Origin: Candidatus Sumerlaea chitinivorans
GTDB taxonomy: Bacteria; Sumerlaeota; Sumerlaeia; Sumerlaeales; Sumerlaeaceae
Direction of reading: 5' to 3'
Assembly (NCBI GenBank): GCA_003290465.1
Contig: CP030759.1
Coordinates: 2,926,572 to 2,990,571 of the forward strand
DNA length: 64,000 nt
Below the pieces are notes generated by a model, which was not told the origin of the DNA, made no database searches, and saw only the letters and a program-made list of their open reading frames with translations. Positions 1 through 64,000 of the stretch are shown in pieces; the first letter of the stretch is position 1, and every line of letters begins with the position of its first letter. The position numbers and the translations under genes were made by a program.

Positions 1-177
1 GTCCGTAAAATGCGGGGGTACGGTTGTCCCCTCCCAGGTCACTCCGTAACGGCTGAGCGCCGTAGGATCCGGGTCAACCGTCGCCACAACTTCACAATTG
101 GGAAGTCGTGCGAACCCACGAACATGGGCGCTTCCCATGTCGCCACATCCGATGACTGCGATGCGATGCCTCTTCAT
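1..177 (-). CDS. Gfo/Idh/MocA-family oxidoreductase, N-terminal part
   Basis: This is the first 59 codons of a gene that runs off the left edge. The translation begins MKRHRIAVIGCGDMGSAH and shows the GxGxxG dinucleotide fold of NAD(P)-dependent sugar or inositol dehydrogenases, followed by a second strand ending EVVATVDPD, whose acidic end suits NAD binding. The start is ATG at 177 with AAGGA about 10 bases upstream. The gene starts 22 bases after the pseudopilin stop on the same strand, so the two are probably cotranscribed. Family members oxidise sugars or sugar derivatives; the substrate cannot be told from this fragment. Confidence 0.8.
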   Translation of the reverse strand, partial: MKRHRIAVIGCGDMGSAHVRGFARLPNCEVVATVDPDPTALSRYGVTWEGTTVPPHFTD

Positions 178-199
178 TCGCCAAGAGTCCTTACGTTAA

Positions 200-784
200 T
201 CAGTCCTGTTTGAAGAACGTGATCCCGCCACCCGCTCGGAGTATGTCGCCATTCGACACTGTCCCGTTCGTTGGGTCGTACTTGCCGTTTTCCGGAACTG
301 CCGAGTCGTTGTCCGACGGGCAGCCACACAGATCAAAGTCCAGATCCGGCCCCATACAGCGCAGTGTCCAGCCTGTCTGCCCGTTTAGCAGAAAAGTGTT
401 CGTGCTGTAGACAAAGTAGCGTGGGATCATGCCGTAGTAGTCGTCGTAGTTCTTGTACGGGCAGGTCGTGGACAGCTTCGGTTTACCAGCCTGAAAGACG
501 TCGTTGGGTATGGAACTGATGTACGCCACAGGGGTGGTAAGCAGATGAATTTGAAGTTCCCCCAAGAGGCCCCGAACCGGCACCACAAACGGCATGTACT
601 TGTTGTTGTCGACCACGTAAGACTCAACCGCAGTGGCAAGCGACCGAAGGTCAGCTTTGGCTCGACTAACCTTTGAACGAGTCTGCGCCTCAAGGAAGTT
701 CGGCACAGCAATCGCCGCGAGGATCGCGATAATTGCGACGACGATCAGAAGTTCGATAAGGGTAAAGCCCCGACGTTGCTTCAT
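200..784 (-). CDS. Type II secretion-type pseudopilin (GspG-like prepilin)
   Basis: A 194-residue protein. It starts MKQRRGFTLIELL, the prepilin peptidase motif: cleavage after Gly6, Phe at mature position 1 and Glu at mature position 5. A hydrophobic helix of about 20 residues (IVVAIIAILAAIAV) follows. The globular part carries paired cysteines and ends in an Asp/Gly-rich segment with DPTNGT and a GDILRAGGG tail. From memory, tails like this recur in expanded pseudopilin families of Planctomycetes, Hydrogenedentota and Sumerlaeota. It would be inserted in the inner membrane and assembled into a pseudopilus, or used as a surface-displayed pilin-like protein. ATG start with GAGGTG about 10 bases upstream. 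No secretion-system gene is nearby, so it is an isolated pilin-like gene in front of an oxidoreductase. Confidence 0.9.
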   Translation of the reverse strand: MKQRRGFTLIELLIVVAIIAILAAIAVPNFLEAQTRSKVSRAKADLRSLATAVESYVVDNNKYMPFVVPVRGLLGELQIHLLTTPVAYISSIPNDVFQAGKPKLSTTCPYKNYDDYYGMIPRYFVYSTNTFLLNGQTGWTLRCMGPDLDFDLCGCPSDNDSAVPENGKYDPTNGTVSNGDILRAGGGITFFKQD

Positions 785-1500
785 AGCTAGAGCACCTCAC
801 TCTCTTTCAAATCTGCACGAGTAACTTATTGAATTTACTCATGCTTTATTTTCGCTGGTACAAAAAATCAGGTATTTTATTGTTGGTCAAACAAAAAGAG
901 GCTTCAGGTATCACTTTTTTTTGGGTGAGGGAGAACGCTTTTGGGCTTGTGAATGCAGGCAGCTTCAGCTGTGCCTTCGAATGCCACAGAGAAAGCTAAC
1001 CGTGATTAATTTCGTGTGAGAACAAAGTGCCCCTCACGCGAGTCGTGGCTCGAAAAACGACTTCAATTCGTGTTGCCACTGTCTCATCCGCGCTTAAGGG
1101 TGCGATAAAATTGTGTGCGCTGTTGCCCCGGTGTGTTGCTCCACCAAAATAGCCCTCCTACAAGTTATTGCGCCACATTTGTCAATTTCTCAATGTTTTA
1201 GCAAAATGGCTTGCATACTTACTGTCGGGCTTTCCGCTTTTTGAAGTGGGGGGCCGCACGAGTTAGCTCCCCCAGTGTTGTCAGAGCAGGTAGTAACGCG
1301 GGGATAGAAGTCATGGGAACCCAGTTGAACTGCGCTTGCTCGCTGTCAGATGCGCATCTCGGGAAAATAGCGCTGCCTGCCAAGGGGGCAGAAGGACTCA
1401 TATCATTGCTCGCTCGGCTACGTCTAAGGTTGGCTTTGCACAACGCCCAGACACTCGATCCAACAGAATGGGCATCCCATTAAGGTACGTTGGCTTTGGG
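785..1500. other. Intergenic region without a supported gene
   Basis: About 700 bases between the pseudopilin and the end of the sugar-transport operon, which lie on the same strand. Short open frames here lack family signatures and good ribosome-binding sites. The part next to the pseudopilin is AT-rich and probably holds its promoter. It contains a 6-base inverted repeat (GAGTAA, 10-base spacer, TTACTC) at 819-840. A ten-base direct repeat (GTTGGCTTTG) occurs near 1430 and again near 1489. I see no RNA gene. Confidence 0.5.
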
Positions 1501-2337
1501 TTAACCTTTTAGCCCCGTTGTGGCGATGCCTTGGATGAAAACGCGTTGAGCCATCAAAAAGATCAGGAGAACAGGTAAAATCGAAATGACGGCGCCAGCC
1601 ATCATCATGGGCCAGTTGCTGCTATACTGTGTTTGAAGAAAACTCAGTCCTGCAGTCAGGGGCATTTTTTCGAGGGTATCCAAGTAGATAAGTGGACCTA
1701 AGAGGTCGTTCCAGCTTGCGATGAACGTAAACACGCCTAACGTCGTAAGGGCAGGCTTTGAGAGTGGGACGAAGATACGAAAAAGGATTCCTGGGGGCGT
1801 AAGGCCATCAACAAGGGCCGCCTCGTAGAGATCGCGGGGGATACCAAGAAAAAACTGCCGCAAAAAGAAGACCGCAAACGCGTTGCCAAAGAACGCCGGC
1901 ACCCAAAGCGGGTATTGAGTGTCCTTCCAGCCCAATTTTTGAAACAAGATAAACACGGGGATCAGGGTGGTTTGCCAAGGCACCATCAGGGTGACGAGCA
2001 TCGCTCCAAAGAGCAGACTCCGACCCGGAAAAGCCAGCCGAGCCAATGCAAAGGCGCCCATGGAACACGACAAAAGCACTCCCAAAACGGTTAGCCCAGT
2101 GATCTTGACGCTATTGTAAAGAAACTGTAGCATTGGAACAGCGTCGAAAAGGCGACGATAGTTTTCGATATGAAGATACCGCGGTAAGAATTGCGGGGGA
2201 TACACAAAAGCTTCCTCGAGGGTTTTCACGGAGGTGCTCACCATCCACACGAACGGGAAGATCATCACGAGCGCAATGGCGATCAGCAATACGTAGCGCG
2301 AGCCGACAGACGAGTATGCATGAAGTTTGGTCTTCAT
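1501..2337 (-). CDS. Carbohydrate ABC transporter permease, MalG/LacG type
   Basis: An inner-membrane permease of 278 residues with about six transmembrane helices. The first helix is LLIAIALVMIFPFVWMV. The cytoplasmic EAA loop is clear (EAALVDGLTPPGILFRIFVPL), the site that docks the ATPase. The start is the ATG at 2337, because ATGA overlaps the stop of the preceding permease; a start four codons earlier would be less well coupled. It would form a heterodimeric channel with the permease encoded just upstream and import the sugar delivered by the lipoprotein two genes upstream. No ATPase gene is in this operon, so a shared MsmK/UgpC-type ATPase encoded elsewhere is inferred. Confidence 0.93.
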   Translation of the reverse strand: MKTKLHAYSSVGSRYVLLIAIALVMIFPFVWMVSTSVKTLEEAFVYPPQFLPRYLHIENYRRLFDAVPMLQFLYNSVKITGLTVLGVLLSCSMGAFALARLAFPGRSLLFGAMLVTLMVPWQTTLIPVFILFQKLGWKDTQYPLWVPAFFGNAFAVFFLRQFFLGIPRDLYEAALVDGLTPPGILFRIFVPLSKPALTTLGVFTFIASWNDLLGPLIYLDTLEKMPLTAGLSFLQTQYSSNWPMMMAGAVISILPVLLIFLMAQRVFIQGIATTGLKG

Positions 2338-3269
2338 ACGTGCACCCACCGTTTTTGCGTGAACATCTGAAACGAGGTGATTACCCCAAGGATCGTGAAC
2401 AAAGCCATTCCGATGGTGCAGGCGTAACCCATGTCGAGATGCCGGAACGCATTTTGGTAGAGGTAGTAGACGAGGGTAAGTGTACTGTTGGCTGGCCTGC
2501 CATCGCGTGCCATGATGTAGACTTGATCAAACACTTGGAACGAACCGATGAGTGACGTCACCACGACAAAGAAGAGAACGGGGGAGATACCCGGAAGGGT
2601 GACGTGCCAGAATTGGCGGATTCGATTGGCGCCGTCAATCGAGGCTGCCTCATAGAGCTCGCGCGGAACGTTTTGCAGAGCTGCGAGGAAGATCACCATA
2701 TTATAGCCCAGCCCCTTCCACACGCTCATCGCCATGATCGCCGGCATTGCCGTTCGCGGGTCGTTGAGCCACGCAATCCCTTTTGGCGCAGGAAGACCGA
2801 CGAGCTGGCAGGCGCGTTCGATAAGGAAATTAAACACCCCATAATTGCTGTCGTAAAACCACGTCCAAACAAGGGCCACCGCCACCGTAGACGTTACCAC
2901 TGGCGTGAAATAGAGAGTGCGGAACACTCCTATGCCTCGAAGTGGTACGTTGACCAGTAAGGCCAGAACAAGCGACAATACCACGCCGGTCGGAACGGTG
3001 CCTACCACGAAGTAAAGCGTATTGCCGAGAGCTTTCCAAAACAGGGCATCAGCAAACAGCCGTCTCCAATTTGCCAGTCCCACGAACGCCGGCGGAGTGA
3101 GATTATCCCACCGATAAAATGCTAACCCAAGGGCAACGAGGATGGGACCGAGGAAGAAGAAGACAAGCCCGGCAATGAACGGTCCACTCAGCAACAGACC
3201 CCACTGTCGCTCCAGTCGCGCAAGCGGTGAGCCCCTCCTCAGATGAGGTCGCTTATTTGTTGGTCCCAT
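2334..3269 (-). CDS. Carbohydrate ABC transporter permease, MalF/UgpA type
   Basis: A 311-residue inner-membrane protein with a basic N-terminus, a first helix around residues 28-52 and the EAA loop (EAASIDGANRIRQFWHVTLPG) near residue 215. It is of normal length for the UgpA/LacF family and lacks the long periplasmic insertion of E. coli MalF. The start overlaps the end of the solute-binding-protein gene by 17 bases, and its stop overlaps the start of the second permease (ATGA), so the three genes look translationally coupled. It is predicted to import mono- or oligosaccharides; the substrate is unknown. Confidence 0.93.
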   Translation of the reverse strand: MGPTNKRPHLRRGSPLARLERQWGLLLSGPFIAGLVFFFLGPILVALGLAFYRWDNLTPPAFVGLANWRRLFADALFWKALGNTLYFVVGTVPTGVVLSLVLALLVNVPLRGIGVFRTLYFTPVVTSTVAVALVWTWFYDSNYGVFNFLIERACQLVGLPAPKGIAWLNDPRTAMPAIMAMSVWKGLGYNMVIFLAALQNVPRELYEAASIDGANRIRQFWHVTLPGISPVLFFVVVTSLIGSFQVFDQVYIMARDGRPANSTLTLVYYLYQNAFRHLDMGYACTIGMALFTILGVITSFQMFTQKRWVHV

Positions 3270-4560
3270 GCTTTTGTTCCTGCGCTAAAATTCCATCCAC
3301 CTTTTTCGCCGCATCACGAGCTGCGGCCGCTACGTCCTTCTTGCCAAGCCACACGAGTTCGAGCTCGCTGCGGATCGCGTCTTCCCACTTCCCAAAACCC
3401 CGCGTAAAATCCAGGGGGCGGGCGTATTTCAGCTGCTCAAGGAAGTATTCTTTGCCTTCAACCTTGTGATCGAGGTAGACCTCGGACTCGGCGACCGCAC
3501 GCATCGCAGGGATGGACGTGCCCGAGCGGGCCAAGAGTTCTTGGTATGGACGTGACGCGAAGAACTTTATCAGGCGCCACGCTGCTGGCTTGTTCTTCGA
3601 CTTTGCATACATTGCATTGGCAAGGCCATTAACGGGTGCAGCTTTCTTCTTGCCTTGCGGGAGAGGAACAATCGCCCATTTGAAATGCTGAGCTTCGGAG
3701 AAAGCTTTGAGCATCCAAGAACCTTCTGCTGACATTGCCACGCGATTGGTAAGGAAGATATTGCTCCCGAAGGTGGAGCTTTGAGCGGTGTCAGGTGCAA
3801 CTTTTTCTTTCGTCACAAGCCCAGCATAGAACTCTAAGGCCTCAATCGCCGCTGGCTCGTTCAGCAAGCATTTGGTGCGTTCGATGTTCAGGATTTGCCC
3901 GCCATTTTGCCACACCCAATATCCCCAGTGTACTTCCATAGAGTCGTAGCCGGCATTAAAGCCAAAAATATCGTTGCGCCCATCGCCATTCTCATCCTTC
4001 GTCAGTTTGCGAGCTTTCTCCAGAAAATCCTGCCACGTCCAATCGGGCTTGGGTAACTCCACCCCGAATTTCTCAAATAACGATTTATTGATGTACATTG
4101 CGACGGTGTTGCAGTCCCGAGGCATGCCCCATAATCCGTTGTCGAACTGAAAGATGTCGACCGTTTGCGGGTAAAACGCCGAGAGCGATACGCTTGTGTC
4201 TTTCTCCAGCCACGGACGAAGATTCTCCAGCTGTCCGCGCGCAGCATAGTCGTTCGCGTAACCCCCATTGAGTAAGAAAACGTCCGGCGCACTTCCCGCA
4301 GCCATCTGGGCCTGCAGCTTGTTCCAGTACTCACCCCACGAGCAGTACTCGATCTTCACCTGTATGTCGGGGTTCTCTTTCTCGAAAACTTTTAGCAACC
4401 CCTCTTCGGCCCGAATTTCTTCGGGTAACCCCCAGCGTGCGTAGCGGACAAGTGTTTTCCCAGGGGACGGCGAATCGGATTTTTGCTCACACCCCGCCAG
4501 CAGCGCCGCTGTTGCCAATAGGCTGCATAGCTTAGCCAAGGACCTTGACCGTAGTTTCAT
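3253..4560 (-). CDS. Sugar ABC transporter substrate-binding lipoprotein
   Basis: A 435-residue family 1 solute-binding protein. Starting at the ATG at 4560, the N-terminus is a lipoprotein signal (MKLRSRSLAKLCSLLATAAL) ending in the lipobox LLAGC, with Cys24 as the lipidated residue. The mature part matches the extracellular sugar-binding family: VRYARWG near the start, then AAGSAPDVFLLNGGY, GSWMLKAF and a C-terminal half rich in aromatics. ATGA overlap with the upstream epimerase gene and a GGGAGGG ribosome-binding site favour this start over one 13 codons earlier. It would capture sugar in the periplasm and hand it to the two permeases encoded downstream. Confidence 0.94.
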   Translation of the reverse strand: MKLRSRSLAKLCSLLATAALLAGCEQKSDSPSPGKTLVRYARWGLPEEIRAEEGLLKVFEKENPDIQVKIEYCSWGEYWNKLQAQMAAGSAPDVFLLNGGYANDYAARGQLENLRPWLEKDTSVSLSAFYPQTVDIFQFDNGLWGMPRDCNTVAMYINKSLFEKFGVELPKPDWTWQDFLEKARKLTKDENGDGRNDIFGFNAGYDSMEVHWGYWVWQNGGQILNIERTKCLLNEPAAIEALEFYAGLVTKEKVAPDTAQSSTFGSNIFLTNRVAMSAEGSWMLKAFSEAQHFKWAIVPLPQGKKKAAPVNGLANAMYAKSKNKPAAWRLIKFFASRPYQELLARSGTSIPAMRAVAESEVYLDHKVEGKEYFLEQLKYARPLDFTRGFGKWEDAIRSELELVWLGKKDVAAAARDAAKKVDGILAQEQKHGTNK

Positions 4561-5504
4561 GAGAGTTTCCCTCCCATTGCAAAATCGTCTCTCATCCATT
4601 CAATGGTTTTGGCCAAGCCGTCCGCAAGAGGCACCGCAGGCGACCAGCCCAGCGAGCGGAGGCGCTGGGAATTCGCGCAAGAATGTCTGACATCCCCCGG
4701 ACGCGGCGGCGCGTACTCGATTGGCGAGGTAGAACCTGTGAGGTCTCGGATGATTTCCGCCAAGTGATACACACTCAGACGCTCTCCGCGCCCCACATTG
4801 TAAACTCCTTCTCCTTTTTCCGCTGCAAGAAGATTGGCCGCCACAATGTCCTCCACAAAGATAAAATCTCGCGATTGGAGGCCGTCGCCGTAAATGACTA
4901 ACGGTTCACCTCGCAACGCACGGAGTGTAAAAATGGAAACAGCCGCCGCATAAGGCGATTTGGGATCTTGTCGTGGGCCAAAGACGTTGAAGTAGCGAAG
5001 GCTAACGGTCCTCATCCCATTGCGGCCATCGGCAAGCATGACGTAATACTCCGCTGCCAATTTGCTAATCGCGTAGGGGCTTGCCGGAGCCGGTAGATCG
5101 GTCTCAGAGTGCTTCTCGCGCTCTACGTTGCCATAGACCGCCGATGTGGACGAAAATACAAACCGCTGAACTCCCGCCTTGGCCGCCGCTTCGAGTAGGC
5201 AGATTGTCCCTACCACGTTAATGTGTTCCGTTTCGGTCGGTTTCTCCATGCTCTCTGGGACGCTGACGAGGGCGGCAAGGTGATGGACAACGTCGACCCC
5301 TTGCACAGCGTCGCGAACGGCGGAGCCATCGGTCACAGACGCTTCGATGATTTCTACTTCCAGCCCCTCAAGATTCTCCCGTCTGCCCGTTCGAAAATTG
5401 TCCAAAACTCGTACCCTGGCACCTCGACTTTGCCAAGCTGCGGCGAGATGGCTACCGATGAACCCCGCTCCACCTGTGATTAGAATGTAAGGTGTTTTAG
5501 CCAA
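4557..5504 (-). CDS. NAD-dependent nucleotide-sugar epimerase (GalE/WbpP-like SDR)
   Basis: A 315-residue extended short-chain dehydrogenase. GGAGFIG at residues 11-17 binds NAD, Asp35 ends the second strand (VLDNF), SSTSAVYG near 118-125 holds the catalytic Ser/Thr region, and YAISK at 144-148 is the YxxxK catalytic pair. NVFGPRQ and the YGDGLQSRDFIFVED segment are typical of UDP-glucose or UDP-GlcNAc 4-epimerases. It probably interconverts UDP-hexoses or UDP-N-acetylhexosamines. The start is a TTG at 5504 with AAAGG about 8 bases upstream; no in-frame ATG fits the conserved N-terminus. It is the first gene of the sugar-transporter operon. Other SDR nucleotide-sugar enzymes (4,6-dehydratase, decarboxylase) are less likely but possible. 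Confidence 0.85.
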   Translation of the reverse strand: MAKTPYILITGGAGFIGSHLAAAWQSRGARVRVLDNFRTGRRENLEGLEVEIIEASVTDGSAVRDAVQGVDVVHHLAALVSVPESMEKPTETEHINVVGTICLLEAAAKAGVQRFVFSSTSAVYGNVEREKHSETDLPAPASPYAISKLAAEYYVMLADGRNGMRTVSLRYFNVFGPRQDPKSPYAAAVSIFTLRALRGEPLVIYGDGLQSRDFIFVEDIVAANLLAAEKGEGVYNVGRGERLSVYHLAEIIRDLTGSTSPIEYAPPRPGDVRHSCANSQRLRSLGWSPAVPLADGLAKTIEWMRDDFAMGGKLS

Positions 5505-5544
5505 AGCTTGACCTTTCTTTCGGGAGAATCCAGCGCAAGCCGCA

Positions 5545-5565
5545 CTTTTCTACATACAAGAAAAG
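5545..5565. promoter_or_regulatory. Perfect 7-base inverted repeat between divergent genes
   Basis: CTTTTCT, a 7-base spacer, then AGAAAAG. It lies in the 164-base region between the epimerase/sugar-transport operon on the minus strand and the secreted DUF4832 gene on the plus strand, followed by AT-rich sequence. Its symmetry and position suit an operator for a dimeric regulator acting on both promoters, but no regulator is identified. Confidence 0.4.
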
Positions 5566-5668
5566 AGTAATTATGTTTTTTTTGGTAGACAAAAAGATCG
5601 TGACTCGTTGTACCCTGTCAGTGTCAACACAAAACACGTGTGCGCAAACAACAGGAGGACAGGTAACA

Positions 5669-8167
5669 ATGGCAGCGTTTGGAAAACATGCTCTCGTGTC
5701 GGCTCTCGTGGGCGCAGCCGCGCTTTCTTGGGCTGGAACGTGGGCGCCGGGTATCGCAATCGATGGAAACTTTGACGATTGGGACGGGATTCTCCCTGCC
5801 ATGGTCACGGATCCGAGCGGAGATGGTGGCTCCGGCCGTGACGTCAAGGCTGTCTATCTGGCGAATGACAGCCAGGCGCTTTACATCCGCATCGAAAGTT
5901 ATAACAGCAATGTTTTCGACGGCAATGAGTTCATTGGGATAGACGGCGACAATAATACTGCGACGGGCTTTAATCTTTTCGGCGCTGGCATAGGGTCGGA
6001 TCTGCTGGTGGCTGGCGCTTCGATGTATGGTGAGACGACTGCTAACTTCAATAACGGCCCAGCGACACCCAGTAGTGTGAGTGCGTGGGGCCCCTCAGGA
6101 GCCACCACGAATGTCGAACTTGCAATTCCTCTCTCTACCACGATGCCGGGGAATATCACTCAGGCCTTCCCGGGTGGATTAGGATCCACCATTAAGGTGC
6201 TCTACGGCGATGGGAATAGTGGAGCATGGGACATTGCCGTGGGACTTTATACGCTCGCCACACCCACTCCCTCGCCGGCAACCATTACCATTGATGATTG
6301 TTCGCTCTACGATGATCATGCGAACGCGGCTTTTCGCACGCGTGACGTGAGTAATGTTGGATGTAGTGCAGGGCGATCACGCTTTTCTGCCGGGGGCCCC
6401 GGTGGTCCAACCGACCACGCCCTCGCGACTACCCACTCGCTAAGTACAACGGCGTGGGCAGCGAGCGTGGTTGCAAAGCGCTTCGGTATCCCCAAAAACA
6501 TCCTGGGACATCAAAAGATCACGCTTGACGTCTATGGTGATCCTGCCGCGACGAATAAGAATCTGTGGGTTGGGCTTATCGATGCCGACGGCACTTATTT
6601 TGCGGTAACCGTGGCTTTTCCTACGAGCACGGGGTGGACCACCGTGGATCTTGGTCCCACTAGTACATGGCTTGAGCAATCGGCTGGGTCCGAAGCAGGA
6701 CTCGACCGCAGCAATATCGTAGAATGGCGCATTGGCATGCAAAATCAGGGCGCGAATACCGGTGGAAGTTTTGCCGTGGCCTACGACAATCTCCGGGCCA
6801 TAGGCTCCTTCCAGAATGTAACTTACACCGAAAGCGCTAGCGACGTACCCAATCCCGAGCGAGGAGTTTTCCGTTGGGGAGGAGACATCACCGATCTGAA
6901 CATTGACTATCAGTCGTTTGCCAGCGGAGGAGCCCGTCTCGTTTACAACGACATCCGACTGGACAACTATACTTCGTCCACAATTCCGCAAGCGGTACTG
7001 GATAACATCACGTCGGGGTTTGCCCTCATTCGACAGGCTGGCCTCAAATCGATTGTGCGCATCAAGTACAACGACACCGACCCCTCCCAAAACCCGTCTG
7101 TTCCGCCCAAGGAGGCCTCGCCGACTTACTTAGTTCAGCATCTTGCCCAACTCCAGCCAGTGCTTGAGGCGAATAAAGATGTGATCGCGTATTTCTATGC
7201 AGGAATCATCGGGGCTTGGGGCGAGTGGCATAGCACCTACTACTACCGCGAGCCAAACACCTCCTACGCAGTCTATAACTTGCCATCAGCGTATTGGCGT
7301 CGCTGGGTGATCGATCAGCTCTTGACCTATCTGCCCTCGGATCGTTTTATCCTTATTCGTCGGCCGTGGTTCAAGGATCCTGCCTTTGGGAGTGATGCTC
7401 TCTGGCCGGGCGAACGAGTCACCGAGGAAACCGCCTTCACGACGGCTGGCGTCGCACGCGTTGGCCACCACAACGATGCGTTCTTGGCTTCTGAAGATGA
7501 TTGGGGGACGTATGCAAGTGGAAACGTCGAAGCTCAGAAGGATTTCTTGAGCACCGATACACTTTACGTTCCGATCGGTGGAGAGACTGCGAATCCGGGA
7601 AGCTATGCCACTTGCTCCAACGCAATCGCAGAGATGCAGAGATTACACTGGACGTTCCTTCATCAAGACTATCACCCGACTGTGATCCAAAACTTCCAAA
7701 CCAATGGATGTTGGCCAGAGATTACCAAGCGCCTTGGCTATCGTCTTGTACTCACTTCAGCGACTTTACCTCAAAAGATAGTCTCTGGGCAACCCTTCAC
7801 TGCATTCGTGACGATAGAGAATAGGGGGTGGGCTCCACCTTATTATTACCGCCCCGTGTACTTAGTGGTGACAGATGGTGGCAATACGGCACTCGATACG
7901 ATCCCCGTCCCAGTGGTGGATATTCGCCGAATCAAACCCGGCGAGAGCCACACATGGGGGATCACCGCAACGGCAACTCTCCCTCCGACGCCTCCCTCAA
8001 CGGTGAGTTTAGCGTTGTGGCTCCCTGATCCATCCCCCAGTCTCCAGTCGAATCCTGCCTACAGCTTACGGTTCGCAAACGATGGGACATGGAATAGTAC
8101 CAAGGGGTGGAACGAATTGGGAAGCGTACCAACCCCTGTCCAGATCAGCCGGATCGAATTCGACTGA
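5669..8167 (+). CDS. Secreted multidomain DUF4874/DUF4832 protein with CBM9-like N-terminus
   Basis: An 832-residue exported protein, starting at the ATG at 5669 with AGGAGG about 10 bases upstream; an in-frame start 32 codons earlier has no signal peptide. A signal peptide (about residues 1-22) is followed by a CBM9/DOMON-like beta domain beginning IDGNFDDWDG, then a second beta-sandwich near 200-390 (TITIDDCSLYDD). From about residue 390 the NPERGVFRWGG motif marks DUF4874, a TIM-barrel-like glycosidase relative, with GAWGEWH near 515. DUF4832 follows, and an Ig-like C-terminal region. Proteins with these domains are thought to act on extracellular polysaccharides, but no reaction is established. 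It is divergent from a sugar-transport operon, which suggests a linked role in carbohydrate use. Confidence 0.85.
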   Translation: MAAFGKHALVSALVGAAALSWAGTWAPGIAIDGNFDDWDGILPAMVTDPSGDGGSGRDVKAVYLANDSQALYIRIESYNSNVFDGNEFIGIDGDNNTATGFNLFGAGIGSDLLVAGASMYGETTANFNNGPATPSSVSAWGPSGATTNVELAIPLSTTMPGNITQAFPGGLGSTIKVLYGDGNSGAWDIAVGLYTLATPTPSPATITIDDCSLYDDHANAAFRTRDVSNVGCSAGRSRFSAGGPGGPTDHALATTHSLSTTAWAASVVAKRFGIPKNILGHQKITLDVYGDPAATNKNLWVGLIDADGTYFAVTVAFPTSTGWTTVDLGPTSTWLEQSAGSEAGLDRSNIVEWRIGMQNQGANTGGSFAVAYDNLRAIGSFQNVTYTESASDVPNPERGVFRWGGDITDLNIDYQSFASGGARLVYNDIRLDNYTSSTIPQAVLDNITSGFALIRQAGLKSIVRIKYNDTDPSQNPSVPPKEASPTYLVQHLAQLQPVLEANKDVIAYFYAGIIGAWGEWHSTYYYREPNTSYAVYNLPSAYWRRWVIDQLLTYLPSDRFILIRRPWFKDPAFGSDALWPGERVTEETAFTTAGVARVGHHNDAFLASEDDWGTYASGNVEAQKDFLSTDTLYVPIGGETANPGSYATCSNAIAEMQRLHWTFLHQDYHPTVIQNFQTNGCWPEITKRLGYRLVLTSATLPQKIVSGQPFTAFVTIENRGWAPPYYYRPVYLVVTDGGNTALDTIPVPVVDIRRIKPGESHTWGITATATLPPTPPSTVSLALWLPDPSPSLQSNPAYSLRFANDGTWNSTKGWNELGSVPTPVQISRIEFD

Positions 8168-9608
8168 AGGTCCAGGCTTAGGGTGTGATGGATTTTGCAG
8201 TTGAGTAAGGGGCCCTTGGCGCGCGTACGGATAAGCGCCAAGGGCCTTACCATCGTAACGCCGTCATCGAGCAACGTGGATGTCGTAACCCCGGTTCAGA
8301 ATCCTTTCTCTGTGCGTTAGCACTTAGGAGAGCGGGTCGGCACTGACTTTCACGTTCTACGCATATGTACTTTCGCGTTAAGGATCCAAGGGCTGTGGGG
8401 GGCGGCCACTTTCAGAAACCGCTCCTTGTGTCCCCTAAACACCCAAGGCTGGAGGAACACCGCAGAAAACGGGAACACCTTGAATTAAATTTTCGAGGAG
8501 CGACCGATCCAAGCTATTTCAGACTCAGATCATTACACGTTCGACAGCGGTCGCTCTGCGGCAAAATTGCCAAGAATCAATGAAAGCAAGTTGACTAAAC
8601 GTCGCAGCGCCTGGTGCACTGCGCCCGACAAATTCGCCGCTGAGGCTCAGCTCTGTCCTCAGCAAAATGGTAACTGAAACGTAAGCGCAAATGGGGCACC
8701 GCAAGGACAAATAGCGAGTAAAACCCTAGCGCTCTCTCCTTAGTCGCAAATATCTATGGAATGCCTTAACAAACCAATGTGACCCCTTCGTTTACCTGGC
8801 GGGATTGGCCTCTACGATTGCGCTTGCTAATGGGGGGCCAAACGCGATCGCGACCGCAATGAGGTCGCTTATCACTTGCACACTTGCCAGTCGATCCGCT
8901 CTGCCTCCGAGCACAAACCTCAAAGGTGACTTGCTGTTTTCAGTATGCTGCCTTGCGGAATCAGAATGCGAGCGTTTCAGGGCGATTAGATCAGCGCGCT
9001 CGAAGTGACAAGGGACATCCGCTATACAGGACAACGCGTCTTTACCCACGTTCACCTCGCGCACAGACGATTGGTCTGGCAGTTTTGTAGCCAAGTGGTT
9101 CCTCCATCTAAGAAATCTCGAAAGCGGCTATCATGAAGGGTTCATTGTGGAAACCCTGAGGCCACGGAATAGAATCTGGCGGTGGAATTAGCGGATAGAG
9201 ACGGCTCTGTCTGGCATACCACTAAACTGTTCCCAACCACTGCCAATTGGCTTCTGGTGAAGCTGAAAAACGGTTCCACGAAGATGGACCAACTCGTCGC
9301 TGGGGCGACGTATGGACTCGAACGCATGAATAATGTGAAAGGCGAAGTGGGGAGCAAAACAGAGAGAGGAATCCTGGGGGAGACCATCATGGCCAGCTGC
9401 GACAACTTGTGTTTACGCACGTCTGAACTGCTGGTGCGGCTCAGCGTAAGCCGGACGAAAGGTTTCATTCTCTTGGCCGTCGTGAGGCAAGAGTGCGCGG
9501 CTTGGTATGCGATGCGAAGTGGGTTTTGCGACAAGGAGGTTATAGCGCGGCGCTGAACGTTTGAAGTCGGAAACTCTTGATGTTGGAGGCGGCACACTGA
9601 GGAGAATT
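8168..9608. other. 1.4-kb region without a supported gene
   Basis: Apart from the hairpin at 8211-8246, I find nothing that can be assigned. Several open frames of 60-180 codons occur on both strands, but they overlap one another, read as low-quality protein rich in Arg, Ser and Pro, and show no family motifs, signal peptides or clear ribosome-binding sites. I also looked for tmRNA, RNase P RNA and SRP RNA hallmarks and saw none. The end near 9609 borders tRNA-Glu. Confidence 0.5.
8211..8246 (+). terminator. Strong 12-base-pair hairpin after the DUF4832 gene
   Basis: GGCCCTTGGCGC pairs perfectly with GCGCCAAGGGCC across a 12-base loop, starting 44 bases after the stop codon. No T-run follows, so it is not a textbook intrinsic terminator. 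It may stop transcription with help from other factors or protect the mRNA end. Confidence 0.5.
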
Positions 9609-9685
9609 TGGTACCCGGTACGGGATTCGAACCCGTGATCTTCGCCGTGAGAGGGCGATGTCCTGGACCGCTAGACGAACCGGGC
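9609..9685 (-). tRNA. tRNA-Glu (anticodon CTC)
   Basis: A complete cloverleaf on the minus strand. The 7-pair acceptor stem GCCCGGT/ACCGGGT includes one G-T pair. The anticodon stem TCGCC/GGCGA encloses the loop CTCTCAC, giving anticodon CTC. The T arm has GGTTCGAATCC. The 3' CCA is encoded. The D-arm pattern GTCTAGCGGTCCAGGAC is typical of bacterial tRNA-Glu. It stands alone, with no other tRNA next to it. Confidence 0.96.
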
Positions 9686-9921
9686 ACTCAGCAAATGTAG
9701 CGTACGGACTTTACATTTCATCAGTCGCCTCTATTCGCTGAGCCTGCGTGGAGTGGATAGCCGGCGCGCGACCGCTTTTAGCCATGTGCGCAGTTGTTTT
9801 TCATGAGCCACCCCTCGCTTTTCAGAGGAGGAGAATCATCCGGCCGCTTGCTTTTCTTTGTCCACTGGAGACAAAGTATCGCTCGATGGAAGAGGCGTGG
9901 GAGACCTCGAGTGCGGGTCAA

Positions 9922-11802
9922 TTAGCTGGATGGCGTGGGCCTTGGACCCGATACTGGTTTCTCGAGATCACGCAGCAGCTGGCTTGCTTCTTGGTATTCG
10001 CGAGTGTTTTTGGGTGCATGGTTTTCAATGTACCGCAACAGGACGCGCGCATCGTCTATGAACATGTTGTTTCGGTACAACTTCGCAAGCTCAAGCCAGT
10101 ATTGATATCGATCTGGGGCATAGCCGATTGCTTCAACAAGCGCCTGTTCTGCTTCCTCCCAGCGCTCCGGAAAATTGACCAATTCCTTTGCACGCGCGAA
10201 TGCCTGATTGGCGCGCTGCTCGTCGTTCTCGATGCGATTAGGTCCAGAGTTCTGATCCAGAAGCTTTAGGTAGCCTTCTCCCGGATACGGTTTCTGCATG
10301 CCTGCATAAAGCTCCCGAGCTGCCTCAAGGTAAGCCCGTGCCAGAGCCAGCGTCTTGGGGTCGCGGTAATAGCGTTTGCCTTTCTCGTCCCGACGTTTCG
10401 TCAACTCCTCGATTTCACTCAAAGGCAAGGCAGCATTGACTCGGTCGAGTAAAGTCTCGACCGCACTGGTTTCCGCTTGCGGGTGGGCGGTGCGAAACTC
10501 TGTCACCAGCTGCCGTGCTTCCAAGGCGCGCCCCTCTGCCAACAGCGCTTTGACTTGCCCATCGAGTTCCTCAAAGCGTTTTCCAATCTCGCCCGGCCTT
10601 GGTTCCCTAACTCCGGTTTGAGGGGATGGAGTTGTCAGCAAGTCTGCAGAGCGATGGGCCTGTACGACGTAGAGGATCGCGAGGAGCACCAAACCAACGG
10701 CTCCGATCCCCATCCAATACCGCTTGACGAAGTCCCAAGCTGAACGGCCTGCGTCAGTGACAATGGGTGCCTCCGTAATCCGGGTGGTGAGGCGGGGGGG
10801 GGTGGGGGGCGATCCCTCTGTAGCTTCTGCAGGACTTTCTGGGCCCAGCTGAAGAATCTTTCGAAGCCCCGTAGGCGTCCGCCAGCCCGTGTCGGGGGAC
10901 ACGCCCGAGGGTGTCGTCTGAGTGGGCATTCGCCGAGTTGCCCCGTCTGGAACAGGTGTAACTGAGCTTCCCCCAACGACAATCGGTCGTTTGGCACCCG
11001 CAGCTTGCTCCAACGCTTGAGCCATTTCTTCGCCTGTGGCAAAGCGCTCCGCTTTGGTTTTCTCAAGGGCGCGCATAACGACTTTCTCTGCCTCAGCAGA
11101 AATCGACGGATTGAGTTGAGACGGCGGGACTGGAGACTCGTAAATATGGCGCGTAGCAATGGCGATTGCGTTCTCGCCGTCAAACGGAACTTTGCCCGTA
11201 AGCGCGTAGTACAGACATACTCCCAACGAATAAAGGTCACTCTGCCCATCCACATTCTTCCCCGTCACCTGTTCTGGGGACATGAAACGCGGGGTTCCCA
11301 TGCTAATTCCGGTCTGGGTTCGCAGTTTCGATTCGCGGAACCGAGCGATTCCAAAGTCGGTGATTTTTGCGATGTTTTCCCGCGTCACCAAAATATTGTC
11401 GGGTTTGACGTCACGATGTACGACGCCCTGCTCATGGGCATAGTGAAGAGCGCGCGCGATTTGAGCGCCGATCAGTAAAACGTCGCGCTCTGGCAATCCC
11501 CCCTCATCAATGATCTTTTGCAGGCTTTTGCCATCCACGAACTCCATGATAATGCAGAAGGTCGCCTGGTAGGGTTCGATGTCGTAGACGGCGACAATAT
11601 TCGGATGATTGAGGCGCGCCACCACTTGCGCTTCTTGCTGAAACCGAGCCCGAAACTCCGGATCGGAGGCCATTTCCTCGGATAGCATTTTGAGCGCAAC
11701 GATCCGGTCAAGGTTGTGTTGGCGGGCTTTGTAAACAGTCCCCATACCCCCGCGGCCGATCACTTCGAGGATTTCATATTTACCCGCAATGAGTTCGCTC
11801 AT
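9922..11802 (-). CDS. Membrane Ser/Thr protein kinase (PknB-like) with C-terminal helical domain
   Basis: A 626-residue protein. Residues 1-265 are a Hanks-type kinase: glycine loop GRGGMGTVYKA (17-27), ATP lysine K38 (VALKML), catalytic HRDVKPDN (129-136), DFG (149-151), and the activation segment MGTPRFMSPEQ. All catalytic residues are present, so it should be active. A Pro/Thr-rich linker (270-350) leads to one transmembrane helix at about 362-381 (WMGIGAVGLVLLAILYVV). The outer part, about 240 residues, is helical and TPR-like, and may sense or bind a partner in the periplasm; it has no PASTA repeats. ATG start with AGG upstream. No phosphatase gene is adjacent. Confidence 0.93.
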   Translation of the reverse strand: MSELIAGKYEILEVIGRGGMGTVYKARQHNLDRIVALKMLSEEMASDPEFRARFQQEAQVVARLNHPNIVAVYDIEPYQATFCIIMEFVDGKSLQKIIDEGGLPERDVLLIGAQIARALHYAHEQGVVHRDVKPDNILVTRENIAKITDFGIARFRESKLRTQTGISMGTPRFMSPEQVTGKNVDGQSDLYSLGVCLYYALTGKVPFDGENAIAIATRHIYESPVPPSQLNPSISAEAEKVVMRALEKTKAERFATGEEMAQALEQAAGAKRPIVVGGSSVTPVPDGATRRMPTQTTPSGVSPDTGWRTPTGLRKILQLGPESPAEATEGSPPTPPRLTTRITEAPIVTDAGRSAWDFVKRYWMGIGAVGLVLLAILYVVQAHRSADLLTTPSPQTGVREPRPGEIGKRFEELDGQVKALLAEGRALEARQLVTEFRTAHPQAETSAVETLLDRVNAALPLSEIEELTKRRDEKGKRYYRDPKTLALARAYLEAARELYAGMQKPYPGEGYLKLLDQNSGPNRIENDEQRANQAFARAKELVNFPERWEEAEQALVEAIGYAPDRYQYWLELAKLYRNNMFIDDARVLLRYIENHAPKNTREYQEASQLLRDLEKPVSGPRPTPSS

Positions 11803-12206
11803 GGAGAAACCTGTTTGTTCGCCTCCCGACGGACACGGCTACTCTTGGCAAGTTATCGCGCGCAGCTCAACGTACTTCACACACTCAGCCACTTGCGCTC
11901 CCATAAAACCTGTATCGCCGATCGTCGGTAATTCGAGCAAAAATGCAATGGGATTTACGAGACGAATGCGAGATTCATCGCACGACTTGGATGAGCGGGG
12001 AGATGAGCTCCGCAATCCTCCCTGCGACACGAGGCCCGTTGAGGTAGCGATCGCGATTTGTCTGCCACAGTAAAAACGTAAGTTGTCCCTTGGTTCGCGG
12101 GCGTTGAAGAAAAAGCTCGATATTATTTGACCATAAACTTTTGATCAGAGTCTGTTTATCACCGATGTTCATCAGATAGTGACTGAGTGAGGTAGGGTAC
12201 ATCAAC
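11803..12206. promoter_or_regulatory. Divergent promoter region between kinase and ROK genes
   Basis: A 404-base spacer between divergently read genes. The right half is AT-rich. An inverted repeat ATAAAC/GTTTAT with a 15-base spacer lies at 12133-12159, about 50-75 bases before the ROK start, and could be an operator. I see no convincing small gene or RNA here. Confidence 0.4.
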
Positions 12207-13451
12207 GTGGCCAAGAAGCTGAACACGGACCTTCGGATTCCAGTTTTTCCCAATCTTGTGGTCATTCCTAAGTCGGATACTCCATTGGATCGGAGTCAGG
12301 AAAAACGTCGCCTGCGCAAGCATGCCATCCTCGGGGTGGTGCGCGAACATGGGCCAATCTCGCGTAGCGATATTGCGAAGATTCTTCGCTTCAATGTGCC
12401 CCACACCTCTGAGCTGGTGGAAGAATTGGTGAGGGAGGGATTAGCCGTTGAGGAACCCCCTCGAGTGATTCCTCGCGGACGTTGGCCCATCCCCGTGCGC
12501 TTAGTCCAAGATGCCGCTTCAGTGATTGGCATCGACATCGGTAAAAGCGCCACGATCGCAGTGGCGGTGGACCTCGGAGGACATCTGCTGGCCCGCGTGG
12601 AGGAGCCCACTCCCCAACTCTCGTCTGCGGAAGAATATTGTGCTTGGTTAGAACACGTCATTTGCACGCTTGTGCAAACTTGCGGCGAACGCCTGCATCC
12701 TGTGGCAGGGGTGGGGTTGGCTCTTCCCGGTTTGGTGATCTCTGCGTCTTCGACAGGAAATTCAACCTCAGCTCTGAGCACGACCCTGGCCCGATGGATT
12801 GAGGACGTGGTTGGAGTTCCCGCCATTGTAGAAAACGACGCCCGAATGATGGCCTATGGCTGGTATTGGTTTGGCGCGGGTCGCGAATCAACATCCTTCG
12901 CGGTAATCAATGTTGGGTATGGACTGGGGCTTGGGCTCTATCTTGACGGCCGCATTTACACCGGGAAACAAGGCTTTGCGGGCGAGCTCGGCTACGTGCC
13001 GGCAGGGGAGCCCAACGTGGAAGGATTCTTGGTTTGCCCTGATGCATTGGAAAACACCGCTTCTGGAGCAGGTATCTTGCGACTTGCCAAACGTGCGGGC
13101 CTAAATGCGCAGGATGCTCGCGAAGTCGCGGAGCTGGCGCGACGTGGGGATTCGGTCGCTCGACATGTCTTCGACGAGTTCTCCAAGGCATTGGGCAAAG
13201 CCATTGCGACAGTCGTGAACTTATTTGACCTCGAAACCATCGTGCTGAGTGGTCGTGTGTGCCGGGCGCAAGACCTTTTTTTCGAGAAGGCGTTAGCAGC
13301 GGCCCGTCGTCATGCCTTGGAGCCTATCCTGAGTAATACAGAAATCGTGATCAGTCATCTTGATGTGGATCTCGGTCCGCTCGGGGCTGCAGGGGCGGTG
13401 TTCCATCGCATATTTGAGACCTCCCACATCACCATGGACCACGTCCTGTGA
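12207..13451 (+). CDS. ROK-family protein with N-terminal winged helix
   Basis: A 414-residue protein. An N-terminal winged helix (about residues 35-85, HAILGVVREHGPISRSDIAKIL) is followed by a ROK sugar-kinase-like domain: GIDIGKSATIAVAVDLGG near 110, GVGLALPGLV near 170, VENDARM near 210 and GFAGELGYVP near 256. The ROK zinc motif (CxCGxxGC) is absent: the matching segment reads VCPDALENTASG, with a single Cys. ROK repressors bind sugars or sugar phosphates and control sugar genes; glucokinase-type ROK proteins lack the winged helix. The GTG start at 12207 has GAGGTAGGG upstream. Regulator is the likelier role, with loss of zinc as an oddity. Targets are unknown, and no sugar gene is in the same operon. 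Confidence 0.85.
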   Translation: MAKKLNTDLRIPVFPNLVVIPKSDTPLDRSQEKRRLRKHAILGVVREHGPISRSDIAKILRFNVPHTSELVEELVREGLAVEEPPRVIPRGRWPIPVRLVQDAASVIGIDIGKSATIAVAVDLGGHLLARVEEPTPQLSSAEEYCAWLEHVICTLVQTCGERLHPVAGVGLALPGLVISASSTGNSTSALSTTLARWIEDVVGVPAIVENDARMMAYGWYWFGAGRESTSFAVINVGYGLGLGLYLDGRIYTGKQGFAGELGYVPAGEPNVEGFLVCPDALENTASGAGILRLAKRAGLNAQDAREVAELARRGDSVARHVFDEFSKALGKAIATVVNLFDLETIVLSGRVCRAQDLFFEKALAAARRHALEPILSNTEIVISHLDVDLGPLGAAGAVFHRIFETSHITMDHVL

Positions 13452-13785
13452 TGGAACCCAGAAGGGCCTCTGAGTGCAGGCCCGCGAGCCGCTTGCGGCA
13501 GTGTCTCATCTCAGGGCGAGCATGCTCTTGCGGTCCGAAAAGCATTTGACTTTGGGGGGAACAAACAGCGTTCATCAGTTTAGTACAAATGGTGAACATC
13601 TCCACGGCGATGTGTGGAGCCGATACGAGTAAATCGGCATCGCAAATGGTGCGCGCGATCACACGATTTTGAGAGCAAGTTCTCTGCCGAGGAGGTCTGC
13701 GACGAGTCTCAGTATGCCAGTAGCAGCGGACTCTGGCGCAGGCGAACGCGCGCCCGAAGACTAAATAAGGAATTCCATTTCCCGC
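13452..13785 (+). promoter_or_regulatory. Leader region of the RNase E/G gene with two adjacent hairpins
   Basis: This 334-base stretch has no supported gene. At 13601-13639 two hairpins abut: CTCCAC/GTGGAG with an 8-base loop, and GCCGAT/ATCGGC with an 8-base loop, sharing one G. In E. coli the rne leader folds into hairpins by which RNase E cuts its own mRNA; a similar feedback here is only an inference. Confidence 0.35.
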
Positions 13786-16700
13786 ATGAAAAGAGTCCTG
13801 ATCAATGTCGAGGATCGGGAGTTGCGAGTCGCCATTTTGGAGGACGATCAGCTCACCGAGTTTTATATCGAATCACTTGAAGACAAGACGATCCTGAACA
13901 ACATCTACAAAGGACGTGTCGAAGGCGTCCTGCCGGGGCTGAGTGCTGCCTTCGTGAACATCGGGCTCGAGCGGAATGCCTTCCTGCATTTCGATGACGT
14001 CCGGCCCGACTTGCGGCTTCAACTGTGGACCGAAAAACAGGGTGAAGCCGCGGCTGCGACCGAAGAGGCGGCGCCCAGTGAGTACCAACCGACCGAGGAG
14101 GAACTTGCGGTCGTTGCGACGACCACAGCCACTCCTTCGGAGGTGCCCACGGAGGTTGCGGTGAAAGAGCCCCAAATGGAGACGCGAAAGTCGCGTCGCC
14201 GTCGCCGCGGGCGGCGCGGTGGCAAAAAGCGCTTTGCGGGCACTCAGCAACCTCAACCCTCCAACCACGCTGCCTCAACCTCCACCGGAGGCGCCTCGTT
14301 TCCTCCGGCGGCATCTGCGCCCGAGCAAGCCACGCAACCACCTATTCAGCAGGGAGCGATCCCGAGCGCAGAAGTTCAACAAGCCGAACCTCCCAGCAAC
14401 GTCGCGCCTTCAACATCCCGCGAGCAGCGGCGTCGACAACGAAAGAAGAATCGTCGCGCCCAGCCCAACCAGCAGCGGCAGCAACACCCACACCCGCCTC
14501 GTTCGCAATGGACCCCGCCGCGGCCGGGTGCGGACGTGATCCCGGGGACGCGTGCTGCAACGAATCCTTACGACGTATTCACGCCCTTTGCGAAGCCTAA
14601 AAAACAGAATAATCAGAAATCCCGGCGAAAAGGTGAGCGTCAAAAAACATCGCAGTCGGGAACAGCCACCAGTTACATCTTTACTCCAACGACCTTGCCG
14701 CCAGACGTTGCTCTCGACAAAGACTCGCAAGAGGATTTCTTCGGACCGAAGAAGTCCGACGAGGGATGGACAGGGTCAGATCCTCACTCTGCAGCAGGTC
14801 ACGAAAACGCAGGGGGAGGTTCGGAGGCAAACAAGCGAACCCGTCGCTCGTCAGGGCGACGTCGCGTTGTGAAGCGACGAGGGCCAGCCGAATACGCCGT
14901 GCGCCGCAAGAAAAGCTCAGAGCCAGAACCCACGGAAGGAGCGTCCGCTGCAAAAAAGCGGACCTCTTCCAAGCGCACCTCGTCCACTAAAAGTCGTGCA
15001 ACTGAGTCGAGCACTCGGGGTAAGACCAGCAAAACGCAACGGAAGAAGGCGGCCACTCAAACGCAGACATCAAAAGCCGACGAAGCGCCCAAGCGTTCGC
15101 GCAGCGCTCGAAAAACAAAATCTGAGAAGAGTCAGGCCGAGCCCATCGCTGGGGAGGCTCCAGTCGCAGGTACGCTCGGCGGCCTTCCGACGGACACGAA
15201 AGAACAAGTTTCACCAGTCGCTGAGCTCGCGGCGTTGGAACTCGCGCAATCGGAAGTAGAACAGCCAGCTCCGAAACGTTCCACGCGTTCGCGAAAAAAG
15301 GTGAAGCAGCAAGCACCCGCGTCGGCGCCCACCCGGCCAGAGGTTCCCTCAAGCCCTGCCGGAGAGCAAAAGCCTCCAACCGAAGAGGTTCGGGAGACTG
15401 CGACGACTGAGGAAAAGCCACGACGGCGAAGCACGCGTGGGACGCGACAGCGACGCAAAGCCGAGGCCGGTGTGGCCGAAACTGCTCCTACAGCAGTTCC
15501 TCAGGAAGAGGTTGCCTTGTCTCAGCCCGAAGCGCCTCCCGCCCTTGAGCCCAGAACCCATGAGGTACAGGCACCCGAGGTTGGTGCAGCGGGAAAAGCC
15601 ACGGCTGTCCCAAGCGCCACGGGCCAAGACGAAACGGAGACGCTTGGAGAAGGACCTGTTGTCGCGGAAACGGTCACAGAGCTGCTGTCGCCTGTTGCCG
15701 TTAGAGAAACGCCCGAAGCAGTTGCAGACCAACTGCCAACGGAGAGCGTAGCGCCCCCAGAGAAAAAGCAAACGCGCACTGGCCGATCCCGTCGCGAGCA
15801 AGCGCGCCGGCGGCGGGAACGAGCGCGTGCCAAGACCCAAGAGGCTGTGGCTCCGCCATCCGAGACAACCGGTGAAATTCCCGAAGCTTCCCAGCAGGAG
15901 AGGGTGCTGGAAACGCAGGCCCCCTTGCAAGTTTCCATCCCCGAGTTGTTGGTCGAAGCACCCGAGCTCGAAGTGGCAGCAGCCTCCGCAGTGGAACAAG
16001 AAGCTGAAGAAGTTGCTGAGGTTGTGCCCGAGTGGATTGCTGAGGAAAGAGTCTCGGAAGCGGAACTCGCTGCGCCATCTGCCTCAACGGCCGTAGTTGA
16101 GCCACTTCAGCCAGCAGCTGTACCTCCTGCCCGTGTGCATCCTCGGCGGATTCCGAGCGTCCCAGAGGCCTTGCATAAAGGCGACGAGATTATGGTGCAG
16201 GTCATCAAGGAGGAAATCGGCCTCAAGGGAGCACGGATCTCGACTTATCTTTCGCTTCCGGGGCGTTATCTCGTGTTGTTGCCATACGCGCGGGAGGAGG
16301 GGGGAGTCTCGCGCCGTGTGGAAAGCGTGGAAGAGCGAAAGCGCCTGAAGCGCCTGCTCCGTCAGATTCGAGAGGAGCGCGGGCTCAAAGACATTGGTTT
16401 CATTGTTCGAACGGCGGGAGTGGATCGGGGGGAAGCAGAGATTCGCAAAGATGTGGATTTCCTGCTCAACGAGTGGCGTAAGGTCCAAGAACGCGAAGCT
16501 ACGTCGCGTGCCCCCGCCCTGCTCTACGACGATAGCGATATTCTTTATCGGCTCTGTCGCGATGTGTTTGATGAGAGCATTTCTGAGATTCTCATTGATT
16601 CGCGCACAGAGGCCGAAAACCTGCGCGCAATCCTTACCAATATGATCCCGGAACTCGTGGACCGCGTCAAAGTCTACGAAGGGGTCGAGAACATTTTTTC

Positions 16701-17532
16701 ACACTTCCAAGTGGATCGCATGCTCGAGAAAGCCCGCCGACGGAAGGTGTGGCTGAAGAGCGGTGGCTACATCATCATTGATGAAGCAGAAGCATTGACC
16801 GCCATCGACGTGAACACAGGCAAATTCGTGGGCAAGGACGATCAGGAGAAGATGATCCTGAAAACGAATCTCGAGGCGGCTCGGGTGATTGCCCGCGAAC
16901 TCAAACTCCGCGACATCGGCGGCCTGATCGTGATCGATTTCATCGACATGCGCGATCCCCGCAATCGCGAGACCTTACTCAACGAATTCCGGGCCTATCT
17001 CAAAAAAGACCATGCGAAAACGGCGGTCTCGAATATCAGCGAGTTTGGCCTCGTGGAGATGACTCGCAAGCGAGTGCGGCAAAGCCTGCGCAAGACCCTC
17101 TTTACGGACTGCCCCTACTGCCAGGGAGCCGGCATCGTCCTCAACGAGCAACAGATCTGGATTAAGATAAAGTATGACATTGTCGCCAAGCTCGCGAAAT
17201 ACGTCCCAGCGCCCGACTTGCGTGTGATTGTGCATCCTCAAGTGAAATCCTTCATTGAGCGCAATTATCGGGAGGTGGTGCGGCGCCTCGAAAAGAAGTA
17301 TTCTGCACAGATTTCCATCTGTGATGACAAGACCATCCACATAGAGAACTATCGGTTCGAAGTGCTCCAGCACCCGAATTCACGCCCGGTGGAGGAGCTG
17401 CAATCCCAAGCGGAGGAGACCAAGCCGACAACCGTTGTCACCCTCGAAGAGCCAGAAACGTTTGAGAATCAAGCACCGCCGGATTCCTCCGCTCCGAGCT
17501 CTGAGGAGGAACCGTCACCTTCTTTGGCTTAG
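13786..17532 (+). CDS. rng: Ribonuclease E/G with a ~710-residue insertion in the S1 domain
   Basis: A 1248-residue RNase E/G family endonuclease, which processes rRNA and degrades mRNA. Residues 1-78 (MKRVLINVEDRELRVAILED, NIYKGRVEGVLPGLSAAFVN) are the RNase H-like start and first half of the S1 domain. The second S1 half resumes near 795 (KGDEIMVQVIKEE). Between them lie about 710 residues (about 82-790) rich in Glu, Ala, Pro, Arg and Lys, apparently disordered, with many basic tracts such as RRRRGRRGGKKR. The catalytic DNase I-like part is intact: DVNTGKFVG near 1007 and IDFIDM near 1049 supply the metal-binding aspartates, and CPYC near 1108 is the zinc-link. E. coli RNase E carries its disordered scaffold at the C-terminus instead; here the C-terminal tail is only about 50 residues. 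The ATG start has only a weak AAGGA upstream. Confidence 0.93.
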   Translation: MKRVLINVEDRELRVAILEDDQLTEFYIESLEDKTILNNIYKGRVEGVLPGLSAAFVNIGLERNAFLHFDDVRPDLRLQLWTEKQGEAAAATEEAAPSEYQPTEEELAVVATTTATPSEVPTEVAVKEPQMETRKSRRRRRGRRGGKKRFAGTQQPQPSNHAASTSTGGASFPPAASAPEQATQPPIQQGAIPSAEVQQAEPPSNVAPSTSREQRRRQRKKNRRAQPNQQRQQHPHPPRSQWTPPRPGADVIPGTRAATNPYDVFTPFAKPKKQNNQKSRRKGERQKTSQSGTATSYIFTPTTLPPDVALDKDSQEDFFGPKKSDEGWTGSDPHSAAGHENAGGGSEANKRTRRSSGRRRVVKRRGPAEYAVRRKKSSEPEPTEGASAAKKRTSSKRTSSTKSRATESSTRGKTSKTQRKKAATQTQTSKADEAPKRSRSARKTKSEKSQAEPIAGEAPVAGTLGGLPTDTKEQVSPVAELAALELAQSEVEQPAPKRSTRSRKKVKQQAPASAPTRPEVPSSPAGEQKPPTEEVRETATTEEKPRRRSTRGTRQRRKAEAGVAETAPTAVPQEEVALSQPEAPPALEPRTHEVQAPEVGAAGKATAVPSATGQDETETLGEGPVVAETVTELLSPVAVRETPEAVADQLPTESVAPPEKKQTRTGRSRREQARRRRERARAKTQEAVAPPSETTGEIPEASQQERVLETQAPLQVSIPELLVEAPELEVAAASAVEQEAEEVAEVVPEWIAEERVSEAELAAPSASTAVVEPLQPAAVPPARVHPRRIPSVPEALHKGDEIMVQVIKEEIGLKGARISTYLSLPGRYLVLLPYAREEGGVSRRVESVEERKRLKRLLRQIREERGLKDIGFIVRTAGVDRGEAEIRKDVDFLLNEWRKVQEREATSRAPALLYDDSDILYRLCRDVFDESISEILIDSRTEAENLRAILTNMIPELVDRVKVYEGVENIFSHFQVDRMLEKARRRKVWLKSGGYIIIDEAEALTAIDVNTGKFVGKDDQEKMILKTNLEAARVIARELKLRDIGGLIVIDFIDMRDPRNRETLLNEFRAYLKKDHAKTAVSNISEFGLVEMTRKRVRQSLRKTLFTDCPYCQGAGIVLNEQQIWIKIKYDIVAKLAKYVPAPDLRVIVHPQVKSFIERNYREVVRRLEKKYSAQISICDDKTIHIENYRFEVLQHPNSRPVEELQSQAEETKPTTVVTLEEPETFENQAPPDSSAPSSEEEPSPSLA

Positions 17533-17782
17533 AGCTGCACTCCTTGCGTGGGGCTGTAGTGCAAGGGATTGGTTTGTGCACAGCTCTTTTGCGGGTTCAA
17601 CGGGCAAGTTGCTGGGCCGGGTTGAATGGCGGCGTCAAGAGTGTTGGATCGAGCTTCGATCCTGCGGACAAAGTAAGGGAGGGAGAACACCTTGTGGCGG
17701 AGTGTTGGTGGGTGAGCCACAACGAACGCCACGGGATGGAATCTCGTTGAAGTCCGCTCCAGAGGGTGAACATCATTTCGGA

Positions 17783-19675
17783 ATGCGCACCACGATTCTT
17801 ATCGCCGCACTCATAGTCGCGCTGAAATTGGCAGTGGCGGCTTCCGCCCAGTCCGAGGTTCTGTGTTCTACGCTCTTGCCAACAGGAGAAGAAACAACCG
17901 CTCCGGCGCTATCGGAATTCTCAGTCCAGCAGGCGGCCTCGTCGGAAGCGCGAATGCTTTTGCCCGCCTATCCCTTGCGTTCGCCCGGTGGACGGCCCCT
18001 CCGCGAACCCGATGACAACTGGGTAGAAGCGACTCTTGCGCGCATGACGCTCGATGACAAACTTGGGCAAATGATCATGCCCTCCTACAGCGCGTCCACC
18101 GCGGATAGCATGGTCACCACCTATCGGGTGGGGGGATTCATTTTCTTGGGCAACTCGAATATCGCATCGGACCTGCATGCTGCCACAACCCACCTCCAAG
18201 GAATTACGTCGGTGCCATTGATCTTTGCGATTGATTGCGAAGCCGGGCTTGGCGCGCGGGTGACAAATGCTACCCGCATGCCACTTAACATGGCAGTGGG
18301 GGCTTCTCAGCGTAAGGATCTTGCGGGCCTTGCCGGCCGGGTCACTGCTCGCGAGTGCAGATCCGTCGGTATCCACATTGGTTTTGGGCCGGTGCTCGAC
18401 GTCAACACGGAGCCCATCAACCCCATCATTGGGGTTCGCTCTTATAGCGATTCTCCGCAACTCGTCGCGAAAATGGCGGAAGCGTACGTCGAAGGGGCGC
18501 GCAGCGAAGGGTTGCTATGTACGTTCAAACACTTCCCCGGCCACGGCGCCACCACCGGTGACTCCCACAATTCTTTGCCCGTCGTGAGCATTCCGTGCGA
18601 CGAATTGGAAGCTAATCACGTTTTCCCCTATCGCGAGCTACTCGGGCGCGGACTTGGCGATCTTGTGATGAGTGCGCACGTTTGGTATGAATGCCTCGAT
18701 CCGGGAAGCACAGCTTGGCCCGCCACTCTTTCCACGAATGCGCTGACGGGGATTTTGCGCACGGAGCTCGGCTACCAAGGGGCGGTCATTTCGGATTCAT
18801 TCGGGATGGCAGGGCTTCTGCAGGCAGCAAACACCTACGATGCCGCTCGGATTGGCGTGCAAGCCGGACTCGACATTATCCTCATGCCGACGAACGTAAG
18901 CGATGCCATTGCGGGGTTACGCGATGCGGTGCAGGGCGGACAGATTCCGCAGGCGCGCATTGACCAAGCTGTGCGGCGAATCCTTCGCCTGAAAAGTCGT
19001 GTCGGAATGCCGGAGGAAACCACAGTGCCCGCGAGCCGAATGACGGCCACAATTGGTCACCCGGATCATCTTGCGATCGCAGCCGCGCTTGCGCAGAGCG
19101 CCATCTGTACGGCTCGCGTCCAACCCGGCGAGTTTCCGATCCAGCCGCAGCACAAGGTGCTTTGCCTCTCGCTCGATGCCTCGTCCTCGATCTTCTATCT
19201 CTACTCGGGAAGCTTTTTCATGAACGCCTTTGCGGAGCTGCATGCGAATGTGACGACGCAAACGGTCAGTACCTCAATCAGTGCTTCGCAACGTGCAGCA
19301 ATCGTCTCCAATTCCGCTAACTTTGACCGCGTCGTTGTGATCAGTCGCGACTGGAAGCCAACAATCGCGTCTGCTCAGGTGGCCCTTGTCCAAGCCCTGA
19401 TCGATGCCGGACGTTCTGTTGCCTACTGCTCGTTCGGGAGCCCGTACCACATCAACCAGTTTGCGAATCTCCGCAATTTCTACTGTGGATTCTCAAGCCA
19501 CTACGAGACGCAGCGGGAGATGGCGCGTGTGTTGCTTGGGCTGTCGCAGCCGCAGGGGACGTGGCCGGTTGTGCAGCCCGACGGCTCTCCTCCAGCGCCT
19601 TGGCGTGAGCAAATTCCGACCGCGTCTTCCGTCACGGACTGGGATGCTTATGTGGAAAAAGCCGCCGAGCGGTAG
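17783..19675 (+). CDS. Secreted GH3 glycosidase, beta-N-acetylhexosaminidase (NagZ-like)
   Basis: A 630-residue protein. The start at 17783 gives a clean signal peptide (MRTTILIAALIVALKLAVAA, cleavage near SAQS); an open frame extends upstream into the RNase gene, but that part has no meaning. The GH3 barrel spans about 85-390. KHFPGHGATTGDSH (residues 249-262) is the His/Asp acid-base motif of the NagZ subfamily, and Asp338 in VISDSFGM is the predicted nucleophile. The C-terminal half is an alpha/beta domain like that of two-domain GH3 enzymes, so the protein is longer than cytoplasmic NagZ (about 340 residues). It would remove terminal GlcNAc from chitin oligomers or muropeptides outside the cytoplasm. 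A beta-glucosidase activity is less likely, given the motif. Confidence 0.9.
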   Translation: MRTTILIAALIVALKLAVAASAQSEVLCSTLLPTGEETTAPALSEFSVQQAASSEARMLLPAYPLRSPGGRPLREPDDNWVEATLARMTLDDKLGQMIMPSYSASTADSMVTTYRVGGFIFLGNSNIASDLHAATTHLQGITSVPLIFAIDCEAGLGARVTNATRMPLNMAVGASQRKDLAGLAGRVTARECRSVGIHIGFGPVLDVNTEPINPIIGVRSYSDSPQLVAKMAEAYVEGARSEGLLCTFKHFPGHGATTGDSHNSLPVVSIPCDELEANHVFPYRELLGRGLGDLVMSAHVWYECLDPGSTAWPATLSTNALTGILRTELGYQGAVISDSFGMAGLLQAANTYDAARIGVQAGLDIILMPTNVSDAIAGLRDAVQGGQIPQARIDQAVRRILRLKSRVGMPEETTVPASRMTATIGHPDHLAIAAALAQSAICTARVQPGEFPIQPQHKVLCLSLDASSSIFYLYSGSFFMNAFAELHANVTTQTVSTSISASQRAAIVSNSANFDRVVVISRDWKPTIASAQVALVQALIDAGRSVAYCSFGSPYHINQFANLRNFYCGFSSHYETQREMARVLLGLSQPQGTWPVVQPDGSPPAPWREQIPTASSVTDWDAYVEKAAER

Positions 19676-19788
19676 AGAGATGCGAGAGGGAAGTTAAAGC
19701 GTGATCCACTGGGGGGTGTGAGAAGAGCCACTTTGTGATTGGAGAAAACAATTCGGAGCTTCGCAGGTGGTGGAGAAGCGCTTAGGGG

Positions 19789-21567
19789 TCAACCGACCCG
19801 CTGTGCTTCTTGTGCGGCGAGATCTTCCTCCAGCATGTAGCGACGGAAGAAGTCGTAGAATTGTGTGTGATGTCGCACGCTTGAGAAATCCCATGTAATA
19901 TGCGGGGGAACCAGAATGAACGCGCCCGTTTCGTCATCTGTCCATCCGCTATGAGCACCGAGTTCGTAGGAGTAGCTCACGTTGCCGGAGGGACTGCCGC
20001 CACCCCAAAAGCAGATATCGCCGGCACGTGGGTAGAGCGTGAGGCGCCGAATGTCTTCCATAATGCGTTTGCGATTCGGAGACCGGTCGAAAGGCAGCCA
20101 CCCCTCAGTCCTCACAGAATAGGAGCCCAAGTAGGCTCGTCCAAGGCGCGACTTGACGATCACGTCGCCTGAAGCGGTACGCATGGAAATCATTCCAATT
20201 GCAGGATGTGTGCTGAGACGATCCGTCAGGCCGGGGTGCATTTGCTCAATCTCTTCATAAGTGAGCGGACGCTCGATGTGGGTCCAGTACGCAAAGGCTA
20301 CTGGCCCCGACGACACAACGAACACATCGAGCAAAACATCGAGATCCTCGTGAGCCTGTTCTTTTAGGAGTTTCTTTTGCATCCGGCGAATGTAGGCGCG
20401 TAGCGGTCGGCGGAAAAGCCGAGGCATGCTTCGCTCGAGACGAATCAGCCCTTCGAGTGTGGCAGAGATTTGCGCCCCGCGGCTATCCTTTTGAGTGTGG
20501 CTCTCGACGAGAAGCCCATTGAGCTGGGTTTGAAGGTACTCACCGAGCGTCTCACCCGTGAGGTATTCAAACGGTAGCACAGCGCACTGGCCATGATCGG
20601 AAAGCACAAAGAAGTCGTATTCGCGCTCGGCGAAGAGGGTCGCTTTGTAGATCCGCTCGATACAACGATCGATACCGCGCAGGGTCCAGCGTGCGACCGC
20701 ACTATCTGGACCGCGCACGTGCGAGTGCTCATCGTAGCCCAGAAAATTGAGGTAAACCACCGGAACTCGTCGGTAGATGTCAATGACCGCACCCAAAGTG
20801 ATGAGCTCGCGTGTGACGATCGTGAGAATAACGCGCAACGCGATGAACTCGAGTTCCCTGCGAATGGTTCCCCGCTGGAAGAACCACATTACTGTGTCGT
20901 AGACACCCAGCAAGAGTTCCAGCGCGACTAAGAACAAGATCTTGGCAATGACCAAAACGTTAAGGAAGCTCAGCAGGAGAATATCCCATACGCGGAACAC
21001 GAAGCGCCAGCGCTGAGGTGCCAGCAGGGTACTAAATACAAAAAGGGCCGCTTCCGCCCCGCCCGTAAAGACGCAACTGAAGACACTCCCATTCTTGAGT
21101 AGGCCGGGCTTTTGGAAGCTTTGCTCGATTCGATGGGCACAGTCGCTATAGCCCATCCGGTAATAATAGTGCTCGCGTTTATCGTAGAACTGAAACCCCG
21201 GGATATTGTCGTTGCTGCCGTAAAACAATCCCCCTTGGAAAGCTGGTGTCGAGGTGGGCACTTCGCTGTAGAAGCGATGGGCCTTGAGCTTGCCCGACTT
21301 CACCAGCGAATTCAAAAATGGGAGCTGATGGTGGCGCATGGCGCGCAACATGCGCCGGTAGGAGAGCCCATCTATTTGCACCACGACAAAGCCTCGGCGC
21401 TGTGGGTCCACCGGACTAAATGGGATCCCCATTCGCCGCAAGAGCGCTGGGCCCCGCGTAAACGTCCGGTTGAAGAAACGCCGGATCGCGCGAAGGCGTT
21501 GTCGGAGACGATCAAACATCTCGCTAATTATAGCAAAGAACCCCGAGGATTGCTCATTCTCCACCAC
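19789..21567 (-). CDS. Membrane-embedded alkaline-phosphatase-superfamily enzyme
   Basis: A 592-residue member of the type I phosphodiesterase/alkaline phosphatase superfamily. The metal and nucleophile residues are in order: VVVQIDGLSY (Asp), a PTSTPAFQGG segment with the nucleophile Thr or Ser, NFLGYDEHSH (Asp and His), SDHGQ (Asp and His) and GAHSGWTDDE (His). Between the nucleophile and the GYDEHSH motif lie two or three hydrophobic segments (LLLSFLNVLVIAKILFLVALELLLGV and neighbours), so the catalytic domain is split by membrane helices. Such enzymes hydrolyse or transfer phospho- or sulfo-groups; the substrate is unknown. The GTG start at 21567 is uncertain; an ATG at 21519 is an alternative and is preceded by a TATAAT-like sequence. 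It is convergent with the GH3 gene and divergent from the TPR lipoprotein gene. Confidence 0.82.
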   Translation of the reverse strand: MVENEQSSGFFAIISEMFDRLRQRLRAIRRFFNRTFTRGPALLRRMGIPFSPVDPQRRGFVVVQIDGLSYRRMLRAMRHHQLPFLNSLVKSGKLKAHRFYSEVPTSTPAFQGGLFYGSNDNIPGFQFYDKREHYYYRMGYSDCAHRIEQSFQKPGLLKNGSVFSCVFTGGAEAALFVFSTLLAPQRWRFVFRVWDILLLSFLNVLVIAKILFLVALELLLGVYDTVMWFFQRGTIRRELEFIALRVILTIVTRELITLGAVIDIYRRVPVVYLNFLGYDEHSHVRGPDSAVARWTLRGIDRCIERIYKATLFAEREYDFFVLSDHGQCAVLPFEYLTGETLGEYLQTQLNGLLVESHTQKDSRGAQISATLEGLIRLERSMPRLFRRPLRAYIRRMQKKLLKEQAHEDLDVLLDVFVVSSGPVAFAYWTHIERPLTYEEIEQMHPGLTDRLSTHPAIGMISMRTASGDVIVKSRLGRAYLGSYSVRTEGWLPFDRSPNRKRIMEDIRRLTLYPRAGDICFWGGGSPSGNVSYSYELGAHSGWTDDETGAFILVPPHITWDFSSVRHHTQFYDFFRRYMLEEDLAAQEAQRVG

Positions 21568-21675
21568 CGATTTTCAGCCTTGCTGGCGTATTGCGTTTGA
21601 CAAGCAGGCTAAAGGCTTTCATCACCGACGTTGTTTTGTCACACATATTTTAGTCAGGAATAGGAACCTAACGTG

Positions 21676-22950
21676 ATGCACAAGCGATGGACCCTGTTTG
21701 TAGCCGTGGGAGCGGCAGTCCTCATGCTTTCCGGCTGTGCCCAGCGCGGACCAGAAGAACGTCTGGAGAAGGTCGCACAGCTTTATCAGAAGCGAGATTT
21801 GCTTGGGGCCCGCCTCGAAGCGAAAGAGCTTGTCCAAAAATATCCCGAGTCAAAGGAAGCGCTCACTGCCCGCTTTGTGCTGGCGCAGGTCTATCTGCAA
21901 GACCGCCAGCCCGACGAAGCCCTTGCCGAGCTCGAGCAAGTTTTAGCCCGCACGACCCAAAAGGACCAGATGGGAATCCAAGCGCTCGCGATGACGCTCG
22001 ATATCCTGAAGCGTAGCCAGCGTTTCGAGGAAGCGTACAAGCTCATCGACAAGTACCAAAAAGAATACGCGAACGACGCCATCACGTCGCTGCAGTTGAC
22101 TGTAGCTCGGGCCGACACGATGGCCGAGGCGGGCGAAACCACCCGCGCACGCGAGCTTCTGGTGAGCTTGATGGAGCAGAGCACCTCGCCCATGGAGCGG
22201 CGCCAATTCCGTTCCCTGATCGGCGAGACGTTCATGCGCGAACGCGCCGCTCTCGAAGCAGCCCGCTTCTTCGAAAGCATGTTTGAATCTGCGTCCACCG
22301 ATGATGACAAGCGCGATATTGCCCTGCGGGCGGCGTGGTTCTATGCGGCCGCCGATGACTACCAGAGCTCGCGCAAATGGGCGGAGCGCGCTACCGAGCT
22401 CTTTGCCAAAGCGATCGAGCAAGAGCTGGATGCTGCCGAGAAATCTTCACTCGCCCACAGCCTTGGGTATCTGTACATGCAGATCGGCAACCTGCGGGGA
22501 GCGGAAGAGGTGCTTCGCGCCGTCTTCAATTCGCCTGCGACGACAATGGAAGAGTTGCCGCGCTTGGTTAACGAGCTTGTGATGGTGTTCCTGCGGCAGG
22601 GAAAAGCCGACGATGCAATCGCTTTCCTGAAAGAAGCTGCCGAGCGCTATCCACAATCTCCGCTTGCGCAGGACGCAGCCCGGCTCGAAAGCTTCAAGGC
22701 TCAGGGGAAACTCGACACTGTGGACACGTCGCCCCTCGTGATGAAGTGGTCTGCCGATCCGCTGCTTTCGCTCGATCCGGCTTTGCTCCCCAAGGCTGAT
22801 GCAGCAACTTCGGGTCCGGCGGCGCGTAGTGCCGAGCAGCCACAGGCGAGCAATGAAGGAATCACGCAGGAGCCGGCGCAAGAAGGCGCAAAAGCCGCGA
22901 CCGAGGCTGCTCCCGGAAAAGCCGACGAAACGACCACGAAATCCGACTAG
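21676..22950 (+). CDS. TPR-repeat lipoprotein
   Basis: A 424-residue lipoprotein. The signal sequence ends in the lipobox LMLSGC (Cys21). The mature protein is made of TPR-like helical pairs (for example ARFVLAQVYLQDRQPDEALAELEQVL), about eight to ten repeats to residue 350. An Ala/Pro/Glu-rich disordered tail of about 70 residues follows. ATG at 21676, one codon after a GTG, has AGGA about 10 bases upstream. It probably anchors or assembles an envelope complex, in the manner of BamD or secretion-system TPR lipoproteins, but no partner is evident. It is a single gene between divergent and convergent neighbours. Confidence 0.85.
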   Translation: MHKRWTLFVAVGAAVLMLSGCAQRGPEERLEKVAQLYQKRDLLGARLEAKELVQKYPESKEALTARFVLAQVYLQDRQPDEALAELEQVLARTTQKDQMGIQALAMTLDILKRSQRFEEAYKLIDKYQKEYANDAITSLQLTVARADTMAEAGETTRARELLVSLMEQSTSPMERRQFRSLIGETFMRERAALEAARFFESMFESASTDDDKRDIALRAAWFYAAADDYQSSRKWAERATELFAKAIEQELDAAEKSSLAHSLGYLYMQIGNLRGAEEVLRAVFNSPATTMEELPRLVNELVMVFLRQGKADDAIAFLKEAAERYPQSPLAQDAARLESFKAQGKLDTVDTSPLVMKWSADPLLSLDPALLPKADAATSGPAARSAEQPQASNEGITQEPAQEGAKAATEAAPGKADETTTKSD

Positions 22951-23137
22951 GAGTCATCGAAATCGCTGCTGGACTGCAGCAGCACCAATAGCCGGGGTGT
23001 TCAGCGAACTACGTCGCTGGCCCCCGGTTTGCTTCTTTTACGCGCATCGGCGGCTTGCCAACCGCGGGATACGAGCGAAATGTTTCCAGCGATCCCAGAC
23101 GTCAGCGCGAACAGGACGGAGAGAGGTGGGCAAGCGG

Positions 23138-24169
23138 CTACATCGCCTCGGAGTCCGCGTGTTCGAACTCCTCCCATTCCAGCCCCTTGTGATACTTGAG
23201 AGAGGTCATAAGAATGAAGAGGAAGCCGAGGGCAACACTGAAGAACAATGTGCAGAATCGGATGAGAATCACAGCAGGCGCGCTTTGATAGGGGGGGACG
23301 CCAAGAATCGAAAGCATGATCGCCATCGTGGTTTCAAACCCGCCGATTCCGCCAGGGAGAAAGAAAAGAAATCCCCCGAAAATCGTGGCCATACAAAAAA
23401 TAAAAGTGGCTTGGCTGAAAGTGACGGAGGTGGCGCCTACGCCGTGAAGAATCCAGTAGAGTGCCAGACACTCAAACGACCACGAGAAAGCGGCCAACCC
23501 GGTAGTGATCGCAAGATTCCGCACGGTCAGAAGCGGGTAGGTGGCGTAGTAAACCTTGCGCATTTTGTGCATGACCTTGCGCAGCGCCCCCACCTTCCCT
23601 AAGGCGAAAAGCAGGCCATAAAACCAACGCTTCTGACGAAGCACCCATACCAGCACAACCATGAATGCAGCCGAAAAGATGAGGAACCCGTAAATAAAAG
23701 AGCTCGTCAGCCAGCTTTGATCGTTGTGGGATTGAACCGCCGTGGCGAAGCCGCTCAGTGCCGCACCCGCCAACACAATCATTCCTAAGAGATCCGAAAG
23801 TCGCTCGCAAAACACCAAAGGAACGGTCCGGCGCATCTTCTGATCGAAATACTCTTTGTACATGAACGGTTTGATCAGCTCGCCCACCCGCCCCGGCGAG
23901 ATACACATCGAGTAGCCACTAAAGAAGACAAGGAAACTTCCGAAGCGCGGAACCCGAATCCCAGCCATACGTCGGAAGTAGTCCCACTTCAGCTCGCGGA
24001 TCCAAAGATTCATGAGCACCGCACCAAGGATCAGCGGCAAATGGCGCCATGGGAATTGGCGCAACGTTTGCACGTTCTTACGCGCGTCACTCCAAATGAC
24101 GAAAGCGGTGTAAAAAAGCACCGCAAAAATCAGGATCCAGATGATTCTTTTGATAATTGGGTTTTTCAT
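23138..24169 (-). CDS. UPF0104/LPG-synthase TM-type integral membrane protein
   Basis: A 343-residue polytopic protein with about eight transmembrane helices. The SPGRVGELIKPF segment near residue 95 and a late GGIGGFETTMA segment are hallmarks of the lysylphosphatidylglycerol-synthase TM region family (YbhN-like, COG0392), whose members include lipid flippases and proteins linked to polyprenyl-glycan export. It has no C-terminal aminoacyl-transfer domain. The start is the ATG at 24169 (MKNPIIKRIIWIL), at the first membrane helix; the frame extends 37 codons upstream without homology. The ribosome-binding site is weak. A role in moving a lipid or lipid-linked sugar across the inner membrane is inferred from family. 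Confidence 0.85.
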   Translation of the reverse strand: MKNPIIKRIIWILIFAVLFYTAFVIWSDARKNVQTLRQFPWRHLPLILGAVLMNLWIRELKWDYFRRMAGIRVPRFGSFLVFFSGYSMCISPGRVGELIKPFMYKEYFDQKMRRTVPLVFCERLSDLLGMIVLAGAALSGFATAVQSHNDQSWLTSSFIYGFLIFSAAFMVVLVWVLRQKRWFYGLLFALGKVGALRKVMHKMRKVYYATYPLLTVRNLAITTGLAAFSWSFECLALYWILHGVGATSVTFSQATFIFCMATIFGGFLFFLPGGIGGFETTMAIMLSILGVPPYQSAPAVILIRFCTLFFSVALGFLFILMTSLKYHKGLEWEEFEHADSEAM

Positions 24170-24312
24170 ACGCCAATAAGTGATCAACACACAAAAGGAC
24201 GTTGAGCGGTGAGAGCAAGCAGAAATGGTTTGCGACGCCTGGGGCGAAGAGCCAAAGATGGGAATTGGTACTTCGTCCATGCGACGTCGAACAGAAAAAG
24301 GAGTTCCGCTTC

Positions 24313-24756
24313 ATGGAAGTCATCCTCTTTGAAAACGTGAAAGGTCTTGGATTTCAGGGCGATCGCGTCAAGGTCTCGGAAGGTTACTTCAGGAATTTCC
24401 TGAAGCCGCGCGGGCTCGCGGCTGAAGCCACTCCCGCCAATATCCAGCGTTTCGAAAAGATGAAGCAGCGCAAGCTTGAGCTTGCGGCTGCGAAAGCGGC
24501 TGAGGCGCGCGAGATCGCAAAACGGATCGAAAACCTCACGGTGACCATCAAGGCTAAGGCAGGGGAAAGCGATCGGCTTTTTGGTTCGGTCACGACCCAA
24601 GACATCGCCGAGGCCCTCGCGCAGGCCGGATATACCATTGACCGCAAGCATATCGAGATCGAGGAGCCGATCAAGAAGCTTGGCGTTCACACGGTGACGC
24701 TGCGGTTGCACCCAGAGGTCGTCAGTAAGCTGAAAGTGATTGTTGAGCGCGCATGA
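24313..24756 (+). CDS. rplI: 50S ribosomal protein L9
   Basis: A 147-residue protein of normal L9 length. The N-terminal domain (MEVILFENVKGLGFQGDRVKV, NFLKPRGLA) binds 23S rRNA. The long connecting helix and the C-terminal domain (VTIKAKAGESDRLFGSVTTQDIAEAL) match the family. ATG at 24313 with AAGGAG 9 bases upstream. The usual partners rpsF, ssb and rpsR are not beside it; it lies alone, divergent from a membrane protein gene. Confidence 0.98.
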   Translation: MEVILFENVKGLGFQGDRVKVSEGYFRNFLKPRGLAAEATPANIQRFEKMKQRKLELAAAKAAEAREIAKRIENLTVTIKAKAGESDRLFGSVTTQDIAEALAQAGYTIDRKHIEIEEPIKKLGVHTVTLRLHPEVVSKLKVIVERA

Positions 24757-25129
24757 GAACAGGTCGGGCTGCAATCTGGGGCGTCCGAGTCTGAGTGCCA
24801 CCGCGTGTGTGGTTGGATCCCACAAGTCGAATTCGGACGAGGCAAGAGGAGTGCTGCAGTCGGCCATAATTTTCAAAAATGAAATTCAAACTGGTCGTTA
24901 CCGCACTCCAGTAGGCTGAGGCACTGCCAACCCAAGCGGTCGGTCGTGATGGGTGGGCAAGCGCGGCGTCCGATCAAAATAGTCACTTTGTTTCTTGGGT
25001 CACTTGCCTTTGAGGGCAGGCATTCAAGAGAGGACACAAAAAAAGTTTGTGGGCGGAACGGTGGTGTTCCGCCCACATTTTTATAATCGTTTGGCCAGTG
25101 CCAAAAGCCAACGCTGGTGCTTAGAGGAT
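24757..25129. other. Convergent intergenic region
   Basis: About 370 bases between the ends of rplI and ilvC. It holds the hairpin terminator at 25049-25076. I find no other gene, RNA or repeat in the remainder. Confidence 0.5.
25049..25076. terminator. Bidirectional intrinsic terminator between rplI and ilvC
   Basis: GTGGGCGGAAC pairs perfectly with GTTCCGCCCAC across a 6-base loop. Read on the plus strand it is followed by ATTTTTATA. Read on the minus strand it is followed, after AAAC, by a run of seven T. It sits 54 bases past the ilvC stop and should end both convergent transcripts. Confidence 0.88.
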
Positions 25130-26203
25130 TTACTTCTTCCGCGAAGTAGCTTTCTTTTTTGCCGGCGCAGCTTTTTTGGCAGGCGCGGGTGCGCTCTTTG
25201 TGGCCCCACCTTTTTGGCTCAGCCAACTCATCATGGAGCGAAGTTGCTCACCCACTTTTTCGATCGGATGCTCGAGGCCCTGGCGCTTGAGCGCCCGATA
25301 GACCGGCCTCCCAGCTTGGTTTTCAAGGATCCACTCGCGTGCAAACTGACCGCTCTGGATCTCGGCGAGGATCTTCTTCATTTCCGCGACCACGGCGTCG
25401 TTGATGATGCGTGGCCCGCGCGTGAGATCTCCATACTCCGCCGTGTCGCTGATCGAGTAGCGCATGTTGCTGATGCCCTTTTCATAGATGAGATCCACGA
25501 TGAGCTTCACTTCGTGGCAGCACTCAAAATAGGCGATTTCGGGCTGGTAGCCTGCCGCCACGAGGGTTTCGAAACCTTTCATGATCAAGCTTGTCAGGCC
25601 GCCGCATAGCACCACCTGCTCGCCAAAGAGGTCCGTTTCGGTCTCTTCTTTGAACGTGGTTTCGAGGACGCCCGCGCGGGTAGCCCCGATGGCTCGTGCA
25701 TGCGCTAACGCAAGTTCTTTCGCTTTGCCCGTGGCATTTTGCTGGATTGCGATGAGCGCAGGAACTCCGCCACCTTCCACAAAAACGCGGCGCACGAGAT
25801 GCCCCGGCCCCTTCGGTGCCACCATGTAAACGTCCACATCCGGCGGGGGGACGATGGTTCCAAAGTGAATGTTGAAACCGTGCGACCAGACGAGAGCTTT
25901 TCCGGCCCGCAGGTTGGGTTTGATGTCTTTCTCATAGACGAAACGTTGAATCTCGTCTGGGAGAAGGATCTGGATCACGTCGGCCTTTGCGGCAGCTTCT
26001 GCTGCACTCATCGGCTTGAAGCCGTGCGACACGGCAAGCTCATAGTTCGGTGTGCCCGGCAACTCACTGATAATGACACGCACGCCACTGTCGCGCATGT
26101 TTTGCGCTTGGGCGTGGCCTTGGCTGCCGTAGCCAATGACGGCGACCGTCTTGCCCTGAAGCGGGGCAAGGCTTGCGTCCTTGTCGTAGTACATCTGTAC
26201 CAT
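25130..26203 (-). CDS. ilvC: Ketol-acid reductoisomerase
   Basis: A 357-residue class I KARI, which converts acetolactate or acetohydroxybutyrate to the dihydroxy acid in valine, leucine and isoleucine synthesis. GYGSQGHAQ (24-32) binds the cofactor. The magnesium-binding acids are in [17 protein letters not shown] and [16 protein letters not shown]. The cofactor-specificity loop reads [12 protein letters not shown] (46-57) and lacks the Arg and two Ser that bind the NADPH phosphate in most class I enzymes. The C-terminus has an extra tail of about 27 residues rich in Lys, Ala and Pro, past the usual end. ATG start with GAAAGGAC upstream. No other ilv or leu gene is adjacent, and I see no leader peptide. 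Confidence 0.97.
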
Positions 26204-26339
26204 GGCTACAAAAGTCCTTTCTCGAAAGGTTGATTACGACCAGAAGTCCAAAGAGCTGGGACGACTGTCAAAGCATTTGTCCAACTCAAGGCCGCTAAAG
26301 TGATATTTCAGTCCCGCGCGTGGCGCTTGGTTTCCAAGC

Positions 26340-27761
26340 TCAACGAAGTTGCGCTTGGATCCACTCATGTTGGACGTCCTTGAGCGGTTCGCCGTACACT
26401 TTCTGGAAGGCATCCGGGAAGGCTTCTTCATTGGCGAGGTGTTGAATCCACTCTCGCAATTTCTCCGCGCCATAACGGCGATTGAGATAGGAAAGGAAAT
26501 ACTTCGACATCAAGTAGGCGTCCTCGGCGTCGCGCTTCGAATCGATGTCCTTGAACGACGCCTGCAAAGTTTCGAACGTCAGTTTTTTCTTCATCAGGGC
26601 TTCGCGCATCTGAACCTGCTCGCGCATGCTCTCAGCGAACTGGGGCTCCATGAGTTGGGCAAGCCCCTCATGGAACCAAGCGGGGACCTTTTGCTTGATG
26701 TTCATGGCAAGGACTGCGTGCGTGTATTCGTGAAAAAGTAGATCCCGCACTTGTGTCGGCGCCCCTTGAATATCGTCGAGTTTGAGCCGCATCTTGCCAT
26801 CGTAAATTCCCACCGCCCACTCGGGTAGCATAGAGATTTTGAAGAAGTCCTCCGGCTCATAGATCTTCACGTTCACGGCGCGTCCCGGATAAATGCCCAA
26901 CTTCTGCCCGATGACGCGTCTTGCTTCGCGCAGCATCTCGCGAATTGTGGGAACAGGGATCCCGCTGGTGTACGGGACGGCTTGGATCCGAAATTCATTT
27001 TGCGGGTCAGGATACGTTTTCAGCTTGGGTTCGATGCGCGCTTCATTCTCCAGCATTTTGATGCGCGACCTCAGGTACTCCGCGTTTTCGCGGTCTAATT
27101 TCAGCGCCTCGCGATAATATCGCCCCGCGCGCTCAAAATCGTTCGCTTCATAAGCCAAATCACCAAGGTAGATGTTTGCGGCAGCATTCTCCGGTGCAAG
27201 GCGCAAGGCCTGCTCAAACGCTTGGATCGCACCGTCCGGCTGATTGCGCTTCATGAGTTCCGCACCCCAGACGGTCAGTAGTCCGGCATAGTTCTTTAGA
27301 ACATTGCGTTGAACAGTTTCGTCCTCGATTTGCTTCAGCCACTTACTGGCCTCTTCGAAGAGCTGCTGGGAGTGGACAAAATCGCGCGCGCTCGACCGCT
27401 CGACCGCAAGGTTATTGAGGGTCGCCACCAGATTGCGCAGGATGGTTTGATTCTTCGGGTCCAACGACAAGGCTTTTTCGTACGACGCAACAGCCTCGCG
27501 CTCGCGACCCTCTTTTTCCAACGCCACCGCCTTGGAATTGTAAGCTGCAACCAGATTGCGTCGGATGACCTCGTTGTCCGGTTTCGCTTGGATGGCTTCA
27601 CTGAGCAGGGCGATGGCCTCGTCGTAGCGTTTAGCCTCCAACGCCGCAACCGCCTTGTTGTTCTGCTCGATAGGATGGTAGGCACGCATCGCAAACGGGA
27701 TTGCCGCAACGATGAGGGCAACAATTACGACATCCAGAGCGCGGCGCAACCACTTGCTCAT
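26340..27761 (-). CDS. TPR protein with C-terminal HExxH (peptidase MA-like) domain
   Basis: A 473-residue protein. An N-terminal membrane helix (VVIVALIVAAIPFAM) anchors it facing the periplasm. About five TPR repeats follow (residues 30-240, with signature segments such as AIQAFEQALRLAPENAAANIYLG). The C-terminal half is a gluzincin-like domain: HEYTH near residue 362 is the zinc HExxH, and WFHEGLAQ about 20 residues later supplies the third ligand Glu. This is the peptidase MA-like arrangement. It is probably a membrane-tethered metalloprotease with a protein-binding TPR part; the substrate is unknown. The ATG at 27761 is preferred over an upstream TTG; neither has a clear ribosome-binding site. 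It is followed by ilvC and preceded by a cyclophilin-like gene on the same strand. Confidence 0.85.
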   Translation of the reverse strand: MSKWLRRALDVVIVALIVAAIPFAMRAYHPIEQNNKAVAALEAKRYDEAIALLSEAIQAKPDNEVIRRNLVAAYNSKAVALEKEGREREAVASYEKALSLDPKNQTILRNLVATLNNLAVERSSARDFVHSQQLFEEASKWLKQIEDETVQRNVLKNYAGLLTVWGAELMKRNQPDGAIQAFEQALRLAPENAAANIYLGDLAYEANDFERAGRYYREALKLDRENAEYLRSRIKMLENEARIEPKLKTYPDPQNEFRIQAVPYTSGIPVPTIREMLREARRVIGQKLGIYPGRAVNVKIYEPEDFFKISMLPEWAVGIYDGKMRLKLDDIQGAPTQVRDLLFHEYTHAVLAMNIKQKVPAWFHEGLAQLMEPQFAESMREQVQMREALMKKKLTFETLQASFKDIDSKRDAEDAYLMSKYFLSYLNRRYGAEKLREWIQHLANEEAFPDAFQKVYGEPLKDVQHEWIQAQLR

Positions 27762-27890
27762 GTACGAAATCAACAACCCGTTACCTGCGTTTATTTGCCC
27801 GAAGCGCCTTCGATCGACGAGCCCAGAAACTTCCCATTCCCGAGGAATAAGCCAGCCGACAGCAGGCGGCCACCAAAGTGGCTACGAGGG

Positions 27891-28706
27891 TTAGGGTGTA
27901 GTTGTCGTCTCTTCGCTCGATGCCTTTGTGCCCGTTGTCTCTTCTTCTTCCTCGGCAGGCTTTTCGAGGGACTTGAACTCTTTATCGACGGTGACCACCC
28001 GAATGCCATTCTCGGTGGCAAGGCGGGCCGTGGTCACATGCTTGGGCGGCACCTCGATGATCTCGATCGAATAAACCACTGTCGGGTCAAGGGGTTCCAA
28101 CGGTCGCTTCGTTGGCTTTCTCGAGATCTGCCGTACAACGTCCAGCCCGGCGATCACCTTTCCAAAAGCCGAGTATCGCCCAGTATAGTCAGGCATGGGC
28201 ACAAGGGTGATGAACCAACGACTGCCGTTCGCTTTATTCTTGCTTGCGCTTTGCATGGCGAGGACCCCGCGTTCGTTAAACGTGAGGTCAGGCGACACCT
28301 CAAGGTCGAGCATGTAGCCTGGCCCCCCTTCGCCTTTGTTTGTGGGATCACCGCCTTTGATAGCCACATCTTCCACAATATTGTAGATAAGCGTGTTGTT
28401 GTATAAAGGCCGAGAACTTCTCGCTTCGGTGATCGGGTGGGTCCACTCTTTCTTGCCCGTGGCCAATTGAACGAAATTCTCGACCGTCTTGGGAGCTTTA
28501 TCCGGATACAACCGCACGAGGAATTCCCCGTCCGACGTATGGAAAACAGCATAGGTCCCCTCTGTGAGCGTGAGCGGCTCGGTTACGACTTCATCCGTCG
28601 CATTGGACCACAACGAGAGTCCACGCCCCACTGTACCGGTCGTTTCCACGCTCCATCCCGCCATAGCAAGCGCGCACAAAAACAAAACCGCCAACCCTCG
28701 GTGCAT
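27891..28706 (-). CDS. Exported cyclophilin-type peptidyl-prolyl isomerase-like protein
   Basis: A 271-residue protein with a signal peptide (MHRGLAVLFLCALAMAG). The cyclophilin core runs from about residue 48 to 215: APKTVENFVQLA, IKGGDPTNKGEGGPGY and a late YSAFGKVIAGLDVV match the family. The active-site Arg of the usual FHRV motif is replaced: residues 107-111 read IYNIV, with Asn109 in its place. Activity may therefore be reduced, or the protein may act as a chaperone. The tail (220-271) is Glu/Thr-rich and disordered. ATG at 28706 with GGAGG about 13 bases upstream. It would assist folding in the periplasm, perhaps with the TPR/metalloprotease encoded next. Confidence 0.88.
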   Translation of the reverse strand: MHRGLAVLFLCALAMAGWSVETTGTVGRGLSLWSNATDEVVTEPLTLTEGTYAVFHTSDGEFLVRLYPDKAPKTVENFVQLATGKKEWTHPITEARSSRPLYNNTLIYNIVEDVAIKGGDPTNKGEGGPGYMLDLEVSPDLTFNERGVLAMQSASKNKANGSRWFITLVPMPDYTGRYSAFGKVIAGLDVVRQISRKPTKRPLEPLDPTVVYSIEIIEVPPKHVTTARLATENGIRVVTVDKEFKSLEKPAEEEEETTGTKASSEETTTTP

Positions 28707-29743
28707 CACGTTTTTCCGCCTCCATCTTTGCCAGTTCACGTATGGTGATGTAGGCTTGCGCAAGTGAAACGCAAGCCATTTCGCACCCCTCGGCGTGCAA
28801 TCGCGATCTTCCAAGAAGGGGCTGCAACCCGCTCCCTTAAGCCACCGAATCGTTATCCTGCCCCGTCTACTCCAATGCAGATCTCTTTGTCGTCCGGAGG
28901 GCAAGGACGCTCCACTGAGTACGTGAGACCCAACAAGCACTGTCTCCAGAGAGACGATGCAAAGGTCGGCAAAGGCGGTTTTAATGCCGCGCGATTAGTT
29001 GTGGCGGGGAGTAGAGAAAAGCGAACGGACTGCCGACGGGCCATTGGCTGCCACAGCACGGAGTCCAAATTTCGGTATGATTTCGTGCCACCCACCCGCG
29101 AGTAGGACGTGTGACTGGGGAAGAAGCGCTCGCCAAACATCATTCGTAATCCAGGAGACGTGCTTGGAGTAGAGTCCATGCACTGCCTAAGAGCCGAAGA
29201 ACAATTCTGCCGAGAAAAAATGAACAAAATCGCTCCTATTATGTTGATGAATACCGATTACTCGACGGTTGCCTCAACGTGAAGGAACATCCATGCAAAC
29301 GGTAGCCGCTCGAGTCATGGGGACCGGAGAGTCTCAGCGAGCCTTCCAACATGACCGATGCAACGGGGTTCCCAGCACGACTTCTCTCTGGTACCCCATT
29401 TGTGTTGTCCTGACCTCTTTCTGAGGACTCGAGGAAACGGTTTCGAGTTGTTTTCGCTTTTCGGCTCCGTGCCTCAGCCGAATAGCCCGGGAGGATCTTC
29501 CACTTCCTTTGCTTCATGAAACAAGTGGGCACCTGCAAGATCCTGTATTCGACTCACCCAATACGAGCAATATATTGATGTTTTCTGCCTGCGAACCATA
29601 TTTTGCGGTTGCTTGCGCTCGAACGATTGTGCTTGAGATGGCGTTTGTACAATCGACTGCATGGAGGCAAGAGCGCGAGCTCACGTTCCAAGGCGGCATC
29701 GCCCATCTGCTCCTGAGACGGATGTGACCAGAGGTGAAAGTGG
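28707..29743. other. 1.0-kb region without a supported gene
   Basis: Between the divergent cyclophilin and smc genes. The open frames are short, overlapping and without motifs. I see no tRNA-like fold, large hairpin or repeat. It must hold the promoters for both flanking genes but I cannot place them. It could be decayed coding sequence; that is a guess. Confidence 0.45.
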
Positions 29744-32700
29744 ATGCAGTTTCTCAAGAAGCTTGAACTTCACGGTTTCAAGAGTTTCGCGAACCGCACG
29801 GTGATTGATTTTTTACCGGGAATCACTGTGATCGTTGGTCCCAACGGAAGCGGCAAATCCAATATCTTTGACGCCATACGTTGGGTCTTGGGTGAGCAAA
29901 GCGCCAAAAGCATGCGCGGTGCCCGCATGGGCGACGTGATTTTCAATGGCTCCGCTTCCGTAAAAGCCACGGGCATGGCAAAGGTACAGCTCGTGCTCGA
30001 TAACAGCCGACGCCACCTGCCCATTGACTTCGACGAGGTCAGCATTGCCCGCCATCTCTACCGCACCGGCGAAAGTGAGTATCTCCTAAACCGGACTCCA
30101 TGTCGGCTCAAAGATATCGTCTCTCTCCTCATGGACACAGGGATTGGGACGGACAGTTACTCCGTGCTCGAGCAGGGAAAGGTGGATGCGATCATCAACA
30201 CCAAACCGCTCGAACGACGCGTCCTTTTTGACGAGGCGGCCGGCATTTCCAAATATAAGGCGCGCAAAGAGGAAGCACTCGCCAAGCTGGCCCGTACGGA
30301 CGAGGATCTCGTCCGCCTAAACGATATCATCGTGGAGGTTCGGCGCCAGGCGAATTCCCTCAAGCGGCAGGTGCAAAAGGCCGAGCGCTATAAGCGACTC
30401 TCCGCACGCCTTCGAGCTTTGGAAATGGAGCTTCTCGCGGGGCGCTATCTGCGCTTGCGCGACACCGCCCAAGAGGTCCACGCCCAGTACGAGGAACTCC
30501 ACGCAGAAGTCGAGCGCCTGCGGAGCTTGCTGGATTCGCTCGAAGCGGAACACGAAATGACCCGCGAAGAATCCGAGCAAATTCAGCAGAACCTTGAAAC
30601 CGTTCAAAGCCAGAACTTCGCGATTCTCAACCAGATCGCTGAAGCGCAAGGCCAGATTGCCCTTCATGAGCAGCGACTCGAATCCGCCTCGCAGCGCCGG
30701 CAAGCGCTTCTCACGGAGTTAGAGGCCCTGAAGCAACGAGCTACTTCGCTTGAGCAGGCGAGATTGGAACTGGCTCAAGAGCTTGGCCAACACGAACAAG
30801 TGCTGAGTTCCCTTGAGGTTGAGTATCAGCAGAAGAAGGCAGAGCACGACGCGCTGCGAGCGAACAGTGAGGAGTCGGGCGCGCGTTTAGCCGATCTGCG
30901 CCGGCGACTTAGTGATGCGCAACGGGAGGCCCAAGCCTGTGAGCAGAACCAACGCCTCGCCCATGCGATGGAAGCCAAACTGCGTGCCGAGCTCGAGTCG
31001 AGTGAAGCGGATCGTTCTCTGCTCGATCAACAGCTCGAGGCGCTCGGCATGGAAGTAGAGGAGCGCCAATCCACAGCTGAGGAACTGACCCAGATCTTGG
31101 ACGCGCTCAAGGCAGACGCACAGAGCACCAAAGCCAAACTTCAGGAGCTGGAAAACTCCCTGAGTCAGCGCACCCACGAATTAGAGGAGATTCGGCGTTC
31201 CGCACAGGTCACACGCTCGCGTCATACGGCCCTTGTGGAGCTGCAGGCGAACTTTGAAGGGTACTTCGGTGGGGTGCGCGAGGTGATGAAGCAAGCCTCC
31301 TCTGGCGCCTTGGGTGGTATTATCGGCGTCGTGAGCACCCTGATTGAAGCGTCCGGTGAGCATGAGCTTGCCATCGAGGCGGCGCTTGGTTCGCACACTC
31401 AGGATATCGTCGTTGAGCACGCCGAAGATGCCAAGGCCGCTGTCGAGTGGTTGAAACGTTCCGGACGCGGACGCGCGACGTTCTTGCCGTTGGATCTCAT
31501 CGAGGCGCGGGAGACGCCTTCGCGTCTGGCGGAGATGCTTCGTCAGCCCGGCGTCATCGGGGTGGCCGCCGACCTTGTGCGCTACGATCCGAAAATCACG
31601 AATGCCATTCGGCATCTGTTGGGGGCCGTGGTGGTGTGTCAGGATTTGGATACGGCGATCCGCCTCGAGCGCTCGGGCTATCGTGCTCGCTTCGTGACTT
31701 TGGAAGGCGAGTTGGTCACGCCGCACGGGGCCATCACCGGCGGGAGCGTAAAGTCGCAGGGACTGCTGCACCGCACGCGCGAAATTCGCGAACTCGCCAA
31801 CCAGCTTGCTGCTTGGGAGGAGCGCGAGGCCGCGGTTGCGCGTGAAGTGGAAGCGCTCCGCGAGCAGGTTGCCCAACTGCGCACGACCGCTCAGAAACTG
31901 GCGAGCTCGATTACCACTCAGGAAATTGAAGCTGCACGCGCCCGAAAGGATCTCGAAGTGGTGCAGCAAAAGTTTGCCGAAAAACAAGCCTCGCTGACGG
32001 TGCTGGAACAGCGTCGCGCGCGTCTGGAGGAGGAACTTGCTCTCCAACGGCGCACTTTTGATGAAACCAGCGAGCGGCTCGCGGCCCTTCGGGGCGAGAT
32101 TACCCAGCTGGAAGAGGAACTCAGCCGGTGTGAATCCGAAAGCTCCCAGCGCCAACTCGAGCTGGCCGAGCGCATGCGCGAGGTGAATGAACTCCTTGTC
32201 AAACTCAGCATGGCGCGTGAACGGCTCAACAATTTGCGTGAGAAGCACGAAACCCTCAAGCGCGAGCAAACACGGGTGGTGCAAGATGAGACGGGCCGTC
32301 GGCGAGAACTCGACACTCTCGCGCAGGAAGAGGAGGCTGCCCACAAGCATTTGGCAGAGCTCCGACAACGCATCGTGCACTTGGAGACTCAGAAACGTGA
32401 GCTGGAGGAGCGGCTCACCTTTGAGACCTCACGACGCGAGACCATCCATCTGGATTTGCACAAGCTTGGCGAGCGGACTCAAGAGGTGCGTCGCGATCTT
32501 CACGTGGCGCAAAATCGTTTCCACGAAGTCGAAATCCGGCGAGCAGAAATTGACGTCCAACTTGCAACAGTGGAGACGCAAGCGCGCGAGAAGTTTGGTC
32601 TCGCGGTGGAGGCGCTTCTCGAGGAGGTCCAGAAAGCTCGCACAGAGATAGTGGACGATGCGCCCAGCGTGTGCGAAGAGTCGGCGTCTGAGGCCCACTC

Positions 32701-33463
32701 CGGCAATGGTCATGAACCTGAGCCGGCTTCAGCCAGAGCCGAGACGCCAGAAAATGAAGTCCGGATGCTGCGCCAGCCCGAGGAGCTTGCGCAAGAGATC
32801 GCAACCGTCCAAGAGAAACTTCAGAGCCTTGGCCCAGTCCACGTAGGCGCAATTGACGAATACAACGAGCTCAATGCTCGCTACGAATTCCTGACCGCGC
32901 AGGAACGCGATCTCCAAGCCGCCAAGGCCCAGCTCACCGAGATGATCCGCCAAATTGACAAAACCACGACGGACATTTTTGTCGAGGCGTTCACGAAAAT
33001 TCGCGAGAACTTTGCTGAAATGTTCCGCCGACTGTTTGGGGGCGGACGGGCCGACCTTCTGCTCACCGAAGAAAACGGTGTGCTCGACAGTGGCATTGAC
33101 ATCGTGGCTCAACCGCCGGGCAAAAAACCGACCCACATTTCCTTGCTCAGCGGCGGAGAGAAGGCACTAACGGCCATTGCGCTGCTCTTTGCCATTTTCA
33201 TGCGAAGGCCAAGCCCGGTGTGCATTCTCGACGAAATTGATGCTCCTCTCGACGACAAAAATATCGAACGGTTCAAGGAATTGGTGCGGGAGTTTGCCCA
33301 CGAGACCCAGTTTGTCATTATCACGCATAACAAGCAAACCATGGCTCTCGCCGACACCCTTTACGGCGTGACGATGGAAGAACAAGGCGTTAGCCGCTTG
33401 GTCAGCATCCGCTTTGATGAGTTCGAGGACAGCGAACTGGCGCGCGAGATGGCGACGGCATGA
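29744..33463 (+). CDS. smc: Chromosome segregation ATPase SMC
   Basis: A 1239-residue condensin subunit that organises and segregates the chromosome. The N-terminal head has Walker A GPNGSGKS (residues 32-39) and the GEQSAKSMRG region. A coiled-coil arm leads to the hinge (about 505-665, GYFGGVREVM to HGAITGGS). A second arm returns to the C-terminal head with signature LLSGGEKALTAIAL near 1134 and Walker B CILDEIDAPLDD near 1160. A low-complexity acidic stretch of about 40 residues (about 967-1005, SASEAHSGNGHEPEPAS) interrupts the arm near the head, which explains a length slightly above the usual 1150-1200. ATG start with GAGGTGA about 9 bases upstream. scpA and scpB are not nearby. Confidence 0.97.
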   Translation: MQFLKKLELHGFKSFANRTVIDFLPGITVIVGPNGSGKSNIFDAIRWVLGEQSAKSMRGARMGDVIFNGSASVKATGMAKVQLVLDNSRRHLPIDFDEVSIARHLYRTGESEYLLNRTPCRLKDIVSLLMDTGIGTDSYSVLEQGKVDAIINTKPLERRVLFDEAAGISKYKARKEEALAKLARTDEDLVRLNDIIVEVRRQANSLKRQVQKAERYKRLSARLRALEMELLAGRYLRLRDTAQEVHAQYEELHAEVERLRSLLDSLEAEHEMTREESEQIQQNLETVQSQNFAILNQIAEAQGQIALHEQRLESASQRRQALLTELEALKQRATSLEQARLELAQELGQHEQVLSSLEVEYQQKKAEHDALRANSEESGARLADLRRRLSDAQREAQACEQNQRLAHAMEAKLRAELESSEADRSLLDQQLEALGMEVEERQSTAEELTQILDALKADAQSTKAKLQELENSLSQRTHELEEIRRSAQVTRSRHTALVELQANFEGYFGGVREVMKQASSGALGGIIGVVSTLIEASGEHELAIEAALGSHTQDIVVEHAEDAKAAVEWLKRSGRGRATFLPLDLIEARETPSRLAEMLRQPGVIGVAADLVRYDPKITNAIRHLLGAVVVCQDLDTAIRLERSGYRARFVTLEGELVTPHGAITGGSVKSQGLLHRTREIRELANQLAAWEEREAAVAREVEALREQVAQLRTTAQKLASSITTQEIEAARARKDLEVVQQKFAEKQASLTVLEQRRARLEEELALQRRTFDETSERLAALRGEITQLEEELSRCESESSQRQLELAERMREVNELLVKLSMARERLNNLREKHETLKREQTRVVQDETGRRRELDTLAQEEEAAHKHLAELRQRIVHLETQKRELEERLTFETSRRETIHLDLHKLGERTQEVRRDLHVAQNRFHEVEIRRAEIDVQLATVETQAREKFGLAVEALLEEVQKARTEIVDDAPSVCEESASEAHSGNGHEPEPASARAETPENEVRMLRQPEELAQEIATVQEKLQSLGPVHVGAIDEYNELNARYEFLTAQERDLQAAKAQLTEMIRQIDKTTTDIFVEAFTKIRENFAEMFRRLFGGGRADLLLTEENGVLDSGIDIVAQPPGKKPTHISLLSGGEKALTAIALLFAIFMRRPSPVCILDEIDAPLDDKNIERFKELVREFAHETQFVIITHNKQTMALADTLYGVTMEEQGVSRLVSIRFDEFEDSELAREMATA

Positions 33464-33519
33464 CCATTAGCCACCCAGCTTTGCTCGGATCTATCGGGGT
33501 GCCAAATTTGTAACCAAAA

Positions 33520-33568
33520 GTGTACCATTTTGAACGCTGCTCCGCCGCATCTGGTCGAAATGGTGCAC
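33520..33568 (+). terminator. Long imperfect hairpin after smc
   Basis: GTGTACCATTTTG (33520-33532) can pair with CGAAATGGTGCAC (33556-33568) over 13 positions with two G-U pairs and a 23-base loop. It begins 57 bases after the smc stop. No T-run follows, so its role as a terminator is uncertain; as DNA it is also an inverted repeat. Confidence 0.35.
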
Positions 33569-33748
33569 AAGGCTAAAGCTTCACGCGCGAAGGGCGATGG
33601 TGGAGTTGCCTCTTAACAACCCGTTTTTCAAAGAGATAAGCTACTATCGGCGTGGTGCGCTACCATACACACTATGTGTGGCGTTGGTTGTGAATGCTTC
33701 TTGCAGATTTCCCTGAGCGCAGGATCTCGCAAGCAAAGGATGCCCCGT

Positions 33749-35449
33749 ATGGCTGAGCAACTTGCCAATGCCTTTCGCCAGAAAGGGTTTCGCTGGGACA
33801 CGCAGAAGGCCCGGCACCTTCTCAATCGTGCAGGTTTCGGGATTCCCCCTTCGGCTGTCAGACGCCTTGCTTCTTTTCCCCCCGAAGAGGCGGTTCGCTC
33901 CTTTCTCGATTACGAGCGGTTTCCCGAACCCAATACGCCGCCGGATTGGTTGCCGGAAGCACTCGATTTTCCGACGCTCCGCGCGCGCACACAGGGGATG
34001 ACAGAAGAGCAACGCCAACAGTTTCGTCGGGAGCGTGAACGCGCCAATCGAGATGCCCTCCTACGTCTTCAACGGTGGTGGTTTGACCGTATCTGCCGCA
34101 CCCAGAGACCGCTCGAAGAGAAAATGACGCTGTTTTGGCATAGTCACTTTGCCGTATCCGCGCAAAAGGTGCGCTCCGCGCGACTCAACTACCAGCTCAA
34201 TGCGACTCTTCGGCGTCATGCGACAGGGAATTATCGAACGCTGCTGCAGGAGGTCTCTAAAAGCCCGGCGATGCTCGAGTACCTCGACAATCGCCAGAAT
34301 GTGAAAGGGAATCCGAACGAGAACTGGGCCCGAGAGTTCTTCGAGCTCTTCACGCTCGGGATTGGCAACTACACAGAGTCCGACATCAAAGAAGCAGCGC
34401 GAGCCTTTACCGGATGGACGGCACGAGGCGAGCTGCCGGTCTTCGTGGCGCGCCGACACGATGACGGAATCAAAACTATCTTTGGTCGCACCGGCCGTTT
34501 TTCTGGCGATGATGTAATAGACCTCACCCTTGCTCAACCTGCTTGCGCTGAGTTCATCTGCGCAAAGCTTTGGCGGTTTTTTGCCTATGAGGACCCCGAG
34601 CCGGAGGTTGTGCGCGGCTTGGCGGAGACCTTCCGTAACTCCAACTATGAGCTCAAACCCGTCCTTAAGCAAATGTTCTCTTCTCAAGCGTTTTATAGCG
34701 AGCGTGCCATAGCGACCCAAATCAAATCACCCGTGCAGTATCTTGCCCAGCTTGTGGTCCAGCTCGACCTCACCCTCTCGGAGCGCCCTCCCCTCATCCA
34801 ATTCGCCATGCGCGCGATGGGACAGGAGCTTTTTCATCCTCCCAACGTGAAGGGGTGGGATGGTGGCAAGCGATGGATCAACACCAGCACCCTACTCGTT
34901 CGCCAGAATTTCGCGACATATCTTGTGGCGGGCGGGCGTCCGGACGTTATGGGGGGCAGACGTTTGGGACAAGGTGGTGGCCGGCGGGCTTTCCCTGCAG
35001 CTGCTTCATCGCCCGGACAAGGGATGGAGGAGGGCCAGCCGGCGAGCGGCGTCAGCCCCATGATGGAAGAACAGATGATGACGAGCGACCCCGCGGAGGC
35101 GCGGTTTGCCCCAGCCGGCCAGGACGCGATGCCCACGGACATTCCCACGCAAACTTTGGCGAGAGCGCTTGCTCAACAAGGCCGCGGCGAGCGACCTTTT
35201 CCCCCACCCGCTGACGTACGAAAAGTTTTTCGGAACTTGGACGGAGGTTCGCCCGAGCAGATTGTCCAAGCGTTGGCTCAGCACTTCTTGGCTCGACCTT
35301 TGGACTCGCAGCAGGTTCAAGTGCTTGCCGGGCTCTTGGCTCCACAGCATTTGCGCTCAACACCGCTCAAGTTGACCGAGGTGCCGCTCACGAACCTTCA
35401 AGCAACCCTGCAGGCCCTGCTCTGCACCGCGGAATACCAGCTTTGTTGA
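33749..35449 (+). CDS. DUF1800 family protein
   Basis: A 566-residue protein of the DUF1800 family. It opens with the typical ARHLLNRAGFG motif. FWHSHFAVS, NENWAREFFELFTLGIGNYTESDIKEAARAFTGW and HPPNVKGWDGGKRWINTSTLLVRQ are the conserved family blocks. Between the family core and the C-terminal helices lies a Gly/Met/Pro-rich linker of about 90 residues. No signal peptide is evident. ATG at 33749 with AAGG about 9 bases upstream is preferred over ATG at 33740. It is 13 bases upstream of a DUF1501 gene; the two families pair widely in Planctomycetes and other bacteria, in unknown roles at the cell envelope. No biochemical function is known to me. Confidence 0.9.
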   Translation: MAEQLANAFRQKGFRWDTQKARHLLNRAGFGIPPSAVRRLASFPPEEAVRSFLDYERFPEPNTPPDWLPEALDFPTLRARTQGMTEEQRQQFRRERERANRDALLRLQRWWFDRICRTQRPLEEKMTLFWHSHFAVSAQKVRSARLNYQLNATLRRHATGNYRTLLQEVSKSPAMLEYLDNRQNVKGNPNENWAREFFELFTLGIGNYTESDIKEAARAFTGWTARGELPVFVARRHDDGIKTIFGRTGRFSGDDVIDLTLAQPACAEFICAKLWRFFAYEDPEPEVVRGLAETFRNSNYELKPVLKQMFSSQAFYSERAIATQIKSPVQYLAQLVVQLDLTLSERPPLIQFAMRAMGQELFHPPNVKGWDGGKRWINTSTLLVRQNFATYLVAGGRPDVMGGRRLGQGGGRRAFPAAASSPGQGMEEGQPASGVSPMMEEQMMTSDPAEARFAPAGQDAMPTDIPTQTLARALAQQGRGERPFPPPADVRKVFRNLDGGSPEQIVQALAQHFLARPLDSQQVQVLAGLLAPQHLRSTPLKLTEVPLTNLQATLQALLCTAEYQLC

Positions 35450-35462
35450 GGAGGCTTTTCAA

Positions 35463-36764
35463 ATGAGTGACCGAATCATGTTCACCCGACGCGAGTTTCT
35501 CCGAACGGCTTCGGTGTTGGCGGTTGGGGCTACGATCCCACGATTCCTGGTGGAGTTCGCCTCAGCCGCTCAAACTGGAGTCATCCCCGGCTTCTCGGAC
35601 GACCGGATCTTGGTGGTTGTGCAACTTGCGGGTGGCAATGATGGTCTCAACACTGTGGTGCCCTATGCCGATGATGCCTATTACCGAGCTCGCCCCACCC
35701 TGGCGCAGCCGAAAGAAAAACTCCTAAGGGTGGACGATCACGTAGCCTTTCACCCAAAGCTAGCCCCGCTGGCAGATCTTCTGCAGAAGCAATACCTCAC
35801 CATCGTGGAGGGTGTCGGCTATCCCAATCCCAACCGCTCACATTTTCGCTCCATGGAAATTTGGCAAACTGCAAGTGATAGCCGGGAGTATCTCACAACC
35901 GGCTGGGTAGGCCGCTATCTCGATGCGGCATGTTCCGGGGAGGCCAAACCGGTGGCAGGTGTGTCCATCGGTGGCGAAATGCCTCTTGCGATGGTCGGCA
36001 AACGGGGGCTCGCGGTCACGGTTCAAGACTTGGAGTCCTTCGGCTGGAAAACCGCCGAGAACACCGCCCCGCCTGAAGCCCTTCTTCAGCTCAACCACGC
36101 CCTGTCAAAAACGCCGAGGACGCGTGGTCGGCTCACCGCACCCACGAACTTTTTCGCGCAGGACAATCTTTCCTTCTTGCGTCAGGTTATTGCCGATGCA
36201 GCAATCAGCACGGATTTACTTCGGCGGGTGTCCAGCCGCTCAGGCAGTTCAGTGACGTATCCCAACGATCCGTTTGCGCAGGGACTCGCCACGATCTCGA
36301 AGATGATAGCGAGCGGTCTCCCAACCCGCATTTACTATGTCTCACTCACTGGGTTCGACACTCATTCAAACCAATTGGGCACACACGAGCGCTTGCTTGA
36401 TCAGTTTGCGAAAGGACTGGCGGCTTTCTGGCAAGATCTGGAAGCCCAAGGGAATGCCGAGCGCGTGCTCGTCATGACCTTCAGCGAATTCGGGAGACGC
36501 GTTGCCGAGAATGGAAGTCAGGGGACAGATCACGGCACTGCCCAACCCATGTTTCTGATTGGCAAGGTGGTGCGGCCCGGCTTTGCGGGCGCTCGTCCGA
36601 GTCTCACAGACCTTGAAGCAGGGGATCTGAAGTTCACGACGGATTTTCGCAGTGTGTACGCGACCGTTTTGGAGAAGTGGCTGGGCACCTCAAGCGAAAC
36701 GGTTCTTGGAAAGAAGTTTGCCCAATTATCCATAATCCAAAAACACGCAACGGTTGGCCAGTAA
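35463..36764 (+). CDS. DUF1501 family protein with Tat signal
   Basis: A 433-residue protein. TRREFLRTASVLAVG near residues 8-22 is a twin-arginine export signal, so it is probably folded before leaving the cytoplasm. The mature part has VVVQLAGGNDGLNTVVPY, NRSHFRSMEIWQT, GFDTHSNQ and FSEFGRRVAENGSQGTDHGTAQ, the conserved blocks of DUF1501, a family related to the sulfatase/alkaline phosphatase fold. It would act in the periplasm with the DUF1800 protein encoded just upstream. GAGGAGG lies 9 bases before the ATG. The function is unknown. Confidence 0.93.
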   Translation: MSDRIMFTRREFLRTASVLAVGATIPRFLVEFASAAQTGVIPGFSDDRILVVVQLAGGNDGLNTVVPYADDAYYRARPTLAQPKEKLLRVDDHVAFHPKLAPLADLLQKQYLTIVEGVGYPNPNRSHFRSMEIWQTASDSREYLTTGWVGRYLDAACSGEAKPVAGVSIGGEMPLAMVGKRGLAVTVQDLESFGWKTAENTAPPEALLQLNHALSKTPRTRGRLTAPTNFFAQDNLSFLRQVIADAAISTDLLRRVSSRSGSSVTYPNDPFAQGLATISKMIASGLPTRIYYVSLTGFDTHSNQLGTHERLLDQFAKGLAAFWQDLEAQGNAERVLVMTFSEFGRRVAENGSQGTDHGTAQPMFLIGKVVRPGFAGARPSLTDLEAGDLKFTTDFRSVYATVLEKWLGTSSETVLGKKFAQLSIIQKHATVGQ

Positions 36765-36944
36765 ACGGCGAAGAGTATATAAACACTTCTCGTCCGTGGA
36801 GTTCATAAGCCAACCCCACCCCATCTGCAAAAGAGTGCGCATCGTAAGGACTCAACACCTGGCAGGTCTATAAAAGATCTTGCCCGACTCCAGGAGAACA
36901 CCTCCCGTTATTCGGTTCGCGGCTACAGCACGGTGGGCGAGAGC

Positions 36945-37259
36945 TCAGTTATTGGCTTCCTCACTCTCCGTCGGCGACGGGGGGCTTTGCAGACGGGCCA
37001 GTTTCACCTCTTTGCCCATTTTGAAAGTCACAACGCGGCGGGGAGGAATGGGATATTCCACTTTGTTCTTGGGGTTTCGGCCGATGCGCGGTTTGCGTAC
37101 CTTTGTCTGAAAGACGCCAAAGTCGCGAATTTCCAGCCGGCCCTGTTCGGCAATGATCTTCCGCATGATATCGAGAATCGTATCCACGACCACCAGCGCG
37201 TCCTTTTCCTGCAGCTTTAAGCCATCGGAAAGGCGTTTTACGATGTCCGCTTTAATCAT
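36945..37259 (-). CDS. HU/IHF-family DNA-binding protein
   Basis: A 104-residue nucleoid protein. It has the HU/IHF helices (MIKADIVKRLSDGLKL), the beta-arm region with RDFGVFQTKVRKPRIGRNPKN, and the VTFKMGKEVK end. The RIGRNPKN arm tip holds the Pro that intercalates and kinks DNA. It resembles IHF more than HU in the tip sequence, but assignment between them is uncertain. A short Pro/Ser/Glu tail follows. ATG at 37259; the frame extends seven codons upstream. It bends DNA in chromosome packing and regulation. Confidence 0.94.
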   Translation of the reverse strand: MIKADIVKRLSDGLKLQEKDALVVVDTILDIMRKIIAEQGRLEIRDFGVFQTKVRKPRIGRNPKNKVEYPIPPRRVVTFKMGKEVKLARLQSPPSPTESEEANN

Positions 37260-37622
37260 TTCCCGAGCTCTCCCTCTCACCAGACCTCCGCCGACGAATT
37301 GGCCGATGTCTCAAGCCGTCGTCGTCTGGCCTTATGCAACATAGCCATGCTTGATAACGCAAGAGAAAAGCGCCTTGCCGCGCAAGCTCGGATGCTCGCC
37401 GTTCTCCCTGTGGTCGTGTCCAAACCTCGTCAGGTTGTGGAAGCTAAGCCCTCACGTTGTTTTTTCCACGCAGCAGTAAGGTGCCGTTAATCATTGCTCA
37501 AACTGCAGCGCGTTGCCCCACAGCTCCGCCACTCGGATCATTCGTCATCCATTCCGCCGACGGCGCCGCATCTGTCGTTGAGTTGCCAAAACTCTGAAGT
37601 GCGCGACTTTGATTTCTTGTCT
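37260..37622. other. Intergenic region without a supported gene
   Basis: A 363-base spacer between the HU/IHF gene and the end of the Gld-like operon, which lie on the same strand. It should contain the HU/IHF promoter. I see no small gene, RNA or strong hairpin. Confidence 0.45.
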
Positions 37623-38786
37623 TCATTTAGGCGGGGATGTCTGGTCCTCAGAAGCGGTCCCCGTGGTGGACGTTTCCGTCGAAGTCTCCTTGCCCAGTTG
37701 GGGCGCAGTCGTTTCCTCTGAGCTCGCCGTGGGGCTCGTCGCCTCATCAGCTGCCCGGACCGCGCTGCTGGTTGTCTCCGCCGCAGAAGTCGCAGGAGAT
37801 GTGGGCTGAGACTCTGCAATCGCAAGGTCCTTGGGGTCGGGCGACAACATCTTCCATTGGTACTCAGTGATCTTGAACACGTCGTCGCTGTCAGCCCGTT
37901 TCACATAGTAATAGGTGGTGAAGTTCTCTTCCGTGGGTCCACCAAGGAGCAACACTTTAGTCGCAAGCTTGGGTGGGCTGGTTGACCGATCTTCATAGAC
38001 CACGGTGAGCTTTTGTTTCGGCGGATCGAGCCCAAAATCCGCGAGGGTCTTGGTGGTTTCGTCCTCGACAAACTTTGTCGCCCGCAAATTCGCGATACTC
38101 GAGAGGAAAGGTTGGAGTTTGGACATCTGGGCATCGCGTGCCACAGGCTGTTCAAGTTTCCAGATGCCTGCCACTTTTTTGACGAGCAGGGCGCCAGAAG
38201 TAAGCTCACCTCGAACTTCGACAATATCATCAATGTTGAGGTTAAAGATATTTTTGTCGCGCCATCCCTCGGGCTTATTGAAAACGTATGTCAGCGAAGC
38301 GTTCGCGTTCAGCACTTCTTTTTCGCCAGCACGACGCACAAAAGTAGTGAAGTAGGTTGAGCCGGCTTTTCCGACATAGAGATCGGCGAGAACCTTATTG
38401 TCCTTGCCGAACACCTTGACTCGTGTCGCGCTTGTTTCATCCACGTTGTATTCGGAGTAGTTCTCCGGGTTTTCACTCACCACCTCGCCTTCGATTTCTT
38501 TCTCGAGAGTGGCGAACAGATTGCTTACGAGATTTGGGTCCGCCTTATGGCCTTTCTCCACGTTTGTGTACCACACAGCGTCACGTTTCGTGAGCGTTAC
38601 CAGCGACGCCTCTGGCACCTTAATCTCAATGCGTTCCACGGTCGCGGAGGTAATGCCTGTGAGGACGGGTCGTTTCTGCGGCGCAGCCGTCTCAAGCATC
38701 TTCTCCTCGCTCTTGGAATACCAGTAAGCCGCGATTCCAAGGACTACAGCCACTACGAATAACGTAAGCGTCTGTTTCGTCGTCAT
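37623..38786 (-). CDS. DUF4340 family protein of a Gld-type ABC operon
   Basis: A 387-residue protein with one N-terminal membrane helix (TLTLFVVAVVLGIAAYW) and a large periplasmic part. Repeated DUF4340-type beta units occur, for example NVDETSATRVKVFGKDNKVLADLYVGK and LADFGLDPPKQKLTVVY. The last 60 residues are a Thr/Ser/Glu-rich disordered tail. DUF4340 proteins commonly follow GldG-like genes in ABC-2 operons. The ATG at 38786 is preferred (CAGGG upstream); the frame extends 13 codons earlier. It is the last gene of the five-gene operon starting at 42484. It probably forms the periplasmic part of the complex; the substrate is unknown. Confidence 0.88.
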   Translation of the reverse strand: MTTKQTLTLFVVAVVLGIAAYWYSKSEEKMLETAAPQKRPVLTGITSATVERIEIKVPEASLVTLTKRDAVWYTNVEKGHKADPNLVSNLFATLEKEIEGEVVSENPENYSEYNVDETSATRVKVFGKDNKVLADLYVGKAGSTYFTTFVRRAGEKEVLNANASLTYVFNKPEGWRDKNIFNLNIDDIVEVRGELTSGALLVKKVAGIWKLEQPVARDAQMSKLQPFLSSIANLRATKFVEDETTKTLADFGLDPPKQKLTVVYEDRSTSPPKLATKVLLLGGPTEENFTTYYYVKRADSDDVFKITEYQWKMLSPDPKDLAIAESQPTSPATSAAETTSSAVRAADEATSPTASSEETTAPQLGKETSTETSTTGTASEDQTSPPK

Positions 38787-38916
38787 AGTGATACCCTGTT
38801 TACCCTCGTGATGAATGACGTCCAAATTCTAAGAGTTAATTTGTTCCAACTCGCTTGTTCGCGTTACGAGCGCCCGCTTCGGTTGAAAGCAACGTCGAAA
38901 GCACAGCTGTGATGGA

Positions 38917-40557
38917 TTAGGCGCCATAGAGTTCGCGATAACGCAAACGCTTCCACTTGTTGAAGTAGAACTTCACCAAACCCAGCACGATGAGCAGTAC
39001 TGGAACGCTCCCGATCACCAGCACTTGAGCGATCCCCGCCTCTGCCGGCGTGATGTCGGGTCGGAGCATTGCGTTTTCCACTTGTTTTGACCGCAGGCGG
39101 ATCATCTCGCCTCCGCGCGTCAGAGCGTCGGCGACGTTAAGCAGGAAGATGGCGTTGATTGCCCCGTCACTTCCGGGGTTGATGATTTCGTTGTAGAATG
39201 CGAGCGGGCATCCAACCACAATCACAGAGGCCTTGGGGTCACTTCGCCGACGGACCTCGCTTGCGAGGACGGCACGCGTGGTACCGTCGTCGTTCGTCAG
39301 GACTGGCGGGTCCACGGTTGCAAAGCGGCTCTCAAGCTCGCCGGAGACTTGCATCGCCAAATTGTACGTGTCCAACTCACTCCGATTGGGCCGCTTGAGT
39401 TTGTCCGCCTCGATGACGAAGAATTGCTCCTGTTTTTTGGTGTTCGGCGAAGTGCGCGCAAGCACCTCAACCGTGCCACTTGTTCCGTGCGCGCTGAGGG
39501 ACACACTCGAAGGATACAGGAACAGCAATGTTTGCAAATCCTTCGTGATTGGCGAGGTGCTCGACAGGTCCGTCACAGCAATGAAGAACGGATCGGGTGC
39601 CCGAACGAAGCCGCGCTGAGTCCGGAACAGCCGCGGAATCGCTTTGCCCCAATCCTCCAACAAATCTGCGTTGATCCGCAGCCCGTAGGGCTCAAGAATC
39701 GAGTTGATGTTTGGAACTTTTGCGGTGGCACGGGTCATCGAGCGCTTGTCGAGCTCCACGCCTCCAGCTGCCACAAAAAGCTTCCCGCCATTCATCACAA
39801 ATTGGTCGAGGCGGTAAAGCGCCTCCTCGGAGAGCTCCTCAGGCTCAAAGACCATCACAAGATCAACGTCCTTCAGATCAAGCTTCGAAGCTTCCAGCGT
39901 CTTGATCTTGTAACCTTCTTCCTCGAGGTAGCGGGGAACGAGCGTGAAGTTTCCCGGCTCACCAAAGAAGGGATTGCCCTGCGGCGCCAAGATACCGATC
40001 GTCGGGATATTCACTTGGGCGGCCTTGTTGATGGCACGTGTGAGTTGGTATTCCACCGAGTGCTCGGGGCGCAGGATCGGGACCGTCTCCGTCTTACCTT
40101 TGTAGTCCACGACGAAGCCAAGGTATCCGGCCTTGAGGCTAAGCTCCGTAGTTCCCACCTTTTGCATTGTCTGTTCGCGGATCCCTTTGCGTTGCGCCTC
40201 TTCCTCGATCTTTGGATCAGCGCTTGGATCCTTGAACACAAACTTCACCTTTCCTCGCGATTCGAGCCGATACTCTTGCAAGAGGTCTCGCAATTGTTCG
40301 CGCTGTTCGGTCCAGTCTGGCGGCGTGTCCTGCTGCGTCGCGTAGACGGTCACATTCACGTTATCCTTAAGGGACCGGAGCAATTGCCGTGTTGCCTCAC
40401 TAATGGTATACTGCTTATTGCGTGTCAGGTCCACGCGCTTTTGGGCCTTGATGGCAAAGAAGTTGATCGCCACGAGGACCGCGAAAAACAGCAGCGTGCC
40501 CACAACAACGTTGGTTCCGTACTTGAGTGTCCGTGAGGTGTGATTGTTCGTCGTCAT
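38917..40557 (-). CDS. GldG-like ABC transport accessory protein
   Basis: A 546-residue protein of the GldG/ABC-type uncharacterised transport family. An N-terminal membrane helix (GTLLFFAVLVAINFFAI) is followed by a periplasmic domain with the family start KRVDLTRNKQYTISEATRQLL, then GYLGFVVDYKGKTETVP, LVMVFEPEELSEEALYRLDQFVMNGGKL and a C-terminal membrane helix (VLVIGSVPVLLIVLGLVKFYF). It starts 4 bases after the permease stop, so it is tightly coupled. In Bacteroidetes GldA-GldF-GldG support gliding; in other phyla the same set has no known cargo. No gliding machinery is visible here. Confidence 0.9.
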   Translation of the reverse strand: MTTNNHTSRTLKYGTNVVVGTLLFFAVLVAINFFAIKAQKRVDLTRNKQYTISEATRQLLRSLKDNVNVTVYATQQDTPPDWTEQREQLRDLLQEYRLESRGKVKFVFKDPSADPKIEEEAQRKGIREQTMQKVGTTELSLKAGYLGFVVDYKGKTETVPILRPEHSVEYQLTRAINKAAQVNIPTIGILAPQGNPFFGEPGNFTLVPRYLEEEGYKIKTLEASKLDLKDVDLVMVFEPEELSEEALYRLDQFVMNGGKLFVAAGGVELDKRSMTRATAKVPNINSILEPYGLRINADLLEDWGKAIPRLFRTQRGFVRAPDPFFIAVTDLSSTSPITKDLQTLLFLYPSSVSLSAHGTSGTVEVLARTSPNTKKQEQFFVIEADKLKRPNRSELDTYNLAMQVSGELESRFATVDPPVLTNDDGTTRAVLASEVRRRSDPKASVIVVGCPLAFYNEIINPGSDGAINAIFLLNVADALTRGGEMIRLRSKQVENAMLRPDITPAEAGIAQVLVIGSVPVLLIVLGLVKFYFNKWKRLRYRELYGA

Positions 40558-40561
40558 AGCC

Positions 40562-41290
40562 CTATTTCCACTTCCTGCTTTCAACACTGCGAATGTTCAA
40601 AAAGAGGAAAAATGCGATTGCCGACAGATAGTACACGACGTCGGCCAGGTCGAGCACCCCCCGATAAAGGCTCAAGAAGTGTGAATACAGGCTGAAACGA
40701 GCCAGCGTTTCGCCTCCCGGCAGGACTTGGTAAATGAAAGGAAAACCAATCAGAATCAGGACGAAACCAACCGCGCAACTGATGATAAACGCAATGATTT
40801 GATTCCGTGTCAGGCTCGATGCCCAAACGCCCATGGCCAAGAAGCTTGCCCCCATTAGGAGCGAGCCTAAGTACCCACACCAAATCGGCCCCCAGTCCAC
40901 CGGTGTGTGGGGATCAGCAAAGTACTTCACGACGAGAACCACTGGGAAAGTGAGGATCAGGGCAAGCGCTACCAACACGAGTGCTGCCAGGTACTTTCCC
41001 AACACCACCTCGTAGTCTTTCACGGGGAGGGTCATCAAGAGCTCATCCGTCCCGACCTTCTTCTCCTCAGCCCAAATGCGCATGGCCACTGCGGGCACAA
41101 AGAACAGCATGAGCCAAGGCATGAACACAAAAAATCCGCCCAAATTGGCCTGCTGGTTGCGGAAAAATCCGCTTACGAAAAAGAACATCGAAGTGCCCAA
41201 AATGTGGAAGATGATCAGGAAGATGTAGGACGAGGGCGAATTGATGTACCCTCCGAACTCCTTTTTGAAGATTCTCCAGATATTGCTCAT
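40562..41290 (-). CDS. ABC-2 type permease (GldF-like)
   Basis: A 242-residue membrane protein with six helices. It starts MSNIWRIFKKEFGGYINSP, the usual ABC-2 amphipathic N-terminus, and contains MRIWAEEKKVGTDELLMTLPV, the conserved loop after the second helix. It pairs with the ATPase two genes upstream and with the GldG-like protein immediately downstream. ATG with AGGTAGG about 12 bases upstream. It is the export channel of the Gld-type system. Confidence 0.93.
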   Translation of the reverse strand: MSNIWRIFKKEFGGYINSPSSYIFLIIFHILGTSMFFFVSGFFRNQQANLGGFFVFMPWLMLFFVPAVAMRIWAEEKKVGTDELLMTLPVKDYEVVLGKYLAALVLVALALILTFPVVLVVKYFADPHTPVDWGPIWCGYLGSLLMGASFLAMGVWASSLTRNQIIAFIISCAVGFVLILIGFPFIYQVLPGGETLARFSLYSHFLSLYRGVLDLADVVYYLSAIAFFLFLNIRSVESRKWK

Positions 41291-41332
41291 CGTTTCAGCC
41301 TACCTGCCTGCAGTGTGTCCGAACCTTCGTAT

Positions 41333-41521
41333 TCAACGTGTTGCCGTGGTGGTTTCTTCGGCGATCGTCATGTTATCGCCGCTTGCCGGTGTTGCCGTGG
41401 CCTTTTGCTCCTCGGTCGCTGACGTCTTAGGCGTAGGCATACTGGTGGATTCTTTCTGACACCCACTGAACACCATCGCGAGTGCCAAGCTGGCAACCAC
41501 AACACACAAACTTCGCTTCAT
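41333..41521 (-). CDS. Small lipoprotein within the Gld-type operon
   Basis: A 62-residue protein. MKRSLCVVVASLALAMVFSGC is a lipoprotein signal with Cys21 in the lipobox VFSGC. The mature 42 residues are Thr/Ala/Glu-rich and look disordered. GGGAGGA lies about 8 bases before the ATG, which supports real translation. It sits between the ATPase and permease genes, with short gaps on both sides and the same strand. I do not recognise a family. Its place suggests a small accessory to the transporter. Confidence 0.72.
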   Translation of the reverse strand: MKRSLCVVVASLALAMVFSGCQKESTSMPTPKTSATEEQKATATPASGDNMTIAEETTTATR

Positions 41522-41557
41522 CAGTGCATCCTCCCTTTCTTGATTTGTGTCGAATAG

Positions 41558-42484
41558 CTAACGGGTCAGCTCCGCGAAAACCTGTTCCAGGGACGCCGTT
41601 TCGGGGCGCAATTCGCTCAACGAGCCTTTTGCTTGCGCCACCGCGTGGAAGATTTGCTCCGCTAACTGGTCGGGTTTTTCGCCCACAACACGCAAACGTG
41701 CGTATTCGGTATTTTTGTCCAATACGTGGACTTCCTTAACTCCCGGCAGTTCCGCCAGCTTGCGCTGAAGCTCATCGAGCGGCCCATGGACACGCGCTAC
41801 CACAGAATTTCCGCCAGAGCCACGCGCCATGAGTTCGTCCGGTGTCCCGGAAGCCACGACCCGGCCTTCGCTGATGATGATGGCTCGGTCGCAGGTGGCC
41901 GTGACCTCAGGCAGAATATGGGTCGAAAGAATGACCGTCTTCTCTTTTCCAATTTCGCGGATCAGTTCGCGAATCTCGACGATCTGGTTCGGGTCCAGAC
42001 CACTGGTCGGCTCGTCGAGAATTAGAATGTCGGGTTCGTGGATGAGTGCCTGAGCAAGGCCTACACGTTGCCGGTAACCTTTGGAGAGCTCCCCAATGAC
42101 TTTTCCTACCGCCCCTTCGAGGCCGGTCAAGTGGATCACTTCCCGGATACGTTCCTTTAGGCGTGGCGCGGGGATATTGCGCATCTCGCCCACAAATTTG
42201 AGAAAATCCACGACCGGCATTTCGTGGTAAAGGGGGGTGCTTTCGGGGAGATAGCCCACGCGCTTACGCACCTCGAGGGAATCCTCAAAGACGTCGTAGC
42301 CGGCGACGGTGGCGGTGCCTGAATCCGCCGGTATGAAACAGGTCAGGATTTTCATCGTTGTGGATTTTCCGGCGCCATTCGGCCCGAGAAATCCAACAAT
42401 CTCGCCTTTTTTTACACTGAAGGTGACGTCTTTGAGGGCCTGAGTTGGGCCAAAGCTCTTTGTCAGGTGTTTAACTTCAATCAT
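41558..42484 (-). CDS. ABC transporter ATPase (GldA-like)
   Basis: A 308-residue cytoplasmic ATPase of the ABC-2 exporter class. Walker A GPNGAGKST (33-41), signature LSKGYRQR near 135, Walker B ILILDEPTSGLDP near 155 and the switch His in STHILPEV near 187 are all intact. The C-terminal 90 residues are the usual regulatory extension of GldA/CcmA-like proteins. It powers the permease encoded downstream. It is the first gene of the five-gene operon ending at 37623. ATG start with AAGG about 8 bases upstream. Confidence 0.95.
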   Translation of the reverse strand: MIEVKHLTKSFGPTQALKDVTFSVKKGEIVGFLGPNGAGKSTTMKILTCFIPADSGTATVAGYDVFEDSLEVRKRVGYLPESTPLYHEMPVVDFLKFVGEMRNIPAPRLKERIREVIHLTGLEGAVGKVIGELSKGYRQRVGLAQALIHEPDILILDEPTSGLDPNQIVEIRELIREIGKEKTVILSTHILPEVTATCDRAIIISEGRVVASGTPDELMARGSGGNSVVARVHGPLDELQRKLAELPGVKEVHVLDKNTEYARLRVVGEKPDQLAEQIFHAVAQAKGSLSELRPETASLEQVFAELTR

Positions 42485-43003
42485 GATCGCCTTCTTTATC
42501 CTACTCTACCAGCATTCTTTATGGATTCGTAAGAAGTTTCCCTTCGCCGGAAGAAGAGGGCATACCTCACCGCTTGCCTGCAATAGCAGGATTTGTTCCC
42601 ATTTGCGCCCCACGACTTTGGATTTCGAATGCGGTCTCAATCATCGGTTTTGTTCTCAGTGTGTTGATTGAACCTTGGTCTCCAGCGCTTCACTGGCTCT
42701 GTATCCTGGTCTGCACGGAGAAAGTCAATGTACACAACTGATAATGCGAATGTTATGCGATAGTATACCTGTGGCGGCGGATCCGAAGCCTTCGGCGCAA
42801 CGTGTGGCGAAGATCGCCTTTTATCAGGAATCGAAAATATTCCCGTGAGCGAGCAGAAGCTCTTTTTGGTTCTAATGTGCTTGTTCCCGAAAAGCGCAAA
42901 CTCGTGTCATAGCGAGTCAAAGTGTCGCAGTGCCGGGGGGCCGCGTTTCTCATTGTCCCATGCGCTCGCAGGGTCGGCGGTGTGCATAGCATTCGCGGGC
43001 GTG
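42485..43003. other. Intergenic region without a supported gene
   Basis: About 520 bases between the TPR gene at 43004 and the Gld-type operon, both on the minus strand. The part near 42485-42540 is AT-rich and is the likely promoter region of the ABC operon. Open frames here have no motifs. I see no RNA gene. Confidence 0.45.
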
Positions 43004-43807
43004 TTAGAACGGAAAGAGCCTGCGCAGGATTCTCGCGAGCCACGGTGATTGAGAGATGCGGACAAGTCGCTCTTGCGCCACGCGGTTCTTTGGGTTGAGT
43101 CGCACCGCAGTCTCGTAGCACTCAAGAGCTTTCTGCATCAGCCCCAAACGCTCCCGTGCGATGCCAAGTTGCGTCCATAAATAATCGTTTTGAGGAACCT
43201 CTTGCACAGCTGTTTCCAGAAAGCCTGCTGCTCGGGCGAAATTTCGTTGGTCCAGATACGCTAATCCAATGAGCGCGGGGACGATCCATTCGTCGGTTCG
43301 ACGGGTCTCCATGGCCTTTCCAAAGCAGAACTCGGCGTTGGGGTTCTCTGCGAGGAGGAGAATCTGGCCGCGCCATAGCCACACATAGGGATCACTTGCG
43401 TTCTGCTGGATAGCGTAGTCGCTGCACTGGAGGCCTCGTTGCGCCATGCCTTGGTGGGCAAACGCCAGTCCCTGCAGAGAAATAATCCGCGCGTCTTGGG
43501 GGAAGAGTTCGAGGGCGCGCAGTACCCACACCATCGCCTCTTTGTACTGCTTCAGGGTAATCAGGGTCAAAAGTTGCCAAGCCCAGCCCTCGAGATTTGC
43601 ACGATCTACTTGGGTCGCGCGGGAGAACAATTGCAGCGCGCGCTTCAAGTCACCCGAAAAATATTGCTGGATACCCGTGTTCACATAATAGGGCGCGTCA
43701 TACACGGGCTCGGAAGCTGTGGGGCGGCTCTCCACCGCCCGACGCTGGCCCACCGCTTCTTGGGGCGTCGAGTTTTTATCCGTCTCGAGTTTGGAAAAAC
43801 GACCCAT
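43004..43807 (-). CDS. TPR-repeat protein
   Basis: A 267-residue soluble protein without a signal peptide. It consists of about six TPR units, for example GIQQYFSGDLKRALQLFSRATQVD and LQKALECYETAVRLNPKNRVA-like helices near the end. The first 35 residues are polar and disordered. The C-terminus is hydrophobic and basic (ARILRRLFPF). The ribosome-binding site is weak. It probably scaffolds a protein complex; no partner is evident. It lies downstream of the GT-C-type membrane protein gene by about 210 bases. Confidence 0.8.
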   Translation of the reverse strand: MGRFSKLETDKNSTPQEAVGQRRAVESRPTASEPVYDAPYYVNTGIQQYFSGDLKRALQLFSRATQVDRANLEGWAWQLLTLITLKQYKEAMVWVLRALELFPQDARIISLQGLAFAHQGMAQRGLQCSDYAIQQNASDPYVWLWRGQILLLAENPNAEFCFGKAMETRRTDEWIVPALIGLAYLDQRNFARAAGFLETAVQEVPQNDYLWTQLGIARERLGLMQKALECYETAVRLNPKNRVAQERLVRISQSPWLARILRRLFPF

Positions 43808-44019
43808 GACATTCTCAGTGCTATATCGTATATCGGGGTGGCGGCAACGGGATTCTTCAGTTGGCTGCTACCAAACCCTTTGGTGAGGGTTGCTCCGGCG
43901 AAGCCGAAGTGGGGGAAGTTCGAATCCGGACCGTGTCAGGAACACGCCTACTGACAGCTCTTGACGATTGGGATCGCTAAACCCGGCAGTTACGCTCGGG
44001 TCTCTCGGGTTGTCGAATG

Positions 44020-45618
44020 TTAGATGCCCAATTGCTCAGCCACCGGCCGTTCGCGACCGTGGGCGCGTTTCCACCACCGGAGCCACAGATTGTCCGTATA
44101 GCCTAAGTCCCACATTTCTGCGTAACGGTACCACTGCGAGTTTTGTGGCACGTAGATGCTATCATTGATTGGCGCCAGACTCAGGCGGGGCTCCAAGTCT
44201 TCGGGCGAGTACATCACGTAGGCGTTGGGGGGTGCCTCGGGGGTGCGGTAGTAGAGCACATAAAAATCAATGAAGCTTTGCGAGGAGCCGTAAAGCTGAA
44301 CCACAAACGCGGGCACCATGACGCACGCGTACGCGATCTTTCGCGCTCGCGTCCAGTCGCGGACAAATTCCATCACTGGCAAAATCGCAAACACATGAAG
44401 CATGAAGACGTGGCGTGGACCCCAACACCATCCGCCAGCCCAGTTTTGCCACCGGGCGTGGAATAGAAGGAGGAGCACGATGGCAAGCATCGCACCGAAG
44501 GCAAGCTCCAATTGGCGCTCCCAGAATGCGCGCCATCCGAAGAATCCGAGCAGCAGAGCTGGCGAGAACAACAAAAGGCTTTTACCGATGCTGAAGAAAT
44601 ATCCATAAAGCCCCGCCAAGAGAGGTGTGGAGAATTTGACGCCTTCCGGCTGATCCGCGTAGGCGGTGGTGAAAACACTTCCAAAGTGGCGATAGTTGAG
44701 ATATGCTTGCAGACACGCGAAGAGAAGCGGCCCGATGCAAAAGGCAACGTAAGCGGTCAGGGCGCGCGGGCTAATTAAAAGTCGGATCACGGACGCAGCG
44801 GGCTGCCGCAGGCGCATCCGAAGCGGAAGGCCCGGTGTATCCAGCAGCACGAGGCCCATCGTCGCCACCACCGCAGGCAACACCACCACACTGTCCAAGC
44901 GCGTTAGCAATGCCCCCGCGAATGCAATCCCTGCCCAGAAGGCACGCTTGAGCCCAAGGATCTCTGACGTGGCCAGGCAATAGAAGCTCAACAGGACAAA
45001 GAACGTGGCCAGTGGCTCCGAAAAAAACGTTCGGCTGTGGGGAAGGGCCATGGTGCCGGCGCCGTAGGCCAACGTCGTGAGCCAAGCAGCGCGATTCGCC
45101 ATTCGCCATTGCGGGGGATCCAGAGCAGGGCCCTCGCGGGCGCGAAAGCACGCCGGTGCGAGGCGGTGTGCCACAAGACGCCACAGCAAAGCGCACGTCG
45201 CCGCCGCCACAAAGATGCCAAACAACGATACGCCAAAGCGGCGCGCGAGGGCAAGCCCCCGACCAGTTGGCTCCAACACGTAGTGAGTGGTGCGAAAATC
45301 GAAGAGGCGCCGGCAGATCTCGTCGCCAAGCATGCGACCCACGAAGTCGCCCAACCAATAGAAAGGGACGGCAAACAGCGAGTTCGCGATTCCGTACTGG
45401 GCATATTCTCTTCCGTTCACGCCGGCTTTTGTGGCAAAAGTGCCACGGCCGGGCACCGCAATGGGTTCAATGTCGAGTCGAGCACGCGTCGCTAACGACT
45501 CCGTAACCCGGAACATGATTTCCTCATCGGGCGAGTAGAGGTGTCCTCCGGCTACAGCCAGATACAGCAGGGCAAATGCAAAAAAGACGGTAAAATTTTC
45601 CCGCGAAATCTGTTTCAT
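44020..45618 (-). CDS. GT-C type glycosyltransferase-like integral membrane protein
   Basis: A 532-residue protein with about ten to twelve transmembrane helices. The first periplasmic loop has YSPDEEIMFRVTESLA; an acidic pair just after helix 1 is the usual catalytic site of GT-C enzymes of the PMT/ArnT (GT39/GT83) kind. Repeated LLLSP and membrane segments (AFAGALLTRLDSVVVLPAVVA, AMLAIVLLLLFHA) and a soluble C-terminal part with several Trp fit the class. It would transfer a sugar from a lipid carrier on the periplasmic side to protein or glycan. Assignment is by topology and the loop motif, so the exact family is uncertain. ATG start; stands alone on its strand near 45618. Confidence 0.68.
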   Translation of the reverse strand: MKQISRENFTVFFAFALLYLAVAGGHLYSPDEEIMFRVTESLATRARLDIEPIAVPGRGTFATKAGVNGREYAQYGIANSLFAVPFYWLGDFVGRMLGDEICRRLFDFRTTHYVLEPTGRGLALARRFGVSLFGIFVAAATCALLWRLVAHRLAPACFRAREGPALDPPQWRMANRAAWLTTLAYGAGTMALPHSRTFFSEPLATFFVLLSFYCLATSEILGLKRAFWAGIAFAGALLTRLDSVVVLPAVVATMGLVLLDTPGLPLRMRLRQPAASVIRLLISPRALTAYVAFCIGPLLFACLQAYLNYRHFGSVFTTAYADQPEGVKFSTPLLAGLYGYFFSIGKSLLLFSPALLLGFFGWRAFWERQLELAFGAMLAIVLLLLFHARWQNWAGGWCWGPRHVFMLHVFAILPVMEFVRDWTRARKIAYACVMVPAFVVQLYGSSQSFIDFYVLYYRTPEAPPNAYVMYSPEDLEPRLSLAPINDSIYVPQNSQWYRYAEMWDLGYTDNLWLRWWKRAHGRERPVAEQLGI

Positions 45619-45881
45619 TGCTGCCGAACTCGCCTGAATGTCATGTGAAGATCAAGAACCTTTGGAGCGAGATAGAGACTGCTGGATAAAATCTTCCTCA
45701 GCGGTGGGTAGCGAGCGGCAAAGTACGGAAGCTCAAAACCTCTGTATTTTTGCTCATGCGCGGCAGTTGAATGCTTGCTCCCATTTTGTTTTATCGCTCT
45801 TCATGGATGGAGGCTGGAGTGTCCGCGCGCACGAAAGGCGAGCGGAGTGCAACAGTTGTGACGACGAGGAGGTGACGACGC

Positions 45882-46595
45882 GTGCGCACAGGTCGATTCG
45901 AATGGGTCTTTTTTGATGCGGGCGGAACTCTGCTGGGAACCAATCCGGATCAGGAGCATTGGTACGAACATTTTTTCATCGAGGCGTGTGCAGAACAAGG
46001 GTATCGCCCTTGCCTTGAAGAGGTTCACGCGGCGCTGAATCACGCAGCCGCCACCTGTCGCGTTCACCCCCGATGCAGCACCCCAGAACAGGTGCGAGCC
46101 TATTGGCAGCACATTTACACCTCAGTGTTTGCGCATTTACTGCCTCAACGCGATGCAACCGCGCTCGCCAATCATTATATCGAGCGCTTTGAAAGGGGTG
46201 AGTTTGTCGAGCTTTTCGCCGACACCCTTCCAGCGCTCGAGATTCTTCGGAAGAGGGGGGTGCGTAAGGCCATCGTTTCGAATTTTGGTACGTACCTTGA
46301 GGATTTCCTCAGGAGATGTGCCATCGCCCACGAGTTTGAGTTTGCAGTGATCAGTGCTGCGGAGGGATGCGAAAAGCCGGATCCCGCTATTTTTCATCGG
46401 GCTCTCGAGCGCGCGGGAACCTCGCCAGACCGAGTTCTGTACGTGGGCGATAGTCTTGAGGAGGACTACCACGCGGCGCGAGCGATTGGCCTGCAGGCAG
46501 TGCTCATTGACCGACACGACCGCCACCGGCAGCTTCAGGATGTCCGACGCATCCGCGATTTGCGAGAGATCGTTCAGTTTTTGCAGGCTTCGTAG
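45882..46595 (+). CDS. HAD-superfamily hydrolase
   Basis: A 237-residue HAD protein with a helical cap. Motif I reads FFDAGGTLL: Asp12 nucleophile is present but the third residue, normally Asp, is Gly14, as in some REG-2/HDHD3-like members. Motif II is VSNFG (Ser), motif III has Lys in EKPDPAIF, and motif IV is YVGDSLEEDY with the metal-binding Asp residues. It may be a phosphatase with altered acid-base catalysis or a related dehalogenase-like enzyme. The GTG start is well supported by GAGGAGGTGA 8 bases upstream, the best ribosome-binding site in the window. Confidence 0.88.
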   Translation: MRTGRFEWVFFDAGGTLLGTNPDQEHWYEHFFIEACAEQGYRPCLEEVHAALNHAAATCRVHPRCSTPEQVRAYWQHIYTSVFAHLLPQRDATALANHYIERFERGEFVELFADTLPALEILRKRGVRKAIVSNFGTYLEDFLRRCAIAHEFEFAVISAAEGCEKPDPAIFHRALERAGTSPDRVLYVGDSLEEDYHAARAIGLQAVLIDRHDRHRQLQDVRRIRDLREIVQFLQAS

Positions 46596-46732
46596 GATCC
46601 CTGCAGCGTCGGCGAATAACAACGCTCTATCCTCATACGCCGAGTTTGGACGATGACCTTGCTTGACCACCCAGCGAGGATGGGCGATATGCCACTCGTA
46701 CGAGAATCTTTTCAGAAAGAGGCGAAGCTTTC

Positions 46733-48061
46733 ATGAATTCGCGGCAATCCAGCGACCGATTGTTGGATAAACTTCCGAAGATGTCAGAGGAGCAGCTCCG
46801 CACGGTCGTGGAGAGCCTGCGACGAAAAGATCACCTCTGGCAGCAATTGTTCGATGCTCTCGTGGACGGCGTTGTGGTCATCAACTCCAGTCTGAACGTG
46901 CTCTACGCGAATCGGGCTGCGCGGGAAATGCTGAGATGGGACGCCCACAAGCTTACCACGAAGCAACGGCTACCCAACCTGCTGCCAGTGGGAGAACTTG
47001 CCAGCCTTGTGACCCGCTTTGCCTTGGAACCCAAACCCTTCACCGGCGTCGAAATCGAGCTCCCGGGCCCAGAGCCACGGTGGATCAGCGTGAGCATCCT
47101 CGCGGTTGAAAAGGATTTGGACAATCAAGAGGAGACGCGTTTTGTCCTCGTGATGCACGACACGACGGAACTCCATCGGGTCGAGGCGGAGCGCCAGCGG
47201 GCGGAGCGCGCCATGACGTTAGCAACCCTTGCGGCTGGGCTGGCGCACGAAATCAAAAACCCTCTCAACTCGCTTCAAATCCATGCGCAGTTGCTGCAGC
47301 GCGCGTTGCGCGAACGAGCGAAAAAATCGCGCAAGCCTGCCGAGTGGAGCCGTCCGCTTCAGTCGTGCGACATCATCGTGGAAGAAATAGCACGCTTGAG
47401 CAATGTTGTGAATCAGTTCCTTGCAGCGGTTCGCCCGACACGTCCCCTCTTCCAACGCGCAAACATCAACTATCACATTGAGCGCGTTCTGGAAACGATT
47501 CGTCCTGAAATCGAGACCAAGGGCATCCGGCTGGACGTGCGGTTGGATCACGAAATTCCACCTCATGACTTTGATCCCCAGCAGATGACCCAAGTTTTGC
47601 TGAACATTTTGAAGAATGCCATGGAGGCTGTCGAAGGGTGCGAGAACCCCACCATCTCCGTGCGAACCGCGCTCGAGGATGCCGGGTGGTATCGCATCTC
47701 TATTAGCGACAACGGCGTGGGGATTCCAAACGAAGAGGTGAAGGCTCGTTTATTCGAAGCCTACTATACGACAAAACCGACCGGCACCGGTTTGGGATTG
47801 GCTATCGTTCGCAGGGTGATCGAGGATCATGGGGGGGAAGTTTGGATCGACAACAATACTTCAGGGCGTGGGTCCATGGTGGTCATGCGTTTTCCCCTCG
47901 CATCGCCCGTCCGGCGTTTGTTGGGCGAGCCTGCCAGCGCAGGCCGCGAGATGCTCCCCTCAGGCAAAGAGGCAAAAGCGCTTCTTAGTTTCACCTCGAA
48001 CGAAGTTCCTTGTGAAAGTGGAACAGGAAAGGCCGAGACGGAGGCAAGTCACGATAAGTAA
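46733..48061 (+). CDS. PAS-domain sensor histidine kinase (NtrB-like)
   Basis: A 442-residue soluble kinase. An N-terminal helix leads to a PAS domain (about 40-145, ALVDGVVVINSSLNVLYANRAAREML). The dimerisation domain has the H box LAAGLAHEIKNPLNS with the phosphorylated His near residue 172. The ATPase domain has the N box LLNILKNAMEAV, G1 DNGVGIP, and G2 GTGLGLAIV. A 45-residue tail follows. No membrane helix is evident, so it senses a cytoplasmic cue. No response regulator gene is beside it, so it is an orphan. It lies 137 bases after the HAD gene on the same strand. Start ATG with AGAGG about 11 bases upstream. Confidence 0.93.
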   Translation: MNSRQSSDRLLDKLPKMSEEQLRTVVESLRRKDHLWQQLFDALVDGVVVINSSLNVLYANRAAREMLRWDAHKLTTKQRLPNLLPVGELASLVTRFALEPKPFTGVEIELPGPEPRWISVSILAVEKDLDNQEETRFVLVMHDTTELHRVEAERQRAERAMTLATLAAGLAHEIKNPLNSLQIHAQLLQRALRERAKKSRKPAEWSRPLQSCDIIVEEIARLSNVVNQFLAAVRPTRPLFQRANINYHIERVLETIRPEIETKGIRLDVRLDHEIPPHDFDPQQMTQVLLNILKNAMEAVEGCENPTISVRTALEDAGWYRISISDNGVGIPNEEVKARLFEAYYTTKPTGTGLGLAIVRRVIEDHGGEVWIDNNTSGRGSMVVMRFPLASPVRRLLGEPASAGREMLPSGKEAKALLSFTSNEVPCESGTGKAETEASHDK

Positions 48062-48275
48062 CTGCAACCAAACTTTCGACTGAGGTTTGGGGAGGGGAAC
48101 GCTCGATTTAGGCTCTGGGTAGGGAAAAGAATGCAGTACACTGCTGCCACTCGAGCGGGCTCGTCGCTCGGCTGGCTCACCTATTTGTGGATCCAACGGT
48201 AGCGACCGGCCTATGCGCGCGCGACGTGCTCAGGGCACGAGGTGGCTCGCCGCGCGCGCCCTTGGACCGAGGAGA

Positions 48276-48737
48276 TCAGTAAATGCTGAGCTCTTCTCCA
48301 ACCAGAGCGAGGTATTCGCTCTCGAGCTCGCGCATTTTTCGCTCTTCTTTCTCGTGCTGATGGTCGTAACCAAGTAAATGAAGGAGGCCGTGAATCAGCA
48401 GCACGGAAAGCTCGCGTTCGAGCGACTGATCTTTTTCTTCTGCTTGTTTGCGTGCGGCCGGAACACACACAACGATATCACCAAGCAGATCAGGATTGAG
48501 TGCGGCAAAGCGCCCCTCATTCATGGGGAACGCCAGGACGTCCGTGGCCTTGTCTTTGCCGCGATAATTCTTGTTGAGCATGCGCATCTCTGGCTCATCG
48601 ACGAACACAACAGACACCTCGGCTGAGGTTCGCCCTTTTTCCTCGAGCACGAGCCGGATGACGTTGGTCGCGATTTTCTTCAGGCGATGCGTCGTCAGGA
48701 TGTTCGACTTGCACTTGTTGCGAACCTGAATTTCCAT
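48276..48737 (-). CDS. ybeY: Endoribonuclease YbeY
   Basis: A 153-residue protein. The zinc motif HGLLHLLGYDH near residue 116 holds the three conserved histidines, and NKNYRGKDKATDVLAFP is the preceding family block. YbeY acts in 16S rRNA 3' maturation and 70S quality control. The ATG at 48737 with GGAAAGGTG 7 bases upstream is preferred over a start 20 codons earlier. Common partners (phoH, era) are not adjacent. Confidence 0.96.
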   Translation of the reverse strand: MEIQVRNKCKSNILTTHRLKKIATNVIRLVLEEKGRTSAEVSVVFVDEPEMRMLNKNYRGKDKATDVLAFPMNEGRFAALNPDLLGDIVVCVPAARKQAEEKDQSLERELSVLLIHGLLHLLGYDHQHEKEERKMRELESEYLALVGEELSIY

Positions 48738-48833
48738 GGTGCACACCTTTCCGTGTTGGTAATCGCGATATTTTTCTCGGTTTGAGGTAGAACACAAATT
48801 CGCCTACCTCTCCCCGCCTTGCAAGCCGACTCA

Positions 48834-48883
48834 TGGGGCGGCCGGCTTTTTCGGTCCGGCACCGACAGTCGCCGGCCGCCCCA
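48834..48883 (-). terminator. 13-base-pair hairpin after the DUF4954 gene
   Basis: TGGGGCGGCCGGC pairs perfectly with GCCGGCCGCCCCA around a 24-base loop, itself able to form a small TCGGT/ACCGA hairpin. It starts just past the DUF4954 stop on the minus strand. No T-run follows on either strand, so factor-independent termination is uncertain. Confidence 0.5.
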
Positions 48884-48895
48884 CATTTGTCGGTC

Positions 48896-50794
48896 TTACA
48901 ACTGTTTCACCAAGGCTTCGACATCTGCCGCCAGCTTTTTGGTCACTTCCCACGTCTCCTTCACGAAGCTATCGGAAGTGGCTGGCGCATGCGCATGGAC
49001 GTAATCGGGAATGATCCGTGCGCCGCGGTTGTCGTCCTTCTCTTTCGAGGTCTGGACGTCTTTCGCAATCTTCTCCTGATACTGAACCAGCAACTGGAGA
49101 AGCTCCTTAACGTCCTTCCCCGGGAACTCGGCTACGAGAACTTTGCGCTCGTGCTCCCAGCGCGGGTCCTCGCTCGCCTCGTTCAGAACATTCTTTACCG
49201 CCGCGGCCCCTTTCTCTGCAAGGATTTTTTCAACCCTTTTCTTGAGGCCGTTCAAAGCGTAGTACTGGATGTAGAACGTGTAGGCTTCGATGCCTTTCTT
49301 GCGCGAGGACTCCTGCATGTAGTTCTTGCCGAGCCCCTTGATGTCTTTGTCCGTATAGACCGGCTTGACCTCTTTGACCTCTTGCAGGCGGCGCCGCGCC
49401 TCGATCATCAGGTCCACGATGTCCGGCCGGAACACTTCGAACACGAACTGCGAACGCCGGGCTTTATTGCGCTTGATGTACTTGCCCTCGTTGCGCTTCA
49501 CCATGTAGATTTGGTCGCTCAGGACCCATCCCGGCATGATCTCATTATAAGCCGGCGAAATCCCCTCGAACCGATCAGCCGGGGAATTGATCAACGAGAA
49601 CGGGAACTCCACCTTTTGCGGCAGAGCATTGACCGCCGTGGCAATGATCGTGTACGGGGCTTTTGTGAAATTGCTCGGGAACTTGATGTTGGTTCCCAAT
49701 CCAAAGAAAATACCCTCGCCCGGCCAAATCTCCTGATCCGGCGCCTTGGAGGTGTGGTTCGAACCAACGTTGGCGCCGTACCCGACGTTGCCTTTTCCTT
49801 CGGGCCAGAGGGCCGCAATCAGCAGCGACTGGTGATGGAAGCCCACGAACGGACCACACAGCGAAGCCGTGACTTCACCCTCAGCGATGCCGGTGTTCGG
49901 GCCAAGAATCGACTGGGTGACTTTGCCGTGGCGCTCGACGTGGCTGTGCTCCGTGCAGACCGAGCTATCCACGATCGCCATCGAGGCGACTTCGCAGCCC
50001 CACTGAAGGATGGACTTCACCACCCAGCTTCCATCGAGCACTTCCGTCTTCTCTTCTTTGTTGGAAAGCAGAGTGGCTTCACTGACCTTCGTGGCGTTGT
50101 CAATTACCGCGTACGGGCCGACGTAGACGTTGACCACTTTCGCGGTGTTCAGGACTTTTGCGCCCTCTTCGATGATGCCTTTCGGGCTTTTCACCGCCTC
50201 GACGTACTTGGCCACGAAGTCGGCGTACTCGGCCAGCAGCTCTTTATTGTCACGGTTCTTCGTGACCTTCTCAGCCACCGGGATCGTGAGCTCGGCGTAG
50301 GAGAGGACCTCGCGCCCACCCGTTTCGATCGCGATGGACATCTCAACGCCGTTGCCAAAGGCGGTGCCGGGCGTTGCGCTGACCGTCTTACAGTTCATGA
50401 CCACAGCTTTGGGGCCGACGACATAGTTGGAGAGGACGCCGACATTGTGAATGAGGGCATCATCGCTGATCACGCTGTCACAAACCACGCTGTGGTACAC
50501 GCCGGCTGGAAACTTGACTCCCTTGTCGGCCTCGATCTCATCGGCTTGGAACTTGCCAAGATAGACGTCGCCAAAGAACTTCACTGCGGCGACACGTTTG
50601 GGGTTGAATCCCTCGGCCACGCGCACGCGGCTCCAATCCGCGGCCCAACAGCCAGCAGCTTCGAGCTGCTTTTGAATTTCGGGTTGCTCGCTGACAGGCT
50701 TACCCGCCGGAGCGAGGCCCTTCACACGCTGAACCGCTTGCACGAGTTCCGAGTTTTTCAGAACTTCCTCGAGTTCGGGAAAGTGCTTTGCCAT
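48896..50794 (-). CDS. DUF4954 family protein, left-handed beta-helix
   Basis: A 632-residue protein of the DUF4954 type. The N-terminal block has the family pattern GCWAADWSRVRV near residue 48. Residues about 90-400 contain short hexapeptide-like turns (VVCDSVISDDALIHNVGVLSNYVVGPKAVV, VVNVYVGPYAVIDNATKVSEATLL), which suggest a left-handed beta-helix like that in acyl- and nucleotidyl-transferases. GSNHTSKAPDQE and a C-terminal helical region of 200 residues follow. The reaction is not known to me. It lies downstream of nagB on the same strand, so a role in amino-sugar or nucleotide-sugar metabolism is inferred. The ATG start has AAAGGAGTGA about 11 bases upstream. Confidence 0.82.
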   Translation of the reverse strand: MAKHFPELEEVLKNSELVQAVQRVKGLAPAGKPVSEQPEIQKQLEAAGCWAADWSRVRVAEGFNPKRVAAVKFFGDVYLGKFQADEIEADKGVKFPAGVYHSVVCDSVISDDALIHNVGVLSNYVVGPKAVVMNCKTVSATPGTAFGNGVEMSIAIETGGREVLSYAELTIPVAEKVTKNRDNKELLAEYADFVAKYVEAVKSPKGIIEEGAKVLNTAKVVNVYVGPYAVIDNATKVSEATLLSNKEEKTEVLDGSWVVKSILQWGCEVASMAIVDSSVCTEHSHVERHGKVTQSILGPNTGIAEGEVTASLCGPFVGFHHQSLLIAALWPEGKGNVGYGANVGSNHTSKAPDQEIWPGEGIFFGLGTNIKFPSNFTKAPYTIIATAVNALPQKVEFPFSLINSPADRFEGISPAYNEIMPGWVLSDQIYMVKRNEGKYIKRNKARRSQFVFEVFRPDIVDLMIEARRRLQEVKEVKPVYTDKDIKGLGKNYMQESSRKKGIEAYTFYIQYYALNGLKKRVEKILAEKGAAAVKNVLNEASEDPRWEHERKVLVAEFPGKDVKELLQLLVQYQEKIAKDVQTSKEKDDNRGARIIPDYVHAHAPATSDSFVKETWEVTKKLAADVEALVKQL

Positions 50795-51009
50795 CGTTTG
50801 TAGTCACTCCTTTAGTTTTTGCAGTCGAAGTTAAGTCCGACTGCGTTGCCTCATGGAACCCATCTGGCGTGAATCCGCCGCTGTGACCTCTGGGCTCCCA
50901 AACCTATTCTTTTGATTTCTCCAATGAACCTCCGTGCGCTGGTCTGCAAGGTGACGCGCCGATCCCCTATAAGCGGGGGGAGCGGGTCGAGCCGCGCGTT
51001 TGCGGGGGG

Positions 51010-51030
51010 GGGCAGGAGCGAGTCCTGCCC
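51010..51030 (-). terminator. Hairpin after nagB
   Basis: GGGCAGGA pairs with TCCTGCCC across a 5-base loop, 26 bases past the nagB stop. It is followed on the minus strand by more C and G, not T, so it may only slow transcription or trim the mRNA end between nagB and the DUF4954 gene. Confidence 0.45.
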
Positions 51031-51056
51031 AACCCCACGCTTACAATTGCGCGAAC

Positions 51057-51878
51057 TTACTTCGAGCGGCCCGCCAGACGATCGAGCACCTTCTGGTACT
51101 CCTCGTTCTTCTGCTTCTGGACCCACTTGTAATAGTCTTTGTACTCGAGCTCGGAGGCAGCTTCTTCGTCGAGCACCACGACCGCGTTCGGGTGCAGCTG
51201 GAGAGCGCTTGCGGTCACCATCGCGGTCACCGGGCCTTCGATGAACTTCTTGCAGATCGCAGCTTTCCGCTTGCCGAAGGCGATGAGCAGGAGCTTGCGC
51301 GCCTCGAGAATGGTCCCCACACCCATCGTGATCGCGAAGCGGGGCACGAGGTGCTCGTTGCCCTTGCCGAAGAAGAGCTCGGCGTTGTCCTTAATGGTCT
51401 GTTCGGTGAGCGCCTTCACGCGCGTGCGGCTCGCCAGCGAGCTTCCGGGCTCGTTGAAGGCGATGTGGCCGTCGCCACCGATGCCGAGCAGCTGGAGATC
51501 AATGCCCCCAGCCCGCTCGATCTCTTCTTCGTACCACTCACAGAAAGCTTCGGGATCTGGGGCCATGCCGTTGGGCACGTGAACGTTCTCGGGGTTGATG
51601 TTGACGTGCTTAAAGAGCCGATCCCACATGAAGTAGTTGTAGCTCTGGTCGTGCGACGCCGGCAGCCCGATGTACTCATCGAGGTTGAACGTCACGACTT
51701 TGGAGAAATCCAGCCCCTCTTCCTTGTGATAGCGAACGAGGCGGGCATAGGTCTCCTCAGGGGTGGAGCCAGTGGCAAGACCCAGAACGGAGTTGGGCTT
51801 GCGGAGGATTTGCTCGCGGATGATTCCCGCGGCGATTTCTGCGAGTTCCTTGCGGTCCTTCGCAATGATAACTTCCAT
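51057..51878 (-). CDS. nagB: Glucosamine-6-phosphate deaminase
   Basis: A 273-residue enzyme that converts glucosamine-6-phosphate to fructose-6-phosphate and ammonia, the last step of amino-sugar breakdown. LGLATGSTPEETYARL (phosphate site), FNLDEYIGL (catalytic Asp region), LLGIGGDGHIAFNEPGSS (active-site His) and the C-terminal LHPNAVVVLDEEAASEL match NagB closely. The ATG at 51878 with AGGAGTGA about 6 bases upstream is preferred over one 25 codons earlier. It lies 78 bases downstream of a ROK repressor gene, on the same strand. nagA is not in the window. Confidence 0.97.
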   Translation of the reverse strand: MEVIIAKDRKELAEIAAGIIREQILRKPNSVLGLATGSTPEETYARLVRYHKEEGLDFSKVVTFNLDEYIGLPASHDQSYNYFMWDRLFKHVNINPENVHVPNGMAPDPEAFCEWYEEEIERAGGIDLQLLGIGGDGHIAFNEPGSSLASRTRVKALTEQTIKDNAELFFGKGNEHLVPRFAITMGVGTILEARKLLLIAFGKRKAAICKKFIEGPVTAMVTASALQLHPNAVVVLDEEAASELEYKDYYKWVQKQKNEEYQKVLDRLAGRSK

Positions 51879-51956
51879 TGTATCACTCCTAAAGTAATTT
51901 TGTCTGATTCGACATCCGCGCATGTGGCCCCAGGGCCCGCATGCCCGGATCACGAA

Positions 51957-53252
51957 TCAGGAAAAACTTCTCTTTTCGTGCCTTCCTCCCGCCGGGCTCC
52001 CTTCCCGCAACGGGGTGGTGAAGCATTGGTGAAGCGCCAGCGTCACGGCGCCTTTGATTGCCTCGTCCTTGCCGAAACTGCTCATCCGGATCTCGACGTC
52101 CTTCTCGATGCGGTCGAGTGCTTTGGTGCTTAGAGTCCCGCAAATCGTCGTCAGCAGTAGGTCACCACCGCTCTCGGCCATCGTCCCACCGATAATAATG
52201 CGCTGCGGACCAAACAGGTTGACCAGATTGGCGATCCCCGTGCCGAGCAAGCGTGCGGCTTTTTCCACAAGGTTGAGCGCAAAACGGTCTCCGTCGGCAG
52301 CGGCTCGGAAAATGGCACCCGCGGTGATCCTGCCGGGGGTTGGAGCGTACTCAGGAATGCGAGTCCCGACTCCCTCGCGAAGCGCGGCCTCCGCCTGTTG
52401 CACGAGGGCATAATCGCTGGCAAGGCTCTCCAAGCATCCGTAATTGCCGCAGTAACAGATTGGACCGTTATCCACCATCATGGATGTGTGGCCAAATTCC
52501 CCAACGTTCAGGCGCGATCCGCGGTAGATTTGGCCGTTGATCACGATTCCGGCCCCCAACCCCGGCCCAAGCTGCACGTAAAGCGCGTTTTCGACTCCGC
52601 GCAACTGACCGTAAACTGTCTCAGCTAAGGCCACCGCAGCAATGTGGTTGTCCAAAACGGTTGGGATATTAAACGTTTCTTCGAGAATTTTCTTAAGTGG
52701 GACGTCGTTCCATCCCTCAAAACGAGGGAAGCCGAGCGATATCCCAGAGAGCGTGTCCACGAGACCCGAAAGCCCCACCCCGATTTGGCAAATCGGCCCG
52801 GCATGGGGGGTGAGGCGCACCGCATCGATCTGCTCGGCGACCGCCTGCTTGAGCGTCTCAAGGGCAGCCGTCGGCCCCAGCGAAAAATCGAAGGGATAAA
52901 TTCGGATGTTGTAAAGCTGCCCCTTCAGGTCTGCCCATGCGCTGGAAATCCCACGCGAGGAGAAAGTCAGCCCAATGACGGAGCCTTTCTTTTCGTTGAT
53001 ATCAAGGAGCTGAGGCTTGCGTCCGCCTGTGGAATCCGCGTAGCCTTCCTCCACTAGGTCGCGCGACGAGAGCAGCTCCCCAACGCAATTGCTCACGGTG
53101 GGCAGGTTCAGACCGAGACTCTCGGCAATTTGGGCCCGAGCCACAGGGCCCTCGCGCCAGACAAAGTAACGGATCAACGCCAACCGATACGCTTTGCGCT
53201 GGCTCGGAGATTCTCCGTTCGGCTCAGGATTTTCGGGGATCTGTTCGCGCAT
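51957..53252 (-). CDS. ROK-family transcriptional repressor (NagC/Mlc-like)
   Basis: A 431-residue repressor. The N-terminal winged helix spans about residues 20-85 (ALIRYFVWREGPVARAQIAESLGLNLPTVSNCVGEL). The ROK domain has VIGLTFSSRGI, LDNHIAAVALAE, NVGEFGHTSM and the zinc motif CYCGNYGC, all intact. NagC-like proteins bind amino-sugar phosphates and release their operators. The gene is directly upstream of nagB, which suggests it controls nagB. Inverted repeats at 53299-53321 and 53358-53385, just upstream of its start, may be its own operators. The ATG at 53252 lacks a clear ribosome-binding site; an upstream TTG is less likely. Confidence 0.92.
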   Translation of the reverse strand: MREQIPENPEPNGESPSQRKAYRLALIRYFVWREGPVARAQIAESLGLNLPTVSNCVGELLSSRDLVEEGYADSTGGRKPQLLDINEKKGSVIGLTFSSRGISSAWADLKGQLYNIRIYPFDFSLGPTAALETLKQAVAEQIDAVRLTPHAGPICQIGVGLSGLVDTLSGISLGFPRFEGWNDVPLKKILEETFNIPTVLDNHIAAVALAETVYGQLRGVENALYVQLGPGLGAGIVINGQIYRGSRLNVGEFGHTSMMVDNGPICYCGNYGCLESLASDYALVQQAEAALREGVGTRIPEYAPTPGRITAGAIFRAAADGDRFALNLVEKAARLLGTGIANLVNLFGPQRIIIGGTMAESGGDLLLTTICGTLSTKALDRIEKDVEIRMSSFGKDEAIKGAVTLALHQCFTTPLREGSPAGGRHEKRSFS

Positions 53253-53298
53253 TTGTAAAATCAGTATTAAAGCCGACACAGAAATACCCGATAACCGC

Positions 53299-53321
53299 AA
53301 GAATTATTTTCAAAAATTCTT
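53299..53321. promoter_or_regulatory. Perfect inverted repeat upstream of the ROK repressor gene
   Basis: AAGAATT, 9 bases, then AATTCTT: a 23-base dyad beginning 47 bases before the ROK start. AT-rich dyads of this length are typical of NagC/Mlc-type operators, so autoregulation is possible; the base match to any consensus was not tested. Confidence 0.45.
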
Positions 53322-53357
53322 CATGTGTCGTCGATTGTGCCGGTGCTTTAGGATAAA

Positions 53358-53385
53358 AAGCTTGTTTTGAGAATAAAACAGGCTT
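53358..53385. promoter_or_regulatory. Second inverted repeat upstream of the ROK repressor gene
   Basis: AAGCTTGTTTT and AAAACAGGCTT face each other across 6 bases with one mismatch in 11. It lies 106 bases before the ROK start. It could be a second operator or a hairpin in an opposing transcript. Confidence 0.4.
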
Positions 53386-53956
53386 GCTTTCCCATCCCTG
53401 CATGCCACCCTTCATATATGGTTATGCCCCTGAGCGTTTCCCTGCGTCAAAGAATTAGATTGGCCGGTTGCTTCCTCATTTTCTTCAGGCGACCCGTGGT
53501 AGAATAGCCGCAGCAACTCCCCACGACTTTCGGTAAGCCGATCACGAATTGCTGGGGCCGATGGGATTTCATCTCGAGATCGGCCTCGTCTGAGTTTGCT
53601 CCGCGATTGAATTAAAAGCGTCCCGCGGAAGCTTGAGAATTCTGCAAGCATCCGAAACGAATGGGAGTTGCCGAAGTGCTCTGCGAGGTGTTTTGCCCAC
53701 CTCATTTGCCTGCAATTCGGGTGGAGGCGTGCCGATCGTTCCCAAGTTCTCCCCTATGAGCGCGCGGATGATGGTGATCCCAGAAAGGAGAGGCATCGCC
53801 GGCGGCACCCCAAACCCGTAGCGGCTGGTGGAGGGCTATGTCCTGCACACAGCGCTACGGCGTCCGCTCCTGAGTGAACGAGCGCGAACAGGTCCTGCTC
53901 CGACCGACTCTGTTCCCGCTTGCGTAAATGGGATGCGATGCGGTATGTCGCGAGTC

Positions 53957-54490
53957 ATGAAAACTCAGTGGCTTCCCAAGAAAGTTCTGGGGATAGGGTG
54001 GGTGGCGCTTCTCCTGACCTCTGGATGCGTGCAGGAGAGCTTCACTTCCGATTCCGCAGGAAATGAAAACGCAAAACCGACTGCAGCTCCATCAGAGGCG
54101 GCCAAGGCGCAACCGGCTCGAGCGCCAAGCTCCCACGCTGATGAACGGGCTCAAGCGACAGCCCCAGCGAAGTTGGCGCAAGGCTCGGAGACACAGGCTA
54201 TGAGCAAGGAAGAGTATCTGGCGCGAATGAAGTCTGAGCTCTCGGAGTGGAATGACAAAATCGCAGCGTTCAAAACGCGGGCCGAGAAGGCGACGTCGGA
54301 AACGCGAGAACAACTCGGCGGGCTCATTGCCGAAATGGAGCGCAAGCGCGAGGCAGTTGTGCGGCGCTTAGCAGAGTACGAGGATTGGAAGTCCTCGGCA
54401 ACTCTCGCCCTCGAGGACATGAAAGAGGGCGTCGAGCGGGCGATGCGTGAATTGCGCGATGCGTACGAGAAAGCGAAATCCCGTTGGTAG
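53957..54490 (+). CDS. Lipoprotein with C-terminal coiled coil
   Basis: A 177-residue protein. The signal ends in the lipobox LLTSGC (Cys24). An Ala/Pro/Ser-rich linker follows to about residue 85, then a strongly charged helical region to the end (ELSEWNDKIAAFKTRAEKAT, AEMERKREAVVRRLAEYEDW) that looks like a coiled coil. I do not recognise a specific family. It may link the outer membrane to another layer or partner. The ATG at 53957 is chosen because the signal peptide starts there; an ATG at 53945 is possible. The ribosome-binding site is weak. Confidence 0.75.
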   Translation: MKTQWLPKKVLGIGWVALLLTSGCVQESFTSDSAGNENAKPTAAPSEAAKAQPARAPSSHADERAQATAPAKLAQGSETQAMSKEEYLARMKSELSEWNDKIAAFKTRAEKATSETREQLGGLIAEMERKREAVVRRLAEYEDWKSSATLALEDMKEGVERAMRELRDAYEKAKSRW

Positions 54491-54516
54491 GGCCAAACAA
54501 TTCGCGCGAGAGGCAA

Positions 54517-56700
54517 TTATTGAGGGCTTTCCGGTGTGAGAACGACTAACCACGCGTCCGCGGCAATGTAGAGCTCATCTTTGCCGTCTGCATCCAGATC
54601 CGTCGCCGCAAGCGCACGGATGTAGTTACTTGTTGATCCAATCTCCGCTCCACCCGAGATATCCAACTTCCCTCGCCAGCGGATTTGTCCGCGTTCGTCG
54701 AAGTCTGCGAGCGTCCCATGAGCTGTCACTGCCAGATAATGGACTGCGGGCAGTCGCTTCGGTGACTGGAACGCTGAGGTGCCGGCGGCGGCACCAAAGA
54801 CACGTGGGGTTTGAGCTCCAAGCTCCACGATGCCGGTCCAGAGCGTCTTGCCGTCGGCATCGAATCCTCTCATGAGCAGATCTTCGCCCGTGGTCACGAT
54901 TGCAACGAGGTCGGGCGCTTGCCATCCCATAAGTTGTGAAGTTGCGATGGCCCGATGGGCGGCTGCCCCGCGCATCGGTTTTGCAAAAGCGATGACTGTA
55001 CCCTCCGCCTGCCATTTTGCCCGCAACGAACCGCTTGTTTCGTAAACTAGAATTTCAGGGGTACGAAGAGCGTTGGCGGCAATGAACTCGGGTGCTGCTC
55101 CCTCAGGGAATTCGGCGGATGCCGACAAGTCTGTGATCCCCGGAACTCGGCAGTTCATGTAGGCCACCATCCCATCCTCCCGAAGAAACATTGCTCCGAG
55201 CTTTGTTCCAGCGATGAGGCGGATTCCTCGCGTGGGCTCGGCGGAGGGCAAGGCGAGGAGGCTGGTAAGCGGGTTGTGGTACTGCTGGGTCCGGACGACT
55301 TTACCCTGCGAGTCAAAAACGCGAAGCAAGGGGCGTCCCTCGGTGCTCACAGCAAGTTGTTCCTGCTTATTGGACTCAAAGGGGACAAGGAGGTCCGGGG
55401 CTGGCGTGATCTGGGCAAACTTTGAGCGTTCGCCACGTGCGTCCACGCGCCAGAGCTCCCCGTTAGCGCAAGCCACCACCACGCCTGTGGTTGCATTGGA
55501 AGCGGCCCGCGGGCCTTGGGAATCCTCTGGACCCGCGATGCCGACGGCTCCCCTGCTTATCCCGATGATCCTCGTAGAAAAGGGCAGCACACGGGCCACG
55601 CGCCAACCTCGCCCCATGGAAGTGGTGAGGGTAATGGTCGTATTTGAGGGATTGCTCGACGCCGCAGCACGAAGTAACCGGACAAGGAATGGTTCACTCG
55701 GTTCGCGCTCTCGAACTCCCACCTGCTCGTCTTGAAATTCGGTCGCGGAAGGAGAAGGCGTGGCATTGAAAAGGCTTTGAAGTTTTGGGGACAGTGGGGC
55801 CGTGGTGAGTGTCTCAAAAGTTGCCACACGCATTTCCGCGACTTGCGCTCCGGCGAAAGAGCCGAAGAATTGGCCGCGCCCATCTATCCCCCGTGTGACG
55901 GAGACTTTGCGTGGCAGATAGGTCTCCGCGTCCACCCACGTCACGACCATGAGCTCGGGTTCTTTTTGAAGAAACCGAATCCGGTAGCATGGAGTTCCAG
56001 CCACTTGCTCGACGCCGTCGTAGAAGTACTCGACCACATGCGCATGAAGCCATTCCAATGGGTGGGCACTCAGCAGCAGACCGCCAATTCCGGAGTTGGA
56101 GAGGGCTTCCGTAAAATCTTCGATGATCTCTCCTTCAAACTCTTCCTCAGCGAAGCAGCTCAGAGAGGGAGGTTGGGGAATTTGCCGGTAGCGAATGGTG
56201 GGTCCCGGTTTCTCTGAACCCAACGGATAGTCTCGCTTCTCCATAAGGACCGTCTTGCCATCGGCCACAAAGCGGGCGATTGTTTCTGTCGTCGTTGGCA
56301 TGGAGAAAACGAGAGCCATGCGGCGAGGACGCTCAAATGCGAGTTCCATGCGGAGCGTCAGAGCCCGTTCCCCAAGCCCCGGAACTTTGCCAGCGTGGAG
56401 GAAGGTTCCGTGGCCGGCGAGTGTGCGGACGTTGGCCACCGCCCGCGCCGTCTGCTCCAAAATATGCATGATTCCTGCAGAAGTTTGTTCGTCTTCCATT
56501 GCACTTGCAGGACGAAGCTTTTGAGCCAGTGGCGCGGTGGATTCTCTTTGAGGCGCCTGGGTGGGGAAAACCTGAGTGGGCAGCACCAGCTTGGCTGTGG
56601 CGGCTGTTACTGCGAAAGTCACAAAAATCGCCAGCCCAAGGCACATTCTCCAGCGATGGAGGGCCTTCCAAACAGTCTCTTGAAGCCGACAAAATGCCAT
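54517..56700 (-). CDS. Membrane-anchored LolA-like domain fused to a beta-propeller-like domain
   Basis: A 727-residue protein. The ATG at 56700 has AAGGG 9 bases upstream, better than the ATG three codons earlier. A hydrophobic segment near 15-37 anchors or exports it. Residues about 70-290 resemble the LolA/LppX lipoprotein-carrier fold (LRMELAFERPRRMALVF, VADGKTVLMEKRDYPL, YRIRFLQKEPELMVVTWVDAETYLPRKV). From about 370, repeated blades such as GVVVACANGELWRVDARGE and LLMRGFDADGKTLWTGIVEL suggest a beta-propeller, ending in an FG-GAP-like ATDLDADGKDELYIAAD. It probably works in the periplasm, perhaps binding lipid or protein; the function is unknown. Confidence 0.72.
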   Translation of the reverse strand: MAFCRLQETVWKALHRWRMCLGLAIFVTFAVTAATAKLVLPTQVFPTQAPQRESTAPLAQKLRPASAMEDEQTSAGIMHILEQTARAVANVRTLAGHGTFLHAGKVPGLGERALTLRMELAFERPRRMALVFSMPTTTETIARFVADGKTVLMEKRDYPLGSEKPGPTIRYRQIPQPPSLSCFAEEEFEGEIIEDFTEALSNSGIGGLLLSAHPLEWLHAHVVEYFYDGVEQVAGTPCYRIRFLQKEPELMVVTWVDAETYLPRKVSVTRGIDGRGQFFGSFAGAQVAEMRVATFETLTTAPLSPKLQSLFNATPSPSATEFQDEQVGVREREPSEPFLVRLLRAAASSNPSNTTITLTTSMGRGWRVARVLPFSTRIIGISRGAVGIAGPEDSQGPRAASNATTGVVVACANGELWRVDARGERSKFAQITPAPDLLVPFESNKQEQLAVSTEGRPLLRVFDSQGKVVRTQQYHNPLTSLLALPSAEPTRGIRLIAGTKLGAMFLREDGMVAYMNCRVPGITDLSASAEFPEGAAPEFIAANALRTPEILVYETSGSLRAKWQAEGTVIAFAKPMRGAAAHRAIATSQLMGWQAPDLVAIVTTGEDLLMRGFDADGKTLWTGIVELGAQTPRVFGAAAGTSAFQSPKRLPAVHYLAVTAHGTLADFDERGQIRWRGKLDISGGAEIGSTSNYIRALAATDLDADGKDELYIAADAWLVVLTPESPQ

Positions 56701-56735
56701 TGGATGCATCCCTTGTTCGACGGTATGCGCTGGTT

Positions 56736-58472
56736 CTATCCTTCAGAAGCAATCCGCTTATGGACACATTCACCAGAAACGTACGTTTCGTAGGGGATGA
56801 CGTTGCGGAGCTCTTTCGGTGGGATGGTAAACGGGTCTTCTTCCAGAACTACGAAATCGGCGTACTTCCCAACCTCAAGGGAACCTGTCACGTGGAGCTT
56901 TCCCACAGCTCGGGCAGGGCCGAGTGTGTAGGCAGCCAAAGCATCCTCGAGTGGGATTAGTTCTTCGCGGTACCACGGGGTGGTGCGCTCGTTGCAGAGA
57001 TCCAAGCGAGTCGTTGCGGCGTATAGGCCAAACCATGGATTGATGGGCTCGACAGGGGCGTCCGAGCCGAAAGCAAGCAGGCAACCGCAGCGCGATAAGG
57101 TGTGGAAAGCGTAGGCACGACGCGCTCGCTTTCCCCAGTACTCATCCGCGGCTTTCCAATCCGCGCAAAGATGCACTGGCTGCATGCTCGCCACGGGTCT
57201 CACTTCCCGCAGCAATTCCAAATCGCATTCGGCGTAGAGTTGGAGGTGTTCAATTCGATTCCGCACCAATGGTTGGGTTCCTACAGCACCGTTTGTTCCG
57301 ACCTCCACGGCAGAAGCGGCAAATGCCCGGAGTACTTGGCCAACCGCAAGGTCGCCAATGGCATGGATAGCAACGGGCAAGCCTGCGCGATTTGCTTGGA
57401 TCGTCACGCGCAGCAGCTCCGGATAGTCCGTTACTACGACGCCAGAGTTGTGCGGTTCGCCCTCGTACGCGTCGTACATCAATGCGGTGCGGCCGCCCAG
57501 GGATCCATCTGCAAATACTTTGATTCCCGCAAGGAACAACCAGTCGTCCCCCATCCCATGGCGTAAGCGAAGCGAAGCAATTTCTGGCAAGGCTTGGACT
57601 GGCGCGAGAAACGCCGTCCGAAGCCGCAGAAGTCCCGTGGCACGTGCTCGCAAATAAAAATCCCACGCCTCGAGGTCTTCGGGTGTGTGAATGGCTGTGA
57701 TGCCCAAGGCGTGCGCCTTTGCCTGGGCTTTGAGAAATGCGTTCCGCCGGACACTTTCCGTGGGTGTCGGAATGTGGCGTTCCACAAGGTAGATAGCATT
57801 TTCCTTCAAGACTCCGGTGAGGAACGGCACGCCGTTTCGCATCTCTCGGCCAATTTCGCCGCCCGGCGGATCGGGTGTGGCGGGCGTAATCCCAGCCCGA
57901 GCAAGTGCTGCCGAGTTCACCCAAGCGAGATGACCACATTTTGAAGTCGCGTACACAGGCCGGTGGGGAAAGACTGCGTCGAGTGATTCTTTTGAGGGAA
58001 GGCGCCCGCCGGGCCACTCGTTGTGGGACCAGCCAAAGGCAACCAACCACTCCTCTCCTTCAGGTGTTGCCTCTTGTCGAAGGATTGCGAGTGCTTCTTC
58101 CTCAGAACGCGCGGACGTTAGGTCCGGGCGAGAAGCAAACATCGCCCATTGCAAGAAATGGACGTGGGCATCCGCCAGCCCCGGTAGAACGGTCCGTTTT
58201 TCCAGATCGATGAACTCGATCTCCGATTCCCACGCTCGCCGTTGAGCTGCAAAGCCCGCTTCGCGAAAGTCCAAACCAAGCGGCGCGCGGCTCTCAGCGC
58301 AGAACCAGATGCGCTCGCCTGCCACAAGCATGTGCGGAACCACGGAGCGCCGCCGGTCCATCGTGCGGATGCGACCATTATAGAAATACTTCAGAGGTAA
58401 CGACGTTGGTCGGCCTGCGGTTTCACCCGAAAGAAGCGAAGAAAGTGTGGTTGCGCCACTCACGCCTATCAT
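56736..58472 (-). CDS. YtcJ-type amidohydrolase
   Basis: A 578-residue metal-dependent hydrolase of the amidohydro_3 family. ADAHVHFLQW (the HxH motif), KVFADGSLGGRTA (the usual metal or Lys region), AIHAIGD (His), EHLQLY (His) and GSDAPVEP (Asp) are all in the usual order, and PGLADAHVHF follows the small N-terminal beta domain. The usual substrates are exocyclic amides, N-acyl or imidazolone-type compounds; specificity is not readable here. The start is uncertain: the ATG at 58472 fits best but has only a poorly spaced GGAG, and the frame continues upstream to 58574. It lies about 35 bases upstream of the LolA-like gene on the same strand, possibly an operon. Confidence 0.87.
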   Translation of the reverse strand: MIGVSGATTLSSLLSGETAGRPTSLPLKYFYNGRIRTMDRRRSVVPHMLVAGERIWFCAESRAPLGLDFREAGFAAQRRAWESEIEFIDLEKRTVLPGLADAHVHFLQWAMFASRPDLTSARSEEEALAILRQEATPEGEEWLVAFGWSHNEWPGGRLPSKESLDAVFPHRPVYATSKCGHLAWVNSAALARAGITPATPDPPGGEIGREMRNGVPFLTGVLKENAIYLVERHIPTPTESVRRNAFLKAQAKAHALGITAIHTPEDLEAWDFYLRARATGLLRLRTAFLAPVQALPEIASLRLRHGMGDDWLFLAGIKVFADGSLGGRTALMYDAYEGEPHNSGVVVTDYPELLRVTIQANRAGLPVAIHAIGDLAVGQVLRAFAASAVEVGTNGAVGTQPLVRNRIEHLQLYAECDLELLREVRPVASMQPVHLCADWKAADEYWGKRARRAYAFHTLSRCGCLLAFGSDAPVEPINPWFGLYAATTRLDLCNERTTPWYREELIPLEDALAAYTLGPARAVGKLHVTGSLEVGKYADFVVLEEDPFTIPPKELRNVIPYETYVSGECVHKRIASEG

Positions 58473-58895
58473 TTCTCCGAGGCGTTCGCGAAAGGCAAGG
58501 AAAAGCAGAGAACGCTGCTCGGTTTGCGTCGCCGACACGCAAAGACACGTCCACTTCGTTCGTTGTGCCATCAACGTTGCGTGGTGTGGAACGATCTCAC
58601 GTAAGAGTTACCCCCTTTAGGAGCAGCCTGGGGGAGAAAGTGTGTTTCCGGGAATGGGGATGCTGGATGCGGTTGGGTCGTACCGTGGACGAGGGAACAG
58701 TGGGGTTCAGCGGGACTTCGGGTCCGAATTGGATTACGAGGTGTCCGCGTTTTGGCGCTTTACGTCGTCCATTGGGGCAGAGCTTTGGTCAAAACTCTGA
58801 GTTTCAAGAGTCGCAGACGGACTTGCCGATTTTCCAGCGTGTTCGCCTAACCACAAGTTTACCAAAAAATCGTGAGACGTGAGCGTACAAAAAAA
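58473..58895. other. Intergenic region before tRNA-Ser
   Basis: About 420 bases (the first 100 may belong to the amidohydrolase if its start is further upstream). No supported gene, repeat or RNA other than the tRNA that follows. A run of seven T just past the tRNA-Ser CCA end, on its own strand, may act as its terminator. Confidence 0.45.
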
Positions 58896-58989
58896 TGGCG
58901 GAGAGGCAGGGATTCGAACCCTGGATACCCGGCTTAACGGGTATACTCGCTTTCGAGGCGAGCTCCTTCAACCACTCGGACACCTCTCC
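58896..58989 (-). tRNA. tRNA-Ser (anticodon CGA)
   Basis: A 94-base class II tRNA on the minus strand. The acceptor stem GGAGAGG/CCTCTCC is perfect. The anticodon stem CTCGC/GCGAG encloses CTCGAAA, so the anticodon is CGA. A long variable arm (TATACCCG...CGGGTATC) marks it as Ser. T loop GGTTCGAATCC, discriminator G and encoded CCA are present. Confidence 0.96.
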
Positions 58990-59238
58990 GTCTGTGGCTC
59001 GTCACACGTGCCAATCTCGCATCGCTCTGCGATAGGGTGGCGCTCACATCATTTTTTTCAGGTAAAGGCCGATCGGCACTGCGTGGAAACTATACCTTGG
59101 AGCGTGAAAAATTTTCGACGTTTATGCCTTTCGCCAACAACCCCTCATTCTCTTCCCCGCCACGTTGCAGTCAGTGGTCACTCAAAAAGTGTAGGCGCGG
59201 CATGTGGTGAGGTTGGTCCTCTTTAAGGGAGGGCGTCG

Positions 59239-60474
59239 TCAGCATTGAGTCCCTTTCGGTGGGGCGGGACCCTGCTGCGCCAGCCTTTCAAACTCACGCA
59301 TGCAGACATAGAAAGCGCGAGGCAAGTGGTAGCATCCCTTCCACTTGCCGCCCTTCAGATTGTTCACGCGGTGCCCTTCGCGGTGCAAGTACCCGAACCA
59401 CTCACCGAATTCCGGGTCCGGGAAGTGGCTCCACGTATACTCGTGGACGCGCTTATACCATTCCCAAGCGCGCTGGCGCGTTTTTTCATCTGGTGCCAGA
59501 CGGATTGCTTTCGCGAGCGCCACAAGGGCCTCCGCGTGCACCCACCAAAGTTTTTGGTCCCACTCGAGTTGCAGGGGCGGCTTGCCTTTCGCGTCCATGA
59601 AATAGTAGATCCCGCCGTACGCAACATCCCACCCAAACTCGAGGACATTGAACGTGACTTCAATTGCGCGCCGGATGAGGGCCCAGTCGTTGCGGCGCTC
59701 CCCGATCGCCATCATGAACCACATGCCTTCAAGGCCGTGGCCCGGGTTGATCAGGCGGCCCTCAAACGTGTCGGGGTGGGAGCGATCGGGCGCTACGTGC
59801 TCGAAGACAATGCCCCGCTCGGCATCGACGAAGTTATTCATCAGGGTGTCCACGCACTCACTGATGGTTCGCTCAACAGTCTCAGCGGGAAGCAATGGCT
59901 CCATCTCGAGGACGAGATTCGATAAGATCATCGGAAGTGTGTACGAGATCATCGGGCGGGTTCCGGGGACGATCTTCGAGAAGCGCCCCTTGGGATTCGC
60001 GCGGCGCGTGAGAATCACCTCCCATGCTTGACGCGCAATCGTAGCCGCCTCGTCGCTACCCGTGGCGAGAGCATACTGCGCGAATGCCATGGCGCCAAAG
60101 CATTCAGAAAAGATGTTGTAGGGCTGGACCAATGGGCGGCCGTCGCGCGTGAGGGAAAAGTACCAGTGACCGTTCTCATCGCGCACATGTCGCCGCAAAA
60201 ACTCCGCGCCAAGGCGCGCGATCTCGAGCCACTCATCCCGCTTCTCGAAGCGATTGTAGAGCATGGAGAAAGTCCAGACTTGGCGCGCTTGCAGCCACGT
60301 GAACTTGTCCGTATCGTACACCCTTCCATCGCGCTCGAGGCACGTGAAATAGCCCCCACACTCATGGTCGGGCGAATAGCGTATCCAGAAGGCCAAAATC
60401 TCGTCTAAGAGAGCGCGGCGGTATTCTTCGGCTAACCGCATTGCGCGCTGGCTGATCACCGGTTCAATGGACAT
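59239..60474 (-). CDS. N-acylglucosamine 2-epimerase family protein
   Basis: A 411-residue cytoplasmic protein of the AGE/RnBP family, all alpha/alpha-barrel. [19 protein letters not shown] near residue 58, [14 protein letters not shown] near 242, [13 protein letters not shown] near 310 and the final [10 protein letters not shown] are the conserved blocks, with the catalytic histidines in the second and third. Members epimerise N-acetylglucosamine and N-acetylmannosamine, or act on cellobiose or mannose. It could feed amino sugars to or from the nagB route; this is inferred. ATG at 60474 with GGGGAG about 6 bases upstream. It is a single gene between tRNA-Ser and the divergent xdhC-like gene. 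Confidence 0.93.
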
Positions 60475-60739
60475 AAAGGCTCCCCGAACTCTGCATCTCC
60501 CCTCCAGACGTTACACGTAGAAATGCTAAAGTAAATCGTAACCCGCTGGCGCGAAGGGGGTGCCCCCTCCGCGCTCTCGCTTGGCCCCTATGCCGAAGGT
60601 TGGAAAGGTCCATCCTTCGACATAACGCAATCTACAGCACCTTGCAAAATCACCAAATGCAACGTTTTCTTTTTGTCCTTTGCTGCGCGAGGAGCTATTC
60701 TTGACTTACCGCAGGGCTTTGTTGAGGTAATACAGAGTT

Positions 60740-61561
60740 ATGGCTTCGAATGTGTATGAAGCAATTGCTGAATTGCTGCGCAGCGGCAAAAAGGGCGCAC
60801 TCATTACGCTGATCGAGACCATCGGGAGTACCCCGCGCAAGGCTGGCGCCAAGATGTTGGTCACCGAAGACGGTCGCCTCGTGGGGACGGTTGGAGGCGG
60901 CTGCGTGGAGGCGGATTTGGTAGCCTATGCCCGCCAAGCAATGCGCGAAGGAAAACTCCTCGTACGCGAAGTCGACCTTACTGCAAAATCCCGGGATGAA
61001 AACGATATGCTTTGCGGGGGTAAAATGAAAGCACTCATCGAACCGATCCGCCCGGAAGAAAAGGTCATTATCTTCGGGGGCGGCCACATTTCGCGCGCCC
61101 TTCACGAAGTTTTGGCCTTGCTCGAGTTTCAAATCACAGTCACAGATGACCGCCCGCAATTTGCCAATCCAGAGCGGTTCCCAAAGGCGCAAAACATCAT
61201 TGCGGCACCCTTTGAGGAGCAGTTTAGCCGCCTCAACGTGGACCCCACGACCGCCATTATCATCGTTACCCGCGGCCATTCGTATGATGAATACTGCATG
61301 GAAGAGGCATTGAAGACAAACGCGGGGTTCATCGCTCTGGTGGGCAGCCGCACGAAGTATGCGGTTTTCCGGAAGAACCTGCGCGAGAAAGGATTCACTG
61401 ACGAACAGCTCAACCGCGTTCTATGCCCGGCTGGGCTTGCAATCGGCGCCGAGACCCCCGAAGAGATCGCGGTTTCGATTGCTGCTCAGCTTGTGGCGTG
61501 GCGTCGGACGGGGCAACCTTCCTGTGCGCCGGAGTCGCGCAAGCCAGCAGCATCGAGCTAA
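60740..61561 (+). CDS. XdhC/CoxI family protein
   Basis: A 273-residue protein. VGTVGGGCVEADLVAYARQAM near residue 50 is the XdhC domain with its conserved Cys, and VIIFGGGHISRALHEVL near 110 begins the C-terminal Rossmann domain (VTDDRPQFANPERF, ALVGSRTKYAVFRKNL). XdhC-type proteins bring the sulfurated molybdenum cofactor to hydroxylases such as xanthine dehydrogenase or CO dehydrogenase. The next gene, mogA-like, also concerns molybdenum cofactor, so the pair fits one pathway. No molybdoenzyme is in the window. ATG start with GAGGT about 13 bases upstream. Confidence 0.9.
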   Translation: MASNVYEAIAELLRSGKKGALITLIETIGSTPRKAGAKMLVTEDGRLVGTVGGGCVEADLVAYARQAMREGKLLVREVDLTAKSRDENDMLCGGKMKALIEPIRPEEKVIIFGGGHISRALHEVLALLEFQITVTDDRPQFANPERFPKAQNIIAAPFEEQFSRLNVDPTTAIIIVTRGHSYDEYCMEEALKTNAGFIALVGSRTKYAVFRKNLREKGFTDEQLNRVLCPAGLAIGAETPEEIAVSIAAQLVAWRRTGQPSCAPESRKPAASS

Positions 61562-61667
61562 GGGACAACTTGGGGTTGGCGACAGTTGGCGAGAGTTTTT
61601 CCCAAATGCGACGGCCACATCCGCGAACACGTCGCATCCGGTCAGCGACAGCGAGGTGATAAGACAC

Positions 61668-62204
61668 ATGACAGACGGTTCAGCATTTACCGCGGCCACG
61701 ATCACGCTCAGTGATTTGGCTGCCGTTGGAAAGCGCGAAGATACCAGCGGTGTACTCCTGCGCGAGTTGCTCGCGGGCTTGGGTGCACGGTTGCTGCCCC
61801 ACATCGTTTTGCCCGATGACCGAGAGGCGCTTCGTGCGAAACTGATCGAGTTGGCCGATCAGGCGGATGTTATCCTGACGACGGGCGGGACCGGCATTGC
61901 GCCTCGCGACGTGACGCCGGAAGCAACGCTGGACGTCGTCGAGCGGCGCTTGCCGGGTGTGGAAGCCGCGCTTCACCTTGCGGGCCGAGAGAAGGTGCCG
62001 ACCGCAATCCTTTCGCGCGGTGTGGCAGGAGTGCGGGGGAGGTGCCTAATTGTGAACCTTCCGGGAAGTCCAGGCGGTGTGCGCGACGGTATGGGGGTGT
62101 TGGCGCCCATTCTTACGCATGCAGTTCGTCTGCTGCGAGGCGAAGTACGCGATTGCCAAGGGGAATTTCGCGCGATGCGAGAAGCGACCGATGCCTCGGG
62201 CTGA
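61668..62204 (+). CDS. Molybdopterin adenylyltransferase-like protein (MogA/MoaB)
   Basis: A 178-residue protein. TTGGTGIAPRDVTPEAT and a late LPGSPGGVRDGM are the molybdopterin-binding motifs of the MogA/MoaB/CinA family. Length fits MogA or MoaB rather than MoeA. It would adenylylate molybdopterin before metal insertion. The ATG at 61668 with GAGGTGAT 8 bases upstream is well supported; the frame is open further upstream, over the end of the xdhC-like gene, but that part reads as nonsense. It lies 106 bases after the XdhC-like gene. Confidence 0.9.
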   Translation: MTDGSAFTAATITLSDLAAVGKREDTSGVLLRELLAGLGARLLPHIVLPDDREALRAKLIELADQADVILTTGGTGIAPRDVTPEATLDVVERRLPGVEAALHLAGREKVPTAILSRGVAGVRGRCLIVNLPGSPGGVRDGMGVLAPILTHAVRLLRGEVRDCQGEFRAMREATDASG

Positions 62205-62337
62205 GTTCGCTTCTTGCGGAGCAATTGCCCGTTCCTGAAAAGTTACGCGTCGCCGCCGGGTTGCTCTCAATTCCACGGCGGCCTTCGCTGTGGTCGGCTC
62301 TCCCACATTCAGCCCCGCCAATCCCCTTCGCCTGAGA

Positions 62338-63813
62338 TCACTTTGCTATGCGTTCCATGCTTTGCTTGTCAAAGGTGCCGACTGGGGCCTGACCCGCTGG
62401 GTACTCTCCAGTAAAGCATGCCGTGCAGTACTGGATGGTTTTGGGCATGACGCGGAGTAGGCCCTCGAGACTAATAAACCCCAGCGAATCGCAGCCGATG
62501 GCCTGCCGGATCATTTCAACATCGCTTGCCTGCGCTGCAATCAGGCGTTCGCGCTTTGGCGTATCGATCCCAAAATAGCATGGGTTCTTCCACGGGGGAG
62601 CGCTAATGCGCATGTGGATTTCACGCGCGCCTGCCGCACGCAACATATTGACGATCTTGCGGCTGGTAGTACCACGCACGATGGAATCATCCACCACCAC
62701 CACCCGCTGCCCTTCCAGCACGCTGCGGACCGCGTTGTACTTGATGCGCGCGCCGAAGTCGCGGATTGCCTGATCGGGCTCAATGAAGGTGCGGCCCACG
62801 TAGTGGCTGCGGATGAGCCCCATTGCGTATGGGATCCCGCTGCGCTGCGCGTAGCCGATCGCGGCGGGGACCGAACTGTCTGGAACGGCAATCACCACAT
62901 CGGCGTCTGCCGGATGTTCCTCAGCTAATTGCTCGCCCAGCCGAGCTCGATATTCGTAAATGGAACGGGTAGCCGCAAACGAGTCTGGGCGGGAGAAATA
63001 AATATACTCAAAGACGCAAAAAGCTTGTTCGGCGGGCGGAAAAGGCCGGCTGGAAATTGGGCCTTGAGCCCCAAAGCAGATCATTTCACCCGGCGCCAAT
63101 TCCCTCAGGTACTCCGCGTTCATGATATCAAAGGCACACGATTCGCTGGCCACAACGTAGCTGGAGCCTAAGCGGCCCAAGCAGAGTGGCCGAAATCCGC
63201 GTGGATCCTTGACCGCCATCATGCGATCCGCCTTGAGGAGAAGGAGCGAATAGGCCCCGCGCAGGCGAAGAAGCGCCATGAACAATGCTTCGTCGAAATC
63301 ATTGGTGCCAGCCTGCGCAATGAGATGAACGAGCACCTCGGTGTCCGTAGAGCCCTGAAAGATGGCGCCGCGATCTTCCAGCTCCGCGCGAATGATGGGC
63401 GCGTTGGTGATCGTGCCGTTATGCGCTACTGCTAGCCCGCCGCCCTTGTAGTTCGCCACAAGCGGCTGAATGTTCTCTTGAGTGCTCGAGCCTGCGGTTG
63501 AGTAGCGCACATGTCCGATTGCCATGTGGCCAGCCAATCGCTTCAACGCACTTTCAGTAAAAACATCGGCCACGAGGCCGGGGCCGCGGTGCGTGTAGAG
63601 CTGGCGGCCATCGCTGCTCACGATTCCCGCGCTTTCTTGGCCGCGGTGCTGCAGAGCGTACAGGCCCAGGTAGGTCAGCTTGGCGGCCTCCGGGTGACCA
63701 AACACTCCCACAATGCCACAGGCTTCGCGGGGGTGTTCATCATCGAAATTGCCTTCAAACGATTGTCCGCTTATCTCTGGGACGTCGTCGGTTTCCTCTA
63801 TGTTTCCGTTCAC
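62338..63813 (-). CDS. purF: Amidophosphoribosyltransferase
   Basis: A 491-residue enzyme for the first committed step of purine synthesis (PRPP plus glutamine to phosphoribosylamine). Cys32 (REACGIVGVFG) is the N-terminal nucleophile after a 31-residue propeptide. YALQHRGQESAGI and GHVRYSTAG form the glutaminase site, and VVVVDDSIVRGTTS is the PRPP loop. Four cysteines in the Bacillus-type positions (ESCAFD, NPCYFG, YCTACF) predict a 4Fe-4S cluster, so it is of the oxygen-sensitive kind. The start is GTG at 63813, with no clear ribosome-binding site. No other pur gene is adjacent. It is convergent with the mogA-like gene. Confidence 0.96.
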   Translation of the reverse strand: MNGNIEETDDVPEISGQSFEGNFDDEHPREACGIVGVFGHPEAAKLTYLGLYALQHRGQESAGIVSSDGRQLYTHRGPGLVADVFTESALKRLAGHMAIGHVRYSTAGSSTQENIQPLVANYKGGGLAVAHNGTITNAPIIRAELEDRGAIFQGSTDTEVLVHLIAQAGTNDFDEALFMALLRLRGAYSLLLLKADRMMAVKDPRGFRPLCLGRLGSSYVVASESCAFDIMNAEYLRELAPGEMICFGAQGPISSRPFPPAEQAFCVFEYIYFSRPDSFAATRSIYEYRARLGEQLAEEHPADADVVIAVPDSSVPAAIGYAQRSGIPYAMGLIRSHYVGRTFIEPDQAIRDFGARIKYNAVRSVLEGQRVVVVDDSIVRGTTSRKIVNMLRAAGAREIHMRISAPPWKNPCYFGIDTPKRERLIAAQASDVEMIRQAIGCDSLGFISLEGLLRVMPKTIQYCTACFTGEYPAGQAPVGTFDKQSMERIAK

Positions 63814-64000
63814 GTTATGTAGGGATGAGCCGAGCCGCGGGTCGGGAGCAAGTGTCGTTTTTGTGAAAAAGAAGTGGCACGAAACTTCTCTCGTGTCGGC
63901 TCAAAAGTTTCCGATTTGTCAGAGATGTGGGAGGCTCGGGACTTAAGTACTGCTTTGGGGGCGTGCACGAGACTAATTCTTCTCTAAGGTTTCGGTAAGC
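63814..64000. promoter_or_regulatory. Upstream region of purF
   Basis: 187 bases to the window edge. It is expected to hold the purF promoter. I see no convincing purine riboswitch or PurR-like dyad, and no strong sigma-70 boxes. Confidence 0.3.

Follow-up and report, generated by a model that had tools for sequence, protein, structure and literature searches.

A 712-residue insert in the S1 domain of an RNase E/G from Candidatus Sumerlaea chitinivorans and its possible role as a scaffold

The 64,000-nucleotide stretch of DNA from Candidatus Sumerlaea chitinivorans that we analysed (the window) encodes an active-looking RNase E/G whose disordered scaffold and RNA-binding region probably resides in a loop on the surface of the S1 domain, and not at the C-terminus. 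We judge this reading the most likely on the basis of the position of the insert, the intact residues around it, the conservation of its motifs, its charge blocks and its near-exclusivity with long C-terminal tails. The open reading frame runs from ATG to TAG without internal stops and codes for 1248 aa; it sits in a single-contig genome of 3.29 Mb, whose relatives are Sumerlaeota. The gene and its parts, in window positions, are as follows.

13786..17532, + strand: RNase E/G gene, 1248 aa, stop codon included in the span (open reading frame, TIGR00757 and Pfam matches)
13786..14007, + strand, residues 1-74: N-terminal part and first half of S1 (aligns to E. coli RNase E 1-73, F56 and F66 corresponding to E. 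coli F57 and F67)
14008..16143, + strand, residues 75-786: low-complexity insert in the S1 domain, 712 aa (bounds from alignment; no Pfam match)
16144..17361, + strand, residues 787-1192: second half of S1, 5' sensor, DNase I-like catalytic domain, zinc link and small C-terminal domain (Pfam, phmmer and residue equivalents)
17362..17529, + strand, residues 1193-1248: short acidic C-terminal tail (53 acidic residues after the core)

The protein scores 472.6 bits against TIGR00757 (cut-off 325.95), which places it in the Rne/Rng (RNase E/G) family, and Pfam recognizes PF10150 at residues 823-1097 (6.7e-100, 334.4 bits against a cut-off of 25.5) and PF20833 at residues 1109-1192 (8.7e-08). The score for RNase E proper (NF008074, 303.5 bits) lies under the cut-off of 908, and that for the RNase G equivalog (NF008689, 399.1 bits), still the best equivalog score, lies under the cut-off of 594. 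The long C-terminal noncatalytic scaffold of RNase E proper is missing, as the tail has only 53 residues. A core followed by a short C-terminus is shared with RNase G and the short Rne/Rng proteins, but a long disordered region like that of the Sumerlaea enzyme is missing from RNase G. The downstream neighbours in common with relatives are a GH3 gene (L034) and phosphodiesterase and TPR genes (L033), and a Ser/Thr protein kinase gene lies nearby on the minus strand (window 9925-11802).

A sequence-only reading of this DNA had proposed that the S1 fold is split, its first strands ending near residue 78 and the fold resuming near residue 795, with the catalytic motifs intact and a short C-terminus. 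All of this is borne out, the bounds being correct within ten residues (we find about 75 to 786). In a phmmer search of the PDB the protein aligns with E. coli RNase E catalytic chains in two pieces, one on either side of the insert: residues 1-72 with E. coli 1-73 (i-E 1.4e-07), and residues 781-1173 with E. coli 79-467 (i-E 3e-77). In E. coli numbering, the interruption of S1 falls between residues of about 73 and about 88. The catalytic residues D1008, N1010 and D1051 correspond to E. coli D303, N305 and D346, the 5'-sensor residues R875 and T876 to R169 and T170, and the zinc-link cysteines C1109 and C1112 are present; D1008, N1010, D1051, R875 and T876 have equivalents in each of the six Sumerlaeaceae proteins. 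Judged from these residues, the endoribonuclease looks active. Equivalents of the S1 residues F57, F67 and K112 of E. coli are likewise found in the two halves. Two of them, F66 and K814 (E. coli F67 and K112), flank the insert on opposite sides, and their counterparts are kept in 6/6 Sumerlaeaceae proteins and in 30/30 S1-insert proteins of other phyla; a prediction for E. coli RNase E has the substrate's +2 base sandwiched between these two residues (PMC8522691). Their retention across the insert argues that the two S1 halves fold together. An AlphaFold2 model of residues 1-1195, based on an alignment of only 5 sequences, had a mean pLDDT of 39 and did not build S1.

The insert (residues 75-786) consists of 16% K+R, 13% D+E, 11% P, 14% A and 13% hydrophobic residues, and Pfam finds no domain within it even at E<=1. 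It contains nine K/R-rich blocks, while 0.8 are expected from shuffled sequences (maximum 4), and its charge patterning is higher than in all of 1000 shuffles; patterning beyond that of shuffles is seen in all six Sumerlaeaceae inserts, and patterning of this sort is also seen in the C-terminal tails of sister families. One mark of BR-body-forming RNase E is a disordered region with arginine-rich charge blocks, and the insert has this mark in its nine basic blocks. The earlier description of the segment as rich in basic tracts stands with respect to these blocks, but has to be qualified, because acidic stretches alternate with them and the net charge is only +19.

Comparison of the Sumerlaeaceae inserts reveals five motif blocks in a constant order, EYQP, RRRRGRRGG, GTRAxTNP[YF]DV[YF][TS]P[YF], DSQxDFF and RRGPxYYAxR, with some members lacking some of the blocks. 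In the window they are represented as follows.

14080..14094, + strand, residues 99-103: conserved motif EYQPT (motif comparison of Sumerlaeaceae inserts)
14197..14223, + strand, residues 138-146: basic RGG-like box RRRRGRRGG (in all Sumerlaeaceae inserts and most sister-family C-terminal tails)
14545..14589, + strand, residues 254-268: conserved motif GTRAATNPYDVFTPF (Sumerlaeaceae only)
14722..14742, + strand, residues 313-319: conserved motif DSQEDFF (Sumerlaeaceae only)
14872..14904, + strand, residues 363-373: conserved basic-aromatic motif KRRGPAEYAVR (motif comparison of Sumerlaeaceae inserts)

Codons at the motif positions that differ from the window sequence comprise 110 synonymous versus 40 nonsynonymous ones; the insert motifs are under purifying selection. 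The RGG-like box ([RK]RGx[RK]G[GR]) occurs in 6/6 inserts and in 13/15 long C-terminal tails of Sumerlaeota, where composition alone would yield approximately none; the corresponding counts for other phyla are 3/16 N-terminal, 8/30 S1 and 4/21 C-terminal regions. When the Sumerlaeaceae insert motifs were sought in the sister families, none except this box proved to be shared, and the boxes of inserts and tails could be convergent. In another RNase E/G (L071, G178:C52) an N-terminal extension carries four near-identical RRGRRGG boxes (KKRPSRRGRRGGVGRKRP).

These observations bear on the notion that the insert is mostly a neutrally expanded disordered linker in an insertion-tolerant loop, one that has only a few functional motifs and does not serve as a scaffold. 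Such a linker would fit the spread of lengths within one family (495-795 aa), the majority of positions that do not align, and the repeated acceptance of inserts at the S1 site; we nevertheless consider it quite unlikely, given the ordered motif blocks under purifying selection, the charge patterning beyond shuffles in six inserts out of six, and the RGG-like box in every copy. With the insert as a scaffold, the S1 halves would pack together and the loop would emerge beside the RNA-entry cleft; the basic blocks and the RGG-like box would hold RNA near the active site, while GTRAxTNP[YF]DV[YF], DSQxDFF and RRGPxYYAxR may dock partner proteins. Each protomer, and the tetramer if formed, would then be the hub of a degradosome-like assembly or condensate.

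We compared the RNase E/G proteins of relatives for the site and length of the insertion. All six intact Sumerlaeaceae genes, from six genera, have inserts of 495-795 aa at the same site, together with C-terminal tails of 16-53 aa; a seventh gene, cut by a contig end, was left out of this set. Elsewhere in Sumerlaeota the S1 linkers measure 22-68 aa and the C-terminal tails either 0-66 or 254-459 aa, the long basic tail being present in many of these proteins. The proposal that the insert stands in for the usual tail is plausible in the light of this distribution, insofar as every intact Sumerlaeaceae gene combines the insert with a short tail and several sister families combine long tails with short S1 linkers. 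In the core tree the six Sumerlaeaceae proteins group together as a single clade, fully supported by SH-aLRT, and one gain within Sumerlaeota is therefore the simplest account. The same data uphold the earlier contention that the locus is not a simple misassembly. Errors arise easily when low-complexity sequence is assembled, and one could also think of a frameshift or of an intein-like element that is excised as the protein matures; however, the same insert, free of stops and with its motif order conserved, recurs in six genera whose genomes were assembled separately, Pfam shows no intein or other domain in it, selection is visible at the codon level, and the downstream neighbours are conserved. 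We therefore reject misassembly, frameshift and intein alike as extremely improbable.

We have also compared the placement of long disordered regions (150 aa or more) throughout the sample. They were found in S1 only in 35 proteins, at the C-terminus only in 31, at the N-terminus only in 13, at both N- and C-termini in 4, and in S1 plus C-terminus in 1; these counts are not prevalences, because the non-Sumerlaeota proteins were selected for long ORFs. Among 36 measured proteins (Sumerlaeota and one outgroup) 15 have no long disordered region, and thus a scaffold is not required in Sumerlaeota. Large S1 inserts recur in at least two lineages besides Sumerlaeaceae: families f199, f281, f290 and others in the phylum of genome G254 have inserts of about 200-790 aa and almost no C-terminal tail, and genomes G208 and G066 have inserts of 230-235 aa. 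The core tree, a quick tree with many weak forks, gives at least three gains for the S1-insert state. The f199/f281/f290 group resembles Sumerlaeaceae in being nearly tail-less with a large S1 insert, but its inserts are more acidic (D+E 14-28%, K+R 8-21%) and represent a separate gain on the core tree; the Sumerlaeaceae motifs are absent from the two inserts of this group that were read. The large S1 inserts of f199 (L098, L106) contain a repeated LPGESLSKYR-like motif, a candidate docking motif. Other unusual architectures in the sample are an ORF of 1078 aa with two tandem RNase E/G catalytic domains in a single open frame (L070, G125:C14), and an ORF of 1389 aa in which about 890 residues of open frame precede S1 (L115, G479:C41), whose genome also encodes a second RNase E/G with a C-terminal tail (L122).

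In general, large S1 inserts (about 200-790 aa) almost never occur together with a long tail, a trend that is left unexplained if the insert mainly regulates catalysis, as a loop that lies next to the RNA cleft and either competes with RNA or keeps S1 from closing readily (autoinhibition, substrate gating), scaffolding being secondary. The acidic stretches that accompany the basic ones speak for such a regulator, which also leaves 500-800 residues, many basic blocks and several conserved motifs without explanation; on balance it seems to us unlikely. Gating of the RNA cleft is still the main rival to the scaffold reading, and both may apply at once.

The insertion site itself is already known, and by sequence comparison the Sumerlaea insert is a greatly enlarged version of an insertion described before. 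In alpha-proteobacteria and plants, RNase E has charged, predicted-disordered S1 inserts of 50-150 aa there (PMC4245959); the Sumerlaea insert is charged, of low complexity and at the same place in S1, but with 712 aa it exceeds this range. In Caulobacter RNase E (PDB 4oxp) the site is the same: residue 76 of our protein corresponds to residue 98 of the chain and residue 791 to residue 166, and between these anchors there are 67 residues in 4oxp versus about 714 in the Sumerlaea enzyme. The Caulobacter protein also has a long scaffold tail, in contrast to the 53 residues of Sumerlaea. Residues 1-274 of Caulobacter RNase E, which contain the S1 insert, bind RhlB (PMC4245959), and condensates have been tied to arginine-rich charge blocks of its C-terminal region (PMC10412687). 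With the E. coli scaffold the Sumerlaea insert has in common a long disordered charged segment, basic blocks, short conserved motifs and the same core, but the E. coli scaffold follows the core while its Sumerlaea counterpart lies inside S1. We know of no docking peptide that matches a motif of the insert, and the E. coli binding peptides known to us are not recognizable in it. Sequence evolution of RNase E scaffolds is very fast. Our literature search, made outside the five-type classification of RNase E homologues that Ait-Bara and Carpousis reportedly proposed in 2015, returned no S1 inserts this large. What sets the insert apart is its size, its motif content and its recurrent, nearly exclusive placement, not the site.

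The same genome contains genes for PNPase, which fits the scaffold reading, and for RNase Y, which counts against it. The PNPase open frames, that of the genome itself (G000:C1:34334-36370) and those of Sumerlaeaceae relatives, measure 799-892 aa, against 689 positions in the family model; the excess suggests an added segment, which could help the protein interact with RNase E/G. Most Sumerlaeota genomes encode RNase Y as well as RNase E/G, and RNase Y may be the main decay nuclease of Sumerlaea.

These results can be placed in a wider view of the enzyme. Judging by the size of the inserts, their conserved motifs and the fact that they were gained independently several times, bacteria may be able to place this region at more than one position in RNase E/G. 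As a more tentative idea, which we regard as possible though doubtful, the scaffold would be a module that can sit at the N-terminus, in the S1 loop or at the C-terminus, and that in the ancestor of Sumerlaeaceae passed from the tail to the S1 loop with its RGG-like box kept; the recruitment of partners and RNA would thereby be coupled directly to S1 closing on its substrate. A family with the region in the S1 loop, predicted to lie next to the RNA cleft, and sister families with similarly motif-bearing tails together offer a natural test of how far RNA decay and condensates depend on where the region lies with respect to the active site, and surveys of degradosome scaffolds confined to the C-terminus overlook whole lineages.
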